NCBI GenBank assembly: GCA_949128025.1 | Contig: CASBRD010000233.1 | Span: forward strand, 1 to 38,250 | From: Oscillatoriales cyanobacterium PMM_0008 | GTDB taxonomy: Bacteria > Cyanobacteriota > Cyanobacteriia > Cyanobacteriales > Aerosakkonemataceae | Direction: 5' to 3' | DNA length: 38,250 nucleotides | Part shown: in pieces, positions 1-38,250 of the stretch | How the letters are laid out: every line of letters begins with the position of its first letter | How positions within the stretch are numbered: position 1 is the first letter of the stretch | Program-made: the position numbers and the translations under genes | The notes under the pieces: model-generated | Database searches by the model: none | Told to the model about the DNA's origin: nothing | The model's input: the letters and a program-made list of their open reading frames with translations, nothing else

Positions 1-160
1 CTTGGTTTAAACTGTAGGATAGGGCATATCCCAACAGACCTCTGCAATGGGGTAAAACGCTTGGGGAGAGAACCATCTCTGGCGAGTGAAACTGCAAGGT
101 ATCTAAGTTAAGTGGACTCTTTGAACCAAGAATCCCCGTCGCTTTAGCGCGGGGAGTGTC
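1..160 (+). mobile_element. Right end of an IS200/IS605-type element with probable TnpB omegaRNA
   Basis: No protein is encoded here. The stretch closes with a strong hairpin at about 133-155 (CCCCG, then CGCTTTAGCG, then CGGGG). An 8-nt start (CTTGGTTT) can pair with AACCAAG at 124-130. This layout, including the closing hairpin, resembles the non-coding 3' part of cyanobacterial IS200/IS605 elements, which carries the RE and the omegaRNA scaffold of TnpB. The tnpB gene would lie to the left, outside the window. If this is right, the transposon ends near 160 and the guide portion of the RNA would read into the start of the ABC ATPase gene. The call rests on recognition of the pattern, not on a search. 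Confidence 0.6.
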
Positions 161-187
161 AAAAATGTGGAATGTTTTGGATGGCCT

Positions 188-1168
188 ATGCCCATTGTCG
201 TGGCTGAAAACCTGAGCAAGGTTTATCCAGTGGCGGTTAAAGAACCGGGATTCAAGGGGACGCTGCGCCATTTCCTGCATCGCACCTACCGCTTGGTGAA
301 GGCTGTTCAGGGAGTTTCTTTTCAAATTGGCTCAGGCGAGGTGGTGGGATTTTTGGGGCCCAATGGAGCGGGGAAAACCACTACACTTAAAATGCTCACA
401 GGGCTAATTCATCCCTCTTCTGGTAATGTTCGGGTGGCTGGACAAGTCCCTTTTCGGCGCGAAGAAGCCTTTTTGCAAAAAATAACTTTGGTTATGGGGC
501 AAAAGCAGCAGCTACTCTGGGATTTGCCTGCCCTAGATTCCTTGAAGATTAACGCTGCTGTTTATAACATATCCGATCGCGAATTCCGGCAGCGGGTGGG
601 GGAACTGACTGAGCTGCTGGCGCTTGAGGGGAAGCTGACTCTGCCTGTACGCAAGCTTTCTCTGGGTGAACGCATGAAAGCAGAATTACTAGCCGCACTT
701 CTGCACCGCCCTCAAGTACTCTTTTTGGACGAACCGACTCTGGGACTGGATGTTAATGCTCAGGTTGCGGTGCGGGACTTTTTGCGCGAATATAACCAGC
801 GCTACCAAGCTACGGTGCTTTTGACGAGTCACTACATGGCGGATATCACTGCTCTTTGCCAGCGAGTTCTGCTGATTCACCAGGGTCAGCTAATCTACGA
901 TGGTAGTCTGGAAAGTCTGTTGGAGCGGTTCGCTCCTTATCGAGAAGTTAAAGTAGAGCTAGCCCAAGCTTTGCCCGAAACTGACTTGTTGCGATATGGC
1001 GAACTGGAAGCAGTAGAGGGTCGGGAGGTGCGTTTTTTGGTACGACGGGAAGCACTCACCCGGACGGTGGCTAGGATACTGGCAGAGATGGAGGTGCTTG
1101 ATTTGACAGTAACTGACCCGCCGGTTGAAGAAGTGATTGGTCGAGTCTTTCGTGCAGGGGTAGCCTGA
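188..1168 (+). CDS. ABC-2 type exporter, ATP-binding subunit
   Basis: This is the ATPase of an ABC-2 exporter that powers the two membrane proteins encoded just downstream. Counting from ATG 188 (326 aa), the Walker A GPNGAGKTT is near residue 57, the signature LSLGERMK near 157 and the Walker B VLFLDEP near 177. The N-terminal MPIVVAENLSKVYPV is the usual beginning for COG4586-type ATPases. A GTG at 167 would add seven residues, but it lies almost against the end of the mobile element, so I prefer 188. The stop overlaps the next ATG by one base (TGATG), which indicates an operon. A related three-part transporter in Synechocystis is linked to resistance to viologen herbicides; the substrate here is unknown. 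Confidence 0.9.
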   Translation: MPIVVAENLSKVYPVAVKEPGFKGTLRHFLHRTYRLVKAVQGVSFQIGSGEVVGFLGPNGAGKTTTLKMLTGLIHPSSGNVRVAGQVPFRREEAFLQKITLVMGQKQQLLWDLPALDSLKINAAVYNISDREFRQRVGELTELLALEGKLTLPVRKLSLGERMKAELLAALLHRPQVLFLDEPTLGLDVNAQVAVRDFLREYNQRYQATVLLTSHYMADITALCQRVLLIHQGQLIYDGSLESLLERFAPYREVKVELAQALPETDLLRYGELEAVEGREVRFLVRREALTRTVARILAEMEVLDLTVTDPPVEEVIGRVFRAGVA

Positions 1169-1956
1169 TGAAAGGGATTGTCAGAAAAGCTAGAGTGTTA
1201 CTTTCGGTGTACTACGCTCAGATGGTGGAGTACCGGGCTGAATTGGTGTTGTGGGTTTTGTCCGGGTCTTTGCCGCTGATTTTGATGGGAATTTGGATGG
1301 AGGCGGCGCAAGGTGGGCGGTTCGGATTGACACCAGTGGTATTTGCTCGGTACTTTCTGACAGTTTTCTTTGTGCGGCAGTTGTCTACGGTCTGGGTGAT
1401 TTGGGAATTTGAGAAAGAGGTGGTGGAAGGAAAGCTTTCTGCTAAGCTGCTACAGCCTCTAGACCCGGTTTGGCACCACGTCGCCGCTCATCTTTCTGAA
1501 CGAGTTGCCCGTTTGCCATTTTCCCTTTTGTTGGTGGTGTTGTTTTTTATACTCTATCCCCAAGCTTTTTGGTTACCGAGTTGGTCAGGCTTTTTGCTGT
1601 TTGTGCCAGCAGTGACGATCGCATTTGCGCTGCGTTTTCTAATCCAGTATACTTTTGCTATGTTCGCTTTTTGGATCGAGCGAGCTGCTGCGATCGAACA
1701 ATTCTGGTTTCTATTATACCTATTTCTCTCTGGTATAGTTGCGCCTCTGGAACTTTTCCCAGATAATGTCCGGGAAGTAGTGCTTTGGACTCCGTTTCCC
1801 TACCTGATTCATTTTCCAGCAGCGCTTTTGGTAGGTCTACCTGTGGATGTGGGAAGAGGGTTTCTGGCGATGCTAGGTTGGTTTTTGGTGTTTTTTGTCT
1901 GGAACCGCTGGTTGTGGCGTCGGGGACTGAAACGGTATTCGGGTATGGGAGCTTAA
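1168..1956 (+). CDS. ABC-2 type exporter permease (COG4587-like)
   Basis: A 262-aa integral membrane protein with about six hydrophobic segments. The N-terminal part has the pattern YYAQMVEYRAELVLWVLSG, and a central segment reads VIWEFEKEVVEGKLSAKLLQPLDP. Both are typical of the PF06182 (DUF990) ABC-2 permeases that work as two different subunits with one ATPase. The start ATG overlaps the stop of the ATPase gene, so the two are translationally coupled. It would form half of the membrane channel in the cytoplasmic membrane, with the second permease at 2074 forming the other half. The substrate cannot be read from the sequence. Confidence 0.85.
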   Translation: MKGIVRKARVLLSVYYAQMVEYRAELVLWVLSGSLPLILMGIWMEAAQGGRFGLTPVVFARYFLTVFFVRQLSTVWVIWEFEKEVVEGKLSAKLLQPLDPVWHHVAAHLSERVARLPFSLLLVVLFFILYPQAFWLPSWSGFLLFVPAVTIAFALRFLIQYTFAMFAFWIERAAAIEQFWFLLYLFLSGIVAPLELFPDNVREVVLWTPFPYLIHFPAALLVGLPVDVGRGFLAMLGWFLVFFVWNRWLWRRGLKRYSGMGA

Positions 1957-1957
1957 T

Positions 1958-1984
1958 TAATTTTAGATTTTAGATTTTGGATTG
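1958..1984. repeat. AT-rich TTTTAGATTTTAGATTTT spacer repeat
   Basis: A low-complexity run built from TTTTAGA units lies just behind the first permease stop. Related sequence recurs at 13646-13708, 15303-15350, 18360-18404, 24650-24668 and 38112-38195. It is a dispersed spacer element with no coding sense. Confidence 0.6.
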
Positions 1985-2005
1985 CAATGTCAAATTTAAA
2001 ATTAC

Positions 2006-2061
2006 AACCGCAGATGAACGCAGATAAACGCAGATGATGCTATCTGTGTTTATCTGTGGTT
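2006..2061. repeat. Inverted repeat built on CGCAGATAAACGCAGAT
   Basis: The left half (AACCGCAGATGAACGCAGAT...) is an imperfect reverse complement of the right half (ATCTGTGTTTATCTGTGGTT), so the unit can form a hairpin. The same wording recurs at about 36625-36665. It separates the two permease genes and contains the GTG at 2056, which argues against that GTG as the start of the second permease. Confidence 0.7.
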
Positions 2062-2073
2062 AAAATTCCAAAT

Positions 2074-2856
2074 ATGAAACGATACTTGCGCGTGTTAGGG
2101 TTGTTTTGGAGTACTGCGATCGCAGCTGAGATGGAGTACCGAGTTAATTTCGTCTTAGCTGCATTAAGCAGTGTGGGAAATTTTATAGGTAGCTTGTTCA
2201 GTCTCTTTCTTTTCTATCGCACCGGCTACACCTTTCAGGGATGGAGTTGGGAAGAAGCTTTGGTGGTACTGGGAATATTTACTTTATTACAAGGCTTTTC
2301 CAGTACTTTCTTAGTTCCTAATCTAAACCGCATTGTTCGGCAAGTTCAAGAGGGAACTCTGGACTTTGTGCTGCTTAAACCTATCAGCAGTCAGTTTTGG
2401 CTTTCGACTCGGAGTGTTTCACCTTGGGGAATTCCAGATTTACTCTTCGGTTTCGTGATGATTGGCTACGCGGGTATACGTCTCGGTATCGGTATAAGCG
2501 GCTACTTCCTGAGTGCTATTCCGCTTCTCTTTGGTATTGTCAGTCTCTACAGTCTGTGGTTTATGCTGGGAGCAACTAGCATCTGGTTTGTCAAAATATA
2601 CAACGTTACCGAGGTACTGAGAGGTCTGCTGGAGGCGGGACGATTTCCGATAGTGGCTTATCCTACGGCTTATCGTTTCTTCTTTACTTTCGTTATACCA
2701 GTAGCATTTTTGACTACTGTGCCAGCGGAGGCGATGCTGGGTCGAGGTGAAGTCGGCTGGGTGTTAGGTGCGGGAGTGTTGGCATTGGGGCTGTTGTTCG
2801 CTTCGGTTGGATTTTGGCGGTTTGCGTTGCGTTTTTATACCAGTGCTTCGAGTTAG
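2074..2856 (+). CDS. ABC-2 type exporter permease (COG3694-like)
   Basis: The second membrane subunit of the exporter, about 260 aa with six predicted hydrophobic segments. The N-terminus MKRYLRVLGLFWSTAIAAEM and the segment NRIVRQVQEGTLDFVLLKP fit the COG3694 branch of the PF06182 family. In frame, the gene could begin at GTG 2056, but that codon lies in an inverted repeat; ATG 2074 gives the expected N-terminus. A 117-bp spacer with two repeat units separates it from the first permease, so repeats seem to have entered an operon that was once tighter. Together with the genes at 188 and 1168 it makes a complete heteromeric exporter. Confidence 0.85.
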   Translation: MKRYLRVLGLFWSTAIAAEMEYRVNFVLAALSSVGNFIGSLFSLFLFYRTGYTFQGWSWEEALVVLGIFTLLQGFSSTFLVPNLNRIVRQVQEGTLDFVLLKPISSQFWLSTRSVSPWGIPDLLFGFVMIGYAGIRLGIGISGYFLSAIPLLFGIVSLYSLWFMLGATSIWFVKIYNVTEVLRGLLEAGRFPIVAYPTAYRFFFTFVIPVAFLTTVPAEAMLGRGEVGWVLGAGVLALGLLFASVGFWRFALRFYTSASS

Positions 2857-2878
2857 AGGTGAGGAGAAAAATTGAGTT

Positions 2879-3331
2879 TTACTGAATTAACCGCCATTCA
2901 CGAGCATCAACAAATTGAGACAAATGACCCACATTTGTTGTGGCAATTATAACCTCATTTCCATCATTTGCTTCCCATATTGCCTGAGCCGCTAAAATTA
3001 CATCTCCATCAAGTGCATTAGGTTCTGCCGTTGGCTTTCCTCTCCGCCTTGCATCTGCCCACAATTGCGCCGCTAGAAGCATTACTTCTGTCGTCAGTGG
3101 ACGGTATGTAAGCGCAATTTTAAACTGATCGAGTTTTCTAATACCTGCTAATTTACCTGCCCGGATTAATTCGCGCCGTATCTCATAGTCAGCAATTTCA
3201 GGTAAGATTACTGCCTCGCCCCTTTGTAGCAAAGATACTAGCCAGAGTTGACACTCTAAATATGGGGGTTTTGCTTTGGGATTTGTCACCATTCCCAATG
3301 GGCCAGAATCTAAAATAATTACTCTACTCAT
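2879..3331 (-). CDS. PIN-domain ribonuclease, VapC-type toxin
   Basis: A 150-aa PIN-domain protein, probably an RNase toxin. Acidic residues expected of the family are visible: Asp in the opening IILDSGPLG, Glu in ILPEIADYEIRRELIRAG and Asp in NALDGDVILAAQA, followed by the usual C-terminal strand VIIATTNVGHLSQF. The last motif has Asn where many PIN proteins have TrN/TrD, which is common. Its ATG overlaps the end of the upstream small gene by four bases (ATGA), the usual arrangement of toxin-antitoxin pairs. It reads towards the exporter operon and converges with it. Confidence 0.8.
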   Translation of the reverse strand: MSRVIILDSGPLGMVTNPKAKPPYLECQLWLVSLLQRGEAVILPEIADYEIRRELIRAGKLAGIRKLDQFKIALTYRPLTTEVMLLAAQLWADARRRGKPTAEPNALDGDVILAAQAIWEANDGNEVIIATTNVGHLSQFVDAREWRLIQ

Positions 3332-3696
3332 GGAAATAAGGGTCGATTAGAAAGCCGGTCTTCATCTAACACCTTCTCAAGGTATTCCGCAGTTTCTTTT
3401 TGTTCTTCATCATCATCATCTTCGCGCCACGACCGCAGCAACTCAATTGCCGCTTGATTTCTCTTAATCCTCTCCTCTTGTGAAAGCTTAGTAATATCAA
3501 TTTTATCAAACTCTTCAGACACTCTTGGCTCCACCGTTACCGCCTCCCGAAACAGCCGCAGCATCTGAACTAACTTCGGCCAATGTTCCCTGGGAGTTTG
3601 CTGAATCTCGCGAAGGATATCTGCTATTGGTTCGCTTAAGTGAGCTTCTGGATTAGGAGCAGAAGGTGCTATATCGGGTAAACTCTGTTTAGACAT
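3328..3696 (-). CDS. Probable antitoxin partner of the PIN toxin
   Basis: A 122-aa, highly charged protein ahead of the PIN gene. I chose ATG 3696 because AGAGGT sits seven bases upstream; the frame is open further (to 3879), but that extension runs through a dispersed repeat. The protein has a Pro-rich start, a helical middle (IADILREIQQTPREHWPKLVQMLRLF) and an acidic DDDDEEQKE stretch near the C-terminus, consistent with a wrapping antitoxin tail. I do not recognise a DNA-binding fold. The role is inferred from position and overlap with the PIN gene. Confidence 0.6.
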   Translation of the reverse strand: MSKQSLPDIAPSAPNPEAHLSEPIADILREIQQTPREHWPKLVQMLRLFREAVTVEPRVSEEFDKIDITKLSQEERIKRNQAAIELLRSWREDDDDEEQKETAEYLEKVLDEDRLSNRPLFP

Positions 3697-3811
3697 AATT
3701 ACCTCTTTTATTGCATTCAAATCGCAAGACGATCGCACTGTCATTATAAACTTAATCTGGGCATTTCCACCACTGCCTTTCGTCAACACTACGTTTTTAC
3801 AGTCAGTGAAG

Positions 3812-3890
3812 TGTAGGTTGGGTTGAGGAACGAAAACCAAAATTAATCCAACATTCGCATTGGGTTTCACTTCGTTCAACCCAACCTACG
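3812..3890. repeat. TGTAGGTTGGGTT palindromic repeat, copy 1
   Basis: The unit begins TGTAGGTTGGGTTGAGG and ends with its complement, CAACCCAACCTAC, enclosing a second nested pair (AACCCAA type). A second copy is at 25941-26008. This is one of the commonest palindromic repeats in cyanobacterial intergenic DNA. It lies between two accessory gene sets. Confidence 0.8.
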
Positions 3891-3964
3891 GGGTGTTCAC
3901 TACTACTAGCGTGAGCGAATCGCCTTGATAGTGTTTAAAGTGTTTTTTGTATCAGTCCTATTCA

Positions 3965-4459
3965 TTAGAATAAGGAAAGCTGCTCTGCCAGGACAAATTT
4001 TTCCTTAATCCGCTCATGGCCTGCATTCAGCGCCTCTACATAGTCGTCTGGTACAAACCATTCAGCTTTCCAGTTCAGGGTAAGTTGAGGGACAACAAAG
4101 CCCGGAAACTCTTGTTGTAGTTCATCATAGGAACGGATATTGAGAGTAAAACCGCCTTCGCTTTTGATTCCAAATGCCATTTCAACCCCGGTAAAATAGC
4201 TGTCATAGTCCGGGCGAGCGATGCCAAGTAATGGCGCATATTCATCCCACATTTGAGTCACAGGACAGGAAAACGTTTTTCCTGCCATAAACGCGCCAGC
4301 AATCCGATTATTAGGGGCTGTCTCATATAAAAGCACCAATGTACCCGGACGGATACCCAAATCGCGCTTGCGTAACTCCATCTGTTTTGTTCCAGAAATC
4401 AGCCGCTCAGCATAAATCCGCTTTATACTCAAAACTTTAAGCCATTGATAGTAAGCCAC
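3965..4459 (-). CDS. ASCH-domain protein (PUA-like fold)
   Basis: A 164-aa protein with the opening pattern of ASCH domains: LSIKRIYAERLISGTKQMELRKRD, followed by the strand LVLLYETAPNNRIAGAFMAG. ASCH proteins have a PUA-like RNA-binding fold, and one member, E. coli YqfB, hydrolyses N4-acetylcytidine. The C-terminal half (TLNIRSYDELQQEF...VPQLTLNWKAEWF) is less familiar. It starts at GTG 4459, sharing one base with the stop of the upstream three-domain gene (TAGTG), so the two are translationally coupled and likely work together. Whether it binds or cuts a modified nucleotide cannot be told from sequence. Confidence 0.7.
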   Translation of the reverse strand: MAYYQWLKVLSIKRIYAERLISGTKQMELRKRDLGIRPGTLVLLYETAPNNRIAGAFMAGKTFSCPVTQMWDEYAPLLGIARPDYDSYFTGVEMAFGIKSEGGFTLNIRSYDELQQEFPGFVVPQLTLNWKAEWFVPDDYVEALNAGHERIKEKFVLAEQLSLF

Positions 4460-5973
4460 TACTCAACCCCCCTAATCTTCTTTACGGCCTCATAGGGAAC
4501 CCTTTGAAAAGACTGAGGTGGGCCATTGAGAATTTCCTTCTCTCTAGCTTCCTCAAGCATGATGGGTTGTTGATACAACATAAACCGCTTCAAGCTCAGG
4601 GATTGAATTTCCTTAGCTGAAGGATACATCCCGAAAAATTCAGTCTCGGATAGAACGCCTGAGTTCCCAAGTCGAGAAAACAGTTCCTTAGCAGTTCCTA
4701 TTTCGCGGGAAGTAATAACTGCCTCTCCAACAATTGCTGTTACCGGGGAACTGGCATAGATAAACACAGTAGAATCATCCAAGTCTGCCTCCACAAAACG
4801 TGGCGTACCAAAATATATCCATGACCGACCAACCCTTCTGATTAGAAAGGATGGTCGGACGGGTAGCATATAAAATTCATTCTCAATGCCGCATATTGCC
4901 GGGAAAACTAGAGATCCCCATTGAGAGCGGGAAAACTGCTTTCTTATCCCTTCAGCCTGCAATGTGATACCAGCAGACGTGGCAGTGCAGTGCCAAGAAC
5001 CACCGCTCTGAGCAATCGGCAGTGCAAACATCTCTTCCAACCCGCTGGGGAGCGGCAATAGGGAACGAGCGACTACTTCAACGTGAGCAGGTGTTTCCTG
5101 TGCTTGTGTCACCATAATTTTAGTCAAAAAGAGTTCATCTTCGCGATCGCGCCCGTAGCATTGTCTGCCCACCCCCTCCAATAGGAATCCAAAGCGATTG
5201 AAAAAACCAAGCAGGTCACGCCGAGCTGTGGACACCACCACACTAGCAAACCTCCTGATGCGCCACTGCTCCAAGCAACGTAGCATTAAGCGCTCACCCA
5301 CCTGTTCACCGCGAAACTGAGGCAAAATAAACAAGGTAGATAGCTTGGCACGGTGTTCTGACTTTTGCTTCCAAATCGCCAAGCCCATCCAGTCTTCCCC
5401 CTCTATAGCTACATTGATTACTGTATTCTCATCCGCAAGTGTCCGGTTCAGCCAACTCGCAAAGCCAGGATATTGAGGGGATAGAGCACTTTCAAGCTCT
5501 CTAATGAACGAGTCAGGGATCTGGTTTCGGGCCGTCGCTCCTAAAATGGTTCTGATACCGTAGGCTCTTTCCAGACGATCGAGGACTTCCTCGCGTGTCC
5601 CCGATTCCAATACACTATCAACCCGTCCAAAATACTGGAAGTCACGGATCAGGCTGCACCGTTCCAACTGCTCCAGAAATGTATCCAGCAAAGTCCGATT
5701 GTCAAATTTAAACCATTCCCTGCCTGGAGCATTATCTATCCATTGCCCGCACTGTTTCAGATGGTTGTGGATCAACATTTCTATCCCACGATCTGGGACG
5801 GCAACAGCACACAATAAAACGGGTTGCTCAGGGTTGGAAGTGCCCACCTGTGCGCTTACTCGTTCCGAAGCTGCCTTTTCTAATTGCTCACCAGTAGTAC
5901 GACCAATTTTTACGAGTAACCCTTCTTGTGGGTTCAAATAAGCTGGGAATGAATAGGCATAGATGATATCCAA
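4459..5973 (-). CDS. Three-domain protein: GIY-YIG-like, GNAT, ASCH-like
   Basis: A 504-aa fusion. Residues 1-105 look like a T5orf172/MUG113 member of the GIY-YIG nucleases: IIYAYSFP, VKIGRTT, a conserved-type Arg in ASERVSAQ, Glu in GIEMLIHNHL and the closing REWFKF. Residues about 175-287 look like a GNAT acetyltransferase: LSTLFILPQFRGEQVGERLM (acetyl-CoA loop), then FFNRFGF. Residues about 340-500 resemble a PUA/ASCH-like module (SWIYFGTPRF, STVFIYASSPVTAIVGEAVI, SLSLKRFMLYQQP). It is the first gene of a two-gene operon with the ASCH protein. I know of no described system with this exact set; domain limits are approximate and unverified. Confidence 0.65.
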   Translation of the reverse strand: MDIIYAYSFPAYLNPQEGLLVKIGRTTGEQLEKAASERVSAQVGTSNPEQPVLLCAVAVPDRGIEMLIHNHLKQCGQWIDNAPGREWFKFDNRTLLDTFLEQLERCSLIRDFQYFGRVDSVLESGTREEVLDRLERAYGIRTILGATARNQIPDSFIRELESALSPQYPGFASWLNRTLADENTVINVAIEGEDWMGLAIWKQKSEHRAKLSTLFILPQFRGEQVGERLMLRCLEQWRIRRFASVVVSTARRDLLGFFNRFGFLLEGVGRQCYGRDREDELFLTKIMVTQAQETPAHVEVVARSLLPLPSGLEEMFALPIAQSGGSWHCTATSAGITLQAEGIRKQFSRSQWGSLVFPAICGIENEFYMLPVRPSFLIRRVGRSWIYFGTPRFVEADLDDSTVFIYASSPVTAIVGEAVITSREIGTAKELFSRLGNSGVLSETEFFGMYPSAKEIQSLSLKRFMLYQQPIMLEEAREKEILNGPPQSFQRVPYEAVKKIRGVE

Positions 5974-6088
5974 TTATCAAACTCCTGCTTGTTATCTTGC
6001 TATAATTAGCATAGCAATTTTTCTAAAAAATTAACAATTTTTCTTTCATTTTGCTCAAATCAAGTTTTAGTTAAAAAGCCGTGTCTAT

Positions 6089-6259
6089 TCAGTCGCTTTG
6101 CTTTTTTTCTGCTTCTCTGATTTCCTGCATTCGCTTTTGATATTTATGAGCGATCGCTGTTGACATTTCACACATTTCTCTAGCTGACTGTTCAAAATCT
6201 TTGACCAGTTCCAATATTTTTAGCATAGTTTTTTCATCCGGTAGCTGTTTCACAGTCAT
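6089..6259 (-). CDS. Small helical protein, third paralogue of the duplicated array
   Basis: A 56-aa charged helical protein (MTVKQLPDEKTMLKILELVK...) clearly related to the 60-aa proteins at 6342 and 6974 (MKELPDDETLDKLLELAK...). The upstream DNA (GCATCCTGATTT... to GATGCGATCGCAC) also matches the DNA upstream of the two 115-aa genes. It therefore looks like a cassette copy that kept the promoter region and the small gene but lost the 115-aa gene. ATG 6259 aligns with its relatives and has AGGAT upstream; the frame is open to 6295. Function unknown. Confidence 0.55.
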   Translation of the reverse strand: MTVKQLPDEKTMLKILELVKDFEQSAREMCEMSTAIAHKYQKRMQEIREAEKKQSD

Positions 6260-6341
6260 TCGTCTGCATCCTGATTTGATCTTATTAGCATACAATTAAA
6301 GGTGATGCGATCGCACTCTCTCCAAAAAGTGCGATCGCATC

Positions 6342-6524
6342 TCATACCTCTACTTTAGCTTTTCGTAATTCTTCGATCGCAGCTTGTCGTCTTAATTCCT
6401 GCCTTATTCGCAATTTTTCATCTATCTCTGTTGCTAAATCGTACACTGCTTTAGCTTTCTGTTCAGCGTCTTTGGCTAGTTCCAGCAGTTTATCCAGTGT
6501 TTCATCATCCGGTAATTCTTTCAT
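6342..6524 (-). CDS. Small helical protein, cassette copy 1
   Basis: A 60-aa protein, mostly one or two charged helices (LDKLLELAKDAEQKAKAVYDLATEIDEKL). Its ATG overlaps the end of the 115-aa gene by four bases (ATGA). A strong Shine-Dalgarno (GGAGGAATTACA-ATG) lies inside the upstream gene. The copy at 6974 differs at only a handful of residues. No known domain is recognised. The overlapping pair of short genes resembles a toxin-antitoxin layout, but nothing in the sequence proves it. Confidence 0.65.
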   Translation of the reverse strand: MKELPDDETLDKLLELAKDAEQKAKAVYDLATEIDEKLRIRQELRRQAAIEELRKAKVEV

Positions 6525-6868
6525 TGTAATTCCTCCAAATTAGTGTTAATTTTTCTGACAGCTATTTTACTTTCAAGTACCCGACCTAGTAGCGTTCCCA
6601 ATTCTTCGCCAACATCCTGAATTTCCTCGGCTGTTGCATCGGGAACCTCAAGCCGTTCACGGGCGACCTGAATCCGTCTTCTGGAAATTTCTACGAACAA
6701 TAGGATGTTATTGAAAAAAGCAAAGAACTGAATCATTCTAGCATTATCTGGGAACCGAGACAATATAGGTCTGACTAAATTTAGTCCCTGCGTTGCATCA
6801 GCCTCAGTCTCGGCTAGTTCCTGGTTTAATCGTTCAATTAGATTCTGAATTTCTGATGGAATCGGCAT
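6521..6868 (-). CDS. 115-aa protein of unknown function, cassette copy 1
   Basis: A soluble helical protein starting MPIPSEIQNLIERLNQELAE. The central stretch (QGLNLVRPILSRFPDNARMI, then QFFAFFNN) is identical to that of the copy at 7153 apart from flanking changes, whereas the C-terminal third has diverged (RKINTNLEELQ against RQIISILRELQ). The next gene overlaps it by four bases. I do not recognise the family. High conservation in the middle with drift at the end suggests that the middle carries the function. Confidence 0.65.
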   Translation of the reverse strand: MPIPSEIQNLIERLNQELAETEADATQGLNLVRPILSRFPDNARMIQFFAFFNNILLFVEISRRRIQVARERLEVPDATAEEIQDVGEELGTLLGRVLESKIAVRKINTNLEELQ

Positions 6869-6939
6869 TTAGTAGCATCCTGATTTCACCTTTTTAGCAT
6901 ACCATTAAAGATGATGCGATCGCCTTCTTTCCAAAAAGT

Positions 6940-6971
6940 GCGATCGCGAAGCGTGCCGTAGGCATATCGCG
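6940..6971. repeat. HIP1-anchored short interspersed repeat
   Basis: The element reads GCGATCGC, then GAAGCGTGCCGTAGGCATA, then TCGC, a familiar cyanobacterial dispersed repeat. In the neighbouring cassette copy the same place (about 6331-6341) has a plain HIP1 site followed directly by ATCTCATACC. The pair thus shows the element inserted at a HIP1 octamer in one copy only. Confidence 0.7.
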
Positions 6972-6973
6972 CC

Positions 6974-7156
6974 TCATCCCTCTACTTTAACTTTTCGTAA
7001 TTCCTCGATCGCAGCTTGTCTTCTTAATTCCTGCCTTATTCGCAATTTTTCATCTATTTCTGTTGCTAAATCGTACACTGCTTTAGCTTTCTGTTCAAAA
7101 TTTTTTGCCAATTCAAGCAGTTTATCCAGTGTTTCGTCATTCGGTAATTCTTTCAT
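6974..7156 (-). CDS. Small helical protein, cassette copy 2
   Basis: A 60-aa near-twin of the protein at 6342 (MKELPNDETLDKLLELAKNF...), with changes mainly around residues 6-20 and at the C-terminal tail (KVKVEG against KAKVEV). It overlaps the 115-aa gene by ATGA and has GAGGGAATTACA upstream as ribosome binding site. Function unknown. Confidence 0.65.
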   Translation of the reverse strand: MKELPNDETLDKLLELAKNFEQKAKAVYDLATEIDEKLRIRQELRRQAAIEELRKVKVEG

Positions 7157-7500
7157 TGTAATTCCCTCAAGATACTAATAATTTGTCTACCATCTATTTT
7201 AGCCTCTAGTACCCTACCCAGTAGGGTACTAGAGGCTTCCCCTACATCCTGAATATCCGCTGCTGTCGCATCAGTCGCTTCCAATCTCTCAACAGAAGTC
7301 TGAACTCTTCTTCTGGAAATTTCTACAAAGAGTAGGCCGTTATTGAAAAAAGCAAAGAACTGAATCATTCTAGCATTATCTGGGAAGCGAGACAATATAG
7401 GTCTGACTAAATTTAGTCCCTGCGTTGCATCAGTCTCAGTATCAGCTAGTTCTTGGTTTAATCGTTCAATTAGAGCTTGAATTTCTGATGGAATCGGCAT
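7153..7500 (-). CDS. 115-aa protein of unknown function, cassette copy 2
   Basis: A paralogue of the protein at 6521, and the first gene of the array in transcription order. The core GLNLVRPILSRFPDNARMIQ is kept while residues 75-115 have diverged. The start ATG follows AGGATGCTACTAA, identical to the leader of copy 1. A weak -10-like TATCCT lies further up near 7530. No domain recognised. Confidence 0.65.
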   Translation of the reverse strand: MPIPSEIQALIERLNQELADTETDATQGLNLVRPILSRFPDNARMIQFFAFFNNGLLFVEISRRRVQTSVERLEATDATAADIQDVGEASSTLLGRVLEAKIDGRQIISILRELQ

Positions 7501-7577
7501 TTAGTAGCATCCTGATTTCACCTTTTTAGGATACCATTAAAGATGATGCGATCGCACTTTGAAAAAATAACCGATGC

Positions 7578-8189
7578 CTAGACCTTCAAGATCTCCTCAA
7601 CAGTCAATTCCAGTTCTGGAAAAGTAGCAGATACAATTCTTTCATCACCTCTATAACCAGTTACTTGATAAACTCCATTCTCATCTAATAGATAAACAAA
7701 AACACTAGGAACCTTCGGATTACCCAAAAAATCCCTACTCCCAATAGCCAAATAATCTACAATCCAATATTCACGAATACCTAAACCTTGATATTCGTCT
7801 AATTTATCGATGTAATCATCTTCCCAATTAGTTGATACCACTTCCACAGCTAATTGCAAAGGTTCTCGCAAAGCCGAATAAGCCGAACGGTTGGAACGCC
7901 AGACATCTAAACTAACTACGCTGACATCGGGAAAACGTCCCTGTTCTCTACCATTTTTGCTCAATGTGGCAACCATAATTCTCCCAGACACCTTGTAGTT
8001 CAAACTCAGTCGGTCAACTTCTCTATCAAATTGTTCGGTAATAAAATCTGCGATATCATCGTGCTGTCTAGTTGCTAGTATTTTCACAATTTCTCCATCG
8101 ACTAATTCATAGCGACCATCGTCAGGATATTGTGCCAGAAATTGCTCAAAAGTGAGCTTTTGCTTTGACTGAGTGGAAATTGCAGTCAT
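7578..8189 (-). CDS. Uma2-family putative restriction endonuclease (DUF820)
   Basis: A 203-aa protein of the very abundant cyanobacterial Uma2/DUF820 family, which has a PD-(D/E)XK nuclease fold. Visible motifs are RYELVDGEIVKI, FPDVSVV, LAVEVVSTNWEDDY and DKLDEYQGLGIREYWIVD, which include the Asp, Glu and Lys of the putative active site. The frame is open to 8285, but ATG 8189 gives the standard N-terminus (MTAISTQSKQKLTFEQFLAQ). Activity is unproven for almost all members. A second member lies at 22145. Confidence 0.85.
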   Translation of the reverse strand: MTAISTQSKQKLTFEQFLAQYPDDGRYELVDGEIVKILATRQHDDIADFITEQFDREVDRLSLNYKVSGRIMVATLSKNGREQGRFPDVSVVSLDVWRSNRSAYSALREPLQLAVEVVSTNWEDDYIDKLDEYQGLGIREYWIVDYLAIGSRDFLGNPKVPSVFVYLLDENGVYQVTGYRGDERIVSATFPELELTVEEILKV

Positions 8190-8291
8190 GCTGTTTACCT
8201 GTGGTGTGGGAGCGAGAAACTTATAGCTATATTTTATTGAAATCCCAGACAATCTAGAAATTATAGCAGTTCTCAATTTTATCAAATAAAA

Positions 8292-8381
8292 ACCTAACCC
8301 CCCAGCCCTCTTCCCTACCAGGGAAGGGGGAGCAAGATTACTTACTCCCCTCTTCTAGCAGGAGAGGGGCAGGGGGAGAGG
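8292..8381. repeat. C-rich/G-rich dispersed repeat (CCTAACCCCCCAGCCC type)
   Basis: CCTAACCCCCCAGCCCTCTT is followed by CCCTACCAGGGAAGGGGGAG and then CCCCTCTTCTAGCAGGAGAGGGG. It contains nested inverted repeats of C-rich and G-rich tracts. This is a common cyanobacterial spacer element. It sits just left of the pdxJ-derived segment. Confidence 0.7.
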
Positions 8382-8395
8382 TCAATCTGTAAGTC

Positions 8396-8724
8396 TTTCA
8401 GGTAAGATATAAGGTCGGACGCTTCTAGACGAATGGCAAAATCCAAGTTGCCTACACTCGGCGTTAACATTGACCATAGCCACCATCCGCCAAGTGCGTC
8501 CCACGTCGCGGCGGTTTGGGCAAAACCCCTGCATCTGTCCTTAGATGCGATACACAGATTTGACTATTTTGTCAATAGAAAAACCAAATTGATTGAATTG
8601 CAAACAGGAAATATGCAGAAGCAGATGATAAAACCAGTCAAAAGAGAACATAAAAGGTGTTAGTCTGTGGGTGGGAGCAAGCGCGAGCATCTGGTTTACG
8701 AGTAAATGCCGGACAAGCTATCAC
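8396..8724 (+). pseudogene. pdxJ: Decayed partial copy of pdxJ with its leader
   Basis: The 31 bases from 8396 are identical to the leader of intact pdxJ at 11988. The start of the coding region is then identical for 37 bases (8440-8476 against 12030-12066), encoding [10 protein letters not shown]. After that come small indels, a loss of roughly 370 bases, and two more recognisable pieces: KTKLIELQTGNMQKQ (near 8580; intact [15 protein letters not shown]) and a piece near 8690 matching [10 protein letters not shown]. The reading frame is broken, so no PdxJ can be made. The near-perfect 5' end beside a heavily decayed rest points to recombination or gene conversion at this end. Confidence 0.9.
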
Positions 8725-8760
8725 CTAAAATAAAAGATATATTTGGCAAGGAAATAACTG

Positions 8761-10326
8761 ATGACTCAAAGTGAAGCAGAAGTACGTTCTCAGAAAGTGG
8801 AACAATTGCGATCGCAAGGTATAGAACCTTATCCCAGCGAATCATATCAACGATCGCACACCACGCAGCAAGTTAGGGAATTATTTAGTCAACCTGGAAA
8901 AGAACTCAACAACGGAGTAACCGATCCAGAGGAACTCTCTATTCGGGTTTGTGGTCGCATTACCTCGAAGCGCGATAGTGGTAGCATTATCTTTATTGAT
9001 CTGAAAGATGCCACGGATAGAATTCAACTCAAAATCGAGAAAAAATTAGTCAAAGGCGACCCAGGTATTGCTTTCAAACAAATTGAAAAACTACTGGATG
9101 TAGGAGATTTTGTTGGCGCTGAAGGTATTGGCTGTCGGACAAATCGCGGCGAATTATCAATCCAAGTTCGCGAACTGAAACTGTTATCAAAAGCGACAAT
9201 TCCATTTCCAGATGCCTATTACGGAGTCAATGATCCAGAAACTTGTCGCCGTCATCGAGAAATGGATTTGGCGGGAAATCCAGAATCTTTTAATCGCTTT
9301 GTCCTCCGCAGTCGCATCGTTCAAAGTATTCGCTCATATCTCTGCGATGCTGGTTTTTATGAAATAGAAACTCCTGTTTTGCAAGCAATTTATGGAGGTG
9401 CGGCGGCTCGACCGTTTATCACCCACCATAATGCTTTAGATGTGGATTTATATCTGCGAATTGCAACGGAATTGTTTCTAAAACGGGCAGTTTGTGGGGG
9501 ATTTGAGCGTGTTTTTGAGTTAGGAAGAGTATTTAGAAATGAGGGTGTTGATAGTACCCACAATCCTGAATTCACATCCTTAGAAGTTTACCAATCCTAT
9601 GCAGATTATTTTGACATTTTGGGAGTGGTTGAAGATGTGATCTGCTTTGCGGCTGCGGCTGTTTTTGGGGATAAGAAACAAATTGAATACCAAGGACAGT
9701 TAATTAATCTCGATCGCCAATATGATTACAGCGAAAAATATGCTGGGTTTAGCGGTAAACATTGGCAAGTTAAGACAATGGTGGAAGCTGTAAAAGATGA
9801 AACTAAGTTAGATTTTGATGTGCTAGAATTAGGGGATGCGATCGCAGCCGCTGAAAAACTAGGATTGCACCTTGCCAACTTAGACAAACAAAGTTTGGGT
9901 TATGTGCTTTATGCAGTGTTCGATCGGCTAGTTGCTTCAACTTTAATTCAGCCAACTTTCATCATTGACTTCCCTGTAGAAGTGAGTCCATTAGCCAAAG
10001 GACATCGCAGCAAACCAGGTTTTGTTGAAAGATTTGAACTATTTATCAATGGTACGGAATACTCTAATGGATTTTCAGAATTGAACGATCCAAAAGAGCA
10101 AAGAAAGCGGTTTGAAGAACAATTAGCGCAGAAAAATGCCGGGGATGATGAAGCACATCCAATGGATGAAGATTTTATTGAAGCTTTATCTTTGGGAATG
10201 CCAAATTGTGCCGGAATGGGAATAGGAGTAGACCGATTGGTGATGCTGTTGACTAATACTCAAAGTATTCGAGATGTGGTGATGTTTCCAACGATGCGTC
10301 CGATCAAAGATGGTTCAAATCCGTAA
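8761..10326 (+). CDS. Class II lysyl-tRNA synthetase-like protein
   Basis: A 521-aa class II LysRS with an N-terminal OB fold (about 60-155) and a catalytic core. Clear family blocks are PVLQAIYGGAAARPFITHHN, DVDLYLRIATELFLKR, FERVFELGRVFRNEGVDSTH, NPEFTSLEVYQSYADY and the C-terminal GMGIGVDRLVMLLT. The motif 1 region departs from the usual RYVDLI wording (RRHREMDLAGN), and the linker EVSPLAKGHRSKPG is also slightly unusual. It may be the cell's only LysRS or an accessory copy; the window cannot decide. Its placement between two pdxJ copies and ahead of the TOPRIM/protease pair makes an acquired second copy plausible. Confidence 0.85.
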   Translation: MTQSEAEVRSQKVEQLRSQGIEPYPSESYQRSHTTQQVRELFSQPGKELNNGVTDPEELSIRVCGRITSKRDSGSIIFIDLKDATDRIQLKIEKKLVKGDPGIAFKQIEKLLDVGDFVGAEGIGCRTNRGELSIQVRELKLLSKATIPFPDAYYGVNDPETCRRHREMDLAGNPESFNRFVLRSRIVQSIRSYLCDAGFYEIETPVLQAIYGGAAARPFITHHNALDVDLYLRIATELFLKRAVCGGFERVFELGRVFRNEGVDSTHNPEFTSLEVYQSYADYFDILGVVEDVICFAAAAVFGDKKQIEYQGQLINLDRQYDYSEKYAGFSGKHWQVKTMVEAVKDETKLDFDVLELGDAIAAAEKLGLHLANLDKQSLGYVLYAVFDRLVASTLIQPTFIIDFPVEVSPLAKGHRSKPGFVERFELFINGTEYSNGFSELNDPKEQRKRFEEQLAQKNAGDDEAHPMDEDFIEALSLGMPNCAGMGIGVDRLVMLLTNTQSIRDVVMFPTMRPIKDGSNP

Positions 10327-10358
10327 ATTTTAGGCTTTAAAGCAGCAGCAGTACAAGC

Positions 10359-10520
10359 GTGGAAGCAGTTGTGCTGCTGTTGGCTTCTGTGCCGCTACCC
10401 AAAACCCGATCGGTATTGGAGGTGGTGCGATCGCAAGCATTAACAGGAGTTACAATTCAAATAGCTTGGATGTTCTCCACCAGTAATCTTGTGCTGGTAT
10501 TTCTACTCTCAATTAGGTAA
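10359..10520 (+). other. Coding-like remnant in the spacer after the LysRS gene
   Basis: A 53-codon stretch reads VEAVVLLLASVPLPKTRSV..., then ends in a hydrophobic tail and TAA ten bases before the TOPRIM gene. There is no good start or ribosome binding site. It may be the end of a lost membrane protein; chance cannot be excluded. Confidence 0.2.
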
Positions 10521-10529
10521 TGTGAGACT

Positions 10530-11306
10530 ATGCAAGATGGCTCAATCCAACTTCTTGTCAAAACGGAAAAAGATATCCAGATCGTGACTTGGATTTTAGA
10601 AGCTGCTGGATATCCTATAGAGAAAATCAAACTTAATGCGATTAGCGGTCATAAAAACCTTAAAGAGTTTTTAAAAGGTCTACCTTCTGATATTGCAGAA
10701 AGTTGTGCAGTTCTAGTTGATTCAGACGCTGGAAGTGTCCCCGATGCTGTATCTAGTGCTAGAAGAAAGTTAAGTAATCCACCTGTAAAAGTTTTCTGTG
10801 CGATGAAAGAAATAGAGGCTTGGCTTTTTGCAGATGATATCACAGCACTAGAGAATACAAAAACTCAATGGGGGCGGGAAGTGATACCTACGCTTCCATT
10901 ACCAGAAGATATCGCTACTCCCAAAATCCATGCGGAATTGGCTTTTGGAAAAAATTTCAATTCCTGGGATTTTCTTAAGAATATCAATATTGATAGAGCT
11001 TCGGCAAGATCGCCTTCCCTGCGTGAATTTTTGACAGGTATCAAAAATATGTTGGTAGCACAACCAACACCAGGATTACAAAGCGTTTCTCGTAACATCA
11101 GTCGGGATGTTTTCTCTGGACTTATCCGGGAAGTTCTACCTGCAAACACAGTAATTTGGCGAACTGCAAATGGAGAATCATTTACAGCAGATGAACTTCG
11201 GAAGCAAATTGAGGAAGGTACAGATATTGGTCAACAATATGCCTCAGATGTACTTCGAGTAGCGAGGGATTTTCTTAAGAGAATGGCTAATCGGAGAGAA
11301 TCTTAA
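10530..11306 (+). CDS. TOPRIM-like protein (DUF4276/OLD-type), first gene of a pair
   Basis: A 258-aa protein. The first 110 residues look like a TOPRIM fold of the kind found beside ABC-type ATPases: LLVKTEKD with a candidate catalytic Glu13, AVLVDSDAGS with Asp64 and Asp66, and the family hallmark KEIEAWLFADD at about 93-103. The rest is helical, with an Arg/Lys-rich tail (ARDFLKRMANRRES). TOPRIM domains of this sort usually cut or nick nucleic acid. The usual ATPase partner is missing; the next gene, overlapping by one base (TAATG), encodes a predicted cysteine protease. Family assignment is by motif reading only. Confidence 0.6.
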   Translation: MQDGSIQLLVKTEKDIQIVTWILEAAGYPIEKIKLNAISGHKNLKEFLKGLPSDIAESCAVLVDSDAGSVPDAVSSARRKLSNPPVKVFCAMKEIEAWLFADDITALENTKTQWGREVIPTLPLPEDIATPKIHAELAFGKNFNSWDFLKNINIDRASARSPSLREFLTGIKNMLVAQPTPGLQSVSRNISRDVFSGLIREVLPANTVIWRTANGESFTADELRKQIEEGTDIGQQYASDVLRVARDFLKRMANRRES

Positions 11307-11953
11307 TGATCTTCTTTGTCCCCGCATACGATCTATCGACCCAGGCAAATCTGACTATTGCGAAGCTAATCATCACATCAAATTGTGTCACGCTATTCGA
11401 GAAAAAAGCAACAAAACAGGAACTCATATTAGCGTTGTGTAAGGCTGACGTGCCTCTCTTCGCGATGTCTCACGGTGTTCCTGATGCCTTGAAAGCCCAA
11501 AATGGGGAGGTCGCCCTTTCCAAGAATGATGTACACCTGCTAGGTGAACGTCAAATTTACGCATTTGCTTGCCACACAGCAGCTGAACTCGGCAAAGATG
11601 CGGCAAACAAAGGAAGTATCTGGTGGGGATATTCAGATACGATTTCATGTGCGATCGATTTGCCTGCTTTGAGTTCTGTCTTTACTGATATATTTACGTT
11701 TATTAGGGATAATTTTGAGACAGCTACATCTCCTGAAGATAGGCAGACAATGCTTGAAGAACTTAAGAAAAAGTGCGAGGCAGCACAGGATGAGGTCGAT
11801 CGCATTGATTCTGAAATTGAAATTCCTGAAATCATGGAGGTGTATAGAACACTACGTCATATTTGGGATAGACTCCGAATCTGGATACCTAATGCTCAAC
11901 AACCAGAACACCATCCACAGGTTTCAAGTCCTTCTCTTCCTTGGGGTAATTAG
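11306..11953 (+). CDS. Predicted caspase-like cysteine protease, second gene of a pair
   Basis: A 215-aa protein with the two landmarks of the caspase/CHAT fold: a hydrophobic strand ending in His (PLFAMSHG, His56) and a second strand ending in Cys (IYAFACHTAAELG, Cys89), followed by GSIWWGYSD. The spacing of about 33 residues fits a minimal catalytic domain. Residues 145-175 are likely coiled-coil (TMLEELKKKCEAAQDEVDRI), a possible surface for a partner. The start overlaps the TOPRIM stop by one base, with GGAGAG as ribosome binding site. A protease tied to a nucleic-acid enzyme suggests an abortive-infection type system; this is inference. Confidence 0.6.
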   Translation: MIFFVPAYDLSTQANLTIAKLIITSNCVTLFEKKATKQELILALCKADVPLFAMSHGVPDALKAQNGEVALSKNDVHLLGERQIYAFACHTAAELGKDAANKGSIWWGYSDTISCAIDLPALSSVFTDIFTFIRDNFETATSPEDRQTMLEELKKKCEAAQDEVDRIDSEIEIPEIMEVYRTLRHIWDRLRIWIPNAQQPEHHPQVSSPSLPWGN

Positions 11954-11987
11954 ACTTACCATACTCAAGAGAGCGCCAATCCCAACC

Positions 11988-12030
11988 TTTCAGGTAAGAT
12001 ATAAGGTCGGACGCTTCTACGCATAAGGAG
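11988..12030 (+). promoter_or_regulatory. pdxJ leader with AAGGAG ribosome binding site
   Basis: The first 31 bases (TTTCAGGTAAGATATAAGGT, then CGGACGCTTCT) recur exactly at 8396 ahead of the pdxJ pseudogene. AAGGAG at 12025-12030 lies eight bases before TTG 12039 and decides that start. TAAGATATAAGG could hold a -10 box, though no convincing -35 is seen. This site marks the right boundary of the inserted module. Confidence 0.6.
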
Positions 12031-12038
12031 AATCCAAG

Positions 12039-12758
12039 TTGCCTACACTCGGCGTTAACATTGACCACATTGCCACGATCCGCCAAGCACGCCGCACGAT
12101 CGAACCTGACCCCGTTGCAGCGGCGGTATTGGCGGAACTCGCAGGTGCTGATGGCATTACCGTCCATCTGCGGGAGGATAGACGGCATATCCAAGACCGC
12201 GACGTACTCATATTGCGGCAGACGGTACGCACTCATCTAAACTTGGAGATGGCGGCTACTGATGAAATGGTGGCGATCGCACTTGACATCAAACCAGACT
12301 ACATCACCCTCGTACCCGAACGTCGCGAAGAAGTCACCACCGAAGGCGGACTCGATGTGGCCGGACAAATCCAGCGCATGAGTGATATTGTGGCTAAATT
12401 ACAAGATGCCGGAATTCCCGTCAGTTTGTTTATCGATGCCGAACCAGCACAAATTTATGCGGCTGTCAAGGTAAAAGCAAAATTTATTGAACTGCATACC
12501 GGCAAATATGCTGAGGCGCACGATGAAGCGAATCGGGAGAAGGAATTAGAGGTGTTAGCCAAAGGGTGCGAATATGCGATCGCATCTGGTTTGCGAGTAA
12601 ACGCCGGACACGGACTCACATACTGGAATGTTTACCCAGTTGCCTGCCTAAAAGGTATGGAAGAACTCAACATTGGTCATACAATTATTAGTCGAGCCGT
12701 TTTAGTCGGACTAGAACGAGCCGTCCGCGAGATGAAACAGGCAATACTCGGTCATTAG
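12039..12758 (+). CDS. pdxJ: Pyridoxine 5'-phosphate synthase PdxJ
   Basis: A 239-aa cytosolic enzyme that condenses 1-deoxyxylulose 5-phosphate with 3-amino-2-oxopropyl phosphate to give pyridoxine 5'-phosphate, the last step of the DXP-dependent vitamin B6 route. All family blocks are present: [16 protein letters not shown] at the start, [30 protein letters not shown], the glutamate-bearing [22 protein letters not shown] and the closing [18 protein letters not shown]. Length is normal. The start is TTG with a good AAGGAG; there is no in-frame ATG nearby. A broken copy lies 3.6 kb upstream. Confidence 0.95.
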
Positions 12759-12817
12759 TCATTCCTATTCGGTAAATGACTAATGACTAATAACTAATGA
12801 CTAATGACAAAGGACAA

Positions 12818-13147
12818 ATGACAACTTACTACTACGTTTTAGCGAGTCAGCGCTTTTTGCTAGAAGAAGAACCCTTTGAGGAAGTGCTGAGGGAACGAAC
12901 CCGGAACTATCAAGAGCAAGAAAAACAAATTGATTTTTGGCTCATCAAGCAGCCAGCGTTCCTGGAAGTACCGGAAATGGCAGCTGCTAAGGCAAAATGC
13001 CCCCAGCCATCTGTGGCGGTAATTTCCACCAATCCTCAATTTATTACTTGGTTAAAACTGCGATTGGAGTACGTACTCACCGGAGAATTCCAGGCCCCCT
13101 CGGAGAAGATCCCCGATCCCCTCGCTTCCTTAGCGTCAGTGTCCTAA
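12818..13147 (+). CDS. ycf54: Ycf54 family subunit of Mg-protoporphyrin monomethyl ester cyclase
   Basis: A 109-aa protein that starts MTTYYYVLASQRFLLEEEPF and ends FQAPSEKIPDPLASLASVS, the hallmark ends of Ycf54 (DUF2488; Slr1780 in Synechocystis). Ycf54 is needed for activity or assembly of the oxygen-dependent cyclase that makes the fifth ring of chlorophyll. The core IDFWLIKQPAFLEVPEMAAAKAKCP and FITWLKLRLEYVLTGEF is intact. I use ATG 12818 with AAAGGA upstream; the frame runs back to 12797 through a run of ACTAATGAC repeats, which is surely spacer. This gene is strong evidence for a photosynthetic cyanobacterial host. Confidence 0.93.
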   Translation: MTTYYYVLASQRFLLEEEPFEEVLRERTRNYQEQEKQIDFWLIKQPAFLEVPEMAAAKAKCPQPSVAVISTNPQFITWLKLRLEYVLTGEFQAPSEKIPDPLASLASVS

Positions 13148-13244
13148 CTGCCACTTATAATTAGTCAAAGGTCATTTGTCAGTTGTCGTTTGGAGAATTC
13201 TGCCCATGACACTTGACTAATGACACTTGATTAATCAAAAAGCT

Positions 13245-13655
13245 ATGCGTCAAATTGCGATCGAGAAGTGCTACGCGGCTGTGATTTTTGCCATAGCCAT
13301 TGCTGGGTTGCCAGGATTTGTCGTTGAGTCGAAAGCAGTCGCCCAAGCAACAGCAACACCGCCTACAGAGAATTTACCTGCCTATAATCCCAAACCGCTG
13401 GGAACTGGTTATGCAGTGCTGATAGATTATTTCAACCAGCCAGAACTGGCAGATCGGGTGCAGCAAGCGTTAAGGAAAGACGTAGGCTTAGTTTCCTACG
13501 GACAACGACCCTACTTACTGGCGTTGCATACCAGCAATCAAAAGGATGCTACAGATACTTTGAAGGCGTTAAGCGATCGCGGCTTTTGGGTCATGGTAGT
13601 CGATAGCCAAAAGGTAACGCTGCTGCGATCGCAAGTAAGTAATTCCAAATTTTAG
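13245..13655 (+). CDS. Small exported protein of cyanobacterial type
   Basis: A 136-aa protein with a signal peptide (MRQIAIEKCYAAVIFAIAIA, then GLPGF, cleavage probably after a later AVA/AQA). A small globular part follows (GYAVLIDYFNQPELADRVQQ, LLALHTSNQKDATDTLKALS, GFWVMVVDSQKVTLL). The repeated alpha/beta pattern is like SPOR-type peptidoglycan-binding modules, but I would not press this. ATG 13245 is chosen over TTG 13227, which lies in repeat DNA. Its last codons run into an AT-rich hairpin element, so the natural C-terminus may have been altered. Confidence 0.7.
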   Translation: MRQIAIEKCYAAVIFAIAIAGLPGFVVESKAVAQATATPPTENLPAYNPKPLGTGYAVLIDYFNQPELADRVQQALRKDVGLVSYGQRPYLLALHTSNQKDATDTLKALSDRGFWVMVVDSQKVTLLRSQVSNSKF

Positions 13656-13708
13656 ATTTGAGATTTCAGATTTAAAAATTCAATTTGAAATCTGCAATCT
13701 AAAATTTG
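13646..13708. repeat. AT-rich palindrome between convergent genes
   Basis: CAAATTTTAGATT at the left end pairs with AATCTAAAATTTG at the right end (13 bp), and an inner GATTTC/GAAATC pair continues the stem. It lies between two genes that face each other and may serve as a bidirectional terminator. It belongs to the TTTTAGATTTTAGATT family and supplies the last three sense codons and the stop of the gene on the left. Confidence 0.7.
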
Positions 13709-13714
13709 AAATCT

Positions 13715-14170
13715 TTAATACGCTGGCCCAGCCAAGCAGGAAATAGTTATGCCCAGCGCCGAGCCTACAATCACTTGAACAGGCGTGTGTCCGAGCAATT
13801 CCTTGAGACGGTCTTCGTTAAACGTAGGATGTTCTCGAAATAACTCATCAATAATTTGATTGAGGATGCGAGCTTGCTTACCGGCAGCCTGACGCACCCC
13901 AGCAGCATCGTACATGACGATGATGGCGAAAATGGTGGCGAGTGCGAATTCGGGACTAGCCCATCCGACCGTCTGACCCACACCAGCCGCCAAGGAAGCC
14001 ACTAAGGCCGAATGGGCGCTAGGCATACCGCCAGTTTCCACCAAAACTCTTACGGTCACCTTACCGTGCTGGATAAAGTGGATAACAAGCTTTAAGATTT
14101 GAGCGATTAGACAAGCTAAAAGAGCAACCAGCAACACCCGGTTGTCTAGGATGTGGCCAAAGTCCTGCAT
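13715..14170 (-). CDS. Divergent PAP2 family protein (DUF212/YuiD-like)
   Basis: A 151-aa membrane protein with about four hydrophobic segments. It carries the family signature VETGGMPSAHSALVASLAAGVG, which corresponds to the phosphatase motif PSAHS, and MYDAAGVRQAAGKQARILNQ, which replaces the second motif of ordinary PAP2 enzymes. Such proteins are widespread in cyanobacteria and plants; an undecaprenyl- or lipid-phosphate role is possible, but activity is unproven. It lies 109 bases beyond the stop of crtE on the same strand, so they may share a transcript. ATG 14170 gives the standard start (MQDFGHILDNRVLL). Confidence 0.88.
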   Translation of the reverse strand: MQDFGHILDNRVLLVALLACLIAQILKLVIHFIQHGKVTVRVLVETGGMPSAHSALVASLAAGVGQTVGWASPEFALATIFAIIVMYDAAGVRQAAGKQARILNQIIDELFREHPTFNEDRLKELLGHTPVQVIVGSALGITISCLAGPAY

Positions 14171-14279
14171 ATCGATTTTGGATTTGGGATTTAGGATACG
14201 TGGATTCTTAAGGTTCTGCTGTTAAGAGTGAGGACGGGTTTATTATAGATTGTCTGGTTAAATCCGTCCCCAAAGAGTT

Positions 14280-15206
14280 TTAGTTAGTGCGAGTGGTGAT
14301 AAAGTCTGCGATCGCAATATGCGATCGAGCCTTCTCCCCAAACGGTGCCATTTGGGCTTTAGCAGCGTCAACCAGTTGCTGAGCTTTTTTCTTAGATTCC
14401 TCCAATCCCCAAAGGCTAGGATAAGTAGCCTTTTTAGCTTGGAGGTCTTTGCCAGCCGTTTTGCCCAACTCCTCGCTAGGTGTCGTGATATCGAGAATGT
14501 CATCCACAATCTGAAACGCCAGCCCGATATTCTCAGCATAACGGGATAGGCGTTGCAAATCGATTAACGATACTCCAGCCAAAATCCCACCGCAAACCAC
14601 ACAAGCTTCCAACAAAGCGCCGGTTTTGTGAGTGTGAATAAAGTTAAGAGTTTCCAGCGTAATATCTGGCTTTCCCTCAGATTCCAGGTCAACCACTTGG
14701 CCACCAACTAACCCGGCTGCACTCACAGCACGTCCTAATCGGGCAATCACCTGTAATAGCCGTTCCGGTGGAACGTTTTGAGTCTCGGCCACAACCTCAA
14801 AAGCATAGGCTAATAAGCCATCCCCAGCCAAAATCGCAATATCCTCGCCATAGACCTTATGATTCGTCAGTTTGCCCCGCCGATAATCGTCGTTGTCCAT
14901 CGCCGGTAAGTCATCGTGGATCAACGACATGGTATGGATCATCTCCAAGGCACAGGCTGTTGGCATTGCCATTTCCAGCGTACCTCCAGCTAGTTCGCAA
15001 GTGGCTAAGCAAAGGATGGGACGCAGGCGCTTACCCCCGGCCAATAAGGAATAGCGCATGGCCTCATATATCTTTTCAGGATAGGTGATGGGGACGGCAC
15101 ACTCCAGAGCTGCTTCCACCAAAGCCTGTCGCTGGGCTAAGTAAGCCGATAGATCAAAGGTAGGGGATTCCCCCTGGGGCGAATGCTTGTCATCCGTAGC
15201 TACCAT
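14280..15206 (-). CDS. crtE: Geranylgeranyl diphosphate synthase CrtE
   Basis: A 308-aa trans-prenyltransferase that elongates allylic diphosphates with IPP to GGPP, the precursor of carotenoids, the phytyl tail of chlorophyll and tocopherols. The first aspartate motif [10 protein letters not shown] is at 98-107 and the second, DDILD, at 235-239. GGKRLRP binds IPP near 57-63, and [11 protein letters not shown] is typical of this branch. The residues just before the first motif (MSLIHDD) are small or medium, fitting a C20 product, as is usual for cyanobacteria. No other isoprenoid gene adjoins it. Confidence 0.93.
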
Positions 15207-15250
15207 CCCTCGATTCCTTGAGCGTGTCTATGTCCGTAACAATTTTACAG

Positions 15251-15287
15251 GGAATTGGGCATTGGGAATTGGGAATTGGGCATTGGG
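15251..15287. repeat. GGGAATTGGGCATT tandem repeat
   Basis: Irregular copies of GGGAATT and GGGCATT follow one another upstream of crtE, before an AT-rich TTTTAAATT/GATTTCAGATT spacer (about 15303-15350). Such G-triplet repeats are common between cyanobacterial genes. No promoter is obvious in this 156-bp gap. Confidence 0.6.
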
Positions 15288-15362
15288 CTAGGCGCAGAAG
15301 AATTGCAAATTTTAAATTGCAGATTTCAGATTCAGATTAAATCTAAAATTGCCCAGTCCCCA

Positions 15363-16256
15363 TTAACTTTTTTGGCTGTAACTCCAGACTGTATTTTGCA
15401 ATAGGATGGCAACAGTCATGGGGCCAACGCCCCCCGGCACAGGTGTGAGAAATTCGGCTACACTCTTCACCTCATCAAAGTTGACATCGCCCACGAGGCG
15501 AGAATTCCCGGCATCATCGGTAATGCGATTCATGCCGACATCGACAACGATCGCACCTGGCTTGACCATATCACCTGTAATGAGATTCGATCGCCCTGCT
15601 GCGGCAATCAGAATATCGGCATTGCGGGTAATGGCGGCTAAGTCGTGACTGCGAGAATGCGCGATCGTCACTGTAGCATCAGCTTCTAGCAGCATCAACG
15701 CCATCGGCTTGCCCACCAAAATGCTGCGTCCCACCACAACAGCTTGTTTGCCTTTGAGGTTAATTTCATATTCCTCTAAGAGGCGCATCACCCCAGCTGG
15801 AGTGCAACTCCGCAATCCCGGTTCCCCACGCACCAAGCGCCCCAGGTTAACTGGGTGGAGTCCGTCGGCGTCTTTGTTTGGATCGATTTGGTGGAGTAGC
15901 GCTATGGCATCGAGGTGGTCAGGTAGCGGCAGTTGTACTAAAATGCCATCAACCCGATCGTCTTGATTCAGCGACTGAATGACTTGCTCCAGTTCTGCCT
16001 GGGTAGTTTCTGATGGGAAATGCTGTCCAAAGGAGGCTATACCGACTTTTTGGCAAACTCGCTCTTTATTCCGCACATAAGCGGCGCTGGCTGGGTTATC
16101 GCCCACCATTAGCACTGCTAAACCTGGCGCTCTCCCTATTTTAGGCTGCAATTCCTGAATGCGCTGTTGTAGTTCAGAATGAATCTTTTGAGCTAGGGCT
16201 TTACCATCTAGTAATTGGGCAATTTTAGCGTCCATTGGTGTGTAAGTGGCGTCCAT
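15363..16256 (-). CDS. folD: Bifunctional methylenetetrahydrofolate dehydrogenase/cyclohydrolase FolD
   Basis: A one-carbon enzyme interconverting 5,10-methylene-, methenyl- and 10-formyl-tetrahydrofolate with NADP. Blocks seen are [31 protein letters not shown] (with the catalytic YxxxK), [23 protein letters not shown], the NADP loop [24 protein letters not shown] and [19 protein letters not shown]. All are intact and length is normal. An internal ATG at 16235 ([14 protein letters not shown]) gives the more usual N-terminus; neither start has a clear Shine-Dalgarno. Confidence 0.95.
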
Positions 16257-16331
16257 ATCTGTGGCAATCCGCTCTTATCAGTTTCGCATATTTACTTCTA
16301 CTTTTGAAGTCCATCACATAAGGAAACGGCT

Positions 16332-16700
16332 ATGAAGCTAACAAAAATTATCATCTTGCGATATGGTGCGATCGGGCTGCTGTTAGGAGGAGTATTTGCT
16401 TGTGCGATCGGTTTCATTTCGAGGGACAATGTACCCATCACCACAATCAATCAACTGCAAAAAGATCGGGATACCGATGCTACAGTTTACCTTAAAGGTA
16501 AGGTGGTTAAGCAAGTTCCTTTCTTAGGAACACGAGCTTATGAATTGCAAGACTCAACTGGTATTATCTTGGTTATAACTAACGAGAAATTTCCAAAAAA
16601 AAAGGAAGTTTTAATCAAAGGTAAGGTGCAGTACAAAAGTATTCCTTTAGGTGGACGCGATTTAGGGGAAGTTTATGTTAAGGAACAGGAACGGCTATAG
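16332..16700 (+). CDS. Membrane-anchored OB-fold-like protein
   Basis: A 122-aa protein with one N-terminal hydrophobic helix (residues 8-29) that anchors or exports it. The beta-rich domain contains ATVYLKGKVVKQVPFLGTRA, YELQDSTGIILVITNEKFP and KKEVLIKGKVQYKSIPLGG. The pattern GKV...YELQDSTG is that of the cyanobacterial OB-fold/BOF-like envelope proteins. ATAAGGAAACGGCT precedes the ATG. Its end overlaps the open frame before the NUDIX gene, suggesting one transcript. Function unknown. Confidence 0.7.
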   Translation: MKLTKIIILRYGAIGLLLGGVFACAIGFISRDNVPITTINQLQKDRDTDATVYLKGKVVKQVPFLGTRAYELQDSTGIILVITNEKFPKKKEVLIKGKVQYKSIPLGGRDLGEVYVKEQERL

Positions 16701-16710
16701 CCGATGGAGT

Positions 16711-17136
16711 ATGAGTAAAGAATTAGTTCATGTAGCGATCGCAATTCTATATCGCGACAACCAATTCCTTCTGCAACTGCGAGACAACATCCCCGGTATT
16801 CTTTATCCCGGTCACTGGGCCTTCTTTGGGGGACACATCGAGCCAGGTGAAACTCCCGAAGACGCCGTTAAGCGGGAACTGCTAGAGGAAATTAGCTACT
16901 CACCTCCTACAGTATCATTTTTCGGCCATTATCCCGATCCCAACGTTTTGCGCCACGTTTTTCACGCGCCGCTTACCGTGGAACTCAAAGATTTAGTATT
17001 AGGAGAAGGTTGGGATATGGGATTATTAACACCAGATGATATTCGACTGGGTGAACGTTATTCTGAAAAAGCAGAACAGGTGTGTCCTTTGAGTCCCCGT
17101 CATCAAAGAATTTTGTTAGATTTTATAGAGCAGTAA
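16711..17136 (+). CDS. NUDIX hydrolase
   Basis: A 141-aa NUDIX enzyme that would hydrolyse a nucleoside diphosphate linked to another moiety. The NUDIX box is complete: GGHIEPGETPEDAVKRELLEE (G...E....REL.EE), preceded by RDNIPGILYPGHWAFF. The substrate cannot be predicted. ATG 16711 (MSKELVHVAI) gives the natural N-terminus; the frame is open to 16675 within the preceding gene. It starts ten bases after that gene's stop, so the two are probably co-transcribed. Confidence 0.88.
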   Translation: MSKELVHVAIAILYRDNQFLLQLRDNIPGILYPGHWAFFGGHIEPGETPEDAVKRELLEEISYSPPTVSFFGHYPDPNVLRHVFHAPLTVELKDLVLGEGWDMGLLTPDDIRLGERYSEKAEQVCPLSPRHQRILLDFIEQ

Positions 17137-17166
17137 ATTAAAATCTGAGTATCTTTGGAGTGGGCA

Positions 17167-17244
17167 ATGATTAAGCAAATCATACTTGAAAACTGGAAAA
17201 GTTTCCGTCATGCGGTGCTTGACATCGATCCACGGTTAATCTAA
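17167..17244 (+). pseudogene. N-terminal remnant of an OLD/RecF-like AAA ATPase
   Basis: Twenty-five codons read MIKQIILENWKSFRHAVLDI, then DPRLI and TAA, with GGAG seven bases upstream. The pattern (Ile-Lys, then LENWKSF) is the start of the ABC-type ATPases of the OLD/RecF/COG4637 kind, which continue into a Walker A loop some ten residues later. Here the gene stops first and the next 50 bases lead into a palindrome. It looks like the stump of an ATPase gene whose body was deleted when the retron region was installed or rearranged. Confidence 0.55.
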
Positions 17245-17297
17245 AATAACTAAAGTTGCTAGTTAGTTCCATTAGCTCTTGTTCGGAATGGATAATG

Positions 17298-17350
17298 GGT
17301 ACGTTGTTGCGCTTTAGCGCTCTTAGAGCGCTAAAGCGCAACAACGTACC
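17298..17350. repeat. Perfect 25-bp-arm palindrome, left of the retron
   Basis: Two arms of 25 bp (GGTACGTTGTTGCGCTTTAG plus CGCTC, and its complement) enclose a loop of only TTA. A second member at 20686-20727 has the same outer arms, with C-to-T on one side matched by G-to-A on the other, and lacks the central 11 bases. Possible roles are a terminator of the genes to the left, a mobile palindrome end or the msd stem of the retron. Confidence 0.9.
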
Positions 17351-17426
17351 TGCGGCAAAAGCCTTAATGATATAACTAGCTGTCCTTTTTATTAAATAAA
17401 TAAGATATATTCTGATGAGGCTGTAG

Positions 17427-18338
17427 ATGGCAGAGGTTATGGAAAAACCTATTCGCATTCTGTTGCAGACGACCATTCCGGCGACAGAAGATGACTGGAG
17501 TATCGATCGCTTCTCATTGTTACGCGACTATCTCGCTTCTGTCAAAGACGACGAGGGGAACCACCTCTTTCAAGTCACGTCGCGTAACCGAGAATCGGAC
17601 GCTGAAGGCAATGACCCCATTTTGAGCAACCTCGGCGAGTCGGATTTCGACGAGTTATGGTTGTTTGCAGTCGATGTCGGTGACGGTTTGACAGAAAAAG
17701 ATCGTGCAGGCATTACGGCATTTCATAACCGTGGCGGTGGTCTTTTGGCGACGCGAGATCATCAGGATTTAGGTTCGTCTATCTGCAATCTCTGCGGTGT
17801 TGGTGCGGCACACTTTTTTCAAAACTATAATCCCGATCCAGACGAATCTCGTCGCGTCATTGATGACATCTACACGAAGAATATTTCTTGGCCGAACTAT
17901 CACTCTGGACGCAATGGCGATTATCAAAAAATTACGCCCAGCGAACCAGTTCACGAATTATTGAAAAATTTGGCTTCGCCTTCGGGAGTAATTGAATTTT
18001 TCCCGGCACATCCCCACGAAGGCGCGGTAGGAGTTCCGCCAGGCGAAACCAACGGGCGTGTAATTGCGATCGGCACTAGCCAGGTTTCGGGACGCGAATT
18101 TAATCTTGCCGTTGCCTTTGAATGGCCTAAAGATGCTGATGGTAACGGGCAAGGACGCGGGGTGGCAGAATCCACTTTCCATCATTTCTGCGATTATAAT
18201 TGGAATGCGGATATAGGTTGTCCCAGCTTTGTATCCGAACCTCCCGGTAATACAATGAAGACAGAAACACGCGCTTTAGAAGATATCAAAACTTATGTGC
18301 GTAACGTAGGTTTGTGGTTGGCAAATAAAACGCCATAA
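17427..18338 (+). CDS. ThuA/class I glutamine amidotransferase-like protein
   Basis: A 303-aa soluble protein. The opening PIRILLQTTIPATEDDWSID, the strand FDELWLFAVD, then LTEKDRAGITAFHNRGGGLL and ATRDHQDLG follow the flavodoxin-like ThuA/GATase I pattern, in which a loop after the GGG strand binds the ligand. There is a His/Cys-bearing middle (SSICNLCGVGAAHFF) and a late HHFCDYNWN, possibly a metal site. GATGAGG stands before ATG 17427. It lies 66 bp ahead of the reverse transcriptase on the same strand with only a repeat between, so it may be the retron's accessory protein; no such retron effector is known to me. Confidence 0.6.
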   Translation: MAEVMEKPIRILLQTTIPATEDDWSIDRFSLLRDYLASVKDDEGNHLFQVTSRNRESDAEGNDPILSNLGESDFDELWLFAVDVGDGLTEKDRAGITAFHNRGGGLLATRDHQDLGSSICNLCGVGAAHFFQNYNPDPDESRRVIDDIYTKNISWPNYHSGRNGDYQKITPSEPVHELLKNLASPSGVIEFFPAHPHEGAVGVPPGETNGRVIAIGTSQVSGREFNLAVAFEWPKDADGNGQGRGVAESTFHHFCDYNWNADIGCPSFVSEPPGNTMKTETRALEDIKTYVRNVGLWLANKTP

Positions 18339-18404
18339 CCGGAATTTCAGATGGCAAATTTCACATTTGCAATCCAAAATCTAAAATCCCCAATCCAAAA
18401 TCGA

Positions 18405-19805
18405 ATGACTGACCAACCCAGAACCCGTCAAGAACTGTACGATCGCATCCGCAAATCTTCTAGAGAAGAAGTTATCCTTGAAGAGATGATTCGGCTTGGG
18501 TTCTGGCCCGCCCAAGGGGAAATGCCGCAAGATCCAGCTGATGAAATTCGTCGTCGTGGGGAAATACAGGGGGAACTTAGCGACCTCTACAAGCAAAACC
18601 GCATCCTCAACAACGAAGAGGCACTCAAGAAGCAGTTATATCAGCAAAGACTGGAGGAGTCGCGGCGCAAGCGTCAGGAAACGAAAGAACGTCGGGAACG
18701 GGAAAGACAAGAACGCGCAGAAGCTTGGCGACAAAGGAAGCAAGAGGAGATTGTTTATTTAGGCGATCGCGTTTCCGGCGGACTCAACTATACCGAATGC
18801 AATCAAGAACGGTTGCAAAGTTATGGCTTGCCGATTTATAACACAGCCGAACAAATTGCCGCCGCGATGGGAATTAGCATCGGACAATTGCGCTTTCTCG
18901 CCTTTTCCCGCAAAACATCTCCAATTTCTCACTACATTCGCTTCAGAATACCTAAAAAGACGGGAGGCGATCGCATCATTTCAGCCCCAATGCCACGCCT
19001 AAAACAAGCGCAACATTGGCTACTTACTAATATACTAGAAAAAGTCGAACTTCACAAAGCCGCCCACGGCTTTCGCCAAGGACGTTCAATTGTTAGTAAC
19101 GCACAGCCTCACGTCGGTGCAGAAGTTGTAATCAACTTCGATTTAAAGAACTTTTTTCCTTCAATTTCCTATAAGCGAGTCAAAGGACTTTTGCACGCGA
19201 TCGGCTATTCAGAAGCCACCGCCACAATTTTTGGTTTACTCTGTACAGAACCCGATATTGAGGAAGTGGAAATAGATGGAAAAACCTACTACGTAGCGTT
19301 GAGCGATCGCCACTTACCCCAAGGCGCACCCACTAGCCCAGCCATTACTAATATACTCTGCCGCCGACTCGATCGCCGCCTCACCCAAATGGCAGAAGAA
19401 TTGGGTTTTGTTTATACTCGCTACGCCGACGACCTAACTTTTTCTGCCTCTGGCGATCGTCTCCGCCATATTTGTAACGTATTGAGACGCACAGAGTCAA
19501 TAGTCGAACACGAAGGTTTTATCATTAATGAAGAGAAAACCCGAATCCTTCGCAATTCGAGACAGCAAGATGTAACTGGAGTGATAGTTAATAATAAACC
19601 TAATGTTGATAAGAAAACACTCAAACGCTTTCGCGCCACTTTGTATCAGATAGATAAAGATGGCTTAGAAGGGAAACGCTGGGGTCATTCTTCAGATTTA
19701 ATTGCCTCAATTCAGGGATTTGCCAACTTTGTAGCAATGGTTAATCCCGAACTTGGTGCAGAGTTTAAAGAACAGGTGAGACGAATTAGAGAAAAATATA
19801 AGTAG
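18405..19805 (+). CDS. Retron-type reverse transcriptase with long N-terminal extension
   Basis: A 466-aa reverse transcriptase. From ATG 18405, the retron hallmark NAQPH is near 232, the first catalytic Asp in INFDLKNFFPSI near 245, LPQGAPTSPAITN near 304, the catalytic YADD at 340-343 and the VTG triad near 390. NAxxH and VTG together mark retrons rather than group II introns or DGRs. Residues 1-120 are an extra region with a helical, Arg/Glu-rich stretch (RRKRQETKERRERERQERAE); residues 150-175 hold an HTH-like AEQIAAAMGISIGQLRFLAF. The frame extends to ATG 18351, but that part is spacer repeat. The msr-msd RNA has not been located. Confidence 0.88.
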   Translation: MTDQPRTRQELYDRIRKSSREEVILEEMIRLGFWPAQGEMPQDPADEIRRRGEIQGELSDLYKQNRILNNEEALKKQLYQQRLEESRRKRQETKERRERERQERAEAWRQRKQEEIVYLGDRVSGGLNYTECNQERLQSYGLPIYNTAEQIAAAMGISIGQLRFLAFSRKTSPISHYIRFRIPKKTGGDRIISAPMPRLKQAQHWLLTNILEKVELHKAAHGFRQGRSIVSNAQPHVGAEVVINFDLKNFFPSISYKRVKGLLHAIGYSEATATIFGLLCTEPDIEEVEIDGKTYYVALSDRHLPQGAPTSPAITNILCRRLDRRLTQMAEELGFVYTRYADDLTFSASGDRLRHICNVLRRTESIVEHEGFIINEEKTRILRNSRQQDVTGVIVNNKPNVDKKTLKRFRATLYQIDKDGLEGKRWGHSSDLIASIQGFANFVAMVNPELGAEFKEQVRRIREKYK

Positions 19806-19898
19806 GGGCATAGTTCTACAATTTCGATCGCCTTTACCAAATCCGTCGCTATCGGCGATATACTTGGGTTATAATGAGTGACTAAGTAGGAATACATT

Positions 19899-19955
19899 AT
19901 GCAAAGCAGTAGTGCGGGTTCTGTATGCCCAACTGGTGCGCCAACCGTACTGTAA
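19899..19955 (+). CDS. Candidate 18-aa peptide with promoter and ribosome binding site
   Basis: The peptide is MQSSSAGSVCPTGAPTVL. TATAAT stands at 19870-19875, 24 bases before the ATG, and AGGA lies seven bases before it. The central GSVCPTGA is repeated in a second small frame at 20052. It could be a leader peptide, a small toxin or a chance reading of a repeated DNA element. It directly follows the reverse transcriptase. Confidence 0.3.
   Translation: MQSSSAGSVCPTGAPTVL
19916..19941 (+). repeat. 26-bp direct repeat, copy 1
   Basis: GGGTTCTGTATGCCCAACTG followed by GTGCGC; an exact second copy is at 20069-20094, 153 bp on. GGG and CCC within it can pair, making a small hairpin. Both copies lie in frame in small ORFs that read GSVCPTGA. 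Confidence 0.9.
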
Positions 19956-20051
19956 ATACCTACATTTGCAGAGTTTAAAAATAATATGTGTGGTAAATTC
20001 GTTACCCCTCTACATTTCTCGTGCTACATTTAGTAACAAGGTAGTAATATA

Positions 20052-20150
20052 TTGACTGGCTATGGTTTGGGTTCTGTATGCCCAACTGGTGCGCTTACCT
20101 CTGGATTGAGCGTATACCGCACAGTAATAGGTCACTACTCCACAGTTTGA
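20052..20150 (+). CDS. Candidate 32-aa peptide sharing GSVCPTGA
   Basis: From TTG 20052 the frame reads (M)TGYGLGSVCPTGALTSG..., ending STV at TGA 20148-20150. AAGGTAG lies about seven bases before the start. The stop falls inside the first stem of the tRNA-like gene at 20145. Support is limited to the shared motif, an arguable ribosome binding site and position. Confidence 0.2.
   Translation: MTGYGLGSVCPTGALTSGLSVYRTVIGHYSTV
20069..20094 (+). repeat. 26-bp direct repeat, copy 2
   Basis: An exact copy of 19916-19941. Here the flanking TT and AA extend the small stem (TTGGG...CCCAA). It lies about 50 bases before the tRNA-like pair. Confidence 0.9.
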
Positions 20151-20214
20151 TTAGCTCAGTGGTAGAGCATCCGATCGAATCGGCAGGACGTAGGTTCGAG
20201 CCCTACATCAAACG
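20145..20214 (+). tRNA. tRNA-like gene with a 5-nt anticodon loop
   Basis: A full cloverleaf can be drawn: acceptor GTTTGAT/ATCAAAC (7 bp), D-arm GCTC-AGTGGTA-GAGC, variable AGGAC and T-arm GTAGG-TTCGAGC-CCTAC. The anticodon arm is CCGA-TCGAA-TCGG: four pairs with a five-base loop instead of five pairs and seven bases. No standard anticodon can be assigned. CCA is not encoded (GCCCC follows). It is either a tRNA pseudogene that lost two loop bases or a tRNA-like RNA with another function. Confidence 0.6.
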
Positions 20215-20217
20215 CCC

Positions 20218-20292
20218 CGAAAGTTAGCTCACTGGTAGAGCGATTGGCTCATAACCAATTTGTTGCAGGTTCGATTCCTGTACTTTCCACCA
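20218..20292 (+). tRNA. tRNA(CAT), Met- or Ile2-type, with encoded CCA
   Basis: Cloverleaf: acceptor CGAAAGT/ACTTTCC with six pairs and a C-C mismatch at the first position; D-arm GCTC-ACTGGTA-GAGC; anticodon arm ATTGG-CTCATAA-CCAAT; variable TTGTT; T-arm GCAGG-TTCGATT-CCTGT; discriminator A then CCA at 20290-20292. The anticodon is CAT. The absence of three G-C pairs in the anticodon stem argues against an initiator; it may be elongator Met or, with lysidine, Ile. It follows the tRNA-like gene after only three bases, as in tandem tRNA arrays on cyanobacterial plasmids. Confidence 0.7.
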
Positions 20293-20457
20293 ACCCTGTC
20301 CGGGTCAAAAGACACTACTCTGGAAAAGTAGCTTTCCTCAACTCTATTACAAACTCTGCGATGTAGGTGCATATTAGTGATCGTTACTTGGTGACGATCG
20401 CTAATAACTGTAAAGGAGCCAGTGCAATTGTTTTCTCCCTAACTTGAGTATGTCCCT

Positions 20458-20600
20458 TCATTTGACCCATCCAGGTTTCTGGAACTGGCAAAGCGAACGG
20501 CGTATTTGAGCGTTGCAATCTTTTTCTGGATAGCCCTTGGGCTGTTTAGGATAAGTAGCAGCCATCTTAATCCAGTTTTGGAGAGGCAATTCGCCCGCAA
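20458..20600 (-). other. Possible decayed coding stretch
   Basis: On the minus strand, 46 codons read AGELPLQNWIKMAATYPKQP and on to FQKPGWVK, then TGA. An overlapping frame continues sensibly (WMGQMKGHTQVREKTIAL...). This looks like a frameshifted gene fragment, but I do not recognise the protein. Confidence 0.25.
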
Positions 20601-20685
20601 CTGAACTGTAAACACCTACACTTGCAGAGTTTTAAAATATGGTGTAGTATATGTAATATGCAAACAGTTAAAAAACTCAAATAGA

Positions 20686-20727
20686 GGTATGTTGTTGCGC
20701 TTTAGCGCTAAAGCGCAACAACATACC
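20686..20727. repeat. Perfect 42-bp palindrome, right of the retron
   Basis: GGTATGTTGTTGCGCTTTAG plus C, followed directly by its complement, with no loop. It matches the palindrome at 17298 except for a compensated base pair and the lack of the central 11 bases. An ATG at 20689 lies inside it and is not a real start for the next gene. Confidence 0.9.
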
Positions 20728-20769
20728 CAAAAAGCCACTCTTGACTCCTTGCCTCATAACGTTACCGCT

Positions 20770-21351
20770 ATGCCAAACTTCGATAACCAACTAGAAACCT
20801 TTCATGCCACAAATAGCAAAGAATGGCGGGAATGGTTGGAGAAAAACCATCGCACCTCTATTGGTATATGGCTAATTTATTACAAAGTAAAAAGTAGTCG
20901 GCCAAGCATTAAATATAGCGAAGCAGTCAAAGAAGCTTTATGCTTTGGTTGGATTGACAGTAAAGTTAAAGCTTTAGACGAAGAACGTTATATGCAAATA
21001 TTTACTCCTCGAAAACCAAAAAGCGTGTGGTCAAAATTAAATAAACAGTATATTCAGGAACTTATCGATCGAGGTTTGATGACTGAGGCTGGGTTGTCAA
21101 AAATTGCAGCCGCAAAACAAAACGGTTCATGGAATACTCTGGATGCGATCGAAGCATTAATTATCCCAGATGACTTACAGCAAGCATTAGCAGCAAACAA
21201 AACTGCCAATAAATATTTTGAGGGATTAAGCAAATCATCCCAAAAGAATATCCTCTTTGGGATTGAAAGTGCTAAACGTCCGGAAACAAGGTCGAAGCGA
21301 ATCGAGCAAATTATAAGTTCAGCAGTGCAAAACAATAACCCAAAGTTATAA
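20770..21351 (+). CDS. YdeI/OmdA family (bacteriocin-protection) protein
   Basis: A 193-aa protein whose parts match the YdeI/OmdA family: FHATNSKEWREWLEKNH, GIWLIYYK, SEAVKEALCFGWIDSKVKAL, FTPRKPKSVWSKLNK and a C-terminal FEGLSKSSQKNILFGIESAKRPETRSKRI. Members are annotated as bacteriocin-protection or OmpD-associated proteins, with no settled biochemical role. ATG 20770 (MPNFDNQLETFHA) is the family start; the frame is open to 20689 through the palindrome. It stands alone. Confidence 0.85.
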   Translation: MPNFDNQLETFHATNSKEWREWLEKNHRTSIGIWLIYYKVKSSRPSIKYSEAVKEALCFGWIDSKVKALDEERYMQIFTPRKPKSVWSKLNKQYIQELIDRGLMTEAGLSKIAAAKQNGSWNTLDAIEALIIPDDLQQALAANKTANKYFEGLSKSSQKNILFGIESAKRPETRSKRIEQIISSAVQNNNPKL

Positions 21352-21627
21352 ATGTCTTTATTGCCGATTATTATACCTGGATCTGCTTGTCGGTGTCAGT
21401 GCTGCGGGTGAAACTGGGAAAATTTTTTATTCCTATTTAGATAGAGATAAAGCTATTTACGTTAAGGGATCTAGCGATCGGCTGTTCTTCATCTAATTTT
21501 TCAGCAGAATCTAAGCCATCAAAGGGTTTCAGTCGCTAAATTATCAAATTTAGATGCACGTTAGCTTACCAGATATGGGTAGGTAGCCCAGGTAGGATGT
21601 GATATCACATTTGGCTTCAAGCTTTAC

Positions 21628-21819
21628 CTAAAAACCAGATGACTGAGTTGACAAAGGGATTTCAACTGTGTCATAGCTATTCAGCATAGTCACTGTTCCG
21701 GTTGTACTTTGGCCTACGTACACTTCTGAATCAGTCTGGCTAGTAGTTTGAGAACTGACACCCAGAAAAAAGTTAAGCGAGAATGTTATTGCGGCGGCTA
21801 GTATTAGTTTTTCGAGCAT
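21628..21819 (-). CDS. Small secreted peptide
   Basis: A 63-aa product with a clear signal peptide (MLEKLILAAAITFSLNFFLG) and a Ser/Thr-rich tail (SSQTTSQTDSEVYVGQSTTG, then TVTMLNSYDTVEIPL). GGGGAG lies six bases before the ATG, a strong ribosome binding site. No family is recognised. Upstream (minus-strand sense) is a 325-bp gap with only repeats. Downstream on the plus strand, a remnant ending at 21496 reads GVSAAGETGKIFYSYLDRDK in an open frame; it looks like a lost gene's tail. Confidence 0.55.
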   Translation of the reverse strand: MLEKLILAAAITFSLNFFLGVSSQTTSQTDSEVYVGQSTTGTVTMLNSYDTVEIPLSTQSSGF

Positions 21820-22144
21820 GATAAACTCCCCTATGACAGATGAATCACCGCAGATACACCGATAGTATTACTATCAACGGTTTTCACTTAGTCCTGCGTG
21901 ATGGCAATCTTTGAGGAAATGTGAGATTAATGTTGCCGTTAAGTGATTCCGATCACAGCTAAGTAGATGGGTGTAAATAAACACCCCTAAACCCGGTTTT
22001 GCAATTCGGAATTCATAGGTATAGCAACCGCCAAGGCGGTTAGGACATTCTCAATTCCTGAAACCCTAGCCCCTAGCCCCTAGCCCCTAGCTATAACTTT
22101 GATGGCTTAATGGGTGTTTCAGAAACCGGGATTTCTTTTTGGGC
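21820..22144. repeat. Gene-free stretch with CCCCTAG tandem repeats
   Basis: The gap contains the short palindrome ACCGCCAAGGCGGT (22027-22040), four copies of a CCCTAGC unit in tandem (22064-22091) and a partial AGAAACCGGGATTTCT element near 22110. No gene or RNA is recognised. Confidence 0.6.
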
Positions 22145-22831
22145 TTATTCTATTTTCACATTAGCAATTTGTTGTGCAAACCAACTAGCCGCACTACCAT
22201 TTGTTCCCTCTTTCAAACGTGCCAAAGTTTCTTCTAACAACGCAATAGGAAGTCCTTCCAGTGCTAAAGATGTCGCGCATTCTTGATAAATGCCATTTGA
22301 CTGCAACTGAAATGCAATCACTTGCAAACCTCTCACATTAATCACCCAATATTCAGGAATTCCCATATTAGCATAAAGTTTTTTCTTCTCATCTAAATCT
22401 GTTGCCAGAGTTGTATCGGAAACTTCTCCAACCAAATTAGGTACTCGCCACTGACTTAAATCAATTCGACGCGGTTCTCCTTCTTGCCAACGAGGATAAT
22501 CTTCACCTAAATAAAGTACCAAATCTGGCGCACCCGCTTGCCTTGTCGGTTTTTCAAGCAAGCAACCCCCTAGCAAACTGTATATCTGTTCTGGTTTATT
22601 CAAAAACCAGAAACCAAATATCAGTGTGAACAGTTCATTAATAGTAGCGTGATTGATTCCTTCCCAACCCATATTAATTACCAAAAGACGATTAAAATCA
22701 AAAAATAGCCGCATTCTGTTGTTCGTTTTATCATCGCGATAGACTAAGTAGTCTTCCCAGTCTGCGGGTTCCCAATGATACAAAGTCTTGTTAATAGTTG
22801 TTGGGCTGACTGTAAGAATTGAGGCAGTCAT
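22145..22831 (-). CDS. Uma2-family putative restriction endonuclease (DUF820)
   Basis: A 228-aa member of the Uma2/DUF820 family, longer and distinct from the one at 7578. Motifs seen are APDLVLYLGED, VPNLVGEVSDTTLATDLDEK and KKLYANMGIPEYWVINVRG, which include the acidic and Lys residues of the PD-(D/E)XK site. The N-terminus (YHWEPADWEDYLVYRDDKTNNRMRLFFDFN) fits the subfamily that begins with a membrane-free WTxEDY-type segment. There is no partner gene. Role unknown. Confidence 0.8.
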   Translation of the reverse strand: MTASILTVSPTTINKTLYHWEPADWEDYLVYRDDKTNNRMRLFFDFNRLLVINMGWEGINHATINELFTLIFGFWFLNKPEQIYSLLGGCLLEKPTRQAGAPDLVLYLGEDYPRWQEGEPRRIDLSQWRVPNLVGEVSDTTLATDLDEKKKLYANMGIPEYWVINVRGLQVIAFQLQSNGIYQECATSLALEGLPIALLEETLARLKEGTNGSAASWFAQQIANVKIE

Positions 22832-22901
22832 GGCACTAACTCTAATTGATATTGAATAGTCATTATATCTTAATTTCTAGACTTAGAAACCCGATTTCTC
22901 T

Positions 22902-22933
22902 AACAATACCTTTAAATTGGTGAAGGTATTGTT
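22902..22933 (-). terminator. Hairpin behind the ABC importer operon
   Basis: AACAATACCTT and AAGGTATTGTT form an 11-bp stem with a 10-nt loop. It is flanked by outer AAACCCGATTT/AAACCAGGTTTTT segments that can extend it. It lies 25 bases beyond the ATPase stop in the direction of transcription. There is no clean U-run, so it may also be a dispersed palindrome used as a terminator. Confidence 0.5.
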
Positions 22934-22958
22934 GAAGAAACCAGGTTTTTAAGGGATA

Positions 22959-23732
22959 TTATGCTGCCGCTAGAGCCTCTTGTCCGTGTCTACGCATCAG
23001 ATCCATCAGTTCATCCCGGTAGTCGTGGAATATAGAGTGGCGTTTGACGGTGTGAGTGCGATCGGGTAAATCGATCGTAATTTCCTTCCTCACTGTACCG
23101 GGACGCGCACCCAGAGCATAGATGCGGTTAGCGAGGAAGACCGCTTCTTCTACGTCGTGGGTGATCATGAAGACGGTGATGTTAGTGCGTCGCCAAAGGT
23201 CTAACATGAATTCGTGCATCGACTCTTTGGTATGGACATCTAATGCACCGAAGGGTTCATCCATCAGCAGCACTTTCGGTTCTGAAGCTAAAGCGCGTGC
23301 GATCGCCACCCGCTGCTTCATCCCCCCCGATAACTCTTTTGGCAATGCTTTGGCAAACCCAGACAACCCTACCACACTCAGATAATAGCTAGCTTGTTCG
23401 CGCCGAATCTTCTTTGGCACACCCTGAAGCTTCAGTCCAAACTCGGTATTATCCTGTACGCTCATCCAAGGGTAAAGCGTATAGTGCTGAAATACCATAC
23501 CGCGATCGGGCCCTGGCCCAGTGACTAGCACTCCATCAATTCTGACTTCCCCAGACGTAGGCATATCAAGTCCGGCAATCTGTCGCAGCAGGGTAGACTT
23601 TCCCGACCCGGAAGCACCCACAGCGCAGATAAATTCGCCCCGCTCAATTGTCATATTAATGTCTTTGAGAACAACTAATTTGCCATTATTTGTCTCAAAG
23701 TGCTTGTGCAGATTGTTAACTTGCAGATACAT
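22959..23732 (-). CDS. ABC importer ATPase (TauB/SsuB/NrtD type), guanidine locus
   Basis: A 257-aa ATPase with Walker A GASGSGKST near 41, Q-loop VFQHYTLYPWMSV, signature LSGGMKQR near 142, Walker B VLLMDEPFGALD near 161 and switch His in MITHDVEEAVFLA. It belongs to the nitrate/sulfonate/taurine group. It follows the permease by 67 bases on the same strand. Gene order matches the sll1077-sll1082 cluster of Synechocystis, in which a similar importer stands next to the guanidine hydrolase genes, so guanidine or a related compound is a reasonable substrate guess. Confidence 0.9.
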   Translation of the reverse strand: MYLQVNNLHKHFETNNGKLVVLKDINMTIERGEFICAVGASGSGKSTLLRQIAGLDMPTSGEVRIDGVLVTGPGPDRGMVFQHYTLYPWMSVQDNTEFGLKLQGVPKKIRREQASYYLSVVGLSGFAKALPKELSGGMKQRVAIARALASEPKVLLMDEPFGALDVHTKESMHEFMLDLWRRTNITVFMITHDVEEAVFLANRIYALGARPGTVRKEITIDLPDRTHTVKRHSIFHDYRDELMDLMRRHGQEALAAA

Positions 23733-23799
23733 GATTTCAATCTCCTAAATAAAAACAGGTTTGCTATTAACAAAAATAGATTTAGCGCTAAAACACAGA

Positions 23800-24645
23800 T
23801 TATCGTTTTTGGCTAGACCACTTGCAGGAAACCCGCAAAAGGTACTGAAATAACAAATCGAAACTCAGTCCAATTACCCCGATAACAATTAGCCCGACAA
23901 AAATTTCATCTGTCCTCAGAAAACGACCTGCTACGCTGATCCGACGGCCTAAACCTTCGTTCGCTGCAATCAATTCCGAGACAATTACTAACTGCCAAGC
24001 TGCTGCCAAATTGATACGACAAGCATCAATGATTCCCGGCAAGACGTGGGGAAAAATGACTTGAAGCAGAGCTTGTAAACGATTTCCTCCTAACATATAA
24101 GTTGCTTCAATCAAATCTTTTGATACGAATTTTACCGTATCCATCACCATCAGAGAGTTGAAGAAAAACACCCCGATGAAAATGAGCGTAATTTTGGGTT
24201 CCTCCCCAATACCCAAGTACAGAATTAGCAAGGGAATGAAGGCAGGCGCAGGCATATAGCGCATCAACCCAAACAGCGGTTCCAGCAAGGCGCGAACACT
24301 GGCAAAACTACCCATCAACACCCCAAGGGGGATGGAAAGACTTGCCGCAAATAGAAACCCAACACCGACGCGCCACAGACTCGCGACGGTATCCTTGAGG
24401 AGTTCGCGAGTACTCCACAGCCTTCCAAACGCCTCCAGCACTTTACCCGGTGAAGGCAAAAACTTAGGGTCTATGTTCCCCAATGTTGTTACCAACCACC
24501 ACAGCAGCAGGGGAACTGCGATCGACGTAACAATCAATGCTGTATTGAGAGGTTTGGGAATGTCTTCAGCGAGTCGCCAGAAAACAGTCGGATTTAGCTT
24601 TTTAGCTCGGATGAAATCTTGAATCGATCCTGACTCTTGGCTCAT
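23800..24645 (-). CDS. ABC importer permease (TauC/SsuC type), guanidine locus
   Basis: A 281-aa inner-membrane permease with six hydrophobic segments and the EAA-type loop EATYMLGGNRLQALLQVIFPHVLPGI that contacts the ATPase. PALSIPLGVLMG-like and PAFIPLLILYLGIGEEPKI blocks are standard for the BPD_transp_1 family. It sits between the binding protein and ATPase genes, 42 and 67 bases away, and is surely in the same transcript. A TTTTAGATTTTAGATTTT spacer lies just upstream. Confidence 0.9.
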   Translation of the reverse strand: MSQESGSIQDFIRAKKLNPTVFWRLAEDIPKPLNTALIVTSIAVPLLLWWLVTTLGNIDPKFLPSPGKVLEAFGRLWSTRELLKDTVASLWRVGVGFLFAASLSIPLGVLMGSFASVRALLEPLFGLMRYMPAPAFIPLLILYLGIGEEPKITLIFIGVFFFNSLMVMDTVKFVSKDLIEATYMLGGNRLQALLQVIFPHVLPGIIDACRINLAAAWQLVIVSELIAANEGLGRRISVAGRFLRTDEIFVGLIVIGVIGLSFDLLFQYLLRVSCKWSSQKR

Positions 24646-24687
24646 AACAATTTTAGATTTTAGATTTTTGTGTCAATGTCGATTGGC

Positions 24688-25773
24688 TTAGGATTTTTTG
24701 ACTTTCTCGGCGTAAGCTTTGACGAAGCGATCGTCAAATAATTTGCTGAGATCCGGTTTGGTTTTTGCCAGACCCACATCTGTGAGAAATTTAGTCATTT
24801 CCTGAGCGGCAAACTGTAAAGAATTTAAATCGTTGCCGGGTTGAAACGCTTTCAAGTTTTCCTCAACTGTAAAAATTTGAGTGCCATCGGCGTATTCCTT
24901 GTATTCGCTAACAGGAACACCAGCTCGTTTCGACATAATTTCATAAGCTTTATCTAGATTTGCCTTCATGTAGTCCAATGTGGCAAACCACGAATCAACC
25001 AATGCTTGCACCCGATCGGGATGTTCTTCCACAAATTTGCGCGTGAATACTAGATGATCGGAAATCGCTCCTGGAAAGTCCTTGGAACTAAATAATTCTT
25101 TACTCCCCACACGCTTTAATGCCTGAGTGGTGAATGGGGCAAACACTGCCACCGCATCGATTTGCCCACCCACAAATGCTGCTGCTGCTTTGCCTGTTTC
25201 TAGAGGTACAAACTGAATATCTTGCGGCGATAATCCTGCTTTTCTTAATCCCAATAGCAGCAGAAAGTGATCTACTGTACCTTCTTCTGCGGCTACTTTT
25301 TTCCCTTTTAGGTCAGCAATTGAATTAATGCCATCCCGGACAATAACTTTATCGTTACCAGTAGAGTTGTCGTTCACCAGCACAATTACTTGGTCTGCCC
25401 CACCTGATACGGAGCTAACAGTATCTCCCAGAGTTTGGCTGTTAGCATCTATTTGTCCGGCTGTTAGCGTGCTAATAGATTCCAGATATCCATCAAACCA
25501 TTTGAGGTCTACGGGGACTTTATTTGCTTGAAAGATTCCCTCCTCTTGGGCAACTTGCCAAGGAAACCAACCAGGCCACGCACTAAATCCCAAACGGACG
25601 GAACCAGCAACTACAGAGGAGGCAGTAGAATCTGATTCAGTAGTTGTTTTGATGTAGGTTGCAGGGTTGACGCAAGCTACGACAAGGGTGAGTGTGGCCA
25701 GAAAAAGGATAAAGAAGGATAGGAGCGATTTGGGCGGTAGCCCAGATTTGGTGAAACCAGATCGCACTTTCAT
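24688..25773 (-). CDS. ABC importer substrate-binding lipoprotein, guanidine locus
   Basis: A 361-aa periplasmic binding protein. It starts with a lipoprotein signal ending LTLVVAC, with Cys34 as the probable lipidated residue. The mature part is of the NMT1/SsuA/TauA type: VRLGFSAWPGWFPWQVAQEE, GIFQANKVPVDLKWFDG, then INSIADLKGKKVAAEEGTVD and VGGQIDAVAVFAPFT. The ligand is not predictable by motif alone. The gene is 278 bp from the HypB-type gene, with a dispersed repeat between them, so the importer may have a promoter separate from the riboswitch. Confidence 0.88.
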   Translation of the reverse strand: MKVRSGFTKSGLPPKSLLSFFILFLATLTLVVACVNPATYIKTTTESDSTASSVVAGSVRLGFSAWPGWFPWQVAQEEGIFQANKVPVDLKWFDGYLESISTLTAGQIDANSQTLGDTVSSVSGGADQVIVLVNDNSTGNDKVIVRDGINSIADLKGKKVAAEEGTVDHFLLLLGLRKAGLSPQDIQFVPLETGKAAAAFVGGQIDAVAVFAPFTTQALKRVGSKELFSSKDFPGAISDHLVFTRKFVEEHPDRVQALVDSWFATLDYMKANLDKAYEIMSKRAGVPVSEYKEYADGTQIFTVEENLKAFQPGNDLNSLQFAAQEMTKFLTDVGLAKTKPDLSKLFDDRFVKAYAEKVKKS

Positions 25774-25911
25774 TTTTTGCTGTTGGCAATGATGATTTTT
25801 GATAGAACGATTGAATAGATGTAGCAGGTAAAGGAGTCACTGCTTTGTTATGTTTGTTACAAAATTCGTCAGTTAGGTTATCGCGGTTTTCAGTTGCATG
25901 AACTACACTCT

Positions 25912-25926
25912 AGAAACCCGGTTTCT
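25912..25926. repeat. AGAAACCCGGTTTCT palindrome
   Basis: A perfect 15-base palindrome around a CCCGG core. An identical copy is at 36752-36766, and imperfect ones lie near 21989, 22110, 22890 and 22937. It is a dispersed element of the host genome. Confidence 0.7.
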
Positions 25927-25940
25927 TTAAGCCATTTCTT

Positions 25941-26008
25941 TGTAGGTTGGGTTGAGTGAAGCGAAACCCAACAAATGCGTTGGGTTTCGTGCCTCAACCC
26001 AACCTACA
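25941..26008. repeat. TGTAGGTTGGGTT palindromic repeat, copy 2
   Basis: It begins TGTAGGTTGGGTTGAG and ends CTCAACCCAACCTACA, with an inner GAAACCCAACA/TGTTGGGTTTC-type pair. The first copy is at 3812. It splits the guanidine locus between the HypB-type gene and the binding protein. Confidence 0.85.
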
Positions 26009-26051
26009 AAGCTGCGGTAAAAAATCAAAGATTCGTATTTTCGCAAAAAGT

Positions 26052-26795
26052 CTAATGGACAACGGATAGTTGCTGTTTAGCAGGGGCCGATCGCTTAATC
26101 TGAAACCGAACCCAATCAAACCAAGCATCTAACCCTTCTCCTGTCTTTGCAGAAACAGGTACGATCGCAACATGAGGATTCATTTGTCGGACATTTGCCA
26201 CAATTCGATCGACATCAACATCCAGATGGGGCGCTAAATCCATCTTGGTAATCAACAAACAATCCGCTTCTTGGAACATTACGGGATATTTGAGTGGTTT
26301 GTCTTCTCCCTCTGTCAAGCTCAACAGGGCAACTTTAGCGTGTTCGCCAACTTCAAATTCAGCCGGACAAACGAGATTGCCAACGTTTTCTACCAGTACA
26401 AGATCGAATTCAGCAGGATTGTATTGATATGATAATTGATGAATTCCGCCAGCAACCATTTTGGAATCCAAATGACAGGAACGACCTGTATTAATGGCAA
26501 TCACCGGAACGTTGTATTTGCGGAGGCGATCGGCATCTAATTCGGTGGTCATGTCGCCCTCAATTACAGCGATTTTTAACTCACTACTCAAAGCAGCAAG
26601 GGTGCGCTCTAAAAGCACCGTTTTGCCAGCACCGGGACTGCTCATCACGTTTAAGCAGATAATTCCCCATTCATCGAAATGTTCTCGGTTATGGTCGGCT
26701 CCTTCCTGATTGGCATGGAGCAAGTTAATGCCTAAAGCGGCGTCAAAGGTTTGGTGCATAAGCTGCTGAATCCTCTGTCTCAAAACTGTATTCAA
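26052..26795 (-). CDS. HypB-type nickel GTPase, guanidine hydrolase accessory
   Basis: A 247-aa GTPase of the HypB family. G1 is [16 protein letters not shown] (near 50-65), followed by [20 protein letters not shown], the zinc/nickel-site block [27 protein letters not shown] and ITKMDL (G4). The His-rich N-terminal tail of many HypB proteins is absent. In Synechocystis the homologue Sll1079 serves the nickel-dependent guanidine hydrolase rather than a hydrogenase; context says the same here. The start is TTG 26795 or ATG 26759; the former overlaps the preceding gene by 53 bases, the latter by 17. Confidence 0.88.
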
Positions 26796-27129
26796 TTCGA
26801 TCGATCTTTAGTTCCCGCCCTGACCGAATATCTTCCATTGGATACTGGCACTGAGGACAGGCATATTGGCATCCCATTTCTGGGAAGTAATCTTGTTGGC
26901 AATGATGACAAAAGGCTATTAGCGGCGTTTCCTGAATAGCTAGTTCTACCCCTTCTAAAAAGGTGTTTTGCTTTTGTACATTGAAGGCAAATTGCAAACT
27001 AACAGGTTCAACGCAGGTGAACTTTCCTACTATTAGATGAATGCAGGATATTTGGGGTGGGACTGGTTGAGATTCCCACCAGTCTTTAACTGTTATAATT
27101 AGCGCCTTTGTCATGTCAGTTTCATGCAC
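26743..27129 (-). CDS. HypA-type nickel chaperone, guanidine hydrolase accessory
   Basis: A 128-aa HypA family protein. It starts [11 protein letters not shown] (Met1-His2 bind nickel in HypA), and the zinc finger is present as FCHHC...ACPQC (CxxC twice, about residues 74-97). HypA hands nickel to a metalloenzyme with HypB's help. The gene begins three bases after the hydrolase stop, so they share a transcript. The Synechocystis equivalent is Sll1078. No hydrogenase genes are in the window. Confidence 0.88.
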
Positions 27130-27132
27130 GGA

Positions 27133-27845
27133 TCATCTCCACTCTGCAACTAATTCTGGTTGCGCTTCAGGATGAATGTAGTAGGGTTTTTCCTTACGCG
27201 GCAGTTGACCTGACAACACTAAATGCGCCATCGTGTCGCAAATTACGCGAGTTGCCATGAGTGCAGTCATATCGCTGATGTCATACGGGGGAGAAACTTC
27301 CACAACTTCTAATCCGCAGACGGGGGCACGCTGCACAATTTTACCTAGCAAAGCAAGGGCTTCGCGGGGTAATAAACCCCCCGGTTCTGGCCAACCTGTG
27401 CCGGGGACAAATCCGGCGTCGATGCAGTCGATATCAAAACTAATCCACACGCAATCGGTGCCGTCGAGTGCGCGTTCTAAGGCGAAGTCTACAGCAGCAT
27501 CAATTCCCCTTTCTACAATGTCGGTAACGGTGAGGATATTGGTGGCGCGTTCTCGGCAAACTTTGACGCCTTGGCGGGGGACTTGCCAACCGCCAATCCC
27601 CAGTTGTACCAGGTTTTGTGGAGGTGCGTTTTTGATGTTGGTGGCGTGGAACCAAGGACAGGTGTGCATTCGTTCGTCGAGGTCTGTTTCTTGGGTATCG
27701 ACGTGGCGATCGAAGTGAATAATGCCGACTTTTTTGTCACCCAAGGGATTTTGGTTGATTTGAGAAACGCTATTTTTGCAGAATGATTCGAGATTGAACA
27801 AAGCAAAAAACCCAGGAAAGTAACGACAGTTAAAAAAACTCTCAT
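27133..27845 (-). pseudogene. gdmH: N-terminally deleted nickel-dependent guanidine hydrolase (GdmH-like)
   Basis: The C-terminal 200 residues are a clear agmatinase/arginase-fold protein of the Sll1077 (GdmH) type: VGIIHFDRHVDTQETDLDER with the metal ligands of HFDRHVD, then ISFDIDCIDAGFVPGTGWPE. The upstream part that holds the first metal ligand (the GGDHS-type strand) and the family's N-terminal region is missing; GdmH proteins are about 390 aa. Only some 25 codons lie between riboswitch and core. The ATG 27845 behind GGGAGGAG is out of frame with the core; one extra T in the T7 run after it would restore the frame. TTG 27801 could start a 222-aa fragment. Almost certainly inactive. Confidence 0.75.
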
Positions 27846-27851
27846 TTACTC

Positions 27852-27984
27852 CTCCCGGGCTTTTTTCCCTCAGTGTAGCCAGTTCCTCTTTCTTAAATCA
27901 AAGAAATTTTGAGAGGCTGACTTGCTTCTCTCGGACCAGTCATTTAAGTCGCGAAAACTTAAACCGGAACCCTAGAAGCTACTT
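27852..27984 (-). ncRNA. Guanidine-I (ykkC) riboswitch
   Basis: Read on the minus strand, the segment has the conserved blocks of the class I guanidine riboswitch in order: CTAGGGTTCCGG, a hairpin (TTTAAGT...ACTTAAA), CTGGTCCGAGAG, then AACTGGCTACACTGAGGGAAA and AAAAGCCCGGGAG. The last block runs straight into the ribosome binding site (GGGAGGAG) of the hydrolase gene. The riboswitch senses guanidine and turns on detoxification or degradation genes. It looks complete although its first gene is damaged. The plus strand right of it (to 28218) shows no other feature. Confidence 0.9.
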
Positions 27985-28218
27985 AACTATTCTGCTTTCA
28001 CAAGATTGGCCTACAGTTTTTTTGCCAGTTTACATCTGGCAATTGATTGCAAATTCTTTATGTTTGCGATTGGTTGCTTTACACATACTTGTATCAATAC
28101 CTGGAAATAGAAAAAGTATTATAAGCTACATTATTTTAACAATAATGAAGAATAGGGACACAGTTACTGCGCCCCTATTGCTCGATCGCGTATTTGGGCT
28201 AACTGATTGGTGCGGGCA

Positions 28219-28986
28219 TTAAAAAAACAGTTGAAGCCCCAGACTGGCAATACCGCTGAGGAAGTTGAGAAAATTGGAGCCGCCACCAGAGCGTCTGGGC
28301 TTGCTAGCTGTTTCGATTCCCTTCGTAATGTCTTGGGCTAATTTGTAACCCTCCAGATTTCCTTGGGCTGTAAAGAGTTGTGCTGCTCGCTGGATATCTG
28401 CGATCGCAGCTGTTCTGTCACCCTGTTGGTAGCGAACCATGCCGCGCCCCAAGTAAACTTCGGCATAGTCGGGCTTGATATTCAGCGCCTGACTGAAGAG
28501 TTCCATCGCTCTGGGGTAGTTGTCCCTTTCAGCTTCTGCCATTGCCCAGCTATAGAAGTCCTCCGCTGTGCCAGTATAGCTCGGCATTCCGATCGCACCC
28601 AGGAAGTTAGCATTAGTCAAGCTGGCACCAACCAAATTAGCCTGAGCTAAAACAGTATCTCTCATATCCACAGCATTGAGATTAGCACCACTGAGGTTGG
28701 CACCTGAGAGGTTGGCACCAAACAGACTAGCGCCTGTGAGGTTGGCACCGCTGAGATCGGCACCCGTGAGATTGGCCCGACTGAGATTGGCGCGACTCAA
28801 GTCAGCACCGCTCAGATTGGCGTTTGCCAGGTTACCCATCACCAGTCCAGCATTGCTCAAGTCGCATTTCGGACATTGCCTAGTCGAGAGTAGCTGTCTG
28901 ATATGTTCGGGATTTGCAGCTTGGGCAGGATTTACAAAGCTAAAAGTCGTCAGGAGTGTTGCACTTGCTAGGAGTTTTGGTTTCAT
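28219..28986 (-). CDS. Exported pentapeptide-repeat and TPR protein
   Basis: A 255-aa protein with a signal peptide ([20 protein letters not shown], then AQAA cleavage). Residues about 40-130 are some 17 pentapeptide repeats of the A(N/D)LSGA type, forming a right-handed beta-helix. Residues about 143-215 hold two TPR units ([20 protein letters not shown] and [20 protein letters not shown]). A Gly-rich patch and a hydrophobic C-terminus follow. Two Cys in [11 protein letters not shown] open the repeat domain, as in many cyanobacterial relatives. It is a likely periplasmic scaffold; its partner is unknown. Confidence 0.85.
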
Positions 28987-29073
28987 AGGCTTTTTGAGGG
29001 CTCAAGCGTCTGGGTCTTTTCCACATACCAGCATTGTGCTCGCATCAGAGCCATTAGCACAAGTCATTCTATT

Positions 29074-29967
29074 TCAGTTTTCCGTCTGCTGATGTTCCTG
29101 CAACCAAGCTTCTAAATCTGCGCTCCGCTCAAAATCCAACAGCGCCTCCCCTAACTCCTCTAACCAATCGATAGATAACCCCTGAAGTCGCTCTTGCATC
29201 TGAGGTTCAACCGAACCGATCCGACGATTCAACAGACGTATAATTAATGCCAATTCTCCTTCTTGTCGTCCTTGTTGTCGTCCTTGTTGTTGCCCTTGTT
29301 GTTGCCCTTCTCTCAATATTTCTTGATACCAGGGAGATTCCCGCAATACAGCCATATCCCACCTCATAATCTGCTGAACTAAACGAGTCTCTAACACAAA
29401 ACCTGCAAAGAAAGCTAACAGTGGTTCTAATTCGCTCAATTGTTCATTGGTACGCAACATCTGCAAAGCACGCCGCACCATAGACTCTTCCCCACCGCCC
29501 CTCAGCACTGGCACAAAAGGGAGTAAAGTGGGTAACGGTTGTTGAAAAACCCGATCGACATCTACTTCCCATAGGTTTATCGTGCGATAATCTTGGCGTG
29601 CCTGTAAACCCATGAACTCTGATTCATAGCGGCTGGCTATCTGCATAGAAACAGAAGGCGGCAGGATATTTACCAGTACCGGGTAGGTGGGCAAGTCGTA
29701 CCGCTCCTCTGCTAGGGCGGCGTAGGCTCGCATCCGTTTCGGTATATTAGGCTTGTAGCGCAATTGTAGCTCGTTGAGAATCAGAAAGTCGCCGTGTTGA
29801 GGGCTGTTGGCTTTGATTAGCACATCGCTTTCTCGACTTAGCCACTGAAACTCGGAGGTAAGAATGTCTCGCGCTACGACTTCGGGGTTTTGCGTTACCC
29901 ATTGCACCCAGGCATCGGGTGCCAGACTGATTAAACGTTTGCTGCCAATATCTGCCGATTTAGGCAT
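29074..29967 (-). CDS. Rpn/PD-(D/E)XK family protein with DUF4351 tail
   Basis: A 297-aa protein of the kind often called putative transposase or Rpn nuclease in cyanobacteria. The N-terminal half has the nuclease-like pattern [20 protein letters not shown] and [20 protein letters not shown], in which ILNELQLRY holds the acidic core. A Gln/Gly-rich linker ([18 protein letters not shown]) joins it to a DUF4351 tail ([20 protein letters not shown], then [19 protein letters not shown]). The linker is a slippage-prone CAAGGACGA-type repeat. Catalytic competence is uncertain. The gene is alone. Confidence 0.8.
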
Positions 29968-30121
29968 GGTGTGGATTGGATAGTTAGGCTTTTATTTTAA
30001 GCCGATCGCATCCTCATCCTTCACCAGTGAGCCATAAGATGATTTTTTTTTGCTTTAATCTAATACCAAGCTTGCTCTCATTGCCAACTCATATTGCTAT
30101 GACTTAATAGCAGTAACTTGG

Positions 30122-30406
30122 TTGGTGCGTCCGTGTTCGCTATGCTTGCTACATAAAGCATATAGAAAAGTGCTGAGTGCAACGTCAGCCGTACAATTAG
30201 CTAGCTCTTTGACGCCGCTAGCCGGAATTTTGGCAGCTTATTTCATTTTTGGCGAAGCACCTAATTTGGCGCAATATATTGGTGGCAGTATAGTTGTTCT
30301 AGGCGGTATGATAATAAGCAAAATTGGTGTATGGCGTCAGTCAGCTGCTGTTCCCCTAAGTTCTAAGAAAGAAATAGACATGGAAATCGGATTTAAAGGA
30401 ATATGA
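30122..30406 (+). pseudogene. C-terminal remnant of an EamA/DMT-type transporter
   Basis: From about 30164 the translation reads KVLSATSAVQLASSLTPLAG, then ILAAYFIFGEAPNLAQYIGG and SIVVLGGMIIS: the last two or three membrane helices of an EamA transporter. The first seven helices are absent, and the codons before 30164 do not fit the family. No start signal is seen. It ends four bases before the next gene. The reading frame is still open, so the loss of the 5' part may be fairly recent. Confidence 0.65.
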
Positions 30407-30410
30407 AATT

Positions 30411-31838
30411 ATGGCAGTTGAATACGATATCGTCATCATTGGCGGCGGATCGGCGGGTTTGGTCGTTGCCAGCGCAGCAGCCCAATTGAAAGCAAAGGTA
30501 GCGCTGGTGGAACGCGATCGCCTCGGTGGCGACTGTCTCTGGTATGGCTGCGTTCCCAGCAAATCCCTGATCCACGCTGCTAGAATCGCTTATGAGGTGA
30601 AAAATGCCGCACGTTTCGGCGTTTACTCCCAAAACCCTGAGATTGACTTTGCCAAAGCGATGGGCCACGTCAGAAGTGCGATCGCAGCCATTGAACCCCA
30701 CGACTCACCAGAACGATTTCAATCATTGGGCGTTGAAGTAATTTTTGGTTCGGGTCAATTCACAGATAAACAAACTTTTGAAGTTAACGGTAGACCTTTA
30801 AAAGCAAGGGCATTTGTCATTTCCACAGGTTCTCGACCGGCAATTCCTCCCATTCCCGGACTTCAAGAAGCTGGATATATCTCAAACGAACAAGTTTTTA
30901 ACCTAAAAGAGCGTCCCGATGCCCTCGCCGTAATTGGGGGCGGGCCAATTGGCTGCGAATTGGGGCAAGCTTTTTCCCGCTTAGGTACTGAAATTACTAT
31001 TATTGCCAGTAGCGACTATCTTTTACCCAAAGAAGATCCAGAAGCAGCCCAAGTTGTGCAATCTCAATTTGAATCGGAAGGCATTCGCGTCATCGCCAAA
31101 ACACGAGTCGAACGGGTGGAAATTGCTGATGGTAAAAAGCAACTATGGGCAGGAAACCAAAAAATTGCTGTTAATGAAATCTTAATCGCAACTGGACGAA
31201 AACCAAATGTCGAATCCCTCAACTTAGAAGTTGCTGGAGTGGAAGTTGACAAACAAGGAGTAAAAATAAACGCTAAACTCCAGACAACAAATCCTCGCAT
31301 TTATGCCTGCGGCGATGTCATTGGCGGCTACCAATTCACTCACGTTGCTGGTTATGAAGCGAGTGTGGTGCTAAAAAATGCCTTGTTTTTCCCCCTCAGC
31401 AAAACCAATTATCGGGTAATTCCTTGGGCGACATTTACCGATCCTGAATTAGCGCGTGTCGGCTTAACCGAACAACAAGCCAAACAGGAATATGGCGATC
31501 GTATTTATGTGCTTCGCTGTGATTTTGCGGATGTCGATCGCGCCCAAGCCGAAGCCGCCACAACTGGGTTTGCTAAAATAATCACGCGCAGCAACGGCGA
31601 AATACTCGGTGCTACTTTGGTTGGCCCCTCTGCGGGTGAATTAATCCACGAAGTGGTTTTGGCAATGTCCAACAAGCTGAAAGTTTCAGCCCTCAGCGGT
31701 ATCATCCACATCTACCCGACTCTGGCAGAAGTCAACAGTAAAGCGGCACTTCAGCTAACCAAGCAAAAATACGCCAAAAACCAAACGCTACAAGCCTTGC
31801 TAACCAAATTCTTCGGCTTGAGGCGGAATCTGGGATAA
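30411..31838 (+). CDS. FAD-dependent pyridine nucleotide-disulfide oxidoreductase (MerA/Lpd-like)
   Basis: A 475-aa flavoenzyme. FAD-binding IIGGGSAGLVVASAAA is near residues 9-24, the redox-active pair GGDCLWYGCVPSKS near 43-56, the NAD(P) loop AVIGGGPIGCELGQAFSRLG near 176-195 and the second FAD block YACGDVIGGYQFTH near 298. The C-terminal dimer motif reads IHIYPTLAEVNSKAA: the usual HPTxxE is altered by two inserted residues, as in the mercuric-reductase-like branch. No heavy-metal-associated domain is fused. The electron acceptor is unknown; cyanobacterial relatives are labelled mercuric reductase or dihydrolipoamide dehydrogenase without proof. Confidence 0.88.
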   Translation: MAVEYDIVIIGGGSAGLVVASAAAQLKAKVALVERDRLGGDCLWYGCVPSKSLIHAARIAYEVKNAARFGVYSQNPEIDFAKAMGHVRSAIAAIEPHDSPERFQSLGVEVIFGSGQFTDKQTFEVNGRPLKARAFVISTGSRPAIPPIPGLQEAGYISNEQVFNLKERPDALAVIGGGPIGCELGQAFSRLGTEITIIASSDYLLPKEDPEAAQVVQSQFESEGIRVIAKTRVERVEIADGKKQLWAGNQKIAVNEILIATGRKPNVESLNLEVAGVEVDKQGVKINAKLQTTNPRIYACGDVIGGYQFTHVAGYEASVVLKNALFFPLSKTNYRVIPWATFTDPELARVGLTEQQAKQEYGDRIYVLRCDFADVDRAQAEAATTGFAKIITRSNGEILGATLVGPSAGELIHEVVLAMSNKLKVSALSGIIHIYPTLAEVNSKAALQLTKQKYAKNQTLQALLTKFFGLRRNLG

Positions 31839-31899
31839 AAAGGCGATATTCCAGTGTCTGAGCTATGCTAGAGCCATCTGGGGAGAGAAATTCAGCACT

Positions 31900-32733
31900 A
31901 TGCACAGGCTGCTAACAGGGCCATTGAAGGTGGAAAATTTGACAGTTGCGATCGCAGATTTACCAGCGTCGTTGCATGGCACAAAAATCGTACAGTTGTC
32001 CGATTTCCACTACGATGGTATGCGACTTTCGGATAAATTGCTTGAAGATGCGATCGCAGCCAGCAATCAAGCCGAACCCGACCTTGTACTACTCACAGGT
32101 GACTATGTAACCTCAGATCCAGCCCCAATTCATAAATTAGTATTGCATCTCAAACATCTGCAAAGTCGTTTCGGTGTCTGTGCCATTTTGGGCAACCACG
32201 ACATTTACTATCGCCACTCAAAACAGGAAATACGCACTGCCCTCACCAGCATTGGCATTACCGTTCTCTGGAATCAGGTCATTTATCCACTCGGCCCCGG
32301 ATTAGCCCTCATAGGACTAGCTGATTTCTGTTCCTCTAAGTTTAAACCAGCGCCGGTAATGAAACAGGTAGACGCCGCTACTCCCCGCATTGTCCTATCC
32401 CACAATCCAGATAGTGCCGAGATTTTACAACAGTGGCGGGTGGATTTGCAACTTTCAGGCCATACCCACGGCGGTCAAATTTTGCTCCCCGGTCTAAGCC
32501 CCCTGCCTGCATGGCTGCCAACGCTTACTCGCCTCATTCCCAAACCCCTGCGCCGCCATGTTCCATACCTCCGTAAGGATTCTCGGAATGTGTTTCAGCA
32601 TTGGGAATGGGCACAAGGTTTGCATCAGGTTGGCACGAACCGTCTGTATGTCAATCGCGGATTGGGAACCTATTTACCCGGACGCTTGTTCTGTCCCCCT
32701 GAAGTCACGGTAATCCAGTTAGTTAGTGACTAA
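31900..32733 (+). CDS. Calcineurin-like metallophosphoesterase (YkuE type)
   Basis: A 277-aa phosphoesterase with a dinuclear metal site. The motifs appear in order: VQLSDFHYD (D-x-H), LVLLTGDYV (GD), ILGNHDIYY (GNHD), IVLSHNPD and LSGHTHGGQILLPG (GHxH). The YkuE branch acts on phospholipid headgroups or UDP-diacylglycerol-type substrates in some bacteria; here the substrate is open. There is no clear signal peptide from this start. It is 61 bases behind the oxidoreductase and may share its transcript. Its stop codon lies in the first unit of a tandem repeat. Confidence 0.88.
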   Translation: MHRLLTGPLKVENLTVAIADLPASLHGTKIVQLSDFHYDGMRLSDKLLEDAIAASNQAEPDLVLLTGDYVTSDPAPIHKLVLHLKHLQSRFGVCAILGNHDIYYRHSKQEIRTALTSIGITVLWNQVIYPLGPGLALIGLADFCSSKFKPAPVMKQVDAATPRIVLSHNPDSAEILQQWRVDLQLSGHTHGGQILLPGLSPLPAWLPTLTRLIPKPLRRHVPYLRKDSRNVFQHWEWAQGLHQVGTNRLYVNRGLGTYLPGRLFCPPEVTVIQLVSD

Positions 32734-32766
32734 TTTCTAATGACTAATTTCTAATGACTAATTTTA
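32728..32766. repeat. GACTAATTTCTAAT tandem repeat
   Basis: Nearly three units of a 14-bp sequence. The first unit supplies the stop codon of the metallophosphoesterase gene. Related GACTAATGACTAATGAC runs occur at about 12758-12800. Confidence 0.75.
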
Positions 32767-32813
32767 AACCCGCCCAGCTACTTTAGGAAAAGTTAGGTAG
32801 CTTGTGGCGGGTT
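32767..32813. terminator. GC-rich hairpin behind the metallophosphoesterase gene
   Basis: AACCCGCC pairs with GGCGGGTT, and inside it AGCTAC pairs with GTAGCT, giving a 14-bp stem in two parts. It is followed by no clear U-run on the plus strand. It is a likely transcript end or a dispersed palindrome. The rest of the gap to 32991 shows nothing else. Confidence 0.5.
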
Positions 32814-32991
32814 ATCAGGTGTCCAGGTTAATTGGAACGAATTACAACGAGATGTTTCCAAAAAGAAGGTACTTTAATAAGGTGGACTTGACTCGCAACC
32901 GACCGGAATCCTACCTGTACATCACCTCCGTCCATTCAGACAGCTATTTTTGGTCTGCGTTCTAATATCAAAATAATTCCAGGAGAACGCA

Positions 32992-33186
32992 ATGAACTTT
33001 TTTTCGATGAATTTTACGCCGGTCATGCGTTGCGTTTGGATTGGAGCAGGAGGGCACTGGCTCGCATCCGGTGAAGTTTGTTTGAAGATTTTCTTGCTTG
33101 GTGCCTTACTATTTAAAGTAGCATCAGTTTCCCAGTCTTGTCTTGGTAATTTACTAAAGTTTATATTGCTTTATTTTTTGAAATAG
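32992..33186 (+). CDS. Small hydrophobic protein, uncertain
   Basis: Sixty-four codons from an ATG with AGGAG seven bases upstream. The product has one or two hydrophobic stretches (CLKIFLLGALLFKVASVSQS, then LLKFILLYFLK). It has no family that I recognise and no neighbour in the same direction. The ribosome binding site is the main support. Confidence 0.3.
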   Translation: MNFFSMNFTPVMRCVWIGAGGHWLASGEVCLKIFLLGALLFKVASVSQSCLGNLLKFILLYFLK

Positions 33187-33221
33187 TACCCAACTCTAAT
33201 TCATTTTGAAATCCCCTGGCA

Positions 33222-33254
33222 CAAAAAAGAGCCCCCGATCGATTTGAGGGGGCT
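33222..33254 (-). terminator. Rho-independent terminator of the Pro-rich membrane protein gene
   Basis: On the minus strand AGCCCCC...GGGGGCT forms a 7-bp G-C stem with an 11-nt loop, directly followed by CTTTTTT. It is 57 bases beyond the stop at 33311. This is the clearest intrinsic terminator in the window. Confidence 0.9.
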
Positions 33255-33310
33255 GAAAACCACGAAGACCATTAGGAAGCAATTGTCACGCCAGATACAA
33301 AATTTGAAGT

Positions 33311-34153
33311 TTATTGACCTGAACCGCCTGTACTCCCGGTGGCAGAACCGCTACCGGATGTGGAACCAGCAGTACCTCCAGTGGCAGAACCGCTACCAGT
33401 CGTGGAAGTATCTGTGCTACCAGTGGCAGAACCGCTACCAGTCGTGGTATCGGTTTGACCTAGCGAACCTGGAGTTGTAGAGTTATTATTACGGCTTTGT
33501 GGTTGAGCGGGTGTAGACTGCGAAGGGAGTTGTCGATCGCGCGACTCAGTTTGCGATCGAGATTCATCCCCCGAACCTTGAGGCGTAGCGCTATTATCCT
33601 GCCGTTGTTGCAAAGAACTGGGTGGCACAGTAATGTTAACGTTTGGGGCTGGTGCTGGAGAAGATGGGGGTTGTTGAATGGTAATATTCGGTTGTGGTGA
33701 TGGAGAAGCCTGTGTTTGGGGAATCGGAACTACTTGTGGAACTCTCTCGATCGTTCTTTCCCGTTGTATTATAGTTCGTTCAGGCGCAGGACTCGGTGAT
33801 TGAGTCGCTCTAGGTACAGGTACAGGTACGATCGTAGTTGTAGGTGTCGGTGCGGGCTCATCATTACGCTGGTTCAGGAAGTAGTAAAGACCAGCGCCCA
33901 GACCGACAACAGAGGTAAGGATAATGCCTATCAGTAAACCGCGAGCAGCATTATTGTTATCGCGAACAACTTGATTATCTTCTAAGTGACGATGTTCGGC
34001 AATTCGACCGTGAGTGTAACCGTCCCGATACTGTTCAGGTGTACCGGCGTTGCGAACAGTTTCAGAGTTTTGCGTTTCTTTGGCATGAGTGTTTCCGTCA
34101 CTGTCTTTATAAAATTCACGCTCAGAAGTTGTGCGATTATTTTGGTCAGGCAT
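33311..34153 (-). CDS. Single-pass membrane protein with Pro-rich and Gly/Ser-rich tail
   Basis: A 280-aa protein. Residues 1-70 are charged and hydrophilic (NTHAKETQNSETVRN...). A membrane helix spans about 72-92 (LLIGIILTSVVGLGAGLYYF). The remainder is low-complexity: Pro/Thr/Gln-rich (PTPTTTIVPVPVPRATQSPS), a charged RTIIQRERTIERVP patch, then three near-copies of TGSGSATG near the end. Similar proteins are frequent in cyanobacteria, with no known function. The C-terminal repeats are also repeats at DNA level (33320-33460, CAGTGGCAGAACCGCTACCA), so length variation between strains is likely. Confidence 0.75.
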   Translation of the reverse strand: MPDQNNRTTSEREFYKDSDGNTHAKETQNSETVRNAGTPEQYRDGYTHGRIAEHRHLEDNQVVRDNNNAARGLLIGIILTSVVGLGAGLYYFLNQRNDEPAPTPTTTIVPVPVPRATQSPSPAPERTIIQRERTIERVPQVVPIPQTQASPSPQPNITIQQPPSSPAPAPNVNITVPPSSLQQRQDNSATPQGSGDESRSQTESRDRQLPSQSTPAQPQSRNNNSTTPGSLGQTDTTTGSGSATGSTDTSTTGSGSATGGTAGSTSGSGSATGSTGGSGQ

Positions 34154-34599
34154 GGCTAGTGATGGAACTCCCTAGAGGAATAAATAAACGCAGAGATCTA
34201 CTGCATCTGCCTAAAAAGCCGATTTGAACAGCGACCTATAAGCTCTATAAATTAAGCAGGATTGAACTTTCTTATCCTGTAAAACTACAATAACCTCTAC
34301 CCTCAAGCTGCTGGCTCTATCCACAGTCATGATTGTTCTTCCCCCAAAAGGTTGAGTTTAGACGGTAGTTCGCCTTTGACAAAAAGCTACAAGTTATGCT
34401 GGGTAACACTTTAGGCGATGTTCCACGAGGAAGCCTGACAACTTCTGTATATTTGATGTTGTATCCCAAACCCGCTCTTGCCAAAGTGCTTCTAGATAAC
34501 TCAGAATTGCTCAAACAGGTGTGGCAGGCGATCGATTGCCTACGGTACGCTACCTGTGCAAGCATCGCTGATAAACTTCAATTTATTGGACAAGAAACA
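34154..34599. other. Gene-free stretch
   Basis: No gene is supported here. Frames are open on both strands between 34317 and 34600, but neither product resembles a protein I know and neither has a ribosome binding site. Near 34530 a HIP1-like GCGATCGATTGCCTACGGTA sequence indicates a short interspersed repeat. Confidence 0.4.
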
Positions 34600-34854
34600 G
34601 TGAAACCTATTAGATTAACTAATCATGCCCAGGAATAAGCAATTGAAAGAGGTACAAATGAAGCAGAAATTATTGATACCATTATTACAGGTAATCGACA
34701 ACCTGCTAAAAATGGTAGGTACAAATATCAAGCTACTTTTCAGTATAATAATGATTGGCAGGGTAAGTTCTACTCTCTCAAGAAAGTAGTACCGATTGTT
34801 GCCGAGACTGATACTGAGTTAGTCGTTATCACAGTGTATACTTTTTATTTTTGA
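34600..34854 (+). pseudogene. DUF4258-family toxin-like gene with in-frame stop
   Basis: From GTG 34600 the frame reads (M)KPIRLTNHAQE, TAA at 34636-34638, then AIERGTNEAEIIDTIITGNR, YKYQATFQYN and ELVVITVYTFYF before TGA. This is a DUF4258 protein (a RelE-like fold; family pattern H..E...RG......I......G, then VVTVY), broken only by the TAA, probably from CGA or similar. It ends eleven bases before a DUF2283 gene, its usual neighbour. A sequencing error is the other explanation for the stop. Confidence 0.75.
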
Positions 34855-34865
34855 GGTAAAAGTTT

Positions 34866-35084
34866 ATGAAGATTAGTTATGATTCTGAAATTGATGCTCT
34901 CTACATTAGACTTGTAGAAGGTAAGCATCAGTGTCGCATTTTACAGTTAACTGACGAAATTGCTTTAAATATTGGGGAAAATGAGTTATTAGTAGGGATA
35001 GAAGTTTTAGATGCTACACAAGTTTTAGGTACTGGAAGTATCCCTAATGTAGTTTTAGAAAATATATCTTTTACCGTAGCTTAA
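34866..35084 (+). CDS. DUF2283-family protein, partner of the DUF4258 gene
   Basis: A 72-aa protein beginning MKISYDSEIDALYIRLVEGK and continuing to NELLVGIEVLDATQVLG: the DUF2283 signature. Such genes regularly follow DUF4258 genes and are thought to be antitoxins. GAGG lies nine bases before the ATG. Since the partner upstream is interrupted, this gene may now be an orphan. Confidence 0.85.
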   Translation: MKISYDSEIDALYIRLVEGKHQCRILQLTDEIALNIGENELLVGIEVLDATQVLGTGSIPNVVLENISFTVA

Positions 35085-35120
35085 ATAGGGAAAGCGATAC
35101 CCAAAATCAACGTGCCTGAG

Positions 35121-35228
35121 TTATAAGGATAATTGTGGCGTGAAAGAAATTTCTGCTGCTTTAGAACTTAATTCTTTACTGTCTTGCAAGTACCAGAGAA
35201 AAGTATGAGTATCTAGTAGAATATTCAT
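35121..35228 (-). pseudogene. Truncated PIN/VapC toxin gene
   Basis: The frame reads MNILLDTHTFLWYLQDSKEL, then SSKAAEI, and leaves the family pattern (SFTPQLSL, stop). MNILLDTHTFLWYL is the standard start of VapC/PIN toxins of about 125-130 aa; about 100 residues are missing. It begins two bases after the DUF2281 stop. The break lies 37 bases from the end of the convergent DUF2283 gene. Confidence 0.8.
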
Positions 35229-35230
35229 GT

Positions 35231-35452
35231 TTACATATAATCCTTTAAATCTTCGAGAGGTTCATCAAAATCATCAGACATCCAGATTTTACCTTTCCAA
35301 ATTCCAAGTCCGCCTCGCTTGGCAGCTTTTTCAGTTTTAGGAGTCTCTTGTGTGTATCGGTTTACCAGAAATTCTATATAGTCAAGGACTGCCTGTTTGA
35401 CAGATTCAGGCAATTTTTCGACATTTTTTAAGATAGCAGTTTCTATCATCAT
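35231..35452 (-). CDS. DUF2281-family antitoxin
   Basis: A 73-aa protein with the start IETAILKNVEKLPESVKQAV, then LDYIEFLVNRYTQ, and a C-terminal GLGIWKGKIWMSDDFDEPLE: the DUF2281 antitoxin pattern, in which the last part blocks the PIN active site. It is directly followed by the truncated PIN gene, so it is an antitoxin without its toxin. The start may be Met1 or Met2. Confidence 0.85.
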   Translation of the reverse strand: MMIETAILKNVEKLPESVKQAVLDYIEFLVNRYTQETPKTEKAAKRGGLGIWKGKIWMSDDFDEPLEDLKDYM

Positions 35453-35664
35453 TTTTTACTCTCTTTTAAATTTGAGACAAACTAGATAAAAGCATGATTA
35501 TCCAATCGTAATCTATTCATATCAAGTCCGGTAGCAACAGACTTGTATATGTTGTCTGATTGTAGGGGCGGGTAATGCCCTAGAGATTGTCTGAACGATC
35601 GAAGGGTGCATCTGCCAAACCCGCCCCGCCGCCGCTCCAAAACATGAAGCCGATATTCCTCAGA

Positions 35665-36447
35665 TTAAGGTAAAAGCGCCCTCCAAGTACTGCCGCCAAC
35701 AACTCCATCGGGATTAAGCCGATAATTGCGCTGTGCCGCTTTGACAGCGAGTTCCGTATCCGAGCCGAAAATACCGTCCACATTGCCAGTGAAAAATCCT
35801 GTTGCTTGCAGCCGCTTTTGCAACCAAAACACGGCTGGGCCACGCATCCCCAGCTTTAAAGTTGGTAAATCGGCTGCTGGGGGCTCAGGGGCGGTAGCTG
35901 AACTGGTGTTGGTTGCCGACTCTGGGGAACGGGCAGATGGGGGAGAAGACGGTGTGGGTGGCGTCAGCGGAAAGAGACGTTCCCACGTTGCTGTGCCGAC
36001 AATGCCATCGATATTTAAGCCAGCAGCTTGCTGAAACCGGGAAACTGCGATCGCAGTACTCTCGCTGTAAGTGCCATCCACAGATCCACTGTAATATCCC
36101 AACAGTTTGAGCGCAGCTTGCAGTTCCGACACCGCAACTCCCTGGCTACCGCTTTTTAGGATGGGTCGAACTATAGACTCCGGGCCTTTGACTTCAGACT
36201 CTAGACGGCTGACTCCCTGGCTGAGTACTGGTTGGATTTGCTGCCAACTTAACAAGGAAATAGCAAACAGAAACGAGTAAAAACGTGACTTCAATCGATT
36301 TTGGATTTGGCGCGAAGTGGGCGTCTTGGCGGTTCCCGTCACGATGCCCACCGAAGCACCAGAGGATTTTGGATTTGGGATTGACCCCCAGAAGGTCGAG
36401 AGGGGTCTGAAAGTCGGGGCTTTAAGACTTTTTTGGTTTTCGGTCAT
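35665..36447 (-). CDS. Protein with two peptidoglycan-binding domains
   Basis: A 260-aa envelope protein. A hydrophobic segment at about 56-75 (FYSFLFAISLLSWQQIQPVL) is a signal or anchor, preceded by 50 mostly polar residues; a later start is possible. Two PG_binding_1 domains follow: about 97-160 (GSQGVAVSELQAALKLLGYY through IVGTATWERLFP) and about 198-259 (GMRGPAVFWLQKRLQATGFF through VVGGSTWRALLP). A Pro/Ser/Ala linker joins them. No catalytic domain is present. Such proteins bind the cell wall. Part of the 5' region runs through GATTTTGGATTTGG spacer-like sequence, which supports a shorter real N-terminus. Confidence 0.8.
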   Translation of the reverse strand: MTENQKSLKAPTFRPLSTFWGSIPNPKSSGASVGIVTGTAKTPTSRQIQNRLKSRFYSFLFAISLLSWQQIQPVLSQGVSRLESEVKGPESIVRPILKSGSQGVAVSELQAALKLLGYYSGSVDGTYSESTAIAVSRFQQAAGLNIDGIVGTATWERLFPLTPPTPSSPPSARSPESATNTSSATAPEPPAADLPTLKLGMRGPAVFWLQKRLQATGFFTGNVDGIFGSDTELAVKAAQRNYRLNPDGVVGGSTWRALLP

Positions 36448-36799
36448 CGTCGGTTATGAGAATACAGCCCTTTTCAGGTGAGCGATCGGCTATTATCGAA
36501 TGCAAAGACGGGCAGAATGCCCATCCCACAAGAGAGCTTCAGAAAAACTGACTGTGAAATTAGATGCGTAGCCGCTGATTATTTTCTTACGGATCGGTTA
36601 CCTAAAAAACTCTTGTTCTTATTCTTATCTGCGTTTATCTGCGTGTATCTGTCTTCAATCTGCGGTAAAAATCTAACCCCCGATGACAACAGACAATTTG
36701 ACGATATCACTCATGTACTAACGATGCAACCGGACACGATATGAAGTACAAAGAAACCCGGTTTCTCTGTACCTCATGCAACTGAAAATCGATCGCAAA
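36448..36799. other. Gene-free stretch with repeats
   Basis: The gap contains a CGTTTATCTGCGTGTATCTG segment (near 36630; compare 2006-2061) and a perfect AGAAACCCGGTTTCT palindrome at 36752-36766. An 88-codon open frame here is not credible. The promoter for the gene at 36447 would lie in the left part; none is clear. Confidence 0.5.
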
Positions 36800-38083
36800 T
36801 TAATTTTGCGATCCCTGTTCTACCAGCCCATCGACAGCGTATGCTGGCCCAACTAAGGACACATACGGCTCAACAAAGTATCGACAAGCCACATCCATCG
36901 CTGCTTCGGATGTAACAGCCGTAATAGCTTCGGGGAAAATGTTATCAAATTCAATACCCAGTCCTAAGATTTCGTACCAGGCAAACACCTGGGCAATTTG
37001 AGCGTTGGTTTGTTTGCCCAAGGCGTATTGACCCAGCAGCTTATTCTTAGCCGCTTGGAATTCTTCTGGTTCAAGGGGTATTTTACACAAACGATCGACT
37101 TCCGATCGCAAACCCTCTAACGCGATCGCAGTATTTTCGGGAGCTGTACCCAGGTAAACTGCAAATTGCGATCGATCCAACCGCGTAGGGTAGAAAGCAG
37201 AAACCTCATAAGCCAAGCCCCGCTTTTCGCGCAATTCCACAAACAAGCGACTGGAAAGACCGTTACCCAAGTAAGTGTTGAGCAACTTCAAAGCCATATA
37301 ATCGGAACTTCCTACCGATGCGCCCAGATACCCCAGCATCACAATCGATTGCTGGGTTTGCTGGCGAGTAACCGTAGGGTGAGGAAAAGGGATAATCGTG
37401 GGCAGATTCAGCGTCGGTAAAGGCGTTGTTGGTGCTTGCCAATCGCCAAGCACTTGCTCGACTTGAGCTAGAGCATCTTCTGGTGCGATGCGGCCTACGA
37501 CACTGATTACTATATTATCTGGGCGGAAGTAGCTACGATGATACTCCTGCAAATCAGTATGAGTGAGGTTTGATACTGTGGCTTCAGTCCCCAGACCGGA
37601 CATCGAATATGGATGATTTTGATACATAGCTTGCCGCAGCTGCTCAAAAGCGATCGTAAATGGCTGTTCCTGTTGCGATCGAATTGCCTGTAAAGCCATG
37701 CGCCGTTCTAGTTCCACTTCCGCTTCTGGAAAAGTAGGCATTCGCAGCAACTGTCCTGCCAATTCCAGCATTTCCGGAAAATCTGCTGAAACCGTTTTCA
37801 TACTCACTAAAAAATAATCCGCAGCGGCGTCTGCACCCAAACCAGCCCCCAACGACTCCACGCGATCGGCAATTTCTGAGGAACTGAGTTTAGAGGTTCC
37901 CTTGGTGAGTACAGCTGCCAGCAAATGTGCCACGCCAGCTTGCGACTTTAGTTCGCAGCGACTACCGGCACGCAAAAAAATGCGAGTAGCAATAATATCG
38001 GCAGCGGGATTTTCTACTGCGATTACTACAATGCCGTTCTTTAATACAGTTCTCTTAATACTTTGATTAACGTAATCTTGCAT
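36800..38083 (-). CDS. M16 peptidase homologue without zinc motif
   Basis: A 427-aa member of the M16 (pitrilysin/processing peptidase) family: two halves, GSRCELKSQAGVAHLLAAVL at about 41-60, NHPYSMSGLGTEATVSNL in the middle, and the C-terminal block LSSRLFVELREKRGLAYEVS. Active M16 proteins have HxxEH at the first block; here it is HLLAA (His53 kept, Glu and second His lost), so the protein should not bind zinc. Cyanobacteria usually carry such a subunit beside an active one. The tail of a gene just upstream (38202-38250) fits the partner. Confidence 0.9.
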   Translation of the reverse strand: MQDYVNQSIKRTVLKNGIVVIAVENPAADIIATRIFLRAGSRCELKSQAGVAHLLAAVLTKGTSKLSSSEIADRVESLGAGLGADAAADYFLVSMKTVSADFPEMLELAGQLLRMPTFPEAEVELERRMALQAIRSQQEQPFTIAFEQLRQAMYQNHPYSMSGLGTEATVSNLTHTDLQEYHRSYFRPDNIVISVVGRIAPEDALAQVEQVLGDWQAPTTPLPTLNLPTIIPFPHPTVTRQQTQQSIVMLGYLGASVGSSDYMALKLLNTYLGNGLSSRLFVELREKRGLAYEVSAFYPTRLDRSQFAVYLGTAPENTAIALEGLRSEVDRLCKIPLEPEEFQAAKNKLLGQYALGKQTNAQIAQVFAWYEILGLGIEFDNIFPEAITAVTSEAAMDVACRYFVEPYVSLVGPAYAVDGLVEQGSQN

Positions 38084-38111
38084 TCTGGTGATTAGTCATT
38101 GGTCATTGGTA

Positions 38112-38195
38112 AATTTTAGATTTTAGATTTCAAATTTATTTTAAATTTACGATTTGAAATCTGAAATTTGAAATCTTAAATCTAAAATCTGAAAT
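38112..38195. repeat. AT-rich palindrome between the two M16 genes
   Basis: TTTTAGATTTTAGATTTCAA at the left is matched by TTGAAATCTTAAATCTAAAA at the right, around an AT-rich centre. ATTGGTCATT/GTCATTAGTCATT runs flank it on both sides. It is the longest member here of the TTTTAGA spacer family. Confidence 0.8.
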
Positions 38196-38201
38196 TGGTC
38201 A

Positions 38202-38250
38202 TTAGTCATTCGGTTTCAAGATGGTGACGGCATACCGCTCTGGAGAGAGA
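38202..38250 (-). CDS. C-terminal end of a gene, probably the partner M16 peptidase
   Basis: The last 15 codons before TAA read LSPERYAVTILKPND. The ending RYAVTILKP is like the terminal strand of M16 peptidases, and tandem M16 pairs are usual in cyanobacteria. The gene continues beyond the window. The call rests on this short tail and on the neighbour. Confidence 0.5.
   Translation of the reverse strand, partial: LSPERYAVTILKPND

Follow-up and report, generated by a model that had tools for sequence, protein, structure and literature searches.

A TOPRIM-like gene overlapping a remote CHAT/caspase-like gene in a cyanobacterial genome: a rare pair and possible protease–nuclease cassette

Organisation of the locus

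The window, that is, the whole stretch of 38,250 nucleotides analysed here, comes from the genome of Oscillatoriales cyanobacterium PMM_0008 (G000) and carries two adjacent genes, named P1 and P2 in this work. They are flanked on the same strand by lysS (8761-10326), located before the pair, and pdxJ (12039-12758), located after it. The initial annotation had reported both open reading frames and a one-base overlap between them, as is seen in the sequence: the last base of the P1 stop codon TAA (11304-11306) is the first base of the P2 ATG. Such a TAATG overlap makes translational coupling likely. The features of the locus are the following.

8395-8727, forward strand: decayed second pdxJ, upstream of lysS, in two pieces (8395-8505 and 8570-8727), comprising a leader with a 5' part, and a 3' part
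10530-11306, forward strand: P1 gene, 258 residues, DUF4276 (PF14103)/HEC-01B, TOPRIM-like
10560-10562, forward strand: codon 11 of P1, AAA (Lys) in the window and GAA (Glu) in the sister genome G032
10719-10727, forward strand: DSD (DxD) motif of P1, residues 64-66
11055-11303, forward strand: C-terminal extension of P1, about residues 176-258, some 80 residues past the DUF4276 domain
11304-11308, forward strand: TAATG, P1 stop and P2 start with a one-base overlap
11306-11953, forward strand: P2 gene, an orphan of 215 residues, with a remote CHAT/caspase-like core and a helical tail
11468-11476, forward strand: SHG motif of P2, residues 55-57, His56 being the predicted catalytic residue
11564-11578, forward strand: FACHT motif of P2, residues 87-91, Cys89 being the predicted nucleophile

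P1, a DUF4276 protein with a substituted active-site residue

On sequence criteria, P1 can be firmly assigned to the DUF4276/HEC-01B family. It scores 32.4 bits against the Pfam DUF4276 model, above the gathering score of 30.2, and matches several HEC-01B models of PADLOC, among them PDLC04194 (1e-10). We take DUF4276 to be a TOPRIM-like family, on the basis of Pfam and of the motif pattern. The DSD motif at residues 64-66 and the KEIEAWLFADD motif at residues 93-103 are present as first described. In contrast, Glu13, initially proposed as the TOPRIM glutamate, is ruled out as the catalytic residue by alignment, the conserved VE(G/D) Glu aligning with residue 11. This placement comes from aligning P1 without gaps to the profile of the nearest DUF4276 subfamily, whose invariant Glu, in the VED motif, falls on residue 11; a wider alignment is looser. 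The window has Lys at this residue where G032 has Glu, through a single base change (GAA to AAA), and the other acidic residues of P1 (D15, D64, D66 and E94/E96 of EIEAW) are kept. The TOPRIM acidic set, composed of the N-terminal Glu, DxD and E.EAW, is complete in P1 of G032 and incomplete in P1 of the window genome, for which an intact metal site is not supported. The E11K substitution may weaken or abolish cleavage by the window protein. AriB loses its activity when its TOPRIM Glu is changed (E26A; PMC12409363), but in Bp OLD the substitution E400A alone did not discernibly alter cleavage (PMC6755086). With regard to the C-terminal extension of P1, sequence and profile searches, including searches of plasmids, found no relatives.

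Two sets of DUF4276 loci from related genomes, 87 distinct loci in all, were examined, and in 76 of them the gene immediately upstream encodes a Walker-A ATPase (44/50 and 32/37, the second after removal of two duplicates and one frameless locus). Several of the remaining 11 loci are truncated, decayed or situated at contig ends. The absence of an OLD/RecF-type ATPase beside the window pair, already remarked on in the initial annotation, is thus unusual. No ATPase occupies the HEC-01A position next to the pair, P2 being the neighbour instead, and inspection of the 203-base gap separating lysS from P1 revealed no recognisable ATPase remnant.

P2, a probable remote CHAT/caspase-like protein

P2 was first likened to caspase/CHAT proteins on the basis of its SHG (His56) and FACHTAAE (Cys89) motifs, both of which are found as described. 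The protein has no match among curated families; in Pfam, its core is without a match up to E = 10, and the whole protein without a CHAT (PF12770) match. A profile was made with 29 CHAT domains taken from related genomes. Against it, the P2 core scores 10.6 bits. Of 2,000 shuffles that preserve its composition, one attains this value, and in a control comprising about 3,885 pieces cut from 2,137 other open reading frames, only pieces of a genuine CHAT protein outscored it. In the profile alignment, which spans the His region, His56 is in register with the CHAT catalytic His. Cys89 has no clean counterpart in this alignment, as the His-Cys spacing is only 33 residues in P2 and about 45 in the CHAT domains of relatives. 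Profile-profile comparison by hhalign gave a weak score (P = 0.014, one of 60 shuffles scoring higher), owing to a P2 alignment that is almost a single sequence. Likewise, homologues are too few to yield a usable structure model, single-sequence AlphaFold predictions of whole P2 and of its core (mean pLDDT of 48 and 39, respectively) being silent on the fold. We consider P2 to be probably a remote CHAT/caspase-like protein and putative protease. Hence, of the domain assignments first made, the TOPRIM-like one holds for P1, and the caspase/CHAT one holds for P2 as a remote resemblance resting on sequence statistics.

The region of P2 spanning about residues 130-190 is plausibly a coiled-coil tail, as judged from its composition and from weak coiled-coil-like matches. 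No sensor domain is visible in P1 or P2. Of note, 28 CHAT (PF12770) matches were counted in the window genome, and the number per genome rises to as many as 71 within its family.

Distribution of the pair

Within the order, of which 391 genomes were searched, P2 was matched only in the window genome, in G032 and, as a fragment, in G188. P1 matches were obtained in these same three genomes and in G234, where the match is interrupted by three stops, runs antisense to a long CRISPR-type open reading frame, and was judged a spurious, chance hit. A nucleotide pattern running from HG to FACHT retrieved the window genome and G032 only. The intact pair is therefore known from two genomes of one genus out of the 391, the third copy being a remnant. 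G188, a genome from a different family, has an open frame of some 104 codons in which a segment resembling P1 residues 151-175 (DINVEQAEARSSSLRVFLTGIREML) is followed immediately by one resembling P2 residues 25-90. We read this frame as a decayed copy of both genes with an internal in-frame deletion. The fragment is 40% identical to P2 and keeps His56, Cys89 and their motifs; three sequences, one of them a remnant, give little basis for judging how well the catalytic residues are conserved. The initial proposal was open to refutation by homologues that never occur together; in all three genomes with a P2-type sequence, both genes or their remnants are present in the same order. Since the remnant lies in another family and has this gene order, the pairing of P1 and P2 predates the genus.

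No further homologues of P1 or P2 were found in genome contigs, plasmids and viral contigs. A DUF4276 relative used as query in viral contigs found nothing, and the P2 query gave a single chance-level match in phages (E = 0.8). A degenerate pattern from SHG to ACxTA picked out 49 stretches in viral contigs, all of which proved upon translation to be chance occurrences, and a phylum-wide profile search returned chance matches only, mostly onto the helical tail of P2.

Selection and history of the locus

Comparison of the window genome with G032 gave dN/dS values of 0.29 for P1 and 0.12 for P2, both below the neutral expectation (P = 0.012 and 0.003, respectively). Both genes have been under purifying selection since the two copies split. 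The dS of the pair amounts to 0.05-0.06, versus 0.11-0.48 for the neighbouring genes, which suggests a recent shared transfer or recombination.

In G074, a member of the same genus, the pair is missing and different DNA is found upstream of pdxJ, and in G125 a DUF2278 gene sits between lysS and pdxJ. The decayed second pdxJ of the window forms the far edge of a variable spot that contains lysS and the pair. In view of these three observations, the pair is best seen as cargo of a variable spot. The window lysS shares 87% identity with that of G108 and G125 and about 50% with that of G074, G055 and G140, and is probably a replacement acquired by transfer. A functional link of the pair with lysS, considered because AriB cuts tRNA-Lys, was set aside as a coincidence, since lysS of the same type is present without the pair in G108, G125 and G153.

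Genomic neighbourhood

The window holds mostly housekeeping genes, together with a retron reverse transcriptase and a PDC-M11 pair located within about 6-7 kb on either side of P1-P2. The former (18351-19805, forward strand) is of type XIII (PADLOC RT_XIII, E = 7.6e-201) and is directly preceded by a 303-residue open reading frame without a Pfam family (17427-18338, forward strand). The latter consists of two adjacent genes forming the PADLOC candidate pair PDC-M11B and PDC-M11A (3965-5973, reverse strand), the larger of which carries T5orf172 and GNAT domains. A Uma2 family gene (7578-8285, reverse strand) matches the PADLOC candidate PDC-S03 (E = 7.1e-71). The proximity of the retron and of the PADLOC candidates is suggestive of a defence neighbourhood around the pair. 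In addition, a tandem duplication is seen on the reverse strand, with near-identical 115-residue open reading frames at 6521-6868 and 7153-7500, each followed by a similar 60-residue frame.

Possible roles of P1 and P2

P1 and P2 form a genuine, rare pair on which selection acts, and possibly a new form of protease-nuclease pairing. Our preferred reading, tentative and put at somewhat less than an even chance, is that of a two-gene cassette in which the CHAT/caspase-like cysteine protease P2 would control the TOPRIM-type nuclease P1. Upon a stress or phage cue, P2 would cleave or release P1, its target being maybe the extra C-terminal extension of P1 or the helical tail of P2 itself. The freed P1 would then cut DNA or tRNA and the cell would stop, which would amount to an abortive-infection switch. 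In the window genome, E11K probably impairs or abolishes the cleavage step, and G032 has the canonical residue. A defence function, and the sense-and-kill role proposed at the outset, can be suggested by analogy with known systems. The bolder idea is that of a defence system not yet described and made of two genes, with a free-standing CHAT/caspase-like protease taking the place of the ATPase that usually gates the TOPRIM (DUF4276) nuclease; it appears to us somewhat unlikely.

These readings have to be weighed against three others. P1 might simply be a DUF4276 effector that has lost its ATPase, next to an unrelated P2, with no working two-protein system at this locus. Although this would account for the missing upstream ATPase, for E11K, for the decay of the G188 copy and for the rarity of the pair, it fits poorly with the co-occurrence of both genes across two bacterial families, their one-base overlap, the purifying selection acting on each of them and the lack of a recognised ATPase remnant between lysS and P1. 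We regard it as possible, if on the unlikely side. A second arrangement would resemble a toxin-antitoxin module, P1 being a toxic TOPRIM nuclease acting on RNA or DNA and P2 a non-proteolytic, CHAT-derived binder that restrains it. Two overlapping genes without a visible sensor domain would be in line with such a module, as would the existence of a tRNA-cutting TOPRIM effector, AriB of PARIS (PMC12409363). However, the retention of His56 and Cys89 in the diverged G188 fragment points to catalysis, and we find this arrangement unlikely.

Finally, P2 could be an orphan protein, helical or alpha/beta, in which the SHG and FACHT motifs arose by coincidence. The want of matches in curated families, the unusable fold predictions and the weak profile-profile score are all compatible with P2 not being caspase-like. 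Nevertheless, the CHAT-profile score was equalled by one shuffle in 2,000 and by no piece of a real non-CHAT protein, the order of a strand with His-Gly followed by a strand with Cys is, by eye, the correct one, and the two motifs are where diverged P2 copies agree best. Such a coincidence thus strikes us as quite improbable. If protease control of P1 by P2 proved true, the ATPase gate of TOPRIM effectors could be exchanged for a protease. As two closely similar copies differ by E11K, they offer a natural test of the need for nuclease activity.

Comparison with known systems

With its HEC-01B/DUF4276 profile, P1 is related to the pairs formed by an ATPase and a DUF4276 protein, such as HEC-01. 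Unlike in HEC-01, the upstream ATPase is missing, P2 is found downstream as the partner, and P1 is about 80 residues longer at its C-terminus. In PARIS, a TOPRIM nuclease, AriB, likewise serves as an immune effector alongside a partner protein (PMC12409363). This partner, AriA, is an ATPase, whereas P2 is a putative protease. In PARIS, AriA restrains AriB, which belongs to a different TOPRIM family from P1. As for CHAT proteases (PF12770; for example, TPR-CHAT/Csx29 of Craspase), the P2 core is similar through the His-Gly motif followed by AC.TA, but P2 has neither a PF12770 match nor TPRs, and its His-Cys spacing is shorter.

Gating of nucleases by proteases is a recent finding, made on MBL-fold enzymes whose partner is a trypsin-like protease or a caspase (PMC12799240). 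In one of them, canu (CanABC), a caspase-family protease activates a pro-nuclease, resulting in phage defence (PMC12799240). The window pair resembles canu by family assignment, with a gene for a caspase-family protease adjoining a nuclease gene. However, canu nucleases are MBL-fold proteins with insertions blocking the active site, whereas P1 is of the TOPRIM/DUF4276 type; an Ig-like fold is part of the canu caspase; the nuclease gene is downstream in canu and upstream in the window; and canu has a third gene, CanB, for two genes at the window locus. That a caspase-activated TOPRIM nuclease arose in parallel to canu forms part of the same, somewhat unlikely idea of an undescribed system. The authors who described these systems proposed that other enzyme classes may have similar gating (PMC12799240), and a pair made of a caspase-like and a TOPRIM protein would exemplify such gating beyond MBL-fold enzymes, in genomes rich in CHAT proteins.
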